Assembly: GCA_025869435.1 (NCBI GenBank)
Contig: JAOZVS010000123.1
Span: 1 to 51,060 of the forward strand
DNA: 51,060 nucleotides
From: Zavarzinia sp.
GTDB lineage: Bacteria > Pseudomonadota > Alphaproteobacteria > Zavarziniales > Zavarziniaceae
Direction of reading: 5' to 3'
Every line of letters begins with the position of its first letter. Positions within the stretch are counted from its first letter, which is position 1. This document shows positions 1-51,060 of the stretch, piece after piece. Both the position numbers and the translations under genes were made by a program. Below the pieces are notes generated by a model. It had not been told where the DNA came from. It was given only the letters and a program-made list of their open reading frames with translations, and ran no database searches.

Positions 1-55
1 TGATCGCCGCCCCGGCGGCGCAATTACAATAGAATGATCGCCGCCCCGGCGGCGC
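1..55. repeat. Direct repeat of a GC-rich palindrome at the end of the DUF4010 gene
   Basis: A 21-base unit beginning TGATCGCCGCCCC occurs at 1-21 and again at 35-55. Each unit contains the perfect hairpin CGCCGCC-CC-GGCGGCG. The right copy encodes the last residues of the leftward membrane-protein gene and the left copy lies just past its stop codon. The left copy can therefore act as a post-stop hairpin and probably arose by local duplication of the 3' coding end. The window edge cuts the left flank, so more copies could follow. Confidence 0.7.
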
Positions 56-1280
56 TCATCGCAAGCGCGGTAGGGATCAGGCGGGTGGCGACGGCGCGGC
101 CGCCGGCATAGGTGCCGAGGCCAGCCTTGACCAGCGTGTTGGTGATGGCGGCGATCAGGATCACCTTGGCCGCCTCGGCGGGGCCAATGCCGGCGCCGAC
201 CTTGCCGCCGGCGATCGACAGGGTGATGGCATCGACATCGGCAAGGCCCGAAAGGACGGCCAGAAGCTCCAGCCCGGCATTGCCGAACTGCGCCTGCACC
301 CAATGACTGCCCAGCATGATCGCCGCCAGCAGGGCGGCGAAGCGAAGGGCGCTGACGATCTCGAAGGGATTGCCCGGCGCCTGGGGCGGTACGGCTTCCG
401 CGCCGCCGCGCAGGCGCAGGAACCAGAAGGTCAGCGCAAGACCGATCCCCGCCATGGCCGCCACCGCCGGGATCAGGGCCATGGCGATGGCGGGCGCGAG
501 CACATAGGTGACGAGGATGACCCGCGCGCACATGATCACCCAGGCGGCGACGGTGCCGGCGGCGGCGGCGGGGCCAAGGGCCGCCTGCTGTCTCGCCATG
601 CGCGACAGGGCGAGGGTGGTCGCGGTCGAGGAGACGATCCCGCCGAAGATGCCGGCGAACAGCACGCCGCGCCCGCTTTTGCCAAGCCGGATCGCGACAT
701 AGCCGAGGAACGACAGGCCCGATATCGCGACCACCATCAGCCACAGCTCGAAGGGGTTCAGCGCCTGATAGGGGCCATAGCCTTCGTTCGGCAGGACCGG
801 CAGGACGACGACGGAAATCAGCAGCAGGCGCAGCACCGCCGCCATTTCGACCGCCTCGACCCGGCGCAGCAGGCCATGGGTCAGGGGTTTGGCCGACAGG
901 ATCACGGTGGCGACCACGGCCGCCATGGCGGCGGGCAGGGCATGGCCCATGGTGGCGACCCCGCCCAGCAGCACGGTGAGCACGCCCGCGATCACCGTGG
1001 TCAGGCTCAGGTCGTTGTCGTGGGTCGCCGCCCGCCAGTAGCCGAGGCCCAGCAGCAGGACGACGGCGAGGACGGCGGCGGCCAGCGGCCAGGGACTGCC
1101 GGCCGAGCCGCCGGCGAGCCCGGCGATGCCGCCGATGAGGCCGATCAGGCTGAAGGTGCGGATACCGGCGGGGCGCGTGCCCTCCGCCTGGTCGCGCTGG
1201 TACCAGCCGCGCTCGAAACCGATGACCGCGCCGCAGCCGAGCGCGATGGCGAGATCGCCGATGACGGACAAAGGCTCCAT
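24..1280 (-). CDS. MgtC/SapB-DUF4010 family integral membrane protein
   Basis: This 418-residue protein is almost entirely hydrophobic. An MgtC/SapB-like N-terminal part includes GCGAVIGFERGW near residue 15. A DUF4010-type C-terminal half includes FAGIFGGIVSSTATTLALSR near residue 210 and a final run of alternating glycine-rich helices. About 12 membrane segments are apparent. Family members are inner-membrane proteins of unsettled transport function, some linked to magnesium limitation. The ATG overlaps the stop of the upstream PqqD-like gene, so it is the last gene of the leftward sulfur operon. Nothing in the sequence shows its substrate. Confidence 0.85.
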   Translation of the reverse strand: MEPLSVIGDLAIALGCGAVIGFERGWYQRDQAEGTRPAGIRTFSLIGLIGGIAGLAGGSAGSPWPLAAAVLAVVLLLGLGYWRAATHDNDLSLTTVIAGVLTVLLGGVATMGHALPAAMAAVVATVILSAKPLTHGLLRRVEAVEMAAVLRLLLISVVVLPVLPNEGYGPYQALNPFELWLMVVAISGLSFLGYVAIRLGKSGRGVLFAGIFGGIVSSTATTLALSRMARQQAALGPAAAAGTVAAWVIMCARVILVTYVLAPAIAMALIPAVAAMAGIGLALTFWFLRLRGGAEAVPPQAPGNPFEIVSALRFAALLAAIMLGSHWVQAQFGNAGLELLAVLSGLADVDAITLSIAGGKVGAGIGPAEAAKVILIAAITNTLVKAGLGTYAGGRAVATRLIPTALAMSAAGAAIILL

Positions 1281-1543
1281 CAGCGCAGGACCAGCAGGCC
1301 CCTGGTGGCGAGATCGGCGATCAGATCGGCGACGTCGCCGGCGATTTCCGCTTCCGGGGCTTCATATTCGGCGGCGAGGGCGGTCACGATCGCCTCGGTT
1401 CGGGTCTTGCCATCGACAAGGGCGATGACCGAGGCGCCGATGGTGTCGAGTTTGACGATCCGCTCGGGGGCCTGGAGGATCCAGCCGTCGCGCTGTCGGT
1501 CGAAGGACAGGCGGACGCCGGGGGCAAGGCGGGGCAAATTCAT
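1280..1543 (-). CDS. PqqD-like peptide-binding (RRE-fold) protein
   Basis: This 87-residue protein resembles PqqD. An N-terminal beta-rich part contains LDTIGASVIALVDGKTRTEA, followed by a helical C-terminus with ADLIADLATRGLL. PqqD-type folds bind precursor peptides for radical-SAM or other RiPP enzymes. No pqqA, pqqC or pqqE lies in the window, so a role in PQQ synthesis is not supported by context. It overlaps the SufU-like gene upstream (ATGA) and the DUF4010 gene downstream, which points to co-translation. The association with SufS/SufU suggests handling of a cysteine-bearing peptide or protein, but that is inference. Confidence 0.72.
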   Translation of the reverse strand: MNLPRLAPGVRLSFDRQRDGWILQAPERIVKLDTIGASVIALVDGKTRTEAIVTALAAEYEAPEAEIAGDVADLIADLATRGLLVLR

Positions 1544-1974
1544 GATGTCGCCTTTTCAGCGTCTCGCGTCGCCGCCTCCAGTGCCTCGAAGGGCAGAAGG
1601 ACGCAGGCGAAGCGCGCGCGATGTCTGGTGATGCCGGAAAACAGATCGAAGGCGGGATGGCCGGGCAGCAGGGGCCGCGCGTCCGCCTTGAGGCCCGCCA
1701 TCAGGTCGTCGCCCAGGTTGAGGATATCGTCCGCCGTCCTGCCCTCGGCCTCGGCCGCCAGCAGGGCCGCGCTCGCCTGGCATATTACGCAGGCTTTCAC
1801 CCGGTGGCGAAGGCTCTTGATGCGGCCGGCCTCGAGCGTGACATCGAAACTGACCCGGTCGCCGCAGAAAGGATTGTCCAGGGTCGCCGTGCCGCCCGCC
1901 TCCGGCAGGGTGCCGGCGAAGCGAATGTCGCTCGCCGTGCGCAGCATGTCCCTCGGGTAAAGCTCGTCGCTCAT
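1540..1974 (-). CDS. sufU: SufU-like zinc/iron-sulfur scaffold or sulfurtransferase
   Basis: The 144-residue protein has the U-type scaffold motifs: NPFCGD (C37, D39), ACVICQASAA (C62) and RFACVLLPFE (C124). The spacings C37-C62 (25) and C62-C124 (62) match those I recall for the zinc ligands of Bacillus SufU (C41, D43, C66, C128). It also carries an extra C65. SufU accepts persulfide from SufS. The start ATG at 1974 overlaps the sufS stop as ATGA; a longer reading frame exists upstream but only reads through sufS. A SufU-type partner is less usual in alphaproteobacteria, and no sufBCD is present here. Confidence 0.82.
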   Translation of the reverse strand: MSDELYPRDMLRTASDIRFAGTLPEAGGTATLDNPFCGDRVSFDVTLEAGRIKSLRHRVKACVICQASAALLAAEAEGRTADDILNLGDDLMAGLKADARPLLPGHPAFDLFSGITRHRARFACVLLPFEALEAATRDAEKATS

Positions 1975-3206
1975 GACAGCAGGACTTTCATTGCATCCCC
2001 GATCCCGGCGAGGCAGGCCTCGATATCGCCCTCGTCGTTGAAGGGGGCGAGGCTGGCCCGGGCCGAACCGGCCACGCCAAAGACCTCGTGCAGAACCTGG
2101 GCACAATGATGACCGCCACGCAAGGCCACGCCGCGCCGGTCGAGAATCTGGCACAGATCATGGGGATGGGTGCCCTCGATCACGAAGGAGACGAGGGGCA
2201 GGCGATCGTCGAGGCTTTCCGGCCCGATCAGGCGCAGGCGATTGCCGGCGATTCGCATCAAGCCCTCGATCAGGCGGCCGGTCAGCGCCATCTGATGCGC
2301 CATCGCCCCATCATGGTCGATCGCGGACAGGAAGCGGCAGGCGGCGCCGAGGCCGACCGCCGGCATGATCGGCGGCGTGCCCGCCTCGAAGCGCTGGGGT
2401 GGCCGCGCATAGGTCGAGGCTTCGAATTTCACCGTGCGGATCATCTCGCCCCCGCCCATCAACGGCGCCATGGCGTCGAGCAGAGGGTAGCGGCCCCACC
2501 GCGCGCCGACGCCATTGGGCGCGCCCAGCTTGTGACCCGACAGGACATAGAAATCGCAGCCGAGCGCGGGCAGGTCCACCGGCCCGTGAGGCGCCATCTG
2601 CGCCCCGTCGACGAGGAGCAGGGCGCCCGCGTCACGGGCGATGGCCGCGACCTCGGCGACGGGGGTGATGGCGCCCGTCACATTGGAGGCATGGGTGACG
2701 GCGACCAGCTTCACCCGCTGGTCGATCAGCCGGGGCAGGGCGGCGAGGTCGAGGCGCCCCTCCGCCGTCATGGGCAGGCGGACGAGGTCGAGGCCGCGCC
2801 GCGCCGCCAGCATCTGCCAGGGCACGAGATTGGCGTGATGCTCCAACTCGCTGATGGCGATGGCGTCGCCCGGCGCCAGCAGATCACCGTGGCTGCGCGC
2901 GACGAGATTGATCGCCGCCGTGCAGCCCGCCGTGAAGACCACCTCGAGCGCCGGCACGTTCAGATAGGCGGCGACTGTATCCCTTGCCGCGTCATAGGCA
3001 TTGGTCGCGCGTTCCGCCAGGGTGTGGACGCTGCGTTTCACATTGGCGCGGGCCGTCGTCTCATGGGCGACGATGGCATCGAGCACGGCGCGCGGCATCT
3101 GCCCGGTCGCGCCATTGTCGAGATAATGCAGGGCCACGCCCGGCGCCGTCTCGATGTTCAGGATCGGGTATTCGGCGCGCAGGCGTGCCGCGGAAAATCC
3201 GCTCAC
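1971..3206 (-). CDS. sufS: SufS-type cysteine desulfurase
   Basis: This 411-residue class V aminotransferase-fold PLP enzyme removes sulfur from cysteine as a persulfide. The PLP lysine is K226 in SGHKLGAPNG, and the persulfide-forming cysteine is C368 in RGGHHCAQ, as in group II desulfurases. The usual YLDNAAT motif is YLDNGAT here. Start and stop overlap both neighbours by four bases (HAD gene upstream, sufU downstream). The SufS-SufU order implies direct persulfide transfer. Its placement behind sulfite reductase suggests coupling of sulfur assimilation to Fe-S or thio-cofactor supply. Confidence 0.92.
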   Translation of the reverse strand: MSGFSAARLRAEYPILNIETAPGVALHYLDNGATGQMPRAVLDAIVAHETTARANVKRSVHTLAERATNAYDAARDTVAAYLNVPALEVVFTAGCTAAINLVARSHGDLLAPGDAIAISELEHHANLVPWQMLAARRGLDLVRLPMTAEGRLDLAALPRLIDQRVKLVAVTHASNVTGAITPVAEVAAIARDAGALLLVDGAQMAPHGPVDLPALGCDFYVLSGHKLGAPNGVGARWGRYPLLDAMAPLMGGGEMIRTVKFEASTYARPPQRFEAGTPPIMPAVGLGAACRFLSAIDHDGAMAHQMALTGRLIEGLMRIAGNRLRLIGPESLDDRLPLVSFVIEGTHPHDLCQILDRRGVALRGGHHCAQVLHEVFGVAGSARASLAPFNDEGDIEACLAGIGDAMKVLLS

Positions 3207-3898
3207 GGCACCAGGCCCAGGATGCCGGCGGTGAAGATCGAATCGAGGGCGCGGCCAAGGTCGGCGTAATCCTCGATCACGCGCTGGGCCCCGGCGGCGC
3301 GCAAGGCCGCGGCCCGCTCGCCGCTGCCGATGCCGACGAAGCCGATGCCCAATTCGCGGGCGGCGGCGGCATCCCAGACGCCATCGCCGACATAGACGCG
3401 GATTTCGAATTCGTCGATGCCGTGTTCGGCGGCGGCGCGGGCGCTGGCGGCGTCGATGATGCCGGCGCGCTCGTCATGGGCATCGGAAAAGGCCGCCGGC
3501 ACCTGCGCGACATGGAGGCGGGCGGCGCGCAGCTTCTCTCGCGCGGTGGCGGCGAAACTGCCGCTGGCGAGGGCGACGCCGACGCCGGGCAGGGCGCGCA
3601 GGGTCGCGACCAGACGCGCCGCGCCCGGCACCTGCTCGAGGCGAAGGGCGGGATCGTAGCGGCGCAATACCGCCTGCTCGACGGCGTCGATATCCTCGTC
3701 CGTCGCCGGACGGCCCAGCTTCCGTCCGAGGATTTCGCGGGCGATGCCGCGATCGGTCGAGGTCCGGTAGCGCGACCAGTCGGTATCGAGGGCATGACCA
3801 TGCAACTCCGCCCAGGCGGCGGCGAGGGCGGCGTCGTCATGGCCGGTCGAGCGGATCAGCGTGCCGTCGATATCGAGGAGGACGAGGAGAGTCGACAT
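3203..3898 (-). CDS. HAD-superfamily hydrolase (phosphoglycolate-phosphatase-like)
   Basis: The product is 231 residues. HAD motif I is DIDGTL near the N-terminus, motif II is the serine in ALASGS, and motif IV is YVGDGVWDAAAA. A helical cap lies between motifs I and II. The substrate cannot be told from sequence. I prefer the ATG at 3898, directly before the conserved DIDGT strand; a GTG at 3943 would add 15 residues that overlap the upstream small gene. The stop overlaps sufS by four bases, so it belongs to the same operon. Confidence 0.85.
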   Translation of the reverse strand: MSTLLVLLDIDGTLIRSTGHDDAALAAAWAELHGHALDTDWSRYRTSTDRGIAREILGRKLGRPATDEDIDAVEQAVLRRYDPALRLEQVPGAARLVATLRALPGVGVALASGSFAATAREKLRAARLHVAQVPAAFSDAHDERAGIIDAASARAAAEHGIDEFEIRVYVGDGVWDAAAARELGIGFVGIGSGERAAALRAAGAQRVIEDYADLGRALDSIFTAGILGLVP

Positions 3899-3924
3899 GG
3901 TGGCGGCAGGATAACCGCCTTTCG

Positions 3925-4023
3925 TCAGGCAATCAGCAGCCACAAGGCGAAAAGGCCAAGAAAGACCAGGATCCCGCCCCAGAGATAGGGATGAAGGCCC
4001 CGGCTGGCCCCGTCGTCAGCCAT
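3925..4023 (-). CDS. Small single-pass membrane protein (32 residues)
   Basis: The ATG at 4023 overlaps the DUF934 stop codon by eight bases and the frame runs to TGA at 3925. The peptide has a short polar N-terminus (MADDGASRGLHPY) followed by one strongly hydrophobic helix of about 19 residues (LWGGILVFLGLFALWLLIA). Position, overlap and the clean polar-then-hydrophobic layout argue for a real translated gene. I know no named family. It could anchor or modulate sulfite reductase or an inner-membrane partner. The alternative is chance, given only 33 codons. Confidence 0.6.
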   Translation of the reverse strand: MADDGASRGLHPYLWGGILVFLGLFALWLLIA

Positions 4024-4504
4024 GACGCAGCTCGAGGATGGTCGGCTGGCCCGTCACATCCGGCTGATAGTGACGGGTGAAGACTGTCCGCGCCTCCTCG
4101 AAGGCGGCGAGGGGAAAGTCGTCACCGACCTCGAAACCGTCGATGCCGCAGCGGATCATGTGCGGGATCTGGTCCCACAGCACGTCGCCTACCGCCCGGA
4201 TCTCGCCGTCGAAGCCGAAACGCTGGCGCAGCTGGACGGCATGGGAATACCCCCTTCCGTCCCGGAAGATCGGGAATTCCAGGGCGACGAGGGCGATGCG
4301 GCCGAGATCCTCGGCGACGCTCGAAGGCGCCTCGTTCGATTTCAGGCGCAGGCCCAGCGGCGCGTTGCGACCGACCAGCTTGTCCCGGTCCGCCCGGAAG
4401 CGGGCGAGGGAGACGACGACGGCCTTGCCCTCGGGCAGTTCGTCGTCGTCGGCGACATGGGTCCAGTCGTCGGCGACAGCGGAGGCGTTCTTAACGAGCT
4501 TCAT
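4016..4504 (-). CDS. DUF934 protein, sulfite-reduction accessory
   Basis: This 162-residue protein contains the typical DUF934 segments LGLRLKSNE, IALVALEFPIFRDGRGYS and LRQRFGFDGEIRAVGDVLWDQ. DUF934 genes regularly follow the alphaproteobacterial and pseudomonad hemoprotein sulfite reductase gene and are annotated as probable sulfite-reduction proteins; the biochemical role is not established. The start ATG at 4504 lies 14 bases inside the end of the reductase gene. The 32-residue membrane peptide starts within its stop. Confidence 0.9.
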   Translation of the reverse strand: MKLVKNASAVADDWTHVADDDELPEGKAVVVSLARFRADRDKLVGRNAPLGLRLKSNEAPSSVAEDLGRIALVALEFPIFRDGRGYSHAVQLRQRFGFDGEIRAVGDVLWDQIPHMIRCGIDGFEVGDDFPLAAFEEARTVFTRHYQPDVTGQPTILELRHG

Positions 4505-6146
4505 AAAGCGCAGCCTTGAACGGGGCGAGGCCGACCCGACGGTAACAGTCGAGGAAGGTTTCGGCATCGCCGTGACGCAGGGACAGATAGGTTTCGATCA
4601 CGGTCTCGACCGCGCCGACGATCCGCTCCGGCGGGAAGCCGGCGCCGGTGATCTGGCCGATCGAGGCATCCTCCGCGCCCGAGCCGCCGAGCTGGAGCTG
4701 GTAGAGCTCCTTGCCGTGCTTGTCGACGCCGAGAATGCCGATATGGCCGACATGGTGATGGCCGCAGGCGTTGATGCAGCCCGACATCTTGATCTTCAGG
4801 CTGCCGATCGCGTATTGGCGCTCGAGATCGGCGAAACGCTGCTGCAACTCGTCGGCGATCGGGATCGAACGGGCATTGGCGAGATCGCAGTAATCGAGGC
4901 CCGGGCAGCAGATGATGTCCGAGATCAGGCCGATGTTGGCGCTGCCGAGGCCGGCGGCCGACAGCTGCTTCCACACGGTATAAAGGTCGTCCAGCTTCAC
5001 ATTGGGCAGGACGAGGTTCTGCTCGTGGGTGACGCGCAATTCGTCGAGCGAATAACGCTCGGCGATATCGGCGACCGCGTCCATCTGGTCGGCGCTGGCA
5101 TCGCCCGGGGCAACGCCCGGCGCCTTCAGCGAGACCGAGACGATGGCGTAACCCGGCACCTTATGGGCGTGGACATTGGTGCGCACGAAGGTGCGGAAGC
5201 CCTTGTCCTCGAACCTGCGCGCCTCGAAAGCGGTCGAGGTCGCGGGCAGCGTCTCGTAAGCGGGCGGGGCGAAATAGGCCTGGATGCGGGCGATTTCCGC
5301 GTCCGGCAGTTTCACCGTGCCCTGGCTGCGGGCGAATTCCTCGTCGACGAGGGCGGAATATTTCTCCAGCCCCATTTCATGGACCAGGATCTTGATCCGC
5401 GCCTTGTAGATATTGTCGCGGCGGCCCAGCTCGTTGTAGACGCGCAGGCACGCCGTCGCATAGTCGAGGAGATCGGCCTTCGGCACGAAATCCCTGATCT
5501 TCTTGGCGATGATCGGCGTCCGGCCCATGCCGCCGCCGATCCAGAATTCGAAACCGGTCTCGCCCGCCGCGTTACGCACGACGCGGATACCGATGTCGTG
5601 CAGCTTGATCGCCGCGCGGTCATGTTCGCTGCCGGTGACGGCGATCTTGAACTTGCGCGGCAGATAGGAAAATTCCGGATGGAAACTCGACCACTGGCGG
5701 ATGATCTCGCACCAGGGGCGGGGGTCTTCCACCTCACCGGCGGCGACGCCGGAGAAGGGATCGGAGGTCACATTGCGGATGCAGTTGCCCGAGGTCTGGA
5801 TGCCATGCATCTCGACCGTGGCGAGATCGGCCAGGATATCGGGCGTGTCGACCAGACGGGGCCAGTTGTACTGGATGTTCTGCCGCGTGGTGAAATGGCC
5901 GTAGCCCTTGTCGTACTTGCGGGCGACATGGGCCAGCATCCGCATCTGCCGGGGCGACAGCGTGCCATAGGGAATGGCGACCCGCAGCATATAGGCATGG
6001 AGCTGGAGATAGAGGCCGTTCATCAGGCGCAGCGGCTTGAACTGGTCTTCGGTCAGCTCGCCCTTCAGGCGGCGCCCGACCTGGCCACGAAACTGGGCCA
6101 CGCGCTCGTCGACGGCCTGCTGGTCGAATTCGTCATAACGGTACAT
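4491..6146 (-). CDS. cysI: Assimilatory sulfite reductase, hemoprotein (nitrite/sulfite reductase family)
   Basis: The protein is 551 residues, the usual length for single-chain siroheme-[4Fe-4S] reductases. It has two ferredoxin-like half domains (NGLYLQLHAYMLRVAIPYGTL early; GYAIVSVSLKAPG in the second half) and the cluster/siroheme cysteines CCPGLDYC and SGCINACGHHH. It reduces sulfite to sulfide with six electrons in the cytoplasm. The flanking DUF2849 and DUF934 genes, cysE and sufS in the window favour sulfite over nitrite. The start is ATG 6146. A reading frame continues upstream but only covers the DUF2849 gene in another frame. Confidence 0.93.
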   Translation of the reverse strand: MYRYDEFDQQAVDERVAQFRGQVGRRLKGELTEDQFKPLRLMNGLYLQLHAYMLRVAIPYGTLSPRQMRMLAHVARKYDKGYGHFTTRQNIQYNWPRLVDTPDILADLATVEMHGIQTSGNCIRNVTSDPFSGVAAGEVEDPRPWCEIIRQWSSFHPEFSYLPRKFKIAVTGSEHDRAAIKLHDIGIRVVRNAAGETGFEFWIGGGMGRTPIIAKKIRDFVPKADLLDYATACLRVYNELGRRDNIYKARIKILVHEMGLEKYSALVDEEFARSQGTVKLPDAEIARIQAYFAPPAYETLPATSTAFEARRFEDKGFRTFVRTNVHAHKVPGYAIVSVSLKAPGVAPGDASADQMDAVADIAERYSLDELRVTHEQNLVLPNVKLDDLYTVWKQLSAAGLGSANIGLISDIICCPGLDYCDLANARSIPIADELQQRFADLERQYAIGSLKIKMSGCINACGHHHVGHIGILGVDKHGKELYQLQLGGSGAEDASIGQITGAGFPPERIVGAVETVIETYLSLRHGDAETFLDCYRRVGLAPFKAALYEAR

Positions 6147-6160
6147 GGGCGTGCCTTGCG

Positions 6161-6466
6161 TCAGCGGGGCAGGGCAGGCGCAGGGGCCTGCTTGCCGAGG
6201 TCGGGACGGTTGGACGGGCCGGCGGCCCTGATCCGCTCGCGCACGCTGGCGGGCAGGATCCGGCCATCCTCGACCGTGACCGGCATCAGATAGGCGCCGA
6301 CGACGAGGCGCGCCTTCACGGCGGTGGCGGCGGTCTCCGTCAGCTGGCCTTCCGCGCCGACATCGACCGCGACGAGGGCCGATGCCAGGTCCTCGACCCA
6401 GGGGGCCGCCTTGCCGATATAGACGACCGCGCCATCGTCCAGCCTGTTCGCCGTCAAAACCTTCAT
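6161..6466 (-). CDS. DUF2849 protein
   Basis: A 101-residue protein of the DUF2849 family: MKVLTANRLDDGAVVYI, then AALVAVDVGAE-type and ARLVVGAYLMPV segments, and a basic Pro/Ala-rich tail. In alphaproteobacteria this small gene typically sits immediately before the sulfite reductase gene, as here (14-base gap). Its function is unknown; a role in siroheme or reductase handling is suggested only by linkage. ATG 6466 is chosen; a GTG two codons upstream is possible. The preceding promoter makes it the first gene of the leftward operon. Confidence 0.85.
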   Translation of the reverse strand: MKVLTANRLDDGAVVYIGKAAPWVEDLASALVAVDVGAEGQLTETAATAVKARLVVGAYLMPVTVEDGRILPASVRERIRAAGPSNRPDLGKQAPAPALPR

Positions 6467-6495
6467 ATCCACCGGGTCCGTGTAGTAAGGACACG

Positions 6496-6524
6496 GTGAT
6501 ACGCTGTGCCCACGCGAAGGTCAA
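6496..6524 (-). promoter_or_regulatory. Probable sigma-70 promoter of the cys operon
   Basis: On the minus strand TTGACC (6524-6519), a 17-base spacer and TATCAC (6501-6496) lie about 30 bases before the DUF2849 start. No other good promoter was seen inside the operon down to position 24. Confidence 0.5.
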
Positions 6525-6574
6525 GGCCGCGTTGGACAACCAGATAAATATCAAATAAATTATGTTGAATAAAT

Positions 6575-6598
6575 GTTGCGCCGCGAATTCGGCGCAAC
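6575..6598 (-). terminator. Hairpin terminator after the exported-protein gene
   Basis: The perfect 8-base inverted repeat GTTGCGCC / GGCGCAAC has an 8-base loop. It lies 15 bases past the leftward stop at 6614. On the minus strand an AT-rich tract follows, but without an uninterrupted T run, so the termination mode is uncertain. Confidence 0.5.
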
Positions 6599-6613
6599 GC
6601 CTTGATTTTTCGT

Positions 6614-7096
6614 CTATTTGAACAGTTTGGCGGCGGTGCGGCTGCTGGGCGTGATGCGCTTGGCGCAATCCGCTATGGCGCCTTCGGCGGTGCCGCAGCT
6701 CATCACGTCGTTGATCAGCACGCTGCCAATGCGACCGCAGTCCTGGCCGTCGATATCGAACAGCTTCACCGTGGTCTTGCCCGAGGCGACGGGGGCGAGG
6801 CTGGCGGCGACGCGCTTTTCGATCACCTGGTCCTGGTTGAACAGGATGAAGTCCAGCTTCAGGTCGGTGATATCCGGGCCGCCGGGATTGGCGATCACCA
6901 GATAGACACGGCAGGCGCCGGCCTGCGGCTCCAGCTTGTTCAATTCGACGGTGATCGGCTCGGCCACGGCGGGCGCGGGCTGGGCGACGGGGGCCGGCGC
7001 GGGCGTCTCGGCCGCGGGGGCCGGGGTCTGGGCGGCGGCGGCGAAGGACGCCAGGCAGAAAGCGGCACAGGCCAGAGATCCGGTCGGGAAATTCAT
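6614..7096 (-). CDS. Exported conserved protein of unknown function
   Basis: A 160-residue product. A signal peptide ends near AAAAQ at about residue 23. A low-complexity Ala/Pro linker follows, then a globular domain with GACRVYLVIANPG, LDFILFNQD and QDCGRIGSVLINDVMSCG. The three or four cysteines of the mature part could form disulfides. Proteins of this pattern are conserved hypotheticals in alphaproteobacteria; no function is known to me. The ATG at 7096 is chosen because it opens the signal peptide. It is a monocistronic leftward gene, divergent from the zinc operon. Confidence 0.75.
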   Translation of the reverse strand: MNFPTGSLACAAFCLASFAAAAQTPAPAAETPAPAPVAQPAPAVAEPITVELNKLEPQAGACRVYLVIANPGGPDITDLKLDFILFNQDQVIEKRVAASLAPVASGKTTVKLFDIDGQDCGRIGSVLINDVMSCGTAEGAIADCAKRITPSSRTAAKLFK

Positions 7097-7306
7097 ACGG
7101 TCCTCGCAATGACGAAGCGAACGGGCAGGAGGATGCCGCCATGCCCCGGTTCGGCGCAAGCATGGCGCCAGAACGGTCCGGCGAAAATAGGGCGATCGAA
7201 AAATCCTTTCCGCCCGGCGGCGCCGGAGTCCCCCCGTCCAGGGGGAGGGGATCATCGGTATTTCCGGTCACCTCTGTCCCTGCCGGGCCTTGACCTGCGC
7301 CATGGA

Positions 7307-7321
7307 TGTTATGTTATAACG
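7307..7321 (+). promoter_or_regulatory. Zur box in the zinc operon promoter
   Basis: TGTTATGTTATAACG matches the alphaproteobacterial Zur consensus I recall (TGTTATANTATAACA) at 12 of 14 specified positions. It overlaps a promoter with -35 TTGACC at 7290-7295 and a -10 such as TATAAC at 7315-7320. Zn-Zur binding would block RNA polymerase directly. Zinc-uptake genes follow immediately and a zur gene lies 6 kb away, which makes the assignment strong. Confidence 0.88.
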
Positions 7322-7350
7322 TATCTGAATTTGGGGAGGCGGAATACGCC

Positions 7351-7458
7351 ATGTCGTCCATCCATCCGACCATGCTGAGCCTTGGGGCCGGGAGCCGCCT
7401 TGCCATCGTCGCCGGGCTGATCGTGCTCCTGTGGGGCGCCGTGCTGTGGGCGCTGTGA
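7351..7458 (+). CDS. Small single-pass membrane protein leading the zinc operon (35 residues)
   Basis: ATG 7351 is preceded by a strong ribosome site (GGGGAGGCGG). The frame ends at TGA 7456-7458, overlapping the ATG of the ABC ATPase gene. The peptide has a short N-terminus with one His and a hydrophobic helix (LAIVAGLIVLLWGAVLWAL). It is the first gene behind the Zur box and so should be made under zinc starvation. I recognise no family. A role with the ZnuB-like permease is plausible but inferred. It may instead serve as a translated leader for the ATPase. Confidence 0.68.
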   Translation: MSSIHPTMLSLGAGSRLAIVAGLIVLLWGAVLWAL

Positions 7459-8219
7459 TGGTTGATCGCCGCCTTGCTGCCATCGAGGTGCGGGACCTGA
7501 CGGTCGCCTATGACCGCCATCCCGCCGTGCATCATCTGTCCTGCCGCTTCGAGCCGGGATCGCTGACCGCCGTGGTCGGACCCAACGGCGCCGGCAAGTC
7601 GACCCTGATCAAATCCATCGTCGGCCTGCTGCGCCCGGCCGAGGGCCGGATTTCCATGGGGGCCTTGCGCCGCCAGGACATCGCCTATCTGCCCCAGCAG
7701 GCGGACATCGACCGCAGCTTTCCGATCACCGTCGCCGATACGGTCGCCCTTGGTCATTGGGCGCGGGTCGGCATCTTCCGGGCGATCGGCCGTCCGTTGC
7801 GCGACAAGGTGGGCGAAGCGCTGTCGGCTGTCGGGCTGGAAGGTTTCGAGCAGCGGCCGATCGGCTCCCTGTCGTCCGGCCAGTTCCAGCGCGTGCTCTT
7901 CGCCCGCCTGCTGCTGCAGGACGCCGGTGTCATCCTGCTGGACGAGCCCTTCAATGCGATCGATACAAAGACCACCCAGGACCTGCTGGATCTCGTCGGC
8001 CGCTGGCATGGCGAGAAGCGGACGGTGATCGCCGTCCTGCACGACATGGATCAGGTGCGCCAGTATTTCCCCGACACGCTGCTGCTGGCCCGGGAACTCG
8101 TCGCCTGCGGCCCGACGCCGGACTGCCTGACCGCGGGTAATCTTCTCGCCGCGCGCCGCATGTCCGAGCGCTGGCAGGACGATGCCGCCGTCTGCGCGCC
8201 CGAGAAGCGGCGGGCATGA
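7458..8219 (+). CDS. znuC: Zinc ABC transporter ATPase (ZnuC/AztA-like)
   Basis: A 253-residue ABC ATPase. Walker A is GPNGAGKST, the signature is LSSGQFQRV, Walker B is VILLDEPF with AID, and the switch His is in VLHDMD. It energises zinc import from the cytoplasmic side of the inner membrane. It starts at the ATG overlapping the small peptide's stop and overlaps the permease gene by four bases. Its place behind a Zur box, with a His-rich binding protein downstream, favours zinc over manganese. Confidence 0.9.
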   Translation: MVDRRLAAIEVRDLTVAYDRHPAVHHLSCRFEPGSLTAVVGPNGAGKSTLIKSIVGLLRPAEGRISMGALRRQDIAYLPQQADIDRSFPITVADTVALGHWARVGIFRAIGRPLRDKVGEALSAVGLEGFEQRPIGSLSSGQFQRVLFARLLLQDAGVILLDEPFNAIDTKTTQDLLDLVGRWHGEKRTVIAVLHDMDQVRQYFPDTLLLARELVACGPTPDCLTAGNLLAARRMSERWQDDAAVCAPEKRRA

Positions 8220-9094
8220 TGGCGCTCTGGTCCCTGCTGTTCGAGCCTTTCGCCGATTTCGCCTTCATGCGGCGGGCGCTGGTCGCCTGTTTCGCCCTGG
8301 CCCTGGGCTGCGGTCCCGTGGGCGTCCTCCTGATGCTGCGGCGGATGAGCCTGATCGGCGATGCCATGAGCCATGCGGTGCTGCCCGGCGCCGCCATCGG
8401 CTTCCTGATCGCCGGCCTCAACATCTGGGCCATGGGGCTGGGCGGTCTCGTCGCCGGCATTTCCGTCGCCCTTCTGTCGGGCCTCGTCACCCGCAACACG
8501 ATTCTGCGGGAAGACGCCAGTTTCGCCGGTTTCTATCTGATCTCGCTCAGTCTCGGCGTGCTGATCGTCTCGACAAGGGGCTCCAACGTCGATCTGCTGC
8601 ATGTCCTGTTCGGGACGATCCTCGCGGTCGACGATGCCGCCCTGCTGACGGTCGCGGGCATCGCCTCCCTCAGCATCGCCGTGCTCGCCCTCATCTACCG
8701 GCCGCTGGTCGTTGAGTGTTTCGATCCCGGCTTCCTGCGGGCGGTCGGCGGCGGGGCGGGCTCGATCTTCCATGTCGTCTTCCTCGTCCTCGTCGTCGTC
8801 AATCTGGTGGCCGGCTTCCAGGCCCTCGGCACCCTGATGGCGGTCGGGCTGATGATGCTGCCGGCGGCGGCCAGCCGCTTCTGGGCGCGGGATGTCTGGT
8901 CGATGGCGGCGGTTTCGATCGGCATCGCCATGCTGTCGGGCTGGATCGGCCTCCTTGTCTCCTATCACCGCGACCTGCCGTCCGGTCCCGCCATCGTGAT
9001 CACGGCCGGCGTCGCCTATGTCGCCTCCATCGTCCTCGGGCGGGAAGGCGGCGTTATCTGGCGCTATATGCCGCGCCGTCATCTGGAGGCTTGA
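8216..9094 (+). CDS. znuB: Zinc ABC transporter permease (ZnuB/AztB-like)
   Basis: A 292-residue ABC-3 family permease with about eight hydrophobic helices and the family segment RRMSLIGDAMSHAVLPG near residue 40. It is the membrane channel for the ATPase encoded just upstream. It overlaps the ATPase gene by four bases, with the binding-protein gene six bases downstream. Length and order are normal. Confidence 0.9.
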   Translation: MMALWSLLFEPFADFAFMRRALVACFALALGCGPVGVLLMLRRMSLIGDAMSHAVLPGAAIGFLIAGLNIWAMGLGGLVAGISVALLSGLVTRNTILREDASFAGFYLISLSLGVLIVSTRGSNVDLLHVLFGTILAVDDAALLTVAGIASLSIAVLALIYRPLVVECFDPGFLRAVGGGAGSIFHVVFLVLVVVNLVAGFQALGTLMAVGLMMLPAAASRFWARDVWSMAAVSIGIAMLSGWIGLLVSYHRDLPSGPAIVITAGVAYVASIVLGREGGVIWRYMPRRHLEA

Positions 9095-9099
9095 GACCC

Positions 9100-10026
9100 A
9101 TGCTGCTGCGCCCGTTCCTCCTCGCCCTCGGGCTTTCCTCCATCGCCACCGCCGCCCTCGCCGAGCCGGTGAAGATCGTCGCCTCCTTCTCGATCCTCGG
9201 CGACATGGTGGCCAATGTCGGCGGCGACCATATCGCCCTGACGACGCTGGTCGGCCCCGATGGCGACGCCCATGTCTTCCAGCCCAGCCCGCGCGACGCC
9301 AGGGCGGTCGCCGGCGCCAATCTCGTGATCATTTCCGGCCTCGGCTTCGAGGGCTGGATGGAGCGACTGACCGAAGCCGCCGCCTACAAGGGCAAGGTGG
9401 TGGTCGCCAGCGCCGGTGTCACCCCCCGCGAAATGGCGGAAGAGGAAGAGGGCCACGAGGACCACGCCGAGGACGGCCACGACGATCACGGCCATGGCAA
9501 TATCGACCCGCACGCCTGGCAGGACCTGTCGAACGGGCTGCGCTATGTCGACAATATCGCCGCCGGCCTGATCGCCGCCGATCCCGCCAATGCCGACGAC
9601 TACCGCGCCCGCGCCGCCGCTTACCGCGCCAGGCTCGGGGCGCTGGACGCCAAGGTGAAGGCCGCCATCAATGCCCTGCCGGCGGAGCGGCGCAAGATCA
9701 TCACCAGCCATGACGCCTTCGGCTATTTCGCCGCCGCCTATGGCCTCGAAGTTCTGGCGCCCCAGGGGGTCTCGACCGAATCGGAGGCCTCGGCCAAGGG
9801 GGTCGCCCTGCTGATCAACCAGATCAAGGAGACCAAAGCCCCCGCCGTCTTCCTCGAAAACGTGACCGATCCCCGCCTGATCGCGCAGATCGCCAAGGAG
9901 ACCGGCGCGCATGTCGGCGGCACGCTTTATTCAGACGCACTCTCTGATGCATCTGGCGACGCCTCTACCTATATTGCGATGTTCGAACACAATGTGGCCA
10001 TGCTGACGGCCGCCTTGGGATCATAA
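9100..10026 (+). CDS. znuA: Zinc-binding periplasmic protein (ZnuA/AztC-like)
   Basis: A 308-residue cluster A-I solute-binding protein. The signal peptide ends at ALA near residue 21. Likely ligands are H58 (GDAHVF), H138 (DPHAW), H204 (SHDAF) and D279 (YSDAL). A mobile acidic/His-rich loop spans residues 114-132, with His alternating among Glu, Asp and Gly, as expected for zinc capture. It delivers zinc to the permease. It is transcribed with znuC and znuB from the Zur-controlled promoter. Confidence 0.92.
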   Translation: MLLRPFLLALGLSSIATAALAEPVKIVASFSILGDMVANVGGDHIALTTLVGPDGDAHVFQPSPRDARAVAGANLVIISGLGFEGWMERLTEAAAYKGKVVVASAGVTPREMAEEEEGHEDHAEDGHDDHGHGNIDPHAWQDLSNGLRYVDNIAAGLIAADPANADDYRARAAAYRARLGALDAKVKAAINALPAERRKIITSHDAFGYFAAAYGLEVLAPQGVSTESEASAKGVALLINQIKETKAPAVFLENVTDPRLIAQIAKETGAHVGGTLYSDALSDASGDASTYIAMFEHNVAMLTAALGS

Positions 10027-10043
10027 TCGCTGGAGTGCGTTAG

Positions 10044-11006
10044 ATGAATCAGGTCCCCGTGACCGTCCTGACCGGCTATCTGGGCGCCGGCAAGACAACC
10101 TTGCTCAACCGGATCCTGACCGAGCAGCACGGCAAGCGCTATGCCGTCGTGGTCAATGAATTCGGCGAGATCGGTATCGACAACGACCTCGTGGTCGAGA
10201 CCGACGAGGAAGTCTTCGAGATGAACAACGGTTGCATCTGCTGCACCGTGCGCGGGGACCTCATTCGCATCCTCACCGGCCTGATGCGCCGCAAAGGCAA
10301 GTTCGACGCCATCCTGATCGAGACCACGGGCCTCGCCGACCCGGCGCCCGTCGCCCAGACCTTCTTCGTCGACGAGGACGTCCAGGCCAAGGCCAAGCTC
10401 GACGCCGTCGTCACCGTGGTCGATGCCCTGAACATCGAAGCCCGCCTGAAGGACAGCAAGGAAGCGCGCGAGCAGATCGCCTTCGCCGACGTCATCCTGC
10501 TGAACAAGACCGATCTCGTCGCCCCCGCCGACCTCGACCGGATCGAGGGGATCATCCGCGGCATCAACAAGGCGGCAGAGATCCACCGGACCACCAACAG
10601 CCAGGTCCCCCTCGACCGCGTGCTCGACCGGGGCGCCTTCGATCTCGACCGCATTCTGGCGATCGAGCCCGATTTCCTCGAGGGCGGTCATGTCCACAGC
10701 CACAACGAGGACATCACCTCGATCTCCTTCACGCAGATCGACCCCCTCGACGAGAACAAGTTCAACCGCTGGATTTCCAACCTGCTGCAGACCAAGGGGC
10801 AGGACATCCTGCGCTCCAAGGGCATCCTGTCCTTCGCCAACCAGGACGACCAGTTCGTCTTTCAGGGCGTGCACATGCTGCTCGACGGCGATTACCGTCG
10901 GCCCTGGGCGCCGGACGATCCGCGCATCAGCCGCATCGTCTTCATCGGTCGCAATCTCGACGTCGCGGCACTGAAGGCCGGATTCGAGGCTTGCCGTGCC
11001 GCCTGA
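10044..11006 (+). CDS. COG0523/CobW-family GTPase, probable zinc metallochaperone
   Basis: A 320-residue G3E GTPase. Walker A is GYLGAGKTT (11-19), the metal motif CICC covers C64-C67, Walker B is ETTGLADP, the guanine motif is NKTD, and an HVHSH cluster lies near residue 215. Zur-controlled members of this family (ZigA, ZagA, ZNG1) hand zinc to essential enzymes under starvation. The position directly behind znuA and the Zur box support that over cobalamin or nitrile-hydratase roles. The client protein cannot be told from sequence. Confidence 0.88.
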
Positions 11007-12087
11007 ATTCCCCGATTTCCAGCCGGAAGACGTTTACGCCGACCGCCTGCCGCCGAGCCGTGTCGACTGCTATCCGCAGGAAGCCGGCATCATCGCCCTC
11101 GCCATCGACGGGCGGGACCGTATCGGTTTCGCCTTCGACGACGGCCGCATCGCCGTCGGCAGCCTCGATGCCCCGGCCGAATTCGTGGCGCTTGAGGGGC
11201 ATGACGGCGTCTCCCTCGCGCTCTGCGCCGGGCCGAAGGGTGGTTTCGTCTCGGGCGGGGACGATGGAAGGGCCGTCCTGATCGCTGCCGACGGCACGCG
11301 GACCGAGCTGCTGCCCCCGGGCAAGGACTGGGTTCATGCCGTCGCCGCCTCGCCCGCTTCGGGGCTGATCGCGCTCGGCGTCGGCAAGACCGCCCGCGTC
11401 TTCGATGCCGCCGGCAAGGCGCTGGGGTCGACCGCGCCGGTTGCCTCGGCTGTGACCGGCGTTGCCTTCAATCCCAAGGGCAAGCGCATCGCCGTCGCCC
11501 ATTACGGCGGCGTCTCGCTCTGGTACGCCGGGGGCCTGACCGGCACGCCGAAGCTCCTGCCGTGGAAGGGTAGCCATGTCTCCGTGACCTGGAGCCCGGA
11601 CGGCCGCTTCGTCGTCACCGGCACCCAGGACAAGGAATTGCACGGCTGGCGCGTCGAAGACGAGGTCGACATGCGCATGTCCGGCTATGCCGCCAAGGTG
11701 AAGAGCTTTTCCTGGTCGGCGGACGAGCGTTGGCTGGCCTGTTCCGGCAGCCCGCTGGTGACCGCCTGGGACTTCATCGGCAAGGGCCCGATGGGCCGCC
11801 CGCCGCATCAGTTCGGCGGCGCCGAGGAATTCCTCGCGACCCATGTCGCCGCCCACCCCAAGCTGCCCGTGGTCGCCGCCGCCTTCGAGGACGGACGGAT
11901 CGAGATGGGCCGTTTCGCGGTCGAGGGTCAGGTCCTTCTGAAGGAGGTCGGCGGCGGCCTGCCCACCGGCCTCGCCTGGACCGCCGACGGCGGCCGCCTG
12001 CTGATGACGACCGAGGACGGCGAATTCTTCGTCGTCGACCTCGAAGACCTCAAGGTCGCGGCGAAAGAGCAGAAAAAGCGGAAATAG
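10996..12087 (+). CDS. Cytoplasmic WD40 beta-propeller protein
   Basis: A 363-residue protein of WD40-like repeats, for example [22 protein letters not shown] and [14 protein letters not shown]. There is no signal peptide, so it should be cytoplasmic, unlike the periplasmic propeller AztD. The GTG start at 10996 lies inside the end of the COG0523 gene (11-base overlap), indicating translational coupling. A WD40 partner of a COG0523 GTPase suggests a scaffold for the metallochaperone or its client. It has few Cys and His residues, so direct zinc storage looks unlikely. Confidence 0.82.
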
Positions 12088-12094
12088 GGCTGGA

Positions 12095-12145
12095 CCCCTC
12101 ACCCCATCCCTCTCCCCGCCAGCGGGGCGAGGGCGGGGTGAGGGG
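12095..12145. terminator. Long palindromic repeat between convergent genes
   Basis: The outer arms CCCCTCACCCC (12095-12105) and GGGGTGAGGGG (12135-12145) are perfect inverted repeats. The inner segments CCCTC/GAGGG and CCCCG/CGGGG also pair. The unit resembles dispersed REP-type palindromes common in proteobacteria. It sits between the convergent WD40 and peroxidase genes and can serve both as a bidirectional terminator. Confidence 0.7.
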
Positions 12146-12152
12146 GAGAACC

Positions 12153-12689
12153 TTACGACCTGGGCGCCGCCAGCAGCTTGTCGATCGCGCCCGACAGCCC
12201 CGTGGGGCTGGTGATGGCGGAATAGGTATCGACGATCTGGCCGTCCTGCCCGATCAGATATTTGTGGAAATTCCAGCTCGGCACATGGTCCGCGCCAAAG
12301 CTCGTCGCCGCCCATTTGTAGAAGGGATGGGCGTCCTTGCCGATCACATGGGTCTTGCCCGCCATGGGGAAGTCGACGCCATAGGTCAGCTCGCAGAATT
12401 CCTTGATCTCGGTGTTGGAGCCCGGCTCCTGATCGAAATCGTCGGAGGGCACGCCGATGACGACGACGCCCTTGTCCTTATAGGCATCCCATAGGTTCAC
12501 CATGCCCTTGTACTGGTCGGTGAAGCCGCAGAAGGACGCGGTATTGACCACGACCAGCACTTTGCCCTTGTAGGCGGCGAGGGGCAGGGGGCCGCCTTCC
12601 AGCTTCTCGAAAGTGAAGTCATAGGCGCTTTCGGCCAGGGCCGGCATGGCGCCGAGACAAAGGGCGAAGGCAAGGGCGAGGGCTTTCAT
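12153..12689 (-). CDS. Secreted glutathione-peroxidase family protein
   Basis: A 178-residue thioredoxin-fold peroxidase with a signal peptide (MKALALAFALCLGAMPALA). The peroxidatic cysteine is in NTASFCGFTDQY, the glutamine probably in DQEPGSN, and the Trp-Asn pair in SWNFHKYL. It reduces peroxides with a thiol donor, in the periplasm if the signal is used. The start at ATG 12689 begins the signal peptide. It lies 78 bases downstream of hisI on the same strand with no obvious terminator between, so it may share the hisI promoter and its Zur box. Confidence 0.88.
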   Translation of the reverse strand: MKALALAFALCLGAMPALAESAYDFTFEKLEGGPLPLAAYKGKVLVVVNTASFCGFTDQYKGMVNLWDAYKDKGVVVIGVPSDDFDQEPGSNTEIKEFCELTYGVDFPMAGKTHVIGKDAHPFYKWAATSFGADHVPSWNFHKYLIGQDGQIVDTYSAITSPTGLSGAIDKLLAAPRS

Positions 12690-12767
12690 CGGGGCAACTC
12701 CGCTGGACTTTCGCCCATGGTGAGGCATCGGACCCGCGGGGCCAAGCCGCGCCGTCCCGCCCGCTGG

Positions 12768-13163
12768 CTATCCGTGGTCGTGGCCGCAGGGCTGGAAGGT
12801 TGCCGCCTCGTCCAGCGCCGTCTCGCCGAGTTTGCGATAGAAGCAGGTGCGGGCGCCGGTGTGGCAGGCGGCGCCGGTCTGGTCGACGATGGCGAGCAGC
12901 GTGTCGCCGTCGCAATCGACGCGCAGTTCGTGCAGCACCTGGACATGGCCCGAGGTATCGCCCTTGCGCCAGAGCGACTGGCGCGAGCGCGACCAATAGG
13001 TTACCCGCCCGCTCTTCACGGTTTCGATCAGGGATTCCCGGTTCATCCAGGCCATCATCAGGACCTCGCCGCCCTCGCGCGCCTGGGCGATGGCGGGGAC
13101 GAGGCCGTTTCCGTCGAATTTCACCGCCGACAACAGGGCCTCGATCGCGGCATCCGTGGGCAT
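12768..13163 (-). CDS. hisI: Phosphoribosyl-AMP cyclohydrolase
   Basis: A 131-residue His[36 protein letters not shown] and the zinc cysteines in VDCDGDT and ACHTGARTC. It opens the purine ring of PR-AMP, the third step of histidine synthesis, and needs zinc. ATG 13163 follows GGAGAG at good spacing. No other his gene is in the window. The Zur box 14-28 bases upstream of the start implies zinc-responsive expression, as proposed for some hisI paralogs. Whether a second hisI exists in this genome is unknown. Confidence 0.93.
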
Positions 13164-13176
13164 CGACACTCTCCGC

Positions 13177-13191
13177 TGTTACAATATCACA
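13177..13191. promoter_or_regulatory. Zur box between hisI and zur
   Basis: TGTTACAATATCACA matches TGTTATANTATAACA at 12 of 14 specified positions. It lies 14 bases before the hisI start (minus strand), where it can overlap a GATATT-like -10 element. It is 45 bases before the zur start, just upstream of that gene's -35. The placement favours strong repression of hisI, with a milder effect on zur. Confidence 0.78.
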
Positions 13192-13235
13192 CCGACTTGT
13201 AGCATCCCGGGGCGGAGCAGGTATAGTGGCAGGCG

Positions 13236-13706
13236 ATGATGCACGACCATGATCACGACCATTGCGTCGCCGAAGCCCTGACCCGGGCCGAGGCGATCTG
13301 CGCCGACCGCGGCGCCCGCCTGACCGACCTGCGCCGCCAGGTCTTCGAACTGGTGCTGGGCAGCCATCGTCCGGTCGGCGCCTATGACCTGGTCGCCCGC
13401 CTGGGGGAGAGCGGCGGCAAACCGGTGGCGCCGCAGACCGTCTACCGTGCCCTCGATTTCCTGATCGAACAGGGCCTCGTCCACCGCATCGCCTCGCTCA
13501 ACGCCTTCGTCGGCTGCAGCCACCCCCAGGTCGCCCATGCCGGCCAGTTCATGATCTGCACCCGCTGCCAGGAAGTCGCCGAACTCGGCGACCCCGCCGC
13601 CGTAACCGGCCTGATCGACCGCGCCGCCGCCCAAGGCTTCACCGTCCAATCGGTCTCGGTCGAGCTGACCGGCATCTGCGCGGCGTGCCGGGGGCGGGGG
13701 TTGTAG
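13236..13706 (+). CDS. zur: Zinc uptake regulator, Fur family
   Basis: A 156-residue Fur-fold repressor. An N-terminal HDHDHDH run is followed by a winged helix (PQTVYRALDFLIEQGLVHRI, residues 66-85) and structural zinc pairs C108/C111 and C148/C151. The C-terminal shape and linkage to hisI and the znu operon identify Zur rather than Fur. It represses zinc-uptake genes when zinc-loaded; the two Zur boxes in this window are its likely targets. A TTGTAG-N18-TATAGT promoter ends only about eight bases before the ATG, so the mRNA may be nearly leaderless. Confidence 0.92.
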   Translation: MMHDHDHDHCVAEALTRAEAICADRGARLTDLRRQVFELVLGSHRPVGAYDLVARLGESGGKPVAPQTVYRALDFLIEQGLVHRIASLNAFVGCSHPQVAHAGQFMICTRCQEVAELGDPAAVTGLIDRAAAQGFTVQSVSVELTGICAACRGRGL

Positions 13707-13753
13707 CGCCCCACTAATTCCCCTGCCGCGTATATATGACGGCATTATTCACT

Positions 13754-13984
13754 TTAATCGTTTATATTTAAAATATAAAACTTTATCCCCTTATAGAAAA
13801 CTCGGGAAATATCTATATCGGAATGCTCAATCATATATTCAGATATGGCATTGGCGATATTTTTTTCTTCGTCGGACCCGGGCTCTATTTCTCTTTCAAG
13901 ATTTATCGTCAAAATTTTCCTAATTTTCCCATTTTCATTCTCATTGGAAATTATTGATTCGCGGGCGAGCTTATGTGTAAACAT
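13754..13984 (-). CDS. AT-rich orphan protein (76 residues)
   Basis: The ATG at 13984 has GAGG five bases upstream and a TATACT -10-like element a little further up. The protein is polar and charged: MFTHKLARESIISNENENGK, then ILTINLEREIEPGSDEEKNIANAISEYMIEH and a hydrophobic end. I recognise no family. Base composition is far more AT-rich than the rest of the window, and codon choice (ATA, AAT, GAA) is foreign. This marks a recent acquisition or a mobile-element cargo remnant. A longer frame to 14086 is open, but the ribosome site favours 13984. Confidence 0.55.
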   Translation of the reverse strand: MFTHKLARESIISNENENGKIRKILTINLEREIEPGSDEEKNIANAISEYMIEHSDIDISRVFYKGIKFYILNIND

Positions 13985-14122
13985 TTTTTCCTCAAAATTT
14001 TTGACAGTATAAATTGTAACGATTTCCCCAAATTGAAAAAAGCGCTGATTTGGAAGGGCTGTGATTGCGGTAAGATCGCAGAGCATTCCGGGGACGCCAT
14101 ACTAAACCCGTCTTCCCCCACG

Positions 14123-14235
14123 TCCCCTAGTCCAGCCGGAACATGTCCCGCCTGATACACTAGCTTTACGGGCGGATGCGGCCGAGGGGGCGGAATTCGA
14201 GCACATTGCTGGCGGAGCAGGTAGCCCCTGGTCAG
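14123..14235 (+). repeat. Degenerate duplicate of the SDR gene's 5' region (copy 1)
   Basis: The 32 bases at 14123-14154 match 14382-14413 at 28 positions. The stretch from GAGCACATTGCTGGCGG (14199) to about 14235 resembles the SDR start region at 14468-14504. The resemblance includes the codons for the first residues, but without a usable start. This looks like a decayed duplication about 260 bases upstream of the live gene. An ATTCCGGGGACGCCATACT stretch just before it resembles dispersed intergenic repeats found near REP-associated transposases. Confidence 0.5.
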
Positions 14236-14381
14236 GGACCGCCTCTCTATCAGGTCGAGGATCGAGCTTTGCTGGTTCTCGTCGTCGCTGTCGGCAAACG
14301 TGAGGGCAACGAAGTCCATAAGAACCGCTGAGCGCCGCTAGAATCGCGGGGACGCCGTGATCGTCACGGTCTCCCCGATTT

Positions 14382-14504
14382 CCCCCTAGTCCAGCCGGAG
14401 TATGCCCCGCCTGCCCGCGCCCGGCACTCTCCCCCTCGGGCCGATACGTCCGGGGGAGGCAGGTTTTGAGCACATCGCTGGCGGGGCGGACGGCCCTGGT
14501 GACC
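14382..14504 (+). repeat. Matching 5' region of the live SDR gene (copy 2)
   Basis: This is the partner of the 14123-14235 duplicate. It contains CTAGTCCAGCCGGA at 14386-14399, the GGGGGAGG ribosome site, the TTG start and the first codons of the SDR gene. The 14236-14381 interval between the copies carries no gene I can support. Leftward open frames exist there, but they run through the repeat itself. Confidence 0.45.
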
Positions 14505-15293
14505 GGAGGCAGTGGCGGCATCGGGGCGGCGACGGCGGGGCGGTTGTTGCGGGATGGCGCCGCCGTCGTGCTGATGGCGCGGCGGGAGGCTGAGCTGGCG
14601 GCGGCGCGGGCGCGGTTGCTGGAGACCTGTCCGGGGGCGGTGATCGCCGTTTCGGTCGGGGATGCGCTGGTGCCCGGCGATGTCGCGCGGGCGGTCGAGG
14701 TCGCGCATGGCCTGCAGGGCCGGCTCGATTTCGTCATCGCCACGGTGGGCGGCAGCATGGGGCATCGGCCGCTGGTCATGCATGATGTCGACAGTTTCCG
14801 GGCGGTGATCGACCGCAACCTGACCACGGCTTTCATTGCGCTGCGCGAAGGCGTGCCGCGCATGGCCGAGGGGGGCGGGGTGGTGTTTGTGTCGTCCGTC
14901 TGCGGCGAGGTACCGTCGACCTTCCTCGGACCCTATTGCGCGGCCAAGGGCGGGCTGGAATCCCTGGTCACCGTGGCGGCCAAGGAATGCGCGCGGCTGA
15001 AGATCCGGGTGAACGCGGTTCGCCCCGGCATGACCCGCGCGGCGGGCGTCACCTCCATGTTCGGCGAGACCATCATGCGCGAGCGGGCCAAGGAACTGAT
15101 CCCGCTGGGCGGGCCGGGCGATCCGGCGGCGGTGGCCGAGGCCATCCGTTTCCTGGCCGGGGCCGACTGGCTGACCGGGCAGAGCATCGCGGTCGATGGC
15201 GGCTCGGAACTCGCCTTCAACCGCGCCTGCGACAATGCCGATGCCGAATTGTTCGGCAAGACCTGGCCCGCGCCCTGGTCGGACGCGGTCTGA
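14466..15293 (+). CDS. SDR-family oxidoreductase
   Basis: A 275-residue classical short-chain dehydrogenase. TGGSGGIG is the cofactor motif near residue 14, with catalytic Ser in FVSSVCG and YCAAK for Tyr/Lys. The end matches the SDR C-terminus (LTGQSIAVDGGSEL). Arg residues after the second strand suggest NADP(H). It starts at TTG 14466 behind GGGGGAGG. The substrate is unknown. It is convergent with metC, only four bases apart, and stands alone. Confidence 0.85.
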   Translation: MSTSLAGRTALVTGGSGGIGAATAGRLLRDGAAVVLMARREAELAAARARLLETCPGAVIAVSVGDALVPGDVARAVEVAHGLQGRLDFVIATVGGSMGHRPLVMHDVDSFRAVIDRNLTTAFIALREGVPRMAEGGGVVFVSSVCGEVPSTFLGPYCAAKGGLESLVTVAAKECARLKIRVNAVRPGMTRAAGVTSMFGETIMRERAKELIPLGGPGDPAAVAEAIRFLAGADWLTGQSIAVDGGSELAFNRACDNADAELFGKTWPAPWSDAV

Positions 15294-15297
15294 GGCT

Positions 15298-16488
15298 TCA
15301 GTCCGCTGCCGCCATGCGAGCGAAGCCGGCGGCGAGGTCTTCGATCAGGTCGTCGATGTCCTCGAGGCCGGCATGGAAGCGGAGCAGGGGACCGTCCGCC
15401 TGCCAGCGGGTGGCGCTGCGGAGGCTTTCGGGATGCTGGGGCACGCAAAGGCTCTCGAAGCCGCCCCAGGACCAGCCCATGCCGAAGAATTCGAGCCCGT
15501 CGAGGAAGGCGGCCAGCTTCGCGCGGGAGACGGGGTGGAGCAAGGCGCCGAACAACCCGCTCGCCCCGGTGAAATCCCGCTTCCAGAGCGCATGGCCCGG
15601 ATCGTCGGGCAGGCCCGGGTGCAGCACGCGGGCGACCTCGGGCCGGGCCTGCAGCCAGCGGGCGAGGGCAAGGCCCGTCTCCTGATGGCGGGCGAGGCGG
15701 ACAGACAGGGTGCGCAGACCGCGCTGGGTCAGATACATGTCGTCCGGCCCGGTCCAGATCCCCATGTCGCCATGGGCCTTGACGATCGGCGGCAAGGCCT
15801 CGGCATTGGCGCTGATCGTGCCGATGAGAACATCGGAATGGCCGACGATATATTTCGTCGCCGCCTGCACCGAGACATCGACGCCGAGCCTTATCGGCTT
15901 GAAGAAATGGGGCGAGGCCCAGGTATTGTCGATCACGGTCCAGATCCGGTGATCCGCCGATTTCGCGGCCGCGACGATGGCCGGCACGTCCTGCACCTCG
16001 AAGGTGAGGGAGCCCGGGCTTTCCATGAAGATGACGGCGGTGTTCGGCCGGATCAGGCCGGCGATGCCGGCGCCGATCAGGGGATCGTAATAGGTCGTCT
16101 CGATGCCAAGCTTGCGCAGCACGCCGTTGCAGAAATTCCGGCTGGGGCCATAGCAGCTATCGACCATCAACAGGTGGTCGCCGGCCTTGAGCAGGGCCAG
16201 CAAGGTGATCGAGACCGCCGACAGGCCGGACGGGGTGAGCACGCAGCCCGCGCCGCCTTCGAGCGCGGCGACGGCGTCCGACAGCACGAAACTGGTCGGC
16301 GTGCCGCGCCGGCCGTAGGTCACGCGATGCGGATCGGCCGAGGGCTTCTGCGCGGCTTCCAGCGCGTCGAGGGTCGGGAACAGGATGGTGGAAGCATGAT
16401 AGACCGGCGGATTGACCGCGCCCTTCTGGTCTTCCGGGTGACGGCCGGCGTGGACGATCTCGGTGTCGGGGCGGTGCTGGCGGCTCAA
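15298..16488 (-). CDS. metC: Cystathionine beta-lyase
   Basis: A 396-residue gamma-family PLP enzyme: YGRRGTPTSFVL, TPSGLSAVSI, DNTWASPHFF and the PLP lysine in AATKYIVGHSD. The alphaproteobacterial beta-lyase pattern (GMGWSWGGFESL) favours MetC over MetB or MetZ. It cleaves cystathionine to homocysteine, pyruvate and ammonia. I place the start at TTG 16488, seven or eight bases after AGAGGAG; longer upstream readings lack a ribosome site and run into the divergent promoter region. Confidence 0.88.
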   Translation of the reverse strand: MSRQHRPDTEIVHAGRHPEDQKGAVNPPVYHASTILFPTLDALEAAQKPSADPHRVTYGRRGTPTSFVLSDAVAALEGGAGCVLTPSGLSAVSITLLALLKAGDHLLMVDSCYGPSRNFCNGVLRKLGIETTYYDPLIGAGIAGLIRPNTAVIFMESPGSLTFEVQDVPAIVAAAKSADHRIWTVIDNTWASPHFFKPIRLGVDVSVQAATKYIVGHSDVLIGTISANAEALPPIVKAHGDMGIWTGPDDMYLTQRGLRTLSVRLARHQETGLALARWLQARPEVARVLHPGLPDDPGHALWKRDFTGASGLFGALLHPVSRAKLAAFLDGLEFFGMGWSWGGFESLCVPQHPESLRSATRWQADGPLLRFHAGLEDIDDLIEDLAAGFARMAAAD

Positions 16489-16584
16489 GGCGGGCTCCTC
16501 TTGGACGGATCCGATTGATAGCGCATGTCCCCGCGCCTGTCGCCACGGTCCGATCGCACAAAGATGAGGCGATGGCGGGAAACC

Positions 16585-16603
16585 TTTGTTTGCGGCGCAC
16601 AAA
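16585..16603. promoter_or_regulatory. Dyad operator candidate between metC and aapJ
   Basis: TTTGTTTGCGGCGCACAAA pairs as TTTGT..GC.GC..ACAAA around a central G. It lies 97 bases before metC and 113 before aapJ, just upstream of the likely aapJ -35. It could bind a LysR- or GntR-type regulator; the protein is not identifiable. Confidence 0.35.
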
Positions 16604-16619
16604 TATTGACCTTTGCGGC

Positions 16620-16648
16620 TTGGCAAGGCGCTGGAAAGGTTGTTAGCG
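16620..16648 (+). promoter_or_regulatory. Possible aapJ promoter
   Basis: TTGGCA (16620-16625), a 17-base spacer and TTAGCG (16643-16648) lie about 70 bases before aapJ. The -10 is weak, and a TTGACC at 16606 lacks a good partner, so the start point is uncertain. Confidence 0.3.
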
Positions 16649-16715
16649 TGTGTTGGGGCCGAATTGCATCGTGACAAGATCGACGGCCCGCAACAGCCAA
16701 AGGGGGCTTTCTGAC

Positions 16716-17735
16716 ATGAACAAGCTGAGCCAGTTCACGATCGGCGCGCTGCTCGCGCTCGGTACGGTGACCGCAGCGCAGGCCGGTACGCTCGACGACG
16801 TGAAGAAGAAGGGTTTCGTCCAGTGCGGTGTCAGTGCGGGCCTCGCCGGCTTCTCCGCACCGGATGACAAGGGCAATTATTCGGGTATCGACGTCGACGT
16901 GTGCAAGGCCGTGGCCGCCGCCGTCTTCGGCGATGCCACCAAGGTGAAGTTTACCCCGCTGACCGCCAAGGAGCGCTTTACCGCCCTGCAGTCCGGCGAA
17001 GTCGATCTGCTCTCGCGCAACACCACCTGGACCCTGAACCGCGACACGGCTCAGGGTCTTTCCTTTGCCGGCGTCACCTATTACGACGGCCAGGGGTTCA
17101 TGGTGCGCAAGTCGCTGGGCGTCAAAAGCGCCAAGGAACTCGACGGCGCCTCGGTCTGCACCGAGACGGGCACCACGACCGAGCTGAACCTTTCCGACTA
17201 TTTCAAGTCGAACGGGCTGAAGTACACGGTGGTCGCGCTGGGCTCCAACTCGGAAGCGGTCGCCGCCTATGATTCCGGCCGCTGCGACGCCTATACCACC
17301 GATGCCTCGGGTCTCTACGCCACCCGTATCGCGCTGGCGAAGCCGGACGATCACATGGTGCTGCCCGAGATCATCTCGAAGGAGCCTCTCGGCCCCGTCG
17401 TCCGCCAGGGCGACAGCCAGTGGTTCAGCGTCGTGAAGTGGTCGCTCTTCGCCCTGGTCGCGGCCGAGGAATATGGCGTCACCGCCGCCAATGTCGATGA
17501 ACAGAAGGCGTCGTCTGCCAACCCGGAAGTGAAGCGCCTGCTCGGCGCCGAAGGCGAATTCGGCACCCCGATGGGCCTGCCGAACGACTGGGCTTACAAG
17601 ATCGTCAAGCAGATCGGCAATTATGGCGAGATGTTCGACCGCAACGTCGGCGCCGGTTCGCCGCTGAAGATCGACCGTGGCATCAACGCGCGGTGGAACA
17701 AGGGCGGCCTGCAATCCGCCCCGCCGTTCCGTTGA
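16716..17735 (+). CDS. aapJ: General L-amino-acid ABC transporter, periplasmic binding protein
   Basis: A 339-residue family 3 solute-binding protein with a signal peptide (FTIGALLALGTVTAAQA). Ligand-domain motifs are GIDVDVCKAVAAAVFGD, ALQSGEVDLLSRNTTWTLNRD and GRCDAYTTDASGLYA. It captures a broad range of L-amino acids for AapQMP. ATG 16716 opens the signal peptide. It is the first gene of the aap operon and is separated from aapQ by a strong stem-loop, typical for making excess binding protein. Confidence 0.92.
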   Translation: MNKLSQFTIGALLALGTVTAAQAGTLDDVKKKGFVQCGVSAGLAGFSAPDDKGNYSGIDVDVCKAVAAAVFGDATKVKFTPLTAKERFTALQSGEVDLLSRNTTWTLNRDTAQGLSFAGVTYYDGQGFMVRKSLGVKSAKELDGASVCTETGTTTELNLSDYFKSNGLKYTVVALGSNSEAVAAYDSGRCDAYTTDASGLYATRIALAKPDDHMVLPEIISKEPLGPVVRQGDSQWFSVVKWSLFALVAAEEYGVTAANVDEQKASSANPEVKRLLGAEGEFGTPMGLPNDWAYKIVKQIGNYGEMFDRNVGAGSPLKIDRGINARWNKGGLQSAPPFR

Positions 17736-17762
17736 TCGGCCGGGTGTGACTTGCGGGCGTCG

Positions 17763-17794
17763 CGGCGCATCGCAAGACAGCTTGCGATGCGCCG
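17763..17794 (+). terminator. Stem-loop between aapJ and aapQ
   Basis: A perfect 14-base stem (CGGCGCATCGCAAG / CTTGCGATGCGCCG) has a four-base ACAG loop. It starts 28 bases past the aapJ stop and 45 before aapQ. No poly-T follows, so it more likely protects the aapJ 3' end or attenuates readthrough than terminates fully. Confidence 0.75.
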
Positions 17795-17838
17795 TTTCGC
17801 GTCAGGGGGCCCGGGTTTCGGGCAAGCAGGGGAAAGAC

Positions 17839-19029
17839 ATGGCGAAAGACGGCGCAGGCGCGGGCGGGGCCCCGCGAACGTCACTGCTCTACGATCCCGC
17901 CTTCCGCTCGATCGCGTTCCAGATCGTGCTTCTGGTGGCGGTGGTTTTCGTCGGCTGGTATCTGTTCCATAACACGACGCAGAATCTGGCCAGCCGCAAC
18001 ATCGCCTCGGGGTTCGGCTTCCTCGGCCAGCCGGCCGGCTTCGACATCATCCAGGCCCTGGTGCCCTACGGCCAATCGGCGACCTATGGCGAGGCTTTCC
18101 TCGTCGCCCTGCTGAACACCATGCTGATCTCGGCGATCGGTATCGTGCTGGCGACGATCATCGGCTTCGTCGTCGGCATCGCGCGCCTGTCCAACAACTG
18201 GATCGTCTCCCGTCTCGCCACGGTCTATGTCGAGACGCTGCGCAATATCCCGCTGCTGCTGCAGATCTTCTTCTGGTATTTCGCCGTGCTGCGCACCCTG
18301 CCGGGGCCGAAGCAGTCGCTTTCGCCCTTCGAGGGGGTCTATCTCAACCAGCGCGGCCTCTATATGCCGGTGCCGCTGACCGAGCCCGGCTTCTGGACCA
18401 TTCCGGTCGCCCTGCTGCTCGGCATCGCCGGCGCGGTCGGGGTCTCGATCTGGGCGCGCAGGCGCCTGATGGCGACGGGCAAGCCGTTTCATTCCTTCTG
18501 GGTGGGCCTCGCGCTGATCGTCGGCCTGCCGGTGCTGGCCGCGCTGGCGACCGGGGTGCCCTTCACGTTCGAACTTCCGCAGATCAAGGGCTTCAACTTC
18601 CAGGGCGGGCTCGTGCTGATCCCTGAATTCATGGCCGTCCTCTTCGCCCTTTCGCTCTATACCGCGTCCTTCATCGCGGAAGTCGTGCGCTCGGGTGTCA
18701 TGGCGGTCTCGAAGGGACAGAGCGAGGCGGCCCATGCGCTGGGCCTGCGCCAGGGGCTGACCTTGCGTCTCGTCGTCATTCCGCAGGCCTTGCGCGTGAT
18801 GATCCCGCCGATGACCAGCCAGTATCTGAACCTGCTGAAGAACTCCTCGCTCGGCGCCGCCGTCGGTTACCCCGAACTGGTCGCCGTCGTCGCCGGCACG
18901 GTGCTGAACCAGACCGGCCAGGCGATCGAGGTGATCGCCCTCACCATGGCGGTCTATCTCACCTTCAGCCTGATCATTTCCCTCTTCATGAACTGGTACA
19001 ACGCCCGCAAGGCGTTGGTCGAACGCTGA
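17839..19029 (+). CDS. aapQ: General L-amino-acid ABC transporter, permease
   Basis: A 396-residue HisM/GlnP-type permease. The first helix follows an N-terminal polar stretch. Central and terminal blocks show ETLRNIPLLLQIFFWYFAV and the ATPase-contact loop EAAHALGLRQGLTLRLVVIPQALRV. About eight helices are predicted by eye. It pairs with AapM. ATG 17839 sits after GGGGAAAG. Aap-type permeases are longer than usual polar amino-acid permeases, as here. Confidence 0.92.
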   Translation: MAKDGAGAGGAPRTSLLYDPAFRSIAFQIVLLVAVVFVGWYLFHNTTQNLASRNIASGFGFLGQPAGFDIIQALVPYGQSATYGEAFLVALLNTMLISAIGIVLATIIGFVVGIARLSNNWIVSRLATVYVETLRNIPLLLQIFFWYFAVLRTLPGPKQSLSPFEGVYLNQRGLYMPVPLTEPGFWTIPVALLLGIAGAVGVSIWARRRLMATGKPFHSFWVGLALIVGLPVLAALATGVPFTFELPQIKGFNFQGGLVLIPEFMAVLFALSLYTASFIAEVVRSGVMAVSKGQSEAAHALGLRQGLTLRLVVIPQALRVMIPPMTSQYLNLLKNSSLGAAVGYPELVAVVAGTVLNQTGQAIEVIALTMAVYLTFSLIISLFMNWYNARKALVER

Positions 19030-19043
19030 GGGGAGGGGACGTC

Positions 19044-20162
19044 ATGACCGATCAATCTCAAGGCTATGTCTTCACCCCGACGCCGCCGCAACCGCCGCCG
19101 GCCAACATGGTGGGCGTCGTCGGCTGGATGCGCGCCAATCTGTTCAACGGCTGGTTCAACTCGCTGCTGACGATCTTCTCGCTCTACCTGCTCTATCTCA
19201 CCCTGCCGCCGCTGGTGAACTGGGCCGTGGTCAACGCGACGATCTCGGGCACCGACCGCGCCTTGTGCGAAGCCTCGCCCGATGGCGCGTGCTGGACCTT
19301 CATCAAGATGCGCTTCAACCAGATCCTGTTCGGCTTCTATCCCGAAGGCGAACAGTGGCGGCCCATCCTCACTTTCGTGATCGGCCTCGGCGGGCTGATC
19401 GGCACGGCCTTCCACTTCGCGGGCAAGCGCTGGCTGGTGCTGTTCCTGCTGACCGCCTATCCGGTCATCGCCTTCTTCCTGCTCGCCGGCGGTTACTTCG
19501 GTCTGACCGAGGTCGAGACGGCGAAATGGGGCGGTCTCACCGTGACCCTGGTGGTTTCGGTCACCGGCATCGTCGCCTCCTTCCCGATCGGCATCCTGTT
19601 GGCGCTCGGGCGGCGCTCGAACATGCCGATCGTCCGTTCGGCCTGCGTCGTCTTCATCGAGGTGGTGCGCGGCGTGCCGCTCATCTCGGTGCTGTTCATG
19701 GCGTCCGTCATGCTGCCGCTGTTCCTGCCCGAGGGGGTCAGCTTCAACAAGCTGCTGCGCGCCCTCGTCGGTGTCACCCTGTTCACCGCCGCCTATATGG
19801 CGGAAGTGGTGCGTGGCGGATTGCAGGCGGTGCCGAAGGGCCAGTACGAGGGGGCGGCGGCGCTCGGCCTCGGCTACTGGAAGATGATGATCCTGATCAT
19901 CCTGCCCCAGGCGCTGAAGCTGGTGATCCCCTCGATCGTCAACAGCTTCATCTCGCTGTTCAAGGATACGACCCTCGTCTACATCGTCGGCCTGTTCGAT
20001 GTCCTCGAAATCATCCGCGTCTCCACGAAGGACGCCAACTGGATCGGCTTCGAGCAGGAGGGCTATGTCTTCGCCGCCCTCATGTTCTGGGTCTTCTGCT
20101 TCGCCATGTCGCGCGTCTCGCTCCGTATCGAGCGGCGCCTTGATACCAGCCACCGCAAGTGA
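19044..20162 (+). CDS. aapM: General L-amino-acid ABC transporter, permease
   Basis: A 372-residue permease. The N-terminus is proline-rich ([11 protein letters not shown]). Membrane helices follow, with [20 protein letters not shown] and the contact loop [23 protein letters not shown]. It is the second membrane subunit with AapQ. It starts 14 bases after aapQ, with GGGGAGGGG as ribosome site. Confidence 0.92.
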
Positions 20163-20178
20163 CGGAGTGCATCCCAAA

Positions 20179-20940
20179 ATGACCACGGCAACCCCCGCCA
20201 TTTCGGACAAACTCGCCGTCGAACTTTCCGACGTGAACAAGTGGTACGGCGAATTCCATGTCCTGCGGAACGTGAACCTGTCCGTCTACAAGGGCGAGCG
20301 CATCGTGATCTGCGGGCCTTCGGGCTCGGGCAAGTCGACGATGATCCGCTGCATCAACCGGTTGGAGGAACACCAGAAGGGCAGGATCGTCGTCGATGGC
20401 ATCGAATTGACCTCGGACCTCAAGCGGATCGACGAGATCCGCCGCGAGGTCGGCATGGTGTTCCAGCACTTCAACCTGTTCCCGCATCTGACCGTGCTGC
20501 AGAACTGCACGCTCGCGCCGATCTACGTCCGGGGAATGCCCAAAAAGGACGCGGAAGAGATCGCGATGAAATATCTGAAGCGCGTGCGCATTCCCGAACA
20601 GGCCAACAAGTTCCCCGGCCAGCTTTCGGGCGGACAGCAACAGCGCGTCGCCATCGCCCGCTCGCTGTGCATGAGCCCCAAGATCATGCTGTTCGACGAG
20701 CCGACCTCGGCCCTCGACCCGGAAATGGTCAAGGAAGTGCTCGACACCATGGTCTCGCTGGCGGAGGAGGGCATGACCATGCTCTGCGTCACCCACGAAA
20801 TGGGTTTCGCGCGCCAGGTCGCCAACCGGGTGATCTTCATGGACCGGGGCGAGATCGTCGAGCAGAACGAGCCGAACGAATTCTTCTCGAACCCGAAGAG
20901 CGACCGGACGAAACTCTTCCTGTCGCAGATCCTGCACTGA
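20179..20940 (+). CDS. aapP: General L-amino-acid ABC transporter, ATPase
   Basis: A 253-residue ABC ATPase: Walker [11 protein letters not shown]-loop [11 protein letters not shown], signature [15 protein letters not shown], Walker [16 protein letters not shown], and H-loop CVTHEMGFA. It closes the aapJQMP operon and drives amino-acid import. ATG 20179 lies 16 bases after aapM, with GGAG upstream. Length is typical. Confidence 0.94.
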
Positions 20941-20948
20941 CGAGGTTC

Positions 20949-20975
20949 CGCCCCCTGGCCGAGGGCCGGGGGGCG
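20949..20975. terminator. Bidirectional hairpin between aapP and cysE
   Basis: CGCCCCC-T-GGCC, loop GAG, then GGCC-G-GGGGGCG forms a 12-base stem with one G-U wobble. It lies between the convergent aapP and cysE stops (8 and 12 bases away). There is no T tract, but it is the only obvious terminator for both. Confidence 0.65.
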
Positions 20976-20986
20976 AAGCAGAGCCG

Positions 20987-21844
20987 TCAGCCGTGGCCTT
21001 CGGGCAGGCCGTGGTTCATCGACAGAGCGGGGGCGCCCTCCTTGCACCAGCCGACGATGCGGGCCGGCACGCCGGCCACCGTGGCGCAGGGCGGCACATC
21101 CTCGAGGACGACGCTGCCGGCGCCGACCTTGGCGTTGCGGCCGATTTCGATATTGCCGAGCACGATGGCCCCGGCCGACAGCAGCACGCCGTCGCGCACC
21201 TTGGGGTGACGGTCGCCGGATTCCTTGCCGGTGCCGCCCAGGGTTACCTTCTGCAGGATCGAGACATTGTTGCCGATCGACGCGGTCTCGCCGACGACGA
21301 GGCCGGTGCCGTGATCGAGCATGACGCCGCGACCGACCGGCGCCGCCGGATGAATGTCGACGGCGAAGACTTCCGAGGCCCGGCTCTGGAAGAACAGGGC
21401 GGCGTCATGGCGTCCCCCGTTCCACAGATGATGGGCGATGCGGTGCATCTGCAGGGCCTGGAAACCCTTGAAGAACAGGAAGGGATGGGCCGGTCCCTTC
21501 ACCGCCGGATCGCGCTCAAGGATGGCGGCGAGATCGGCTTCGGCCGCCGTCGCGATCTCGGGATCGGCCAGCACCGCCTCGGCGACGAGATCGGCGACCG
21601 TGTCGCGCGGGGTCATTTCGCAGGCCGCCTTGTCCGCCAGCATGGCGCCGAGCGCCGCCGGGAAATCGGCCTTGCCCAGGATCCAGTGGCGGACGAGGGC
21701 GGTCAGCAGGGGTTCGGTCGCGGCGATGCGGGCGGCATGTTCGGTCAGGGCCTGCCAGACATCGGCCGGCGCCCCCGGACCGCGCGCCACCCGGGGCGGC
21801 GCGGCGGCATGGACAAGTGAACTCTGCAACGGCTCGACGGGCAT
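20987..21844 (-). CDS. cysE: Serine O-acetyltransferase
   Basis: A 285-residue CysE. The helical N-terminal domain contains DPAVKGPAHPFLFFKGFQALQ. The left-handed beta-helix contains DIHPAAPVGRGVMLDHGTGLVVGETA, with the catalytic His in LDHGTG, and the C-terminus contains GNIEIGRNAKVGAGSVVL. It makes O-acetylserine for cysteine synthesis and fits the sulfite reductase and desulfurase genes in the window. It stands alone between convergent aapP and the SDR gene. Confidence 0.92.
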   Translation of the reverse strand: MPVEPLQSSLVHAAAPPRVARGPGAPADVWQALTEHAARIAATEPLLTALVRHWILGKADFPAALGAMLADKAACEMTPRDTVADLVAEAVLADPEIATAAEADLAAILERDPAVKGPAHPFLFFKGFQALQMHRIAHHLWNGGRHDAALFFQSRASEVFAVDIHPAAPVGRGVMLDHGTGLVVGETASIGNNVSILQKVTLGGTGKESGDRHPKVRDGVLLSAGAIVLGNIEIGRNAKVGAGSVVLEDVPPCATVAGVPARIVGWCKEGAPALSMNHGLPEGHG

Positions 21845-21865
21845 GTTCAGCCTCCCGATCAGCGA

Positions 21866-22588
21866 TCAGGGGCGACTATAACGCACAATCTGGCCGTGGC
21901 GCGTTTCTTCCGCGCGGGCCAGCTCTACGAAAAGCGGGGCGACATCCGCCGGTTTCGGCAAGGTGGCCTTGTCTTCACCGGGGAAGGCCTTGGCGCGCAT
22001 GCCGGTATCGACCGGCCCGGGCGAGAGCAGATTGACGCGCAGGTTGGTCGTCTCGGTCTCGGCGGCATAGGCCGTCACCATGGCGTTCAGCGCCGCCTTC
22101 GAGGTGGCGTAGCCGCCCCAATAGGCCTGGCCCTTGGTCGCGGCGCCCGAGGTCACGAAAATCGCCCGCCCGGCGTCGCTGGCCCGCAGCAGCACGTCGA
22201 GCGAGCGGATCAGGCGCCAGTTGGCGGTGATGTTGATGGTCATCAGCGCGTCCCAGTCCTTCGGCTTGATATGGCCGAGGGGGGCGAGCATCCCGAGGAC
22301 GCCCGCGTTGGAGACGAGGATGTCGAGCTTGCCCCAGCGCTCGGCGATGGCGCCGCCGAGCCGGTCGATGCCGGGACCATCGGCGAGATCGAGGGGCACG
22401 AGGGTGGACGGATTGCCCCCCGCGGCCTGGATCGCGTCGTCCAGTTCCTCGAGCGCGCCCGTCGTCCGGGACAGCAGGATGAGATCGGCGCCGGCGGCGG
22501 CATAGGCCTTGGCGACGGCCCAGCCGATGCCGCGCGACGCGCCGGTGATCAGGGCGAGACGCCCTGCCAGGGGTTTTTCGATGCTCAA
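21866..22588 (-). CDS. SDR-family oxidoreductase (YciK-like)
   Basis: A 240-residue short-chain dehydrogenase: TGASRGIG, NAG in SNAGVLG, catalytic Ser in VTSGAATKG and YATSK. It lacks the usual C-terminal VDGG end and stops after GQIVRYSRP, as do the small SDRs that follow purF in alphaproteobacteria. It starts at TTG 22588, four bases after the purF stop. Function is unknown; conserved linkage to purF hints at housekeeping. Confidence 0.85.
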   Translation of the reverse strand: MSIEKPLAGRLALITGASRGIGWAVAKAYAAAGADLILLSRTTGALEELDDAIQAAGGNPSTLVPLDLADGPGIDRLGGAIAERWGKLDILVSNAGVLGMLAPLGHIKPKDWDALMTINITANWRLIRSLDVLLRASDAGRAIFVTSGAATKGQAYWGGYATSKAALNAMVTAYAAETETTNLRVNLLSPGPVDTGMRAKAFPGEDKATLPKPADVAPLFVELARAEETRHGQIVRYSRP

Positions 22589-22592
22589 GGGA

Positions 22593-24047
22593 TCAGCCCG
22601 CGGCTTTCACGCGATGGGGGCGCGACTGGTCCTCGTCGCCGCCCCAATGGTCGGTCAGGGATATGGGATAGTCGCCGGTGAAACAGGCGTCGCAGAACTG
22701 CGGCTGGGCGGCGTTGCGCCCCGCCTCGCCCATGGCGCGGTAGAGCCCGTCCATCGAGATGAAGGCGAGACTGTCGGCCTGAATGAACTTGCGCATGCCC
22801 TCGATATCATGGGTCGCGGCCAGAAGCTGGCTGCGCTCCGGCGTGTCGACGCCGTAGAAGCAGGAATGGGTGGTCGGCGGGCTGGCGATGCGCATATGCA
22901 CTTCGCGGGCGCCGGCGTCGCGCACCATCTGCACGATCTTCAGCGAGGTGGTGCCACGGACGATCGAATCGTCGACCAGCACCACGCGCTTGCCCTCGAT
23001 CTGCGGGCGATTGGCGTTGTGCTTCAGCTTGACGCCGAGATTGCGGATCTGCTGCGTCGGCTCGATGAAGGTGCGGCCGACGTAGTGATTGCGGATGATG
23101 CCCAGCTCGAAGGGAATGCGGGCCTCGGCGGCGAAGCCGATCGCGGCGGGCACGCCCGAATCCGGCACGGGGATGATCACATCGGCCTCGATCCCGCTTT
23201 CGCGGGCGAGTTCGGCGCCGATGTGCTTGCGCACGTCATAGACCGAACGGCCTTCGACCACCGAATCGGGCCGGGCGAAGTAGATATGCTCGAAGATGCA
23301 GAAGCGCGGCTTCGGGGTCGCGAAGGGCTTCAGGCTGGCGATGCCATCGTCCGAGACGATGACGATTTCGCCCGGTTCGACGTCGCGAATGAACTCCGCG
23401 CCATTGATGTCGAGGGCGCAGGTCTCGGAAGCGAAGACGATCGTGTCGTCCGCCAGCTTGCCCATGACCAGCGGCCGCACGCCCAGGGGATCGCGCATCC
23501 CCATCATCATGCTGTCGGTCAGGGCGACGAGGCTGTAGGCCCCCTCGATCTGCTTGAGGGCATCGATCAGCCGGTCGACGACATCATTCTTGGTCGAGGT
23601 CGCGACCAGATGGAGGATGACCTCGGTATCGGAAGTGGACTGGAAGATGCAGCCCGCCTTGACCAGCCGGCGGCGCAGCGCCATGGCGTTGGTCAGATTG
23701 CCATTGTGGGCGATGGCGAAACCGCCGAACGACAGGTCGGCGAAGAGCGGCTGGACATTGCGGAGGACGGTCGCGCCGAAGGTGGCGTAGCGAACGTGGC
23801 CGATGGCGGCATAACCCGCCAGATCGGCCATCACCTTGTCGGATTCGAAGGCTTCGGCGACATGGCCCATGGCGCGATGCGCCTGGAAACGCGCCCCGTC
23901 GAAGGAGACGATCCCCGCCGCTTCCTGGCCCCGGTGCTGGAGGGCATGGAGGCCGAGGGCAACGTGGCGGGCGGCATCCGCATGGCGTGAAATGCCGAAA
24001 ATGCCGCATTCCTCGCGCAGGTGATCGTCATCGAAAGGGGTCGTCAA
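22593..24047 (-). CDS. purF: Amidophosphoribosyltransferase
   Basis: A 484-residue enzyme for the first step of purine synthesis. After a 14-residue propeptide comes the N-terminal nucleophile cysteine in CGIFGI, then glutaminase motifs ALQHRGQEAAGI and GHVRYAT. The PRPP site is VVLVDDSIVRGTTS. C-terminal cysteines may bind an Fe-S cluster, as in the Bacillus type. The TTG start at 24047 follows a strong AGGAGG ribosome site. It lies 12 bases downstream of cvpA, as in E. coli cvpA-purF. Confidence 0.95.
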   Translation of the reverse strand: MTTPFDDDHLREECGIFGISRHADAARHVALGLHALQHRGQEAAGIVSFDGARFQAHRAMGHVAEAFESDKVMADLAGYAAIGHVRYATFGATVLRNVQPLFADLSFGGFAIAHNGNLTNAMALRRRLVKAGCIFQSTSDTEVILHLVATSTKNDVVDRLIDALKQIEGAYSLVALTDSMMMGMRDPLGVRPLVMGKLADDTIVFASETCALDINGAEFIRDVEPGEIVIVSDDGIASLKPFATPKPRFCIFEHIYFARPDSVVEGRSVYDVRKHIGAELARESGIEADVIIPVPDSGVPAAIGFAAEARIPFELGIIRNHYVGRTFIEPTQQIRNLGVKLKHNANRPQIEGKRVVLVDDSIVRGTTSLKIVQMVRDAGAREVHMRIASPPTTHSCFYGVDTPERSQLLAATHDIEGMRKFIQADSLAFISMDGLYRAMGEAGRNAAQPQFCDACFTGDYPISLTDHWGGDEDQSRPHRVKAAG

Positions 24048-24059
24048 CGACCTTCCTCC

Positions 24060-24797
24060 TCAGTTCGCTTTGGTGGTTCCCACGCTGTCGATCAGGTGAT
24101 TGAAATCACTGACCTGCTGGGACGAATAACCGGTTTCCCCGTTGGTGCCGGGCAGGGCACCCTGCGGCTTCGGGGGTGCCGCCGGGGTGGGGGCCGGCAC
24201 CGGGGTGGCGCCGGGCGACAGGACGGGGGCGATGGTCTCGAAAGTGCGGGCACCGTCAAGGACGACGCCGCCTTCATCGCGCAGACGCGACAGGACCTGA
24301 TCGCTGCGCAATTCGGGCGGCAGGATGTCGAAGACGATCTCGGCCCCGGCGCGGATGATCGGCAGGGTCTTGGCGTCACGCATCCAGGCCGGATCTTCGG
24401 GTTCCTTCACCAGGTTGGTGACCACGAGATAGAAGATCGAGACGACGGCGAGACCGCGCAGGATGCCGAAGGCGAAGCCGAGCGTGCGGTCGAGCGGGCC
24501 GACCGCGCTTTGCTGCACGCGGCTGGCGACGAGATGGGTCAGGATCGAGAAGACCAGCAGGGCGACAATGAAGGGCGCGCCCACGGCGATCGCCTGCGCC
24601 AGCACTTCATGGCCGGTGGCCTGAAGGGCGTAGGGCTTCACGTTGTCCTGCAGATAGAGCGCGACCAGCGCGGCGCCGACCCAGGCAGCGATCGACAGCA
24701 CCTCCCGGGTGAAGCCCCGGAAGAAGGCAAACAGCGCAGACAGGACGACGAGAGCAATAACCACCCCGTCGACCAGATTGAAGGGCAGATCGGACAT
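24060..24797 (-). CDS. cvpA: CvpA family membrane protein
   Basis: A 245-residue protein with four hydrophobic helices in the first 130 residues (VIALVVLSALFAFFRGFTRE marks the family). A cytosolic or periplasmic Pro/Ala-rich C-terminal extension of about 100 residues follows. CvpA is linked to colicin V secretion and envelope integrity; its molecular role is unclear. It lies between radA and purF, probably co-transcribed. Confidence 0.9.
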   Translation of the reverse strand: MSDLPFNLVDGVVIALVVLSALFAFFRGFTREVLSIAAWVGAALVALYLQDNVKPYALQATGHEVLAQAIAVGAPFIVALLVFSILTHLVASRVQQSAVGPLDRTLGFAFGILRGLAVVSIFYLVVTNLVKEPEDPAWMRDAKTLPIIRAGAEIVFDILPPELRSDQVLSRLRDEGGVVLDGARTFETIAPVLSPGATPVPAPTPAAPPKPQGALPGTNGETGYSSQQVSDFNHLIDSVGTTKAN

Positions 24798-24799
24798 GA

Positions 24800-26206
24800 T
24801 CAGCGATTCCTCGGAGGGTGGCCACCAGCGGCTCCCACCCCTTCTCCTACAAGGCGGTGGACCATGTCCGCAAGACGGGAGATCTCCGTAATGCCGGCGG
24901 ACGTCGTACGTTTTGCCCCACCTGTCGGGACAAGCGCCTGATCGAAGCCCAATTTGGCGGCTTCCTTCAGTCTTGCCTCGGATTGGGCGACCGGCCGGAC
25001 TTCACCCGTCAGGCCGATTTCCCCGAAGACTACCATGTTTCGCGGCAGCGCAATATCGACCATTGCGGAGACGAGGGCTGCGGCAACCGCAAGGTCGGCC
25101 CCGGGTTCGACGATGCGAAGCCCGCCGGCGACGTTCAGATAGACATCGCGCGGACCGAATGCAATGCCGCAGCGCGCTTCCAGCACGGCCATGACCATGG
25201 CCAGCCGGCCCGAGTCCCAGCCGATCACGGCGCGGCGGGGCGTGCCCAGCGCCGAAGGGGCGACCAGGGCCTGAATCTCGACCAGCAAGGGGCGCGAGCC
25301 CTCGATGCCGGCGAAGACGACGGTGCCCGAGACATCCTCCTGTCGCTCGCCGAGGAAGACGGCGGAAGGATTGGCGACCTGGGCGAGGCCGCCGCCGGTC
25401 ATCTCGAAGACGCCGATCTCGTCGGTCGGGCCGAAGCGGTTCTTGACCGCGCGCAGGATGCGGAACTGATGGCTGCGCTCGCCCTCGAAATAAAGGACGG
25501 TATCGACCATGTGCTCGACCACCCGGGGGCCGGCGATCTGGCCGTCCTTGGTGACATGGCCGACCAGGATGACGGTCACGCCCCGCTTCTTGGCATAGCG
25601 GACCAATTCGCCCGCCACCGCCCGCACCTGCGAGACGGTGCCGGGGGCCGATTCGATATTCTCGGCGAACATGGTCTGGATCGAATCGATGATGACGACA
25701 TCGGGCCGGCCAAGGCCGTCCAGCGCCGCGAAAATATCGCCAAGGCCGGTTTCCGCGAGGAGGCGCACCGGCGCGTCGCCAAGGCCGAGGCGCCCGGCGC
25801 GCAGACGCACCTGATTGACCGCTTCCTCGCCCGAGATATAGGCGCAGAGCTTGCCCGCGCGGGCGAGGGCGGCCGCGACCTGCAGCAGGATGGTGGATTT
25901 GCCGATGCCGGGATCGCCGCCGACCAGAAGCGCGGAGCCGGGCACCAGGCCGCCGCCGGCCACGCGGTCGAATTCCTCGATGCCGGAGGGCAGGCGGGGC
26001 GGCGGGGCCTCGCCGCCGCGCAGGTCGGCGAATTCGGGACCGCGACCCTTCTTGCGGGCCTTGGGGTCGAGGCCGCCGGGCAGGGCCTGGGCACCTGCTT
26101 CCTCGACCATGGAGTTCCAGGCCCCGCAGGATTCGCAGCGACCGGACCATTTGCGCGCCGCCGTGCCGCAGGATTGGCAGACCCAGTTCTCGCCCGGGCG
26201 CGCCAT
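24800..26206 (-). CDS. radA: DNA repair protein RadA
   Basis: A 468-residue RadA/Sms. The N-terminal zinc finger has CQSCG and CESCG. The RecA-like core has Walker A GGDPGIGKST and the RadA-specific KNRFG motif. The C-terminal Lon-like domain ends with GEIGLTGEVRPV. It promotes branch migration in recombination. ATG 26206 overlaps the mlaF stop as ATGA, and cvpA starts two bases after its stop. Confidence 0.94.
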   Translation of the reverse strand: MARPGENWVCQSCGTAARKWSGRCESCGAWNSMVEEAGAQALPGGLDPKARKKGRGPEFADLRGGEAPPPRLPSGIEEFDRVAGGGLVPGSALLVGGDPGIGKSTILLQVAAALARAGKLCAYISGEEAVNQVRLRAGRLGLGDAPVRLLAETGLGDIFAALDGLGRPDVVIIDSIQTMFAENIESAPGTVSQVRAVAGELVRYAKKRGVTVILVGHVTKDGQIAGPRVVEHMVDTVLYFEGERSHQFRILRAVKNRFGPTDEIGVFEMTGGGLAQVANPSAVFLGERQEDVSGTVVFAGIEGSRPLLVEIQALVAPSALGTPRRAVIGWDSGRLAMVMAVLEARCGIAFGPRDVYLNVAGGLRIVEPGADLAVAAALVSAMVDIALPRNMVVFGEIGLTGEVRPVAQSEARLKEAAKLGFDQALVPTGGAKRTTSAGITEISRLADMVHRLVGEGVGAAGGHPPRNR

Positions 26207-26979
26207 CAGGGTTTCAGCACGTCCATGGTGATCGGCCCTTCGGCCCTCCCATGGATGAACTGGTCGACGTAAGGATTGCCCGAATTGTCGATCTGGTCCT
26301 TGTGGCCGCACCAGATGATATGGCCCTTGTAGATCATGGCCAGGCGGTCGGCGATCTTGCGGGCCGAGGCCATGTCATGGGTGATGGTCAGGGTGCTGGC
26401 CCCGAGTTCCTTCACGCATTCGACGATCAGGTCGTTGATGACATCGGCCATGATCGGGTCGAGGCCGGTGGTCGGCTCGTCGAAGAAGATGATTTCCGGC
26501 TCGGTCGCGATGGCGCGGGCCAACGCGACGCGCTTCTGCATCCCGCCCGACAGTTCGGACGGATAGAGTTCGCCGACATCCGCCTTCAGACCGACGCGGC
26601 CCAGTTTCTCGAGGGCGATTTCCCTGGCGGCTTTCCGCTTCATGCCGCGGCCCTGGATCAGGCCGAAGGCGACATTCTCCCACACGCGCAGACTGTCGAA
26701 GAGGGCGGAGCCCTGGAACAGCATCCCGAATTTCGCGAGATATTCTTCCTTGGCCGAGCCGCGCAGGCCGACCACATTCTCGCCGTCGACCAGGATCTTG
26801 CCGCGATCGGGATGAATGAGGCCGAGGACGCATTTCAGCATCACCGACTTGCCGGTGCCCGAGCCGCCGATGACGACCACGGATTCGCCCCGGCCGATCT
26901 CGAGATCGATACCGTCGAGAACCTTCTTGTGGCCGAAATGCTTGGCCACGCCATGGAGTTTCAGCTTCGGCGTCGTCAT
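26206..26979 (-). CDS. mlaF: Phospholipid-transport ABC ATPase (MlaF-like)
   Basis: A 257-residue ABC ATPase: Walker A GGSGTGKSV, MLFQGSALFDSL, signature LSGGMQKRVALARA, Walker B IIFFDEPTTGLDPI. The motif after the Q-loop is typical of MlaF/MkL proteins in retrograde phospholipid transport. It overlaps mlaE by four bases. No mlaD (MCE protein) is next to it, so the binding subunit must be elsewhere. Confidence 0.88.
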   Translation of the reverse strand: MTTPKLKLHGVAKHFGHKKVLDGIDLEIGRGESVVVIGGSGTGKSVMLKCVLGLIHPDRGKILVDGENVVGLRGSAKEEYLAKFGMLFQGSALFDSLRVWENVAFGLIQGRGMKRKAAREIALEKLGRVGLKADVGELYPSELSGGMQKRVALARAIATEPEIIFFDEPTTGLDPIMADVINDLIVECVKELGASTLTITHDMASARKIADRLAMIYKGHIIWCGHKDQIDNSGNPYVDQFIHGRAEGPITMDVLKP

Positions 26980-27752
26980 GAGGTGAAGAACAATTCGGTG
27001 ATCAGGTAATTGGCGGCGAGGATCAGCACCGAGGCGGAAACGACCGCGTTGGTCGTCGCCGCGCCCACGCCCTGGGCGCCGCCCTTGCTGTGATAACCGT
27101 GGTAGCAGCCCATGAGGGCGAGCAGGAAGCCGAAGACCGCGGCCTTGACGAGGCCGGAGATCACGTCCATCGGCTCGAGATAGTCGACGGTGGACTTCAG
27201 GTAGCTGCCGTAATTGAAGCCGAGCTTGGCGGTGCCGACCAGATAACCGCCCATCACGCCGATGATGTCGGCGATGAAGACCAGGATGGGCATGGTCAGG
27301 GTGGCGGCGATCAGGCGCGGCGCCATCAGATATTTGAACGGGTTGGTCGACAGCGTGGTCAGGGCGTCGATCTGTTCGGTCACCCGCATGGTGCCGAGTT
27401 CGGCCGCCATGGCCGCCGAGACGCGCCCCGCCACCATCAGGCCCGACAGGACCGGGCCGAGTTCGCGGGTGATGCCGATGACGACGATGGTCGCGACCGC
27501 GCTTTCCGCGTTGAAGCGGGACGAGCCGATATAGATCTGCAGCGCCAGCACCATGCCGGTGAACAGCGCGGTCATGCCGACGACCGGCAGCGAGAAATAG
27601 CCGATCGACAGCATTTGCCGGCCGATCAGCCCGAAGTAGAACGGCGGCCGCACCACATGCTGCAGCGACATGCCGGCGAACAGCGTCAGCCGCCCGGCGA
27701 GTCCGAGGAACGAAAGCGTCGCGCGGCCGACCAGCGCCAGCGGATTGTTCAT
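26976..27752 (-). CDS. mlaE: Phospholipid-transport permease (MlaE-like)
   Basis: A 258-residue MlaE/DUF140 permease. Diagnostic segments are ITRELGPVLSGLMVAGRVSAAMAAELGTM and ATTNAVVSASVLILAANYL, with about five helices. It forms the inner-membrane part of the Mla lipid transporter with MlaF. It overlaps alr upstream and mlaF downstream by four bases each. Confidence 0.9.
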   Translation of the reverse strand: MNNPLALVGRATLSFLGLAGRLTLFAGMSLQHVVRPPFYFGLIGRQMLSIGYFSLPVVGMTALFTGMVLALQIYIGSSRFNAESAVATIVVIGITRELGPVLSGLMVAGRVSAAMAAELGTMRVTEQIDALTTLSTNPFKYLMAPRLIAATLTMPILVFIADIIGVMGGYLVGTAKLGFNYGSYLKSTVDYLEPMDVISGLVKAAVFGFLLALMGCYHGYHSKGGAQGVGAATTNAVVSASVLILAANYLITELFFTS

Positions 27753-28894
27753 GCCGCCCCGCCGGTATAGACGCGCTCGAAACGTCGGCCGAGACGGGTC
27801 AGCAGTTCATAGGACACGGTATCCATGGTCGCCGCCACCCGGTCGATGGTCAGGACATCGCCGACCAGCGTGATATACATGCCCGGCCGGCAGCTTTGCG
27901 GCGCCACGTCGGTCACGTCGATCGTCATCAAATCCATCGAAATCCGCCCCAGAACCGGAACTTCCCGGCCATCGACCAGCGCCAGGGCCCGGTTGCCGGC
28001 GGCGCGCAGGAAGCCATCGGCATAGCCAACGGCGACCGTCGCGACCCGCGTCGGCCGGACCACCTTGTGCGTCGCACCGTAGCCAACGGTTTCCGGCGGG
28101 TCAATCTCGCGCACCTGCAGGATGCTGGCCTCCAGCCGGACCACGGGGCGAACGGGGGCAAGGCGGCCGTTGACCGGATTGCCGCCGTAAAGCGCGATGC
28201 CCGGCCGCACCAGGTCGAAGGCGTATTCGGTGCCCCAGAAGATCCCGGCCGAATTGGCGAGGGCGCGGCGGAAGGGCCGGCCGGTATGGGGCAGGCGCCC
28301 GCAGATATCGAGGAAACGAAGACGCTGGGCCGCCGTCATCGGATTGGCCGGATCATCCGCGCAGGCGAGATGGCTGATGACGAGATCGAGACTGATGCCG
28401 TCCAGCCGGTCCGGTTCGGCGCACAGCCGGTCGACCTCCGCGCCCGACAGGCCGAGGCGGCTCATGCCGGTATCGACATGGAGGGCGGCGGGCAGACGGC
28501 GATGGGCGATGGCGCCCGCCCGCGACCAGGCGGCGATATCGCCAAGACCGTTGAGGACGGGGGTAAGGCCATGGGCCAGGAATTCGCCGGCGGTCCCCGC
28601 CGGAATGCCGTGCAGCACGAAAATCACGGCATCGGCCGGCAGATGCGGGCGAAGGGCGATGCCTTCGCCGACATGGGCGACGAAGAAATGACGGCAACCC
28701 GAGCCATAAAGCGCGGGGGCGACGCGGGCGGCGCCGAGGCCATAGGCATCGCCCTTCACCGCCGCGCCGGCGATGGCGGGGGCGGCGAGGCCGGCGAGCA
28801 TCCGCCAGTTGGCGGCGATGGCGGCGAGGTCGATGGTCAGGCGGGTGGTGGCACCGATGGGGCCTTCGGCGGCGACAGGCTCAATAGTCAGCAT
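27749..28894 (-). CDS. alr: Alanine racemase
   Basis: A 381-residue fold III PLP racemase. The PLP lysine is in AVKGDAYGLGA (family usual: VVKADAYGHG), catalytic Tyr is in VGYGATHK, and the Tyr loop is RPGIALYGGNP. It makes D-alanine for peptidoglycan. I place the start at ATG 28894, inside the last codons of dnaB, with GAGGA 11 bases upstream; a GTG at 28912 would add six residues. It is coupled to mlaE by a four-base overlap. Confidence 0.92.
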   Translation of the reverse strand: MLTIEPVAAEGPIGATTRLTIDLAAIAANWRMLAGLAAPAIAGAAVKGDAYGLGAARVAPALYGSGCRHFFVAHVGEGIALRPHLPADAVIFVLHGIPAGTAGEFLAHGLTPVLNGLGDIAAWSRAGAIAHRRLPAALHVDTGMSRLGLSGAEVDRLCAEPDRLDGISLDLVISHLACADDPANPMTAAQRLRFLDICGRLPHTGRPFRRALANSAGIFWGTEYAFDLVRPGIALYGGNPVNGRLAPVRPVVRLEASILQVREIDPPETVGYGATHKVVRPTRVATVAVGYADGFLRAAGNRALALVDGREVPVLGRISMDLMTIDVTDVAPQSCRPGMYITLVGDVLTIDRVAATMDTVSYELLTRLGRRFERVYTGGAA

Positions 28895-30395
28895 CGGGCA
28901 GATAATCCTCACGCGCCAGATTCTGGAACAGGGTGAGGGACGGGTCGAAGCGCATTTTCACGATGCCGATGGAGCCGTGGCGCTGCTTGCCGATGATCAC
29001 CTCGGCGAGATTATGCACCTGTTCCATCTCGTCCTGCCATGCAGCGTGCTCGGGGGTGCCTTCCCGGGGTTCGCGGCGCATCAGGTAATATTCCTCGCGG
29101 TAGACGAACATGACGACGTCCGAGTCCTGTTCGATCGTGCCGGATTCGCGCAGGTCGGACAGCTGGGGCCGCTTGTCTTCGCGGTTCTCGACCTGGCGCG
29201 AGAGCTGGGACAGGGCGATCACCGGCACGTCCAGTTCCTTGGCCAGCATCTTGAGGCCGCGGGTGATTTCCGACAGTTCGCCCACCCGGTTGTCGGTCCG
29301 CGACTTGCCCGAGGGGTTGACCAGCTGCAGATAGTCGACGATGACGAGGCCGAGGCCATACTGGCGCTTGAGGCGGCGGCAGCGCGTGCGCAGGGCGGAA
29401 ATGGTGATACCCGGTGTATCGTCGATATAGAGCGGCAGGTTCTGCACCTCCTGCGCCGCCTGCACGAGGTGGTGGAATTCGTCGGTGTTCAGCTGGCCGC
29501 GGCGGATCTTCTCCGAAACGATGCGCGACTGTTCCGACAACATGCGCATGGCCAGCTGCTCGGCCGACATTTCGAGCGAGAAGAAGGCGACGACGGCGCC
29601 TTCCGAGGTGACGACGTTGCGGCCCGAGGCATCCTTCTCGAAGCGGGCGGCCCGCGCGGCGTTGAAGGCGATGTTGGTCGCCAGCGCGGTCTTGCCCATG
29701 GAGGGGCGCCCGGCCAGGATCAGCAGGTCGGAGCGGTGCAACCCGCCCAGCTTCTGGTCGAGATCGACAAGGCCGGTGGTGACGCCGGTCAGCCTGCCGT
29801 CCGACTTGAAGGCGCGTTCCGCCGCCCCGACCGCCGCCGTCAGCCCGTGAGAAAACGGCATCAGCCCGCCTTCCCGGCTGCCGGCTTCGGCGAGGTTGAA
29901 CAGCTTGCCTTCGGCGGCCTGGATCTGTTCTTCCGCGTTGCTGTCGATATCCGCCTCATAGGCGGTATTGACGATTTCCTCGCCGACCTGGATCAACTCG
30001 CGCTTCAGGGCAAGATCATAGATCGCCCTGCCATAGTCGGCGGCATTGATGATGGTGACGGCATTGGCGGCGAGCCGGGCGAGATAGGCCGGCCCGCCGA
30101 TCTCGACCATGGCCGGGTCCTGCTCGAAGAAGGGCCGCATGGTCACCGGATTGGCGATCTGCTGGCGCTCGATCAGCTTCAGCGCATGTTCGTAGATCCG
30201 CTGGTGCAGTGGCTCGTGGAAATGGCTCGCCAGCAGGAATTCGGTGACGCGGGTGATGGCCTCGTTGTTGACGAGGATCGCCCCCAGCAGGGCCTGTTCG
30301 GCCTCGATGTTGTGGGGCGGCGTGCGGTAATGCGGCTCCGATCCGGTATCGTTCATCGCGAAGACCGGGGCGGGAAAGGGGCGGGCGGTATCCAT
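28881..30395 (-). CDS. dnaB: Replicative DNA helicase
   Basis: A 504-residue DnaB. The N-terminal helical domain has PPHNIEAEQALLGAIL. The RecA-like domain has Walker A GRPSMGKTALA, Walker B VIVDYLQL, and RESGTIEQDSDVVMFVYR near the end. It unwinds the fork as a hexamer. The ATG at 30395 gives a 13-residue leader; ATG 30356 (MNDTGSEP) is the other plausible start. It heads the dnaB-alr-mlaEF-radA-cvpA-purF string. Confidence 0.94.
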   Translation of the reverse strand: MDTARPFPAPVFAMNDTGSEPHYRTPPHNIEAEQALLGAILVNNEAITRVTEFLLASHFHEPLHQRIYEHALKLIERQQIANPVTMRPFFEQDPAMVEIGGPAYLARLAANAVTIINAADYGRAIYDLALKRELIQVGEEIVNTAYEADIDSNAEEQIQAAEGKLFNLAEAGSREGGLMPFSHGLTAAVGAAERAFKSDGRLTGVTTGLVDLDQKLGGLHRSDLLILAGRPSMGKTALATNIAFNAARAARFEKDASGRNVVTSEGAVVAFFSLEMSAEQLAMRMLSEQSRIVSEKIRRGQLNTDEFHHLVQAAQEVQNLPLYIDDTPGITISALRTRCRRLKRQYGLGLVIVDYLQLVNPSGKSRTDNRVGELSEITRGLKMLAKELDVPVIALSQLSRQVENREDKRPQLSDLRESGTIEQDSDVVMFVYREEYYLMRREPREGTPEHAAWQDEMEQVHNLAEVIIGKQRHGSIGIVKMRFDPSLTLFQNLAREDYLPDADY

Positions 30396-30503
30396 GGCGG
30401 CAGTTTAGCCGCTTGTGCCGGCGAAGCGAGATTCGAACCGCCCCCGAGGGGGTTCATCCGGCAGAATCTTGTCCACAGCCTGTGAACGATGGGGATGAAC
30501 CTG

Positions 30504-31730
30504 TCACTGGGCCGCGAGGCGCGTGTTCTCCCGATTGTCATGAACATAGAGATAATCGCGGGTGATCGGCAGGCTGGCGACGTCTCGGCCGAACTGGAAC
30601 TGGAACACCACCTGGCCGCCAACCCGGAAAGAGGCTTCGCAGGACGCAAGATAGAGGTCCCACATCCTGCAGAAACGGGCGTCATAGAGCGCTTCCGCCT
30701 TGTCCCAATTGGCGAGGAAGCGACGGCGCCATTCCTTCAGCGTCTCGGCGTAATGCAGGCGCAGGATCTCGACATCGGCGGCGATCAAGCCGCTGCGCTC
30801 GACCGAGGTCATGACTTCCGACAGAGCGGGCGTGTAGCCGCCGGGGAAAATGTATTTGGCGATGAAGCTGTTGGTCGGCCCGGGCGAGCCGGTGCGGCCG
30901 ATCGTGTGCAGCATGGCGGCGCCGTCATCCGCCAGAAGATCGCGGACCTTGTTGAAGAAGATGTCGTAGAAGCCGACGCCGACATGCTCGAACATGCCGA
31001 CCGACACGATGCGGTCGAAGCGGCCTGTGACGGCGCGGTAATCGATCAGCTCGAATTTCACCCGGTCGGCGAGGCCCGCCTTGGCCGCCCGCTGGCGGGC
31101 AAGGGCGAGCTGTTCGGTCGACAGGGTTATGCCGGTCACATCGACCCCGTGATCCCGGGCGAGGGAAAGCGCGAGGCCGCCCCAGCCCGAGCCGATGTCG
31201 AGCACGCGCATGCCCGGCTCCAGGCGCAGCTTGCGGGCGATATGCGCCTTCTTGGCGGCCTGAGCTTCTTCCAGCGTCATGTCCGGGCGGGCGAAATAGG
31301 CGCAGGAATATTGCCGGTCGGCATCGAGGAAGAGGTCGTAGAGCGCGCCCGAGAGGTCGTAATGATGGGCGACATTGCGGCGTGAGGCGCGCGCCCGGTT
31401 CAATTGCTCGATCGGGCGAAGGAGATGGCGGAGCGCCAGCTTCAATCTGGAGGCACCGGCCAGGCCGACCTTCTCGAAGTTGTGAACGACGATCATGCAG
31501 ACGTCATAGACATCGCCATTCTCGACCGTCAGCCGGCCGTCCATGTAAGCCTCGGCGAAGCCGAGACTGGGATCGAGCGCCGCCGCCATCAGGACCGAGC
31601 GGTGGTGGATGCGGATGGTCGGGCCGGGGCCATCGCCCGCCTCGCCATAGGTGCGGCCGCGGCCGCCGGGATAGATGATGGTCAGGCGACCGTGTCGGAT
31701 GACCCGTGACAGAAGATTGTCGAGCAACAT
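30504..31730 (-). CDS. cfa: Cyclopropane-fatty-acyl-phospholipid synthase family methyltransferase
   Basis: A 408-residue SAM-dependent enzyme. A lipid-binding N-terminal domain is followed by HHYDLSGALYDLFLD and the SAM motif VLDIGSGWGGLALSLA. It also contains QYSCAYF and SVGMFEHVG, as in CFA synthases. It methylates unsaturated acyl chains of membrane phospholipids. ATG 31730 is chosen, with GGGGG upstream; a GTG-type extension to 31802 has no clear support. It is a single gene upstream of dnaB, with a weak CCCCC/GGGGG hairpin at 30441-30452 after it. Confidence 0.88.
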   Translation of the reverse strand: MLLDNLLSRVIRHGRLTIIYPGGRGRTYGEAGDGPGPTIRIHHRSVLMAAALDPSLGFAEAYMDGRLTVENGDVYDVCMIVVHNFEKVGLAGASRLKLALRHLLRPIEQLNRARASRRNVAHHYDLSGALYDLFLDADRQYSCAYFARPDMTLEEAQAAKKAHIARKLRLEPGMRVLDIGSGWGGLALSLARDHGVDVTGITLSTEQLALARQRAAKAGLADRVKFELIDYRAVTGRFDRIVSVGMFEHVGVGFYDIFFNKVRDLLADDGAAMLHTIGRTGSPGPTNSFIAKYIFPGGYTPALSEVMTSVERSGLIAADVEILRLHYAETLKEWRRRFLANWDKAEALYDARFCRMWDLYLASCEASFRVGGQVVFQFQFGRDVASLPITRDYLYVHDNRENTRLAAQ

Positions 31731-31946
31731 CACATGAACCCCCGGGGGAAAGCGGTTCAGGGCGAGAAGCGATGAGGAGGCACCGGCGACCTGGGCTGAC
31801 ACCGCCCCCGCGACGAACAGGCGGAAACGGTCAGTGCGGTTGACACAGTGTCCCCTACATCGGGATTAAGCGGTCAACATTCTGGAAATAATTAAAAGTC
31901 AGGCCCAGGTCCGGCGCAATAGGCGATGTTGCGAATTCGCCCTTTG

Positions 31947-31975
31947 TGCCGGCGCATGGGGGTCATGCGCCGGCA
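31947..31975 (-). terminator. Terminator hairpin after soxG
   Basis: The perfect 12-base stem TGCCGGCGCATG / CATGCGCCGGCA has a five-base loop. It lies seven bases past the soxG stop and ends the leftward sarcosine oxidase operon. The 31731-31946 interval otherwise holds only AT-rich sequence, probably the cfa promoter, without a clear element. Confidence 0.7.
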
Positions 31976-31981
31976 TGACGG

Positions 31982-32548
31982 TCAGGACAGCGCGACCGCC
32001 GCGGTCACCAGCGCATGATGGAGCGACAGCGCCGAGGAGCGCGCGCACCACAGGCGGAATGACGCTCCCGGCTGTTCACAGATGATGAAACAGCCGAGAT
32101 GTTCGATCGTCGTGCGCAGCACGTCGCCTTGCGCCATCGCCCTTGTATCGGCGGCGCACAGGCGCTCGAGAAGAGCGAGGGTGGCCGCGCCCGCGATATC
32201 GAAGGCACACCAGCCGTCGCTCTGCTCGGTCACCGAGGCGTCGGCGCCGAAGCCCTGTTTCAGGACCGCGGCGAGGTCCTCGTGGGTGGCGTAGGGCGCC
32301 TCGACCAGCCATTGCTCCGGTCCGGTCCAGAAGGCGCGGATCGTGTCGCCGGCCACGCGCGATACGCCGGGCAGCGGCGCGCCGAGAACCAGTGGCGCCA
32401 CGGCCTCGAGTGACGAAAGTCGTCCCAGGCGGGCGGCGAGGGAGGCAAGGGCGAGATCCGGCCGCTCGGCGATGCTCAAGGTTCCGATCCGGTCGACCCG
32501 TGCGGCGGTCTCGCCGAAGACGGTCAGGGGGGTCAGGCGATCAGCCAC
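31982..32548 (-). CDS. soxG: Sarcosine oxidase, gamma subunit
   Basis: A 188-residue gamma subunit: GDTIRAFWTGPEQWLVEAP and DGWCAFDIAGAATLALLERLCAAD. The fold resembles the GcvT-like half. It is a structural subunit of heterotetrameric sarcosine oxidase, which oxidises sarcosine to glycine with transfer of a one-carbon unit to tetrahydrofolate. It overlaps soxA by eight bases and is the last gene of soxBDAG. Confidence 0.9.
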   Translation of the reverse strand: MADRLTPLTVFGETAARVDRIGTLSIAERPDLALASLAARLGRLSSLEAVAPLVLGAPLPGVSRVAGDTIRAFWTGPEQWLVEAPYATHEDLAAVLKQGFGADASVTEQSDGWCAFDIAGAATLALLERLCAADTRAMAQGDVLRTTIEHLGCFIICEQPGASFRLWCARSSALSLHHALVTAAVALS

Positions 32549-35492
32549 GGAGACGCACTCCTTCCGGGTCGATGAAGCAGGGGGACACGACCTGCGCCCT
32601 GATGTCCGTGCCGGCCAGCGGATTGACGACGTGGATGATCTCGCCCGTCCGCCGGTCGCCGCGTTTCAGGAAACCGAGACCGATCGAGCCGCCGACATGG
32701 GGCGAATGGCAGGACGAGGTGACCCAGCCCTGATCATGGGCGGCATCGACCGGGCTGCCCCCGGTCATCAGATGGGCGCCGTTGACGATGGTATCGGCCG
32801 GCGACAGCGGCTTCAGTCCGACGAGGCGCAGATCGTCCGGCCGGTTCATGCCTTCGCGCCGGGACAGGGTGATGCCGATGGCGTCCTTGGTGGCGGAGAC
32901 CATCTTGCCGAGGCCGAGATTGGCCGCCGTGGTCTGGCCGTTCAGCTCGTTGCCGGCCGGATGGCCCTTCTCGATGCGGAGGACGCCCAGCGTCTCGGTG
33001 CCATAGGGCGTGACGCCGAGGTCCTGGCCCGCCGCCATCAGGGCGCGGATCAGCCCGTCGCCATAGCGGGCGGGCACCGCGATCTCATAGGCGAGTTCGC
33101 CCGAGAAGGAGATGCGGAACAGCCGGGCCCGCAGACCGCCGCAGACCGTGACCGCGCCGCAGGCCATATAGGGGAAGGCTTCGTTCGAAATATCGCAGGC
33201 GGGATCGATGACCCGTTGCAGCAACTCCCGTGATTTCGGCCCGGCGACCGAGAATTGCGCCCAGGCGTCGGTCGTCGAGATCAGCTGGACATCCAGCGCC
33301 GGCCACAGGCACTGGCGGCAGAATTCCATGTGGCGGAACACGGCGATGGCATTGGCCGTCGTCGTGGTGACGACGAAATGATTCTCGGTCAGGCGGGCGA
33401 CGGTGCCGTCGTCCTTCACCATGCCGTCTTCCCGCAGCATCAGGCCATAGCGCACCCGGCCGATGGCGAGTTTCGCCATGCCGTTGCAGTACAGCCGGTC
33501 GAGGAATGCCGCCGCATCCGTGCCCTGCACGTCGATCTTGCCGAGGGTGGTGACGTCGCAGATGCCGACGGCCTGCCGCGTCGCCAGCACCTCGCGGTCG
33601 ACCGACTGGCGCCAGTGGCTCTCGCCCGGGCGGGGGAACCATTGCGCGCGCATCCAGTTGCCGACCTCGACGAAGACCGCGCCCTGTTCCTGCGCCCAAT
33701 GGTGGCTGGGGGTCAGGCGCCGGGGACGGAAATCCGCCCCGCGCGAGCGGCCGGCCAGGGCGCCGATGGCGACGGGCGTATAGGGCGGGCGATAGATCGT
33801 GGTGCCGACCTGCTCGATCGGTTTGCCGGTCAACTCGGCCATCACGGCGATCGCCGGGACATTGGCGGTCTTGCCCTGATCGGTCGCCATGCCCAGGGTC
33901 GTGTAACGCTTCAGATGCTCGACCGAGCGGAAATTTTCCTGATGGGCGAGGGTGACATCCTTCACCGTGACGTCGTTCTGCTGGTCGAGCCAGGCGCGGC
34001 CCTTGCCCTTCACCTGCCACAGCGGCGCGATGCGGAACGGCGCATCCTCGGCCCTCGGCAGGTCGGGCAGGGTGGCCGGAATGCCGAGGTCGGCGAGGGC
34101 GGCGCGCGCCCCCTCGGCCCCGCCGGTCAGGGCGCCATGGGTCGAGAAGATGCCGGCGGCGGCGCCGGCAACCCTGAGGCCCGGCGGCGCGCCATCGGGC
34201 ACGAAGGCGGCGATCGTCTCGTCCCACCGCGGCCGGCCGCGATGGTGGCAGGTCAGTTGCAGATTGGGGTTCCAGCCGCCCGAGACGCCGAGGGCACCGC
34301 AGGCGATTTCCTGCGTGCGGCCGTCCGCGTTGCGCACGGTGATGGACTTGAGGCCGAGCCGGCCGCTGGTGCCGGTGACGACGGCGCCGCGAAACAGCGG
34401 CAGGCCCGCAATCTCGGGCGCGTCGGTCCGGCTGTCGATCACGGCCGTGACATGGACCCCGGCGGCGGCGAGGTCGCGGGCGGTGCGGTGGCCGTCGTCA
34501 TTGTTGGTGAAGACGGCGACATCCCGCGCGGCGGCGACCGCCCAGCGGTTGGCATAGGCGCGGAGCGCCCCCGCCAGCATGATGCCCGGCCGGTCGTTGT
34601 TCTCGAAGGCGATGGGCCGCTCGGTCGCCCCGGCGCACAGAAGGCTGCGCTTCGCATAGAGGCGCCACAGGATCTGGCGCGGCGTGCCGGGCTTCGGCAC
34701 GGCCAGATGGTCCGACACCCGCTCCAGCGCGCCGAAGATGCCATGGTCGAAGGCGCCGTAGACCGTGGTCCGCGTCATCAGGCGGACATTGGGCAGGCTG
34801 GCGAGTTCGGAGACGGTGGCGGCGACCCAGTCGCGCGCCGGGGCGTCGTCCAGGGTGATGGTCTCGGCGTTCAGGCGGCCGCCGGGGAGGAAATCCTCGT
34901 CGGCGACAATGACCCGCGCCCCGGCCCGGCCGGCGGTGAGGGCGGCGGCAAGGCCCGCCGGCCCCGCGCCGATCACCAGAAGGTCACAGTGCAGGAAACC
35001 CTTGTCGTAGACATCGGGATCGGCTTCGCCCGACAGGCGGCCGAGGCCGGCGGCGCGGCGGATCGCCGGCTCGTAGAGCTTTTCCCAGAAGGCCTTCGGC
35101 CACATGAAGGTCTTGTAGTAGAAGCCGGCGGTCAGGAAGCTGGACAGGCGGTCGTTGACCGACAGTGCATCGACGGCGAGGGAGGGCCAGCGGTTCTGGC
35201 TGGTCGCCACCAGGCCCTCGAACACTTCGGCCACCGTCGCCCGCGTGTTCGGCTCCCGCCGGGCGCCGCTGCGCAGCTCGACGAGGGCGTTCGGCTCTTC
35301 CGATCCGGCGGAGAGGGGGCCGCGCGGGCGGTGATACTTGAAGCTGCGCCCCATCAAGCGAACGCCGTTGGCCAGCAGCGCGGAGGCGAGCGTATCGCCC
35401 GGATGGCCCTGATAAAGCTTGCCGTCGAAGGCGAAGGACAGGGTGGTGCCGCGATCGACGCGGCCACCGGACAGGCGGTTGACCTGGCTCAT
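32541..35492 (-). CDS. soxA: Sarcosine oxidase, alpha subunit
   Basis: A 983-residue alpha subunit. The N-terminal ferredoxin-fold part has LYQGHPGDTLASALLANG. The NAD-binding Rossmann region has GAGPAGLAAALTAGRAGARV near residue 150. The C-terminal aminomethyltransferase (GcvT-like) domain has FSVAGPKSRELLQR and RIEKGHPAGNELNGQTT. It binds NAD and tetrahydrofolate. Start ATG 35492 overlaps soxD (ATGA). Length is normal for the family. Confidence 0.94.
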   Translation of the reverse strand: MSQVNRLSGGRVDRGTTLSFAFDGKLYQGHPGDTLASALLANGVRLMGRSFKYHRPRGPLSAGSEEPNALVELRSGARREPNTRATVAEVFEGLVATSQNRWPSLAVDALSVNDRLSSFLTAGFYYKTFMWPKAFWEKLYEPAIRRAAGLGRLSGEADPDVYDKGFLHCDLLVIGAGPAGLAAALTAGRAGARVIVADEDFLPGGRLNAETITLDDAPARDWVAATVSELASLPNVRLMTRTTVYGAFDHGIFGALERVSDHLAVPKPGTPRQILWRLYAKRSLLCAGATERPIAFENNDRPGIMLAGALRAYANRWAVAAARDVAVFTNNDDGHRTARDLAAAGVHVTAVIDSRTDAPEIAGLPLFRGAVVTGTSGRLGLKSITVRNADGRTQEIACGALGVSGGWNPNLQLTCHHRGRPRWDETIAAFVPDGAPPGLRVAGAAAGIFSTHGALTGGAEGARAALADLGIPATLPDLPRAEDAPFRIAPLWQVKGKGRAWLDQQNDVTVKDVTLAHQENFRSVEHLKRYTTLGMATDQGKTANVPAIAVMAELTGKPIEQVGTTIYRPPYTPVAIGALAGRSRGADFRPRRLTPSHHWAQEQGAVFVEVGNWMRAQWFPRPGESHWRQSVDREVLATRQAVGICDVTTLGKIDVQGTDAAAFLDRLYCNGMAKLAIGRVRYGLMLREDGMVKDDGTVARLTENHFVVTTTTANAIAVFRHMEFCRQCLWPALDVQLISTTDAWAQFSVAGPKSRELLQRVIDPACDISNEAFPYMACGAVTVCGGLRARLFRISFSGELAYEIAVPARYGDGLIRALMAAGQDLGVTPYGTETLGVLRIEKGHPAGNELNGQTTAANLGLGKMVSATKDAIGITLSRREGMNRPDDLRLVGLKPLSPADTIVNGAHLMTGGSPVDAAHDQGWVTSSCHSPHVGGSIGLGFLKRGDRRTGEIIHVVNPLAGTDIRAQVVSPCFIDPEGVRLRG

Positions 35493-35776
35493 CGGCCGCG
35501 CCCCCGGGCCAGGGCGACATCGCGAGCGAGTTCGACCCTGACGATCTCGTGGGTGGTGATGTTGCGGGTTACCACCAGCCAGGAGCGGTCGCCCTGTTCG
35601 TGGAACCACAGCTCGCGGTGCTCGCCCGCCGGATTGTCGCGCAAATATCCGTAATCGAAGAAGCGCCCGGCGGCATCGGCGGCGAGGCCGTCCGGCCGGT
35701 CGATCAGCGCGGCGTCGCCGAGATAGGTGAATTCCTGGGCATCGCGCAGGCCGAGCAGCGGGTGGGGGATCAGCAT
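35489..35776 (-). CDS. soxD: Sarcosine oxidase, delta subunit lacking the zinc-site cysteines
   Basis: A 95-residue delta subunit, recognised by EFTYLGDA, YGYLRDNPAGEHRELWFHEQG and VTRNITTHEIVRVELA. Canonical SoxD binds zinc through C6, C9, H59 and C63. Here the N-terminus reads MLIPHPLLGL and position 63 is Asp (H59 is kept), so all three cysteines are gone. The gene is intact and in the standard B-D-A-G order, so the subunit is probably still structural but zinc-free. Confidence 0.88.
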   Translation of the reverse strand: MLIPHPLLGLRDAQEFTYLGDAALIDRPDGLAADAAGRFFDYGYLRDNPAGEHRELWFHEQGDRSWLVVTRNITTHEIVRVELARDVALARGRGR

Positions 35777-35786
35777 GGCGACACTC

Positions 35787-37094
35787 TCAATGCAGGTTGG
35801 GCTGGTTGCCCACGCCCTTCTCGTCGATCATCAGGCCCTTCTGGAACCGGTCGAAGCGCATCGCCGCCGCCGTCGGGTGGGGGCTGTCGGTCGCCAGCAG
35901 ATGGGCGAAGCACAGGCCGGAGCCGGTCGTGGCCTTGAAGCCGCCATAGCACCAGCCGCCGTTGAAATAGAGACCGTCGATATCGGTCCGGTCGATGATG
36001 GGCGAGCCGTCCATCGACATATCCATGATGCCGCCCCACATGCGCAGCAGGCGCGCCCGGCCGATCATCGGCATCAGCGCCATGCCGCCCTCGCAGACAT
36101 CCTCGACCACGGGCAGGTTGCCGCGCTGGGCATAGGAATTGTAACCGTCGATATCGCCGCCGAAGACGAGGCCGCCCTTGTCCGACTGGCTGACGTAGAA
36201 ATGCCCGGCGCCAAAGGTGATCACCCCGGGGATCAGCGGCTTCAACCCTTCCGAGACGAAGGCCTGCAGGACGTGGCTTTCGATCGGCAGGCGCATTCCC
36301 GCCAGCGCCATCACCCGGCTGGAGTTGCCGGCGACGGCGACGCCGACCTTGCCCGCGCCGATGAAGCCCCGGGTCGTGTCGAGGCCGTGGATGCGGCCGC
36401 CCTCGATGCGCATTCCCGTCACTTCGCAGTTCTGGATGATGTCGACGCCCAGACGGTCGGCGCCTCTTGCGTAACCCCAGACGACCGCGTCGTGCCGCGC
36501 CGTGCCGGCCCGGCGCTGCAAGAGCCCGCCCTTGATCGGAAAGCGCGCGTCGTCGAAATTGAGGAAGGGCGCCATGGCCCGGACCTGATCCCGGTCGAGC
36601 AGTTCGGCGTCGACCCCGTTCAGGCGCATGGCATTGCCGCGCCGGCGATAGGCGTCGCGCTGGCCATCGCTGTGGCACAGGTTCAGGATGCCGCGCTGGC
36701 TGACCATCGCGTTGTAATTCACTTCCTGCTCCAGCCCTTCCCAGAGCTGCATCGACAGTTCGTAAAACGGCTCGTTGCCGTCGAGCAGGTAGTTGGAGCG
36801 GATGATGGTCGTGTTGCGGCCGGCATTGCCGCTGCCGATCCAGCCCTTTTCCAGAACGGCGATCCGCGCCTTGGCGTAGGTTTTCGCCAGGTAATAGGCG
36901 GTGGCGAGGCCATGGCCGCCGCCGCCCACGATGACATAATCATAGGCGGGTCGCGGCGCCGGATCGCGCCAGGCGGGCCCCCAGCCCTTGTGGCCGGTCA
37001 GGGCCTCGCGAATGATCCTGAAACCTGAATAGCGCAAAGCGGCCTGCCTCTTCTGGCGTTCATGGGGCGGCGGAAGCGGTGCCGCGATATCCAT
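35787..37094 (-). CDS. soxB: Sarcosine oxidase, beta subunit
   Basis: A 435-residue DAO-family flavoprotein. The FAD motif is VIVGGGGHGLATAYYLAK, and TARHDAVVWGYA carries the His I believe is flavinylated in this family. The C-terminus contains DGLYFNGGWCYGGFKATTGSG. It binds FAD and covalent FMN and oxidises sarcosine. ATG 37094 (MDIAAP) is chosen; ATG 37130 is possible, and neither has a strong ribosome site. It is divergent from the AraC-type regulator across a 75-base AT-rich promoter region. Confidence 0.92.
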   Translation of the reverse strand: MDIAAPLPPPHERQKRQAALRYSGFRIIREALTGHKGWGPAWRDPAPRPAYDYVIVGGGGHGLATAYYLAKTYAKARIAVLEKGWIGSGNAGRNTTIIRSNYLLDGNEPFYELSMQLWEGLEQEVNYNAMVSQRGILNLCHSDGQRDAYRRRGNAMRLNGVDAELLDRDQVRAMAPFLNFDDARFPIKGGLLQRRAGTARHDAVVWGYARGADRLGVDIIQNCEVTGMRIEGGRIHGLDTTRGFIGAGKVGVAVAGNSSRVMALAGMRLPIESHVLQAFVSEGLKPLIPGVITFGAGHFYVSQSDKGGLVFGGDIDGYNSYAQRGNLPVVEDVCEGGMALMPMIGRARLLRMWGGIMDMSMDGSPIIDRTDIDGLYFNGGWCYGGFKATTGSGLCFAHLLATDSPHPTAAAMRFDRFQKGLMIDEKGVGNQPNLH

Positions 37095-37169
37095 CGACGA
37101 TAGCGGTGATGGTCGGGCTGAACTATTCATTAATTGACATTTTTTGTGCCATAATCGACACATCGGCCC

Positions 37170-38141
37170 ATGGACCACGCGACGACACCCGACAGGCCGC
37201 TGCGGATCGGCTTCTGCCTGATCGACGGCTATGCTCTGATGTCGACCTCGGCGGCGATCGAGCCGCTGCGCGCGGCTAATCTTCTCGCCGGGCGCACGCT
37301 TTACGACATGCGTTTCATCGCGCTCTCCGGGCAGGTGTCCCGCTCTTCGGCCGGGGCCTTGTTCGAATGCGTGGCGATGAACGAAGCCGGGCTCGACTTC
37401 GATCTCGTCTTCGTCGTCGCGGGCGGCGATCCGCTGGAGTTGCGGGAGCCGGCCCTGCAAGCCTGGCTGCGCCGGCTGGACCGGGCCGGGGTGCGGCTCG
37501 GCGGCATCTCGGGCGGGGCGGCCATTCTCGCCGGCGCCGGCTTGCTGGCCAACCGGCGCTTCACCATCCACTGGCAGCATTTCGATGCCCTGCGCGCCCG
37601 CTCGGCCGATTATCTGATGGAGCGGCGGCTCTTCGTCATCGACCGCGACCGTTATACCTGTGCCGGCGGCGTCGCCCCGCTCGACATGATGCATGCGATC
37701 ATCGCCGCCGATCACGGCGCGGATTTCGCCCGCCAGATCAGCGACTGGTTCATTCATACCCGCGTGCGACTGGCCGACGATCCGCAGAAGGCCGGCCCGG
37801 CCGAGAAATACGGCCTGACTCACCCGGCCCTCGTCGCCGCCCTCGACCTGATGACCAATCACATCGCCGATCCCCTGACGCTGGCGCAGCTCGCCCAGCT
37901 GGCGGGGGTGGGGGCGCGGCAGATCCAGCGCCTGTTCGTAGGCGAGATGGGCGTGCCGATGATGCGCTTCTACCGCGACCTGCGGCTGGAGAAGGCGGAG
38001 GAATTGCTGCGCCAGTCGGCCCTGCCGGTTGCCGAGATCGCGCTGGCGACCGGCTTCGTCAATGTCGCCCATTTCACCCGGGCCTTTCGCGAGCGCGCCG
38101 GCATGGCCCCGGCATCCTGGCGGCGGGCCGGGCGGGGCTGA
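37170..38141 (+). CDS. GlxA-family AraC-type regulator of sarcosine catabolism
   Basis: A 323-residue protein. An N-terminal DJ-1/PfpI-like (class I GATase) domain has FCLIDGYALMSTSAAIEPLRAAN and GISGGAAILAGAGLL. A C-terminal AraC helix-turn-helix pair follows (LTLAQLAQLAGVGARQIQRLF; VAEIALATGFVNVAHFTRAF). GbdR and SouR, which control glycine-betaine and sarcosine oxidation, share this layout. Divergence from soxB makes soxBDAG the likely target. The GATase-like pocket may bind the ligand; catalysis is not expected. Confidence 0.88.
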   Translation: MDHATTPDRPLRIGFCLIDGYALMSTSAAIEPLRAANLLAGRTLYDMRFIALSGQVSRSSAGALFECVAMNEAGLDFDLVFVVAGGDPLELREPALQAWLRRLDRAGVRLGGISGGAAILAGAGLLANRRFTIHWQHFDALRARSADYLMERRLFVIDRDRYTCAGGVAPLDMMHAIIAADHGADFARQISDWFIHTRVRLADDPQKAGPAEKYGLTHPALVAALDLMTNHIADPLTLAQLAQLAGVGARQIQRLFVGEMGVPMMRFYRDLRLEKAEELLRQSALPVAEIALATGFVNVAHFTRAFRERAGMAPASWRRAGRG

Positions 38142-38275
38142 CCAGCCATGCGATCCCCGGGGTTATCGGGCCTCGACGGGACATTGGTCCGCCGCCGCCG
38201 GGGCCGCTAGATTGACCGCCCTTCGTCGTTGCGTCCGGGCGTTCGACCGGCAGTCATTGTGGGCGGTCTTCTGTC

Positions 38276-39412
38276 ATGGGCGTGATCTATCGCCGTCTCG
38301 CCGTATCGGGGGCCTTTGGCGCGGCCGGTATCGGCCTTGGCGCCTGGGGCGCCTGTCTGCCGCTGATCAAGCGGGGGCTCACGCTCTCCGATGGCGAGCT
38401 TGGCGCCGCCCTTCTGTGTTTCGCGCTCGGGGCCCTGGCGGTGATGCCGGTGATCGGCCGTCTCGCCGCCCGGGTCGGTGGCGGGCTTCTGTGCCTGGTG
38501 AGCAGTTGTGGCTTCGCCCTCGCCCTGATGGTGGCGGCGCAGACGCCGAGCCTGTCGCTGCTGGCGGCCTGCATCTTCGTCATGGGCGTGTGTTTCGGCG
38601 CGCTCGATGTCGCGATGAACCTGCTCGCCGCCGCGGTGGAGCGGGGGGCGAAGGCGCCGATCATGGCATCCTTCCATGCCGCCTATAGTATCGGCGTCCT
38701 CTCGGGGGCGGTGATCTCGGGGGCCCTGTTTGGCGTTGGCTTCGGCGCGAAGGGCACCTTGCTGGTCGCCGGCAGTCTCATCATCGGCATTTTCGCGCTG
38801 GCGACGCCCGTGATGCTGCGCATCGCGCTCGCCGAGGAAGGCGGGGGCAGCGGGAGGCCACGGCGCCAGCTGCTGCGCGATCCGATGGTCCTCGCCCTGG
38901 GCGGGCTCGCCTTTCTCGCCTTCTTCGTCGAAGGAGCGATGGCCGACTGGTCGGCGATCTATGTCGTGCAGCAGGTCGGTCTCGACAGCGGCGGCGGCGC
39001 GCTGGCCTTTTCGCTCTTCGCCGCGGCCATGGCGGCGGGACGCATGGGCGGCGGCCGGATCGAGCGGGCGCTCGGCCCCGTCGCCACCCTCGGGCTCAGC
39101 GCCATCCTCGCCATGACGGGGCTTTGCGCCGCCGCGGCCTTTCCGCTCGGTTTCGTCGTCATGCCGGCCTTCGCCCTGGTCGGCTTTGGCATCGCCAATA
39201 TCATTCCCGTGGTCTTCTCGGCCGCTGGCCGGCGCGGCGGCGACCGCGCGACGCGGATTTTCCCCATCGTGGTCGGCATCGGCTATGTCGGGGTGATGAT
39301 CGGCCCGCCGGTGATCGGCGCCGTGGCCGAACATTTCACCCTGCGCGGCAGCCTGCTCGCGCTGGCGCTGGCGCTTGTCGTGGTGGTGCTGAGCCGGCGC
39401 CAGGTGGCGTAG
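38276..39412 (+). CDS. MFS transporter
   Basis: A 378-residue carrier with about 12 helices in two halves. The first loop between helices 2 and 3 carries GRLAARVGG, and the second half has FFVEGAMADWSAIYV, typical of the YbjJ/FucP-like group. The substrate is unknown. It lies on the same strand between the AraC regulator and the sensor kinase, with over 130 bases either side, so it is probably an independent gene. Confidence 0.85.
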   Translation: MGVIYRRLAVSGAFGAAGIGLGAWGACLPLIKRGLTLSDGELGAALLCFALGALAVMPVIGRLAARVGGGLLCLVSSCGFALALMVAAQTPSLSLLAACIFVMGVCFGALDVAMNLLAAAVERGAKAPIMASFHAAYSIGVLSGAVISGALFGVGFGAKGTLLVAGSLIIGIFALATPVMLRIALAEEGGGSGRPRRQLLRDPMVLALGGLAFLAFFVEGAMADWSAIYVVQQVGLDSGGGALAFSLFAAAMAAGRMGGGRIERALGPVATLGLSAILAMTGLCAAAAFPLGFVVMPAFALVGFGIANIIPVVFSAAGRRGGDRATRIFPIVVGIGYVGVMIGPPVIGAVAEHFTLRGSLLALALALVVVVLSRRQVA

Positions 39413-39582
39413 TCATGTTATCGCCGCCTCCCTCCGACCGACTCTCCGCCGATCCGCCCTCGTGATCGCGTCCGGGACCGATGAGGCTCGAAAAGATGAT
39501 TAAAATTCGGGCAGCATGAATACGACGGCTTGAAATTGAGCAGATGCTGGGGGCATGTTGGATATCACCCTTGCCGTGCCCG

Positions 39583-41091
39583 ATGGCCATGATCGAACTT
39601 TCGCCCAGCCATTACAGAACCGCCTTCGAACATGCGAGCGACGCGATCTTCCTGCACGATCCCGACGATGGCCGCATCATCGAGGCCAATCTGACATCCG
39701 AACAGCTCACCGGTTTTTCCCGGGGCGAGCTTCTCGGCAGCACCGTGTCGATCATCAGTCCCGGCCGCCCGGCCTTCAGCATGGAGGAGGCTTTTCGCCG
39801 CATCCGCCGGGCGACGACCGAGGGCGGCTACACCTTCGAATGGGTGTGCATGAACAAGGGCGGCGGTGAATTTCCGGTCGAGGTGAACCTGAAGCTGATC
39901 ACGGTGGAGGGCCAGCGCCTCGTCCTCGCGCTCTTTCGCGACATCCGGGAACGCAAGCTCTACGAGGACCGGCTGATTGCCCGCGAGGCCCATTTCCGCC
40001 GCCTGATCCAGCATTCGTCCGATGGCATCGCCATCGTCGCGCCCCATGGCCGGCTGCGCTATGTCTCGCCCTCGATCTCGACCGTGCTTGGCTATGACGA
40101 GCGCCGGGCCACCGGGCGAAACGTGCTGCACTACATCCACCCGGAAGACGGCGAGCGCATCCGCCATCTGCTGCGGCGCGAGAGCCAGGGCTGCAACGAC
40201 ACCGATGTCGCCCATCACGTCACCTACCGGATCCTGCATCGCGACGGCCACTGGCGGCACCATGAAGCGACCTGCAAGGACATGGTCAACGCCTCGGACA
40301 TTCAGGGTGTCCTGGTCAATTTCCGCGATGTGACCGAGCGGATCGAGGCGGAATTGCGCGCCCGCGAGCGGGAGCGGGAGCTGGAGCATGTCGCCCGCTG
40401 CCGGTCCATGGGCGAACTCGCCTCCGCCCTCGCGCATGAATTGAACCAGCCCTTCGCCGCTATCGGCAATTATGTCGGCGGCTGCATTCACCGGATCGAA
40501 GGGGATCGCTTCGATCGGGACGAGACCCTCGACGCGCTCCGCCAGGCCAGCGCCCAGGCCGACCGCGCCGGCCGCATCATGAGCAGCATGCGCAATTTCA
40601 CCCGGCGCAGCGATCCCACCCGCATCATGGCCGATGTCAATGCCATGGTGCGCGAGGTCACCCCCTTCATCGATGTGAAGGCGGAACGCGAGGGGTGCCG
40701 GGTGGCCTACCGCCTCTCGGCGACACCGCTGGAAACCATGGCGGACCCGGTGCTGATCGCCCAGGTGATCCTGAATATCGCCTTCAACGGCATCGAGGCC
40801 ATGGCCGAGACCCCGGGTCCGCGCCGGGTCCTGAACATCACCACCGACCGCCTGCCCCGGGCCGTGCGCATCTCGATCGCGGACCAGGGCCACGGGCTGC
40901 CCAAGATGAATCCGGACAAGATCTTCGACGCCTTCTACACGACCAAGAAGCAGGGCCTCGGCATCGGCCTGGCCCTGTGCCGGACCATCGTCGATACCCA
41001 TCAGGGCCATATGTGGGCGACCTCGGGCGCCGATGGCACCACGTTCCATGTCGCCCTGCCGATCGGCCCGCCCGAGGAAGGCACGGCATGA
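39583..41091 (+). CDS. Cytosolic PAS-PAS sensor histidine kinase
   Basis: About 502 residues with no membrane segments. Two PAS domains (YRTAFEHASDAIFLHDPDDG; HFRRLIQHSSDGIAIVAPHG) are followed by a HisKA domain with phospho-His in ALAHELNQPFAAIGNYV. An HATPase domain has NIAFNGIEAMAETPG and KQGLGIGLALCRTI. The HELNQP type is that of FixL/TodS/StyS-like kinases for soluble or aromatic signals. The start is uncertain: ATG 39544 and 39589 are also open. It overlaps the regulator gene by four bases. Confidence 0.88.
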   Translation: MAMIELSPSHYRTAFEHASDAIFLHDPDDGRIIEANLTSEQLTGFSRGELLGSTVSIISPGRPAFSMEEAFRRIRRATTEGGYTFEWVCMNKGGGEFPVEVNLKLITVEGQRLVLALFRDIRERKLYEDRLIAREAHFRRLIQHSSDGIAIVAPHGRLRYVSPSISTVLGYDERRATGRNVLHYIHPEDGERIRHLLRRESQGCNDTDVAHHVTYRILHRDGHWRHHEATCKDMVNASDIQGVLVNFRDVTERIEAELRARERERELEHVARCRSMGELASALAHELNQPFAAIGNYVGGCIHRIEGDRFDRDETLDALRQASAQADRAGRIMSSMRNFTRRSDPTRIMADVNAMVREVTPFIDVKAEREGCRVAYRLSATPLETMADPVLIAQVILNIAFNGIEAMAETPGPRRVLNITTDRLPRAVRISIADQGHGLPKMNPDKIFDAFYTTKKQGLGIGLALCRTIVDTHQGHMWATSGADGTTFHVALPIGPPEEGTA

Positions 41092-41750
41092 ACGCGCTGA
41101 GGTTCCTGCCGCCCGCGGTCGAGCGGCCGACTTCCCCCATCGTCTATATCGTCGACGACGACGAGGCGGTGCGCGCCTCGCTGCGCTTCCTGCTGGAATC
41201 CGTCGGCTCCGACCTTCGATGCTGTTCGAGCGCGGCCGAATTCCTCGACAGCTACGATCCGCGTCGGCCCGGTTGCCTCGTTCTTGATGTTCGAATGCCC
41301 ATGATGGGCGGCTTCGACCTGCAGAAACTGCTGGCCGACACCCGGGTGCCCCTGCCGGTCATCTTCATGACGGGCCATGGCGACGTGCCCATGTCGGTCC
41401 GCGCCATGAAGAATGGCGCCTTCGACTTCATCGAGAAGCCGTTCAACTACCAGGTCATGCTGGACACGATCCAGGGGGCGCTGGTCCGGGGCATCGAGTT
41501 GCACGAGGAGGCGCAGCGCACGTCGAAACGCAGCGCCCGTCTCCTTTCGCTCTCGCCGCGCGAGCGGGCCGTGCTCGACCTCATGATCGACGGCAAGCAG
41601 TCGAAGCAGATCGCCCATGAACTCGGCATCAGCCCGAAGACGGTCGAGGTTCACCGCGCCAACATCCGCCAGAAGCTGGGCACCGACAGTCTGGCGCAGA
41701 TCGTGCAGATCGTCTTCGGCGTGAAGCCGACGGCCTCGGGAAATCCCTGA
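41088..41750 (+). CDS. FixJ/StyR-type response regulator
   Basis: A 220-residue regulator. The receiver domain has acidic pocket VDDDE, phospho-Asp in VLDVRMPMMGG, and MTGHGDVPMSVRAMKNGAFDFIEKPF. A LuxR-type helix-turn-helix follows (LSPRERAVLDLMIDGKQSKQIAHELGISPKTVEVHR). It is coupled to the kinase by ATGA. It sits directly upstream of the catabolic operon, so it is the probable activator of the 41.93-50.09 kb genes. Confidence 0.92.
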   Translation: MNALRFLPPAVERPTSPIVYIVDDDEAVRASLRFLLESVGSDLRCCSSAAEFLDSYDPRRPGCLVLDVRMPMMGGFDLQKLLADTRVPLPVIFMTGHGDVPMSVRAMKNGAFDFIEKPFNYQVMLDTIQGALVRGIELHEEAQRTSKRSARLLSLSPRERAVLDLMIDGKQSKQIAHELGISPKTVEVHRANIRQKLGTDSLAQIVQIVFGVKPTASGNP

Positions 41751-41758
41751 TCCCCCCT

Positions 41759-41823
41759 GGGGAAAACCCCTAGTGCACTGCGATCGCCCCCAATTGAGGG
41801 CGGTAAACCGATTTTCCTATCGT
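41759..41823 (+). promoter_or_regulatory. Dyad-rich promoter of the catabolic operon
   Basis: Three dyads follow each other: GGGG-AAAA-CCCC (41759-41770), CGCCC-N8-GGGCG (41785-41802) and CGGT-AA-ACCG (41801-41810). TTGAGG (41794-41799), an 18-base spacer and TATCGT (41818-41823) give a sigma-70-like promoter. The first dyad is placed for an activator. The 110-base leader also holds a GCCCGGTC/GACCCGGGC hairpin at 41847-41866. Confidence 0.5.
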
Positions 41824-41932
41824 GAAACCCAGGACGTGCGGCAACGGCCCGGTCAATGACCCGGGCGGTTCCATGGGGCACGGCTGAATAGGCCAAGGCT
41901 TGTCCGAAGGCAAGTCCATTCTGGGGGTTACG

Positions 41933-42814
41933 ATGTCTCGTGTTGCTTCTGCATCGATCCTTGTTTCCGCGCTTTCGCTTTGCACGCTCAATGCCGCTCA
42001 GGCGACCGAAGGCGGCGGCGGGGCCTATGCCAATGGCGCGGAAAGTTTCATGACCGGCGCCCTGCCGCCGCCGGGCTTCTACGCCCTCAGCTACAACCAG
42101 TATTACACGGCGGGCGAGTTCAAGAACGACGCGCCGCCCTTCGCCGATTTCGATGTAACCGTCGCCGCCACCATCTTCCGCGCCGTCTATGTCACCGACG
42201 TCAGCATCCTGGGCGGCACCTGGGCCATGCACGCCTTCCTGCCCTTCGCCAAGGTCGATGTCGGCATGGGGTCGGCCAGTGGCAGCGCCTCGGGCCTTGG
42301 CGACATCATCATCGATCCCTTCATCGTCGGCTGGCATTTCGGCGACTTCCACCTGATCACCGGCCTCGACATCTATCTGCCGACCGGCGCCTACGACAAG
42401 AACGACCTCGCCAACATCGGCCGCAACTACACGACCTTCACCCCCGTCGTCGCCGCGACCTGGCTGAATGCCGAAGGTTACGAAGCCTCGATCAAGGTGA
42501 TGTACGACATCAACACCGAGAACACGGCGACCGATTACACCTCGGGCGACGAACTGCACGCCGACTTCATCCTGGCGAAGCACTGGGGCCCGCTCGCGGT
42601 CGGTCTCGGCGGCTATGCCTACAAGCAGGTGACGGGCGACAGCGGCGCCGGCGCCGTGCTCGGCGATTTCAAGGGCCAGGCGCTCGCCCTCGGTCCCCAG
42701 GTCTCCTATGGCGCGGGCAACCTGATGGTCGCCGCCAAATACCAGAGCGAGTTCGAGGTCGAGAACAAGTCCGAAGGCGACAAGTTCTGGCTGAACCTCA
42801 CCCTCGCGTTCTGA
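41933..42814 (+). CDS. Outer-membrane channel, phenol-degradation MetA family
   Basis: A 293-residue protein. The signal peptide ends near ATEGGGG (residue 25). Amphipathic beta strands follow, and the C-terminus ends in FWLNLTLAF with terminal Phe, as expected for outer-membrane barrels. YANGAESFMTGALPPPGFYAL is typical of the Phenol_MetA_deg family found in aromatic catabolic operons. It probably takes up the hydrophobic substrate. ATG 41933 opens the signal peptide; GGGGG lies eight bases before. It is the first gene of the operon. Confidence 0.88.
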   Translation: MSRVASASILVSALSLCTLNAAQATEGGGGAYANGAESFMTGALPPPGFYALSYNQYYTAGEFKNDAPPFADFDVTVAATIFRAVYVTDVSILGGTWAMHAFLPFAKVDVGMGSASGSASGLGDIIIDPFIVGWHFGDFHLITGLDIYLPTGAYDKNDLANIGRNYTTFTPVVAATWLNAEGYEASIKVMYDINTENTATDYTSGDELHADFILAKHWGPLAVGLGGYAYKQVTGDSGAGAVLGDFKGQALALGPQVSYGAGNLMVAAKYQSEFEVENKSEGDKFWLNLTLAF

Positions 42815-42844
42815 TCGGCCCCCAAGACTTCAAGGAGTTCCATC

Positions 42845-44143
42845 ATGTCGGCAGCGCCCGTCATCGAAGTTCATTCCTACTCCGGCGGCATCGTCGGGCC
42901 GAGCATCCCCATGCTCGGTCCGGTGGCCGACGGCGGCACCATCAGGACCGGCACGCCGCCGGGCTGCTGGGGGCCGATGATCACGCCCAAGTTCAAGGGC
43001 GGCCATGAGGTAACCCAGCCCGTCGCGGTCGAGGGCGCCGAGGTCGGCGACGCCGTCGCGATCAAGATCCGGAGCATGAAGGTGACCTCGCTCGCCACCT
43101 CCTCGGGCGTCATGGAATTCGTCGAGGGGCATTACAAGGGCGATCCCTTCGTCGCCAAGCTCTGTCCCGCCTGCGGCACCATGAGCCCGCCGTCCCACGT
43201 CGAGGGTATCGGCGACGACGCGATCCATTGCGATGTCTGCGGCACCAAGGTCCACGCCTTCCACATGTCGAACGGCTATGTGATCGTGCTCGACCGCGAG
43301 GCCGGCGTTTCGGTCACCGTGAACAAGGCGGTCGCGGAGAAACTGGCCGGCAGCGCCAGCGAATTCTCGGTCCTGCCCGATCTCGCCGAACAGCATTCGA
43401 TCCTGACGCTGGCCCGCGCCGACATCGTCGGCCTCGCCGCCCACATGCAGCCCTTCCTCGGCAATATCGGCACGACGCCGTCGGTCGACATTCCCGACTC
43501 CCACAATTGCGGCGACTTCGGCGCCTTCCTGATCGGCGCCCCGCACAATTACGCCCTGACCCAGGACCAGCTGGACGCGGCCAAGACCGATGGCCACATG
43601 GACACCAATTCGGTCCGCGAAGGCGCTATCCTGATCTGCCCGGTGAAAGTCCCCGGCGCTGGTATCTACATGGGCGACATGCACGCCCAGCAGGGCAACG
43701 GCGAGATCGCGGGCCATGCCACCGATGTCTCGGGCGAGACGGAAGTGGACGTCGAGGTCATCAAGGGCCTGGCCATCGACGGCCCGATCCTGCTCCAGCG
43801 CCCCGACGACCTGCCGCCCATGGCGCGGCCGATGACGGCGGCGCAGAAGGCCGCGGTCAAGGCGCTCGCCGCGCGCTACGGCCAGACCGAGATCGAGGAT
43901 AACGCCCCGATCACCTTCCTCGGCACCGCCGCCAACCTGAACGACGCGACGAAGAACGGGCTGGAGCGGGCCTCGAAGGTCACCGGCCTTCCCTACGACG
44001 AGATCCTGAACCGGGCCACCATCACCGGCTCGATCGAGATCAGCCGGCTGCCCGGCATGGTCCGGGTCACCTTCATGTGCCCCATGAACATCATCGAGAA
44101 GATGGGCATCGCCCATCTCGTCCGCGCCCAATACGGCCTCTGA
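42845..44143 (+). CDS. Acetamidase/formamidase-family hydrolase with a four-cysteine insertion
   Basis: A 432-residue FmdA/AmdA-family protein: TPPGCWGPMITP, IPDSHNCGDFGA, GAGIYMGDMHAQQGNGE and GHATDVSGETEVDVEV. Family members hydrolyse short amides such as formamide. C107-x2-C110 and C129-x2-C132 (CPAC, CDVC) form a possible zinc ribbon in the first third. In this operon it could cleave an N-formyl or lactam-type intermediate, releasing formate or ammonia; that is inference. It starts 31 bases after the channel gene. Confidence 0.85.
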   Translation: MSAAPVIEVHSYSGGIVGPSIPMLGPVADGGTIRTGTPPGCWGPMITPKFKGGHEVTQPVAVEGAEVGDAVAIKIRSMKVTSLATSSGVMEFVEGHYKGDPFVAKLCPACGTMSPPSHVEGIGDDAIHCDVCGTKVHAFHMSNGYVIVLDREAGVSVTVNKAVAEKLAGSASEFSVLPDLAEQHSILTLARADIVGLAAHMQPFLGNIGTTPSVDIPDSHNCGDFGAFLIGAPHNYALTQDQLDAAKTDGHMDTNSVREGAILICPVKVPGAGIYMGDMHAQQGNGEIAGHATDVSGETEVDVEVIKGLAIDGPILLQRPDDLPPMARPMTAAQKAAVKALAARYGQTEIEDNAPITFLGTAANLNDATKNGLERASKVTGLPYDEILNRATITGSIEISRLPGMVRVTFMCPMNIIEKMGIAHLVRAQYGL

Positions 44144-44154
44144 GGAGATTTGTG

Positions 44155-45354
44155 ATGTCACAGACTGAACAGCGCTGGGCCGCCGCCTATCCCGAGCTCG
44201 GCACCGGCCCCATTCCGGTCGAACCCTGCGTCTCCCCGGAATTCTTCGACCGGGAAATGGACAAGGTCTTCAGGAAGACCTGGCTGAAGGTCGCCCGCGT
44301 CGAGGAAATCCCGAACCCCGGCGATTACAAGGTGAAGAAACTCGCCTTCGCCCATACGTCCGTGATCCTGATCCGGGGCAAGGACGGGGTGATCCGCGGC
44401 TTCCACAACACCTGCTCGCACCGCGGCAACAAAGTCGTGGTCGAACATGGGGACGAAACCTTCGGCTCGAGCAAGGCCGCCGTCGTCACCTGTCGCTTCC
44501 ACGGCTGGGTTTATGACGCCAAGGGCGACCTCGTCGCCGTGCCCGAGGAAGGCAAGTTCCATTCCTGCTTCGAGCGCAAGGACAACGGCCTCACCCCGAT
44601 CCGCACCGATGTCTGGGAAGGCTTCGTCTTCGTCAACCTCGATCCCGCCGGCACCGACACGGTCGCGGAATTCCTGGGCGACATGGGCAAGCACATGGGG
44701 GGCTTCCCCTATGGCGACATGACCAAATGCTTCGCCTATAACACCGAGCTGAACTGCAACTGGAAAGTCGCCCATGACGCCTTCGCCGAGGCCTATCACG
44801 TCTCGACGATCCATGCCGGCTCCTTCCCGAATGTCTTCTCGTCGGGCTTGCAGAACGTCTATCTCGCCGGGCCGCACCGCACCACCGCGGTCTGCCTGAC
44901 GCTGGACGCCGAACCGAAGCCGGTCGCGAAGATCGCCAATTCCCTGTCGGGGGCCTCGCTCGTCGCGGCCAGGGCGGCGACCATGCTGCCGCCCACCGTC
45001 AATCCGGACAAACGGTCCGACTTCGCCTTCGAGCTGTGCGTGCTGTTCCCCAACCTGCTGCTGCACATCTCGGAAGGCATCTGGTTCACCCATCAGTTCT
45101 GGCCGGTCGCCCACAACCGCACCCGCTGGGAAGGCCGCTACTACCTGCCCCAGCCGAAGACCAATTCGGAACGCTGGGGCCAGGAATTCGCCCAGGTCCT
45201 GCAGCGCAACGCCTGGCTCGAGGACACCGCGACCATGGAAGACACCCAGACCGCCCTCGAATCCGGCGCGAAGCAGGTAATGCACCTGCAGGACGACGAA
45301 ATCCTGATCCGGCACGGCTACCACGCCCTCGAGAAATTCATGGCGGCGGAGTGA
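44155..45354 (+). CDS. Rieske oxygenase, catalytic alpha subunit
   Basis: A 399-residue ring-hydroxylating-type oxygenase. The Rieske cluster ligands are C87/H89 (TCSHRGN) and C113/H116 (CRFHGW). The mononuclear iron probably uses H215, H220 and D363 (MEDTQTALESG). The residue bridging the two centres aligns to E212 (FAEAYHV) instead of the common Asp, as in carnitine-type oxygenases. No classical beta subunit follows, so an alpha-only trimer is likely. Ferredoxin and reductase genes lie at the operon end. The start follows GAGGAG. Confidence 0.92.
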   Translation: MSQTEQRWAAAYPELGTGPIPVEPCVSPEFFDREMDKVFRKTWLKVARVEEIPNPGDYKVKKLAFAHTSVILIRGKDGVIRGFHNTCSHRGNKVVVEHGDETFGSSKAAVVTCRFHGWVYDAKGDLVAVPEEGKFHSCFERKDNGLTPIRTDVWEGFVFVNLDPAGTDTVAEFLGDMGKHMGGFPYGDMTKCFAYNTELNCNWKVAHDAFAEAYHVSTIHAGSFPNVFSSGLQNVYLAGPHRTTAVCLTLDAEPKPVAKIANSLSGASLVAARAATMLPPTVNPDKRSDFAFELCVLFPNLLLHISEGIWFTHQFWPVAHNRTRWEGRYYLPQPKTNSERWGQEFAQVLQRNAWLEDTATMEDTQTALESGAKQVMHLQDDEILIRHGYHALEKFMAAE

Positions 45355-45364
45355 GGAGAGCATC

Positions 45365-45703
45365 ATGACCAAGACCCTGCCCAAGGCCTTCGAGACCCTG
45401 ACGCCCTTCATCGGCTGGGCCCTGCCCACCCAGGACGAGCGCCAGCGGAAGCGCGTCCAGTCCTCCACCGGCGAGATCCGCGCCTTCTACGATGCCGCCC
45501 TGCCGCTGCTGCCGAAGATCCTCGCCTACGTCGATCAATACCCCCTCGGCCAGTTGCCCGAGGACGCGCGGCCGGCGTTCTGGCTGGCGCTGTCGCTCGC
45601 CGAAGTGGCGCCCCATGTCGAGCTTTACAAGGGTGACCCGCTTGTTCCCTTCAGCTTCGATGAAGCCCGCTTCATCGCCGAACACGGGCGGGAGGCCGCC
45701 TGA
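45365..45703 (+). CDS. Unknown 112-residue protein of the oxygenase operon
   Basis: A soluble, mostly helical small protein. It is basic near the N-terminus (PTQDERQRKRVQSSTGEIRAFYDAAL) and acidic after, ending in SFDEARFIAEHGREAA. It has no cysteines, signal peptide or membrane segment. I recognise no family. It starts ten bases after the Rieske gene with GAGGAGA upstream and ends two bases before the NTF2-like gene. The spacing implies stoichiometric production with the oxygenase. A structural or assembly partner is the simplest guess. Confidence 0.75.
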   Translation: MTKTLPKAFETLTPFIGWALPTQDERQRKRVQSSTGEIRAFYDAALPLLPKILAYVDQYPLGQLPEDARPAFWLALSLAEVAPHVELYKGDPLVPFSFDEARFIAEHGREAA

Positions 45704-45705
45704 CC

Positions 45706-46185
45706 ATGGCCCGGACGGCATCCCTCGAGACCCGGCTCGACCGGCTCGAAAGCGCCGAGGCGATCCGCGCCCTGGTCGGACGCTATGCCCTCGGCGCCGA
45801 CCGGCGGAATGATCCCGCGATCTTCCGCGACCTCTTCACCGAGGATGCCGTCTGGGAGGCCGAAGGCTTCGGCCGCCACGAAGGGCGCGAGGTGATCCTC
45901 GACGCGATCTCGACCATCGCGCGCGAGCAGATCGTCTGGACCCTTCACTTCATGACCTCGCCGATCATCGAGATCGATCCCGAGGGCGATACCGCCCGCT
46001 GCCGCTGGTGGCTGTGGGAGACTTCGAAAATTACACCGGAACCGGGCGCCGCCCCCGTGGCCCATTGGCTGGGCGGCACCTACGACAGCCGCCTGCGCCG
46101 GGCGGCGGGGGAATGGCGGTTCCACCACGTCATCCTCTCCCTCTCGCTGATCAGTCCGCACAAGGACGGCTTCACCACGGTCTGA
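45706..46185 (+). CDS. NTF2/SnoaL-like protein
   Basis: A 159-residue cone-fold protein: LESAEAIRALVGRYALGADRRND, FTEDAVWEAEGFGRHEGRE and FHHVILSLSLISPHKDGF. Related folds are hydrolases, isomerases (SnoaL), or beta subunits of ring-hydroxylating oxygenases. It is close to the length of an oxygenase beta subunit but resembles the SnoaL_4 type more. It may act on a reactive intermediate (epoxide or dihydrodiol) or support the Rieske enzyme. Confidence 0.8.
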   Translation: MARTASLETRLDRLESAEAIRALVGRYALGADRRNDPAIFRDLFTEDAVWEAEGFGRHEGREVILDAISTIAREQIVWTLHFMTSPIIEIDPEGDTARCRWWLWETSKITPEPGAAPVAHWLGGTYDSRLRRAAGEWRFHHVILSLSLISPHKDGFTTV

Positions 46186-46210
46186 CACCAGGATTTCAAG
46201 GAACTTTCCC

Positions 46211-47476
46211 ATGCGCAAGATTGCCATCATCGGCGGCGGCCAGGCCGGCCTGCTGCTCGGCTTCGGCCTGATCGACAAGGGTTACGACGTTACCCTCTAT
46301 TCCGACCGGACCTCGGAACAGCTGCTGCACAGCCGTCTGCCGTCCACCACCTTCATGTTCGAAAACTCGTTGAAGCTGGAGCGGGCGCTCGGCCTCAATT
46401 TCTGGGAAGAGCTGGCGCCCTATTCCGAAGGCATTCATGTCGATTTCCGCGCCCCCGACGGGACCATCGGCCTGACCGTGCAGGGCCGCCTGCGCGACAA
46501 TCACGGCCAGGCGGTCGACATGCGCGCCAAGTTCCACCGCTGGATGGATGAATTCACCCGCCGGGGCGGCCGGCTGGTGATCAAATCGGTCAGTCTCGCC
46601 GATCTCGACGATATCTCGGCCACCCATGACCTGACCATCGTCGCCGCCGGCAAGGGCGCCATCGCCGCCCTGTTCGAGCGCGACGACGAGAAATCGGTGC
46701 ACAGCGTGCCGCCGCGCAATCTCGCCGCCGTGCTCGTCACCGGCTCGAATCTGACCGGCCCTCGGCCGTGGCGTGACATTCCCTTCCGCCCGATGCGTTT
46801 CAACTTCATCGCCGGTGCCGGCGAATATTTCTCGCTGCCCTATTACACCCATGCCCGGGGCGAATGCCGCAGCTTCCTGTTCGAAGCCATCCCCGGCGGG
46901 CCGATGGATGTCTTCGGCGATGTGAAGGATGGCGACGACATGGTCGCGCGCGTCCGTCAGGCGGTGAAGACCCTGACCCCGGACGAGGCGGATCATGTTC
47001 CCGACGACATGGAAATCACCGATGCCAATGCCTGGCTGAAGGGCAGCTTCACGCCGGTGGTCCGCAAGGCGGTGGGCACGCTGCCGTCCGGTCGCATCGT
47101 CTTCGGCATTGGCGATGCCGTGGTGCTGAACGACCCGATCGCCGGGCAGGGTGCCAACAATGCAACGCGCATGGTCACCGCCTATCTCGACGCGATCCTC
47201 GCGCGGGGCGACGCCCCCTTCACCCGCGACTGGATGGAGGAGCTTTATGCCGGGTTCTGGGAGCGGTCGGGCCAGTACACCACCGACTTCACCAATGGCC
47301 TCCTGGTGCCGCCGCCGCCGTCGATCATGGAAATCCTCGGGGCCGCCTCGAAATTCCCGGCGATCGCCGATGATTTCGTCGGCAACTTCAACGATCCCAG
47401 CCGCTTCTGGCCGGCGATCACCAGCATCGAGGCGGCCAGGGCCTATATCGCGTCGCGGGTGGGCAATGTCGCCTGA
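46211..47476 (+). CDS. StyA-like group E flavin monooxygenase
   Basis: A 421-residue FAD enzyme. Rossmann motif IGGGQAGLLLGFGL begins at residue 7. The C-terminal FAD contact is GDAVVLNDPIAGQGANNA, and no NAD(P)H domain is present, so it needs reduced FAD from a partner. Styrene and indole monooxygenases have this layout and epoxidise a vinyl or indole C2-C3 bond. The flavin reductase gene overlaps its end by 11 bases. Substrate by homology: styrene-like or indole-like; not provable here. Confidence 0.87.
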   Translation: MRKIAIIGGGQAGLLLGFGLIDKGYDVTLYSDRTSEQLLHSRLPSTTFMFENSLKLERALGLNFWEELAPYSEGIHVDFRAPDGTIGLTVQGRLRDNHGQAVDMRAKFHRWMDEFTRRGGRLVIKSVSLADLDDISATHDLTIVAAGKGAIAALFERDDEKSVHSVPPRNLAAVLVTGSNLTGPRPWRDIPFRPMRFNFIAGAGEYFSLPYYTHARGECRSFLFEAIPGGPMDVFGDVKDGDDMVARVRQAVKTLTPDEADHVPDDMEITDANAWLKGSFTPVVRKAVGTLPSGRIVFGIGDAVVLNDPIAGQGANNATRMVTAYLDAILARGDAPFTRDWMEELYAGFWERSGQYTTDFTNGLLVPPPPSIMEILGAASKFPAIADDFVGNFNDPSRFWPAITSIEAARAYIASRVGNVA

Positions 47477-47981
47477 CCTCGCGGCCGCGGAAGCCGCCTT
47501 CGATCCTCGCGACTTCCGCCGGTCCCTCGGGCTTTACGCGACCGGCGTCGCGGTGGTCACCACCGTGGCGCCGGGAGGGACAAGGGTGGGCCTGACCATC
47601 AATTCCTTCGCCTCGGTCTCCCTCGATCCGCCCCTGATCCTGTGGAGCCTGGCGAAGACCTCGCCCCGCCTCGGACTTTTCGCCGGGGCCGATCATTTCG
47701 CCGTGAACATCCTGGCGAAGGATCAGGAAGAGATGTGCCAGCGCTTCGCCCGCCCGGGCGAGGATCGCTTCGCCGGGCTGGAGACGGCGCCGGGCGCGGG
47801 CGGCGCGCCCCTGCTGCCCGGCTGTCTCGCCCAGCTCGAATGCGCGCGGGATCAGGTGGTCGAGGGCGGCGATCATCTGATCCTGATCGGCCGGGTGCTG
47901 CGTCACCGCCGTGGCGGTGGCCTCGACGCCCTGGTGTTCTGCAACGGCGCCTTCACCGGCATTCCGACGGAGAGACATTGA
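47466..47981 (+). CDS. NAD(P)H:flavin reductase (StyB/HpaC-like)
   Basis: A 171-residue flavin reductase: YATGVAVVTTVAPGG, GLTINSFASVSLDPPLILWSLAK, FAVNILAKDQEEM and GGDHLILIGRVL. It supplies reduced flavin to the StyA-like enzyme. The ATG lies 11 bases inside the end of the monooxygenase gene, so the two are coupled. The domain is the full family length. Confidence 0.9.
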   Translation: MSPDLAAAEAAFDPRDFRRSLGLYATGVAVVTTVAPGGTRVGLTINSFASVSLDPPLILWSLAKTSPRLGLFAGADHFAVNILAKDQEEMCQRFARPGEDRFAGLETAPGAGGAPLLPGCLAQLECARDQVVEGGDHLILIGRVLRHRRGGGLDALVFCNGAFTGIPTERH

Positions 47982-47982
47982 G

Positions 47983-48771
47983 ATGACACAGGATCTGACC
48001 GGCAAGACCGCCATCGTCACAGGCGGCGCGACCCTGATCGGGGCGGCCGTGGTCGCCGCCCTGATCAAGGCCGGGGCGCGGGTGACGCTCGCCGATATCG
48101 ATGTCGCCGGCGGCGAGGCGGTCGCGGCCGGCCTTGGTCCCGCCTGCCGCTTCGCGCGGACGGATGTGACCGATGACGATGCGATCGCGGCCTGTGTCGC
48201 GGGCGCGGTCGGCGCCTTCGGGCGCCTCGACTATCTGGTCAATCTCGCGGCCTGCTATATCGACAAGGGGCCGGCGTCGCCCCGCGCGGACTGGCACGCG
48301 GCCTTCGATGTCAATGTCTTCGGCGGCGTCATGATGCTGCGGGCCTGCCGGCCCCATCTGGCGGCGGCCGGCGGCGGCGCCGTCGTCAATGTCACCAGCG
48401 TGTCCGGCCGTGTCGCGCAAGGGGGCCGCTGGCTCTATCCCGCGACCAAGGCGACGATCGAGCAGGTCACCCGCAACGAGGCCTTCGACCTCGCCGCCGA
48501 GGGCACGCGGGTGAACGCCGTCTCGCTGGGCTGGACCTGGTCGGCCCCCATCGCCGGGCTTTCGGGCGGCGACCGGGCCAGGGCAGACCGCATCGCCGGC
48601 GCCTTCCACCTGACCGGTCGGGTGGGCGATCCCGAGGAAGTGGCGGCGGCGATCGTCTTCCTGCTGTCCCCGGCCGCCTCGCTGATCACCGGCACCACGC
48701 TGGCGGTCGATGGCGGCTATCTGGCGCTCGGCCCCGAAGGGCGCGGCAATCCGATGGAGGCATTCGCATGA
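47983..48771 (+). CDS. SDR-family dehydrogenase of the catabolic operon
   Basis: A 262-residue SDR. The cofactor motif is VTGGATLIG, with an Asp in LADID favouring NAD+. Catalytic Ser is in VTSVSGR and YPATK. Near the end are LITGTTLAVDGGYLALGPEG. In this setting it may oxidise a cis-dihydrodiol or alcohol formed by one of the oxygenases. It starts one base after the flavin reductase stop and overlaps the ferredoxin gene by four bases. Confidence 0.87.
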   Translation: MTQDLTGKTAIVTGGATLIGAAVVAALIKAGARVTLADIDVAGGEAVAAGLGPACRFARTDVTDDDAIAACVAGAVGAFGRLDYLVNLAACYIDKGPASPRADWHAAFDVNVFGGVMMLRACRPHLAAAGGGAVVNVTSVSGRVAQGGRWLYPATKATIEQVTRNEAFDLAAEGTRVNAVSLGWTWSAPIAGLSGGDRARADRIAGAFHLTGRVGDPEEVAAAIVFLLSPAASLITGTTLAVDGGYLALGPEGRGNPMEAFA

Positions 48772-49100
48772 GCGACGGCGGTGTTCTGGCCGGCACTTTC
48801 CTGTGCCTTGAAGACGCGGTGCCCGAGGGCGGCGCCCTGAAGATCGAGATCGCGGGCCGCCCGCCGATCGCGGTCTTCCGGGTTCAGGGGCGTTTCTTCG
48901 TCACCGACGATACCTGCACCCATGGCGAGGCCTCGCTTTCGGAAGGCGAGATCGACGCGGACGAATGTGTCGTCGAATGTCCCTGGCATTCGGGCGCCTT
49001 CGAGCTTTCGAGCGGCAAGCCCTGCGGCGCCCCCTGTACCATCGCGCTGCGCGTTCACCGCTTCGAGCGGCGCGACGGCGGCCTCTATCTCCTCGGATGA
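48768..49100 (+). CDS. Rieske-type ferredoxin
   Basis: A 110-residue [2Fe-2S] ferredoxin of the BphF/NirD type. The cluster ligands are C50/H52 (TCTHGEA) and C71/H74 (CPWHSG). It carries electrons from the reductase to the Rieske oxygenase four genes upstream. Start and stop overlap both neighbours as ATGA. Confidence 0.92.
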   Translation: MSDGGVLAGTFLCLEDAVPEGGALKIEIAGRPPIAVFRVQGRFFVTDDTCTHGEASLSEGEIDADECVVECPWHSGAFELSSGKPCGAPCTIALRVHRFERRDGGLYLLG

Positions 49101-50089
49101 AGATCATGGCTCGTATCGAGATCGTCGACGGCGCGGCCTTCCCCTGCGAGGCGGGGGATACGCTGCTGCGCGCCGGACTGCGCGCCGGCCTCGGCCTGCC
49201 CTATGAATGCAACGCGGGCGGTTGCGGCACCTGCAAGGTCGAACTGGTCGAGGGCGCGGTGGACAATCTGTGGCCCGAGGCGCCCGGCCTGTCCGACCGG
49301 GACCGGCGCAAGGGCCGGGTGCTGGCCTGCCAGTCGCGGCCCTCCGGCGACTGTCGCCTGCGTCTGCGCCTCGATCCCGCCTGCGTGCCGCCGGTCCGGC
49401 CCGTGAGGCGCGGCGCCCGTCTCGTCGGCATCGCCGATATCACCCGCGATATCCGGGAATTCCGTTTCAGGGCGGAAGGTCCGGCGGATTTCCTGCCCGG
49501 CCAATATGCCCTGCTGTCGCTGCCGGACGGTCTGGAGCGGGCCTATTCCCTGTCGAATACCGCCAATGACGCGGGCGAATGGCATTTCCAGATCCGCCGT
49601 GTGCCTGGCGGGCGCATGACCGGCCGGCTGTTCGACGACCCCCCGGCGGCGGTGATGCTGGATGGCCCTTACGGCCTCGCCCATCTGCGCGAAGGCCCTC
49701 GGGACATCGTCTGCGTCGCCGGTGGCTCCGGCCTTGCCCCCATGGTCTCGATCGCGCGCGGCATCGCGGCCGATCCCGCGGACCAGCGCCGGGTGCATTT
49801 CTTTCACGGCGGCCGCGCGGCGCTCGATCTGCCGGGGGAGGCCTGGGCCCGCGACCTCACAGGCCTCGGCTCCCGTCTCGACTATCATCCCGCCGTCTCG
49901 GACGAAGCCGCCCCGGGCCTGCCCAAGGGCTATATCCACGACATCCTGGCCGGCTGGCTGGGCGAGAGATTCGATGCCTTCGACTTCTACTGCGCCGGCC
50001 CGCCGCCCATGGTGCAAGCGCTGGAAGCCCTTCTGATCGCCGAAAAGGGCCTGCACCCAGGCCGGGTTCGCTTCGATCGCTTCTTCTAG
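49097..50089 (+). CDS. Ferredoxin reductase with plant-type [2Fe-2S], FAD and NAD domains
   Basis: A 330-residue reductase. An N-terminal plant-type cluster has C38, C43, C46 and C78 (CNAGGCGTC). The FAD-binding domain has RAYSLSNT and the NAD domain GGSGLAPMVS with a terminal FDRFF. It passes electrons from NAD(P)H to the Rieske ferredoxin, completing a three-component oxygenase. ATG 49097 is coupled to the ferredoxin stop; ATG 49106 is an alternative. It is the last gene of the operon. Confidence 0.92.
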   Translation: MKIMARIEIVDGAAFPCEAGDTLLRAGLRAGLGLPYECNAGGCGTCKVELVEGAVDNLWPEAPGLSDRDRRKGRVLACQSRPSGDCRLRLRLDPACVPPVRPVRRGARLVGIADITRDIREFRFRAEGPADFLPGQYALLSLPDGLERAYSLSNTANDAGEWHFQIRRVPGGRMTGRLFDDPPAAVMLDGPYGLAHLREGPRDIVCVAGGSGLAPMVSIARGIAADPADQRRVHFFHGGRAALDLPGEAWARDLTGLGSRLDYHPAVSDEAAPGLPKGYIHDILAGWLGERFDAFDFYCAGPPPMVQALEALLIAEKGLHPGRVRFDRFF

Positions 50090-50497
50090 GCGGAAATTAT
50101 CTGGCGCTTGGGGGTATTCGGGACTGTCGCGGGATTTTCAGGCGCGCCCAGGCCTCCGGCGCGTTGACCGGGGTCGGAGCGGGTGCGGAGACGCTTCCCA
50201 CTCTTGATTTTCCTGCACGCGGAAGTCTGTGGGGAACAGTCGTTGCCGGCGGATCGCGGCGCGCCTGGGCGGCGGCGCAGGACGTCAAGCTCATCCGGTC
50301 CGATCATTGACGAGGCCGCGTGTTTGACAATGCGTCGATCTGATCAGAGCCCCAATGCCGGCCCGTGGAGATCAATTCAGGATCGCGTGACGCGGCGGGG
50401 GGACTGGGGGAAGCGGTGGGGATTCGATCCGCGTCGACGTGCCCCGACCCCATGGGTTTCGTTTCCAGGCCCAGGGTGCTTCCATGGCTTTGGAATT
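50090..50497. other. Intergenic stretch without a supported gene
   Basis: About 400 bases between the reductase and the att site. Short frames exist on both strands, but none has a ribosome site together with a plausible protein. No strong hairpin with a T tract is seen after the operon. The stretch looks like the original chromosomal flank downstream of the tRNA-Leu gene. Confidence 0.5.
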
Positions 50498-50552
50498 TGG
50501 TGCCCCAGGTCGGACTCGAACCAACACGCCGTTGCCGGCAACAGATTTTGAG
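50498..50552 (-). other. att site: 3' fragment of a tRNA-Leu(CAA) gene
   Basis: On the minus strand the sequence runs from the anticodon loop (CTCAAAATC) through a long variable arm (GCCG-GCAA-CGGC) and a T arm (GTTGG-TTCGAGT-CCGAC) to CTGGGGC-ACCA. The long variable arm and CAA anticodon indicate leucine. No D arm or 5' acceptor strand lies where they should be (to the right), so it is only a 3' half. This is the usual core repeat of an element integrated by a tyrosine integrase, and the integrase gene starts 178 bases away. Confidence 0.82.
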
Positions 50553-50567
50553 CGCGCCCAAATAGGG

Positions 50568-50669
50568 TATCCGTTGTGTATCCGGTTGTACGCTAGCGCC
50601 CGATAAGAGACTGATCCATATGGACTTTCATCTCTGATCGCGGTTCCTGTTCCAGCCGGTTGTACGCTA
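50568..50669. repeat. Short direct repeats, probable integrase arm sites
   Basis: CCGGTTGTACGCTA occurs at 50582-50595 and 50656-50669, and a related TATCCGTTGTGTA at 50568-50580. They lie between the att core and the integrase gene, where arm-type or excisionase sites are expected. Confidence 0.5.
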
Positions 50670-50729
50670 CGGTTGGATCCCTGGTTGCACCTATATCGCA
50701 CCTGGTTCCAGCCTCTCAGGAGGTGGAAA

Positions 50730-51060
50730 ATGCCAAAACTCAAACTCACCAAGTCGGCGGTCGAGGCTGCGACCCCGAAGGAGCGCGATTACGATCTCCG
50801 CGACACACTCATACCCGGCTTCATGGTGAAGGTCACGCCCGCTGGCCGGAAGATCTTCATGCTCCACTATCAGACACGGTCCGGCATCCGCCGCAAGCCG
50901 GCGATCGGCCGGTACGGGGAATTGACCGTCGAGCAGGCCAGGAAGATCGCACAGGACTGGCTGGCGGATGTTCGTCTCGGCAACGACCCCAGCTCCGAGC
51001 GCTCTGCCATGAGAGCGGCGCCGACGGTGAAGGAGCTCTGCGAGCGATTCATCGAGGACT
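50730..51060 (+). CDS. int: Tyrosine-type integrase, 5' part (runs off the window)
   Basis: ATG 50730 follows AGGAGGT at five-base spacing. The 110 visible residues show the arm-binding DUF4102-type domain: LTKSAVEAATP, YDLRDTLIPGFMVKVTPAGRK, FMLHYQTRSG, KPAIGRYGELTVEQARKIA and GNDPSSER. The start of the core-binding domain follows (PTVKELCERFIED). The catalytic domain lies beyond the window. P4-type integrases of this kind insert into tRNA 3' ends. The gene points into the element, away from the att site. Confidence 0.9.
   Translation, partial: MPKLKLTKSAVEAATPKERDYDLRDTLIPGFMVKVTPAGRKIFMLHYQTRSGIRRKPAIGRYGELTVEQARKIAQDWLADVRLGNDPSSERSAMRAAPTVKELCERFIED

Follow-up and report, generated by a model that had tools for sequence, protein, structure and literature searches.

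What does the compact oxygenase operon on this Zavarzinia contig break down, and by which route? The window, i.e., the whole stretch of 51,060 nucleotides analyzed here, was described in a sequence-only reading as carrying a tight ten-gene oxygenase operon, for which an indole-like N-heteroaromatic was proposed as substrate. The operon is real: ten open frames lie on the + strand from 41933 to 50089, with neighboring genes spaced −11 (overlapping) to +30 bases apart, and the recurrence of their complete order in Z. aquatilis and on two Acinetobacter plasmids argues against chance.

A ten-gene operon and its regulators

The features of the locus are as follows (basis of assignment in brackets).

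39544..41091, + strand: sensor histidine kinase with two PAS, HisKA and HATPase_c domains (domain families)
41088..41750, + strand: FixJ/StyR-type response regulator, receiver and GerE domains (domain families, identity)
41751..41932, + strand: putative promoter/operator gap of 182 bases, conserved with Z. aquatilis
41933..42814, + strand: outer-membrane channel of the Phenol_MetA_deg family, MetA-type porin (Pfam)
42845..44143, + strand: FmdA/AmdA-type amidase, 432 aa (Pfam FmdA_AmdA)
44155..45354, + strand: Rieske oxygenase alpha subunit, Rieske and Ring_hydroxyl_A domains (Pfam/NCBIfam, alignment)
45365..45703, + strand: 112-aa protein, no Pfam family (Pfam search)
45706..46185, + strand: SnoaL_4/NTF2-fold protein (Pfam)
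46211..47476, + strand: group E flavin monooxygenase, Smoa_sbd/StyA-like, skatole-monooxygenase-like (Pfam/NCBIfam, tree, fingerprint)
47466..47981, + strand: flavin reductase partner, Flavin_Reduct (Pfam/NCBIfam)
47983..48771, + strand: SDR dehydrogenase, NCBIfam subfamily NF006121 (NCBIfam)
48768..49100, + strand: Rieske-type [2Fe-2S] ferredoxin (NCBIfam/Pfam, motifs)
49097..50089, + strand: BenC-like [2Fe-2S]/FAD reductase, Fer2/FAD/NAD (NCBIfam/Pfam, motifs)

The range first given for the operon, 41088 to 50089, was right at its end; its start, however, is that of the response regulator, the first of the ten genes begins at 41933, and the kinase lies outside that range. Operon G+C (0.65–0.71) falls inside the contig range (0.62–0.71), so composition lends no support to recent acquisition. 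Rfam gave zero matches at gathering score over the window, and a tRNA search found none.

Z. aquatilis and one Zavarzinia MAG encode orthologs of the kinase at 85–88%, and the Acinetobacter plasmids do so at 42%. The kinase is 30% identical to StyS, and the response regulator is 45% identical to StyR of Pseudomonas VLB120. The proposal that the operon has its own PAS kinase/FixJ regulator agrees with the distribution of the response regulator, found at ≥84% in exactly three of the seven family genomes, the same three that carry the operon monooxygenase (≥90%). This pair probably switches the operon on in response to a putative signal. Between 41751 and 41932 no sigma-70-type promoter was matched, and a StyR-type box, searched with an approximate query, reached 11/16 at best. 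The gap holds an inverted repeat, CGCCCCCAATTGAGGGCG, at 41785–41802, with arms of 5 bases here and 7 in Z. aquatilis.

Family placement of the monooxygenase

StyA was the top NCBIfam match of the monooxygenase, at 200.9 bits, below the equivalog cut-off of 550. The protein is 30% identical to VLB120 StyA and 39–46% identical to IMO-type rows of our comparison set, in which one locus (L043) gave no frame, the window itself (L048) was skipped and L040 and L053 are one gene. In a tree from which 13 of 49 rows were left out as near-duplicates, the five operon monooxygenases formed one clade (99/95), outside the IMO-type and SMO-type rows. At fingerprint positions 46, 48, 50, 73, 76 and 96 the window reads S-T-M-S-I-G and the five operon rows S-T-[MLF]-[SAG]-[IL]-G. 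The IMO fingerprint (S46-Q48-M50-V/I73-I76-A96) was present in 32 of 35 IMO-type rows, two of which (L040 and L053) are one gene, and in none of the five operon rows. The SMO fingerprint (N46-V48-H50-Y73-H76-S96) occurred in six of 49 rows (L009–L012, L076, L077) and is missing from the window; L009–L012 are other genes from the Zavarzinia family. Judged by these residues and the tree, the monooxygenase is not StyA, and "StyAB-like" is right at the family level only.

With sty operons such as that of Pseudomonas VLB120, the window operon shares a two-component monooxygenase and StySR-like regulators, and a sty variant for styrene-type epoxidation would draw on these likenesses and on the StyA profile match. 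However, the SMO fingerprint is absent, the tree position is apart, none of the ten genes encodes an isomerase, a Rieske system and an amidase are extra, and relatives in the same family do carry the SMO fingerprint. We regard a styrene pathway as very improbable.

Skatole monooxygenases (SkaMOs) have been reported to lack both fingerprints and to branch apart from SMOs and IMOs, which is what we found for the window enzyme. Absence of both fingerprints is not skatole-specific, since L067, L078, L079 and L080 share it and L080 sits among nucleoside genes. Membership in the SkaMO group would further imply a common branch with SkaA of R. aetherivorans DMU1 and with p38 XEZ56878. The tree sisters of the operon clade (99/95) are homologs from Nocardia and Tsukamurella and one from A. 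vitis, on long branches and not identified as SkaA. Side chains at fingerprint positions 73 and 96 are smaller here than in the majority of IMO-type rows and might accommodate a bulkier C3.

A close published parallel is the skatole degrader Acinetobacter piscicola p38, with 1684 as Rieske alpha subunit, 1687 as monooxygenase, 1688 as flavin reductase and 1690 as ferredoxin (PMC11434297). By numbers and annotations, rather than sequence, the spacing of these genes equals the window order. Purified 1687 and 1688 consumed both skatole and indole, and 1684, 1687 and 1690 appear in the skatole-upregulated table, which covers oxygenase and acyl-CoA genes only (PMC11434297). The operon's first enzyme pair is hence probably already known, as p38 1687 and 1688. 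The skatole table also includes two catA genes and benzoate dioxygenase genes 2071–2073 (PMC11434297). Another Rieske enzyme could act in p38, because 1684 is also indole-listed and 2071–2073 are skatole-listed. Reported p38 metabolites, i.e., anthranilic acid, benzoic acid, "2-aminobenzene acetone" and others, fit other routes too (PMC11434297). The words "amidase" and "porin" are absent from the main text of that paper, where we saw no step assigned past the first.

These data also bear on whether the main substrate is instead indole or another 3-substituted indole (an auxin-like acid, tryptophol), with skatole turnover as a side activity. The indole consumption by the p38 pair, the indole listing of 1684 and the identity to IMO-type rows would agree with this. 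Against it, 1687 is listed for skatole and absent from the indole table, which alone holds a separate IMO gene, gene1650 (PMC11434297), and the smaller residues 73 and 96 would suit a larger C3 substituent. We consider an indole-type main substrate unlikely.

A proposed route from skatole to catechol

We propose, with a probability of roughly 0.65, that the operon serves the aerobic breakdown of skatole (3-methylindole, possibly also other 3-alkylindoles) to catechol by two modules. The earlier assignment to an indole-like substrate is thereby supported and narrowed to a likely skatole or 3-alkylindole, with catechol as likely product.

Module A, consisting of porin, flavin reductase, skatole monooxygenase and SDR, is iif-like: the operon SDR shares 51% identity with A. 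baumannii IifB, the monooxygenase 42% with IifC, the flavin reductase 46% with IifD and the porin 28% with IifE, and the SDR and IifB both score over the NF006121 cut-off. Monooxygenase and flavin reductase would convert skatole to its 2,3-epoxide, to be hydrated to the diol, which the SDR may oxidize to 3-hydroxy-3-methyloxindole. In the iif/ind/ipo-dho operons of Acinetobacter, Cupriavidus and Pseudomonas savastanoi, IifA makes anthranilate, whereas the window has a Rieske/amidase module instead; several of those operons also lie beside AraC-family regulators, in contrast to the two-component pair here. IifA had no match in the five operon loci searched (the window, L002 with 5.2 kb only, L003, L013 and L014) and was found in L074 and L081. 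Its absence is not diagnostic, because the searched stretches of L004, L005, L015 and L075 lack it too.

Module B would stand in for IifA and anthranilate dioxygenase as used in the indole route; with a methyl group on C3, that route would probably fail. The claim of an alpha-only Rieske oxygenase with its own ferredoxin and reductase held: no Rieske beta-subunit family was matched by Pfam in any of the ten proteins, and an alignment of 12 rows shows the Rieske-site ligands (two Cys, two His) and both iron His to be invariant, with Asp357 almost so. The Rieske-site spacing is longer than our motif pattern allowed, and a scan with two alpha-subunit patterns found nothing. Ferredoxin and reductase Cys/His motifs and the SDR YxxxK are all intact. 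With its Rieske and 2-His-1-Asp sites, ferredoxin and reductase, the system has the parts of a three-component Rieske oxygenase. Together with the 112-aa and SnoaL proteins, it may add dioxygen across the N-bearing carbon of the ring and the carbon next to it, the side chain would be lost in a retro-aldol step to give catechol, and the amidase would release ammonia, leaving pyruvate. The atom balance closes with catechol, pyruvic acid and NH3. As a proposal, we place the Rieske step ahead of the FmdA-type amidase, which would then act on the pyruvamide released; all module B steps and the catechol end product are predicted from the gene set.

The order could be reversed, i.e., the amidase would open the 3-hydroxy-3-methyloxindole lactam to 2-(2-aminophenyl)-2-hydroxypropanoate, and the Rieske enzyme, acting like an anthranilate dioxygenase, would yield catechol, pyruvate and ammonia. 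The atoms balance equally, and anthranilate 1,2-dioxygenase leads the weak NCBIfam matches of the alpha subunit. However, these lie far below the equivalog cut-offs (TIGR03228, 100.1 bits against 671.9; AndAc, 85.7 against 750), and the FmdA/AmdA family is named for small primary amides, not anilide lactams. We hold amidase action before the Rieske step to be rather unlikely.

The amidase matched Pfam FmdA_AmdA with 139.4 bits (cut-off 27) and scored 36.9 bits for the FmdA formamidase NF045496, under the equivalog cut-off of 500; it carries a CPxCG...CxxCG zinc-ribbon-like insert. Since the FmdA family includes formamidases, and "2-aminobenzene acetone" is among the p38 metabolites, C2-C3 cleavage to N-formyl-2-aminoacetophenone could be followed by formate removal by the FmdA-type enzyme and Rieske conversion of 2-aminoacetophenone to catechol, acetate and ammonia. 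But an oxygenase for C2-C3 cleavage is not evident in the operon: IifA is unmatched, and the SnoaL and 112-aa proteins, with no such assignment, accompany the Rieske gene in Novosphingobium without monooxygenase and SDR. Deformylation is therefore improbable, and from the route of the sequence-only reading we retain as plausible C2-C3 epoxidation, SDR oxidation, amide hydrolysis and Rieske attack, and drop deformylation by FmdA.

Module B is found without module A in Novosphingobium EMRT-2; the Novosphingobium FmdA-family gene is of another type (28%), and close FmdA homologs stand without other operon parts in four regions examined. The 112-aa protein is a recurrent neighbor of the operon-type clade of Rieske alpha subunits. 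An alignment of 11 members including the window's gave one weak Pfam match in one member (QCR10, E 0.091), the PDB gave nothing convincing (best E 0.044, a designed protein), and among 398 drawn Pseudomonadota genomes the protein turned up in that of the window alone.

Like the route proposed here, the iac clusters for auxin degradation take a 3-substituted indole to a 3-hydroxy-oxindole (DOAA) and end in catechol, and they too contain Rieske, amidase and SnoaL-fold genes. They differ, by description, in that IacA is of acyl-CoA-dehydrogenase type and IacC has a beta partner, IacD; neither of these families was found among the ten operon proteins. IacH is annotated "amidase", which likens it to the operon amidase at the level of annotation. 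Tentatively, module B might be a general device that takes 3-hydroxy-3-substituted oxindoles to catechol without anthranilate, and would then also fill the DOAA-to-catechol gap. Angular dioxygenation of the ring carbons that carry N and C3 would open the lactam unaided, and a retro-aldol step, perhaps aided by the SnoaL or the 112-aa protein, would release catechol together with a small primary 2-oxo-amide, which for skatole is pyruvamide. A primary-amide amidase of any family could then free ammonia: FmdA here, an asparaginase-annotated gene in Azospirillum/Paroceanicella, IacH in iac.

Distribution and meaning of the gene set

The gene-order search suggested for other alphaproteobacteria returned the complete set in Z. 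aquatilis (74–95% per protein); the two Acinetobacter plasmids (41–74%) both come from pig manure or feces. Acinetobacter chromosomes were sought in a comparable draw of 398 Pseudomonadota genomes and by two family searches, of which one over 116 genomes gave only homologs of 37–41% and the other over 140 genomes nothing above threshold. The draw, we think, contains no Acinetobacter, because an A. baumannii housekeeping gene found no match in it above 71%. In the stretches of Z. aquatilis that were searched, neither the kinase pair nor the operon is flanked by orthologs of the window neighbors (GlxA-like regulator, transporter, sox-like, dnaB). Plasmid p1 of the skatole degrader Cupriavidus KK10, with an FmdA (69%) and a two-component pair nearby (kinase 29%, regulator 44%), was set aside as a supporting locus, having no other operon gene in 17 kb and no monooxygenase match on p1.

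Plasmid locus L014 carries catA, catC, a cycloisomerase and a CoA transferase 2.3–6.3 kb upstream of the operon (ortho route); in L013 no cat genes are annotated in 29 kb, and PLSDB annotation is incomplete. Z. aquatilis has a phenol hydroxylase and a catechol 2,3-dioxygenase near the operon (meta route), the latter with its own reason for presence, since the phenol hydroxylase adjoins it. No catechol genes lie beside the operon in the window; catechol 2,3-dioxygenase scored over the cut-off in all seven family genomes.

Novelty is weaker than first thought, as the p38 cluster with matching numbering (2024, PMC11434297) and the Rhodococcus ska cluster with its Rieske system (2026, PMC13101512) are in print. 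The latter (skaCDZEFGHAIJKRLB) shares the group E monooxygenase, flavin reductase, three-component Rieske system and a LuxR-type regulator; unlike the ten genes here, it has 14 genes in another order with the regulator embedded, DMU1 SkaA is reported to be <40% identical to Gram-negative homologs, and the word "amidase" is absent from the main text (PMC13101512). Both the first step and a skatole cluster that joins a monooxygenase to a Rieske system are already published, which leaves less that is new. If the p38 link holds, the monooxygenase/reductase pair belongs to a characterized pathway; for the other genes we saw none.

Skatole is a main manure odorant and a fecal odor compound. In the literature examined, its degradation is traced only to 3-hydroxy-3-methyloxindole, with the authors calling for more research downstream, and for auxin the matching part from DOAA to catechol was described in 2020 as unfilled. 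The 112-aa protein represents a family that lacks a Pfam model and goes with the operon-type clade of Rieske oxygenases. Common to Alphaproteobacteria and Acinetobacter plasmids, the ten-gene set is a candidate for the entire route that is both compact and expressible, with its intermediates named.

Layout and recurrence of the ten-gene operon

The window is one entire contig (51,060 bases) of an incomplete assembly (75.5% complete), with Zavarzinia as the closest named relative among the genomes compared. Family searches of all ten operon genes agreed with the family that the sequence-only reading had assigned to each of them; for the 112-aa protein a Pfam search gave no match at E values up to 1. 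The ten genes are joined by junctions of −11 to +30 bases and are flanked as follows:

39544–41091: sensor kinase with two PAS domains, four-base overlap with the response regulator
41088–41750: response regulator, upstream of the ten genes across a 182-base gap
41933–50089, + strand: porin, FmdA-type amidase, Rieske alpha subunit, 112-aa protein, SnoaL-fold protein, monooxygenase, flavin reductase, SDR, ferredoxin, reductase
50709–51059: start of an integrase-type gene (Arm-DNA-bind_3) just past the operon, cut by the contig end

We compared the ten operon proteins and the two regulators with 17 fetched loci by tblastn. The sequence-only reading had proposed a search for the gene order in other alphaproteobacteria, and all ten genes were indeed found in the same order in Zavarzinia aquatilis. 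Two Acinetobacter plasmids of pig-manure and pig-faeces origin (L013, L014) also showed the complete order, and a Zavarzinia MAG contig (L002) carried the last six genes with their order kept. Identities between the window and L013 were 74% (FmdA), 72% (Rieske alpha), 58% (monooxygenase), 56% (reductase), 54% (porin), 53% (112-aa protein), 52% (ferredoxin), 49% (SDR), 45% (flavin reductase) and 41% (SnoaL). In Acinetobacter both regulators, with 52% (response regulator) and 42% (kinase) identity, lie downstream of the operon and convergent to it. Three of seven Zavarzinia-family genomes (G000, G006 and Z. aquatilis, G002) encode the operon monooxygenase at 90% identity or more, and in the same three the response regulator has a match of at least 84%, the next best being 46%. 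In G006 the kinase, the regulator, the porin and the beginning of FmdA are adjacent, in the same arrangement that the window shows; the kinase/regulator pair of Z. aquatilis is on a different contig. A monooxygenase match was present in 54 plasmid records; the two from Acinetobacter reached 56% and all others about 43% or less.

Operon copies of FmdA (42845–44143 in the window) contain a zinc-ribbon-like insert. Full-length FmdA relatives (55–73%) occur in Paraburkholderia, Dinoroseobacter and Gemmobacter (loci L096, L097, L099), where other operon parts are absent from the annotations. On Cupriavidus KK10 plasmid p1 (L095, 3035–5334), a two-component pair, whose regulator and kinase share 44% and 29% identity with the window's, lies less than 5 kb from a 69% FmdA gene.

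An iif-like half and a Rieske half

Porin, monooxygenase, flavin reductase and SDR share 28, 42, 46 and 51% identity with Acinetobacter baumannii IifE, IifC, IifD and IifB of the indole operon, respectively, and the SDR and IifB both score above the cut-off of one NCBIfam subfamily. Anthranilate in the indole route is described in a review as the product of IifA. Sequence searches did not find IifA in the window, L002, Z. aquatilis (L003), L013 or L014, and matched it in two other loci (L074, L081). This absence alone proves little, because loci L004, L005, L015 and L075 likewise gave no IifA match. The last of these, from Azospirillum thermophilum (L075, 6065–12128), has iifB/C/D-like genes, a porin (47% to the window's), a cyclase-family gene and an FAD oxidoreductase, and may represent an alternative ending of the indole route.

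Genes of the Rieske half recur elsewhere. In Novosphingobium EMRT-2 an FmdA-family gene of a different type (28% identity to the window's) forms one uninterrupted series with Rieske alpha (65%), 112-aa (55%), SnoaL (44%) and ferredoxin (39%) genes. Two further loci combine alpha subunit, 112-aa protein, two cupins, an NTF2-type protein, ferredoxin and an asparaginase-annotated gene:

L020, 10004–14621: related Rieske module of Azospirillum ramasamyi, adjoining catechol genes
L022, 7965–13973: related Rieske module of Paroceanicella, adjoining a xanthine-dehydrogenase-type enzyme

On plasmids, the best Rieske alpha match lay within 100 bases of the 112-aa homolog in at least 11 of the 20 records listed (23 found). 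As Rieske-side genes recur without the iif-like set, the SnoaL and 112-aa proteins seem tied to the Rieske step rather than to the epoxide. An alignment of 11 members of the 112-aa family (45365–45703 in the window; no Pfam model) showed invariant L5, P6, L12, W18, R26, R30, F41, E86 and R102. One EMRT-2 plasmid (L018: 5784–7923, 10791–14381, 17754–19297) carries three pairs of Rieske alpha and 112-aa genes within 14 kb, the alphas being 65, 49 and 38% identical to the window's.

Skatole as candidate substrate

The pig-faeces isolate Acinetobacter piscicola p38 removed 100 mg/L skatole in 6 h (PMC11434297). Its table of skatole-upregulated genes, restricted to oxygenase and acyl-CoA genes, includes gene1684 (Rieske alpha), gene1687 (monooxygenase) and gene1690 (ferredoxin), as well as two catA and benzoate dioxygenase genes; the indole table includes gene1684 without gene1687 and gene1690. 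Purified gene1687 with the flavin reductase gene1688 consumed indole and skatole, and a separate indole monooxygenase (IMO), gene1650, consumed indole (PMC11434297). By gene numbers and annotations, not by sequence, 1684, 1687, 1688 and 1690 fit the operon order from alpha to ferredoxin exactly.

Of the 49 monooxygenase rows collected, 36 entered a tree, in which the five operon enzymes formed a single clade (support 99/95), joined at 99/95 by three homologs on long branches (Nocardia, Tsukamurella, Agrobacterium vitis). This group was separate from six styrene monooxygenase (SMO)-type rows (100/100) and from 22 rows of IMO type (85/97, an unstarred branch). Six positions that distinguish SMO from IMO (46, 48, 50, 73, 76, 96) are cited in PMC13101512, according to which skatole monooxygenases (SkaMOs) lack both fingerprints. 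We found N-V-H-Y-H-S in the six SMO-type rows, S-Q-M-V/I-I-A in 32 of 35 IMO-type rows (deviants L015, L039, L067) and S-T-[MLF]-[SAG]-[IL]-G in the five operon rows. At 73 and 96 the residues are small and would give space to a 3-methyl group. Both fingerprints are also missing from the three long-branched homologs, and absence of both is not specific to SkaMO.

We consider it reasonably probable, at about two in three, that the operon degrades skatole to catechol via 3-hydroxy-3-methyloxindole. Our confidence is slightly reduced because lacking both fingerprints is unspecific and because benzoate dioxygenase of p38 is skatole-induced as well.

Other monooxygenase genes in the genus (L010, L011, L012) and family (L009) of the window carry the SMO fingerprint, so this family has styrene-type enzymes in addition to that of the operon. 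Group E monooxygenase genes stand in tandem pairs at L081 (5938–8366) and G384:C17:377749–380236, and one on an A. vitis conjugative plasmid (L080, 5916–11084) neighbours nucleoside hydrolase, dihydropyrimidinase and ABC transporter genes.

A proposed route to catechol

Upstream of the operon on L014, at 2.3–6.3 kb, are genes for catA, catC, muconate cycloisomerase and 3-oxoacid CoA-transferase; the 29 kb fetched of L013 had no catechol genes among the annotated features. Z. aquatilis has phenol-hydroxylase genes facing the operon, and with them a catechol 2,3-dioxygenase that scored 419.6 bits against a cut-off of 320.2 and lies roughly 7 kb away from the monooxygenase. Two different ring-cleavage routes beside one operon suggest catechol as its product. 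This suggestion is tempered, since catechol 2,3-dioxygenase exceeded the cut-off in all seven Zavarzinia-family genomes, and phenol hydroxylase itself yields catechol. The N-terminal domain of catechol 1,2-dioxygenase was found in one of the seven, and not in G000 or G002.

Monooxygenation of skatole (C9H9N), hydration and loss of 2 H would give 3-hydroxy-3-methyloxindole (C9H9NO2). Rieske dioxygenation would then lead to C9H11NO4, equal to catechol plus pyruvamide, and hydrolysis of the latter would release pyruvic acid and ammonia. The computed atom balance covers nine of nine carbons, and the route assigns a step to every operon enzyme of known class. The amidase might instead act before the Rieske enzyme within the same overall pathway, and the atoms balance equally well. 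Of the two orders we prefer, as the more probable, the one in which the Rieske enzyme acts before the amidase: the amidase's family takes its name from small primary amides, and some three-component Rieske enzymes with only an alpha subunit, e.g., carbazole 1,9a-dioxygenase, attack the carbon beside nitrogen.

Clusters for auxin degradation (iac) likewise contain a Rieske enzyme, a SnoaL-fold protein and an amidase. Their oxindole, DOAA, is the auxin analogue of 3-hydroxy-3-methyloxindole; according to PMC7225977, IacB plus IacI left it unconverted, and the gap from DOAA to catechol was unfilled. Our literature search, with most subscription papers and supplements beyond its reach, found neither a description of the ten-gene set nor an assignment of the steps after 3-hydroxy-3-methyloxindole. 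Published work already covers the first step, a skatole-induced cluster whose gene numbers match, and a skatole cluster that combines a monooxygenase with a Rieske system, and we therefore class the operon among the known indole-type catabolic clusters, as a variant.
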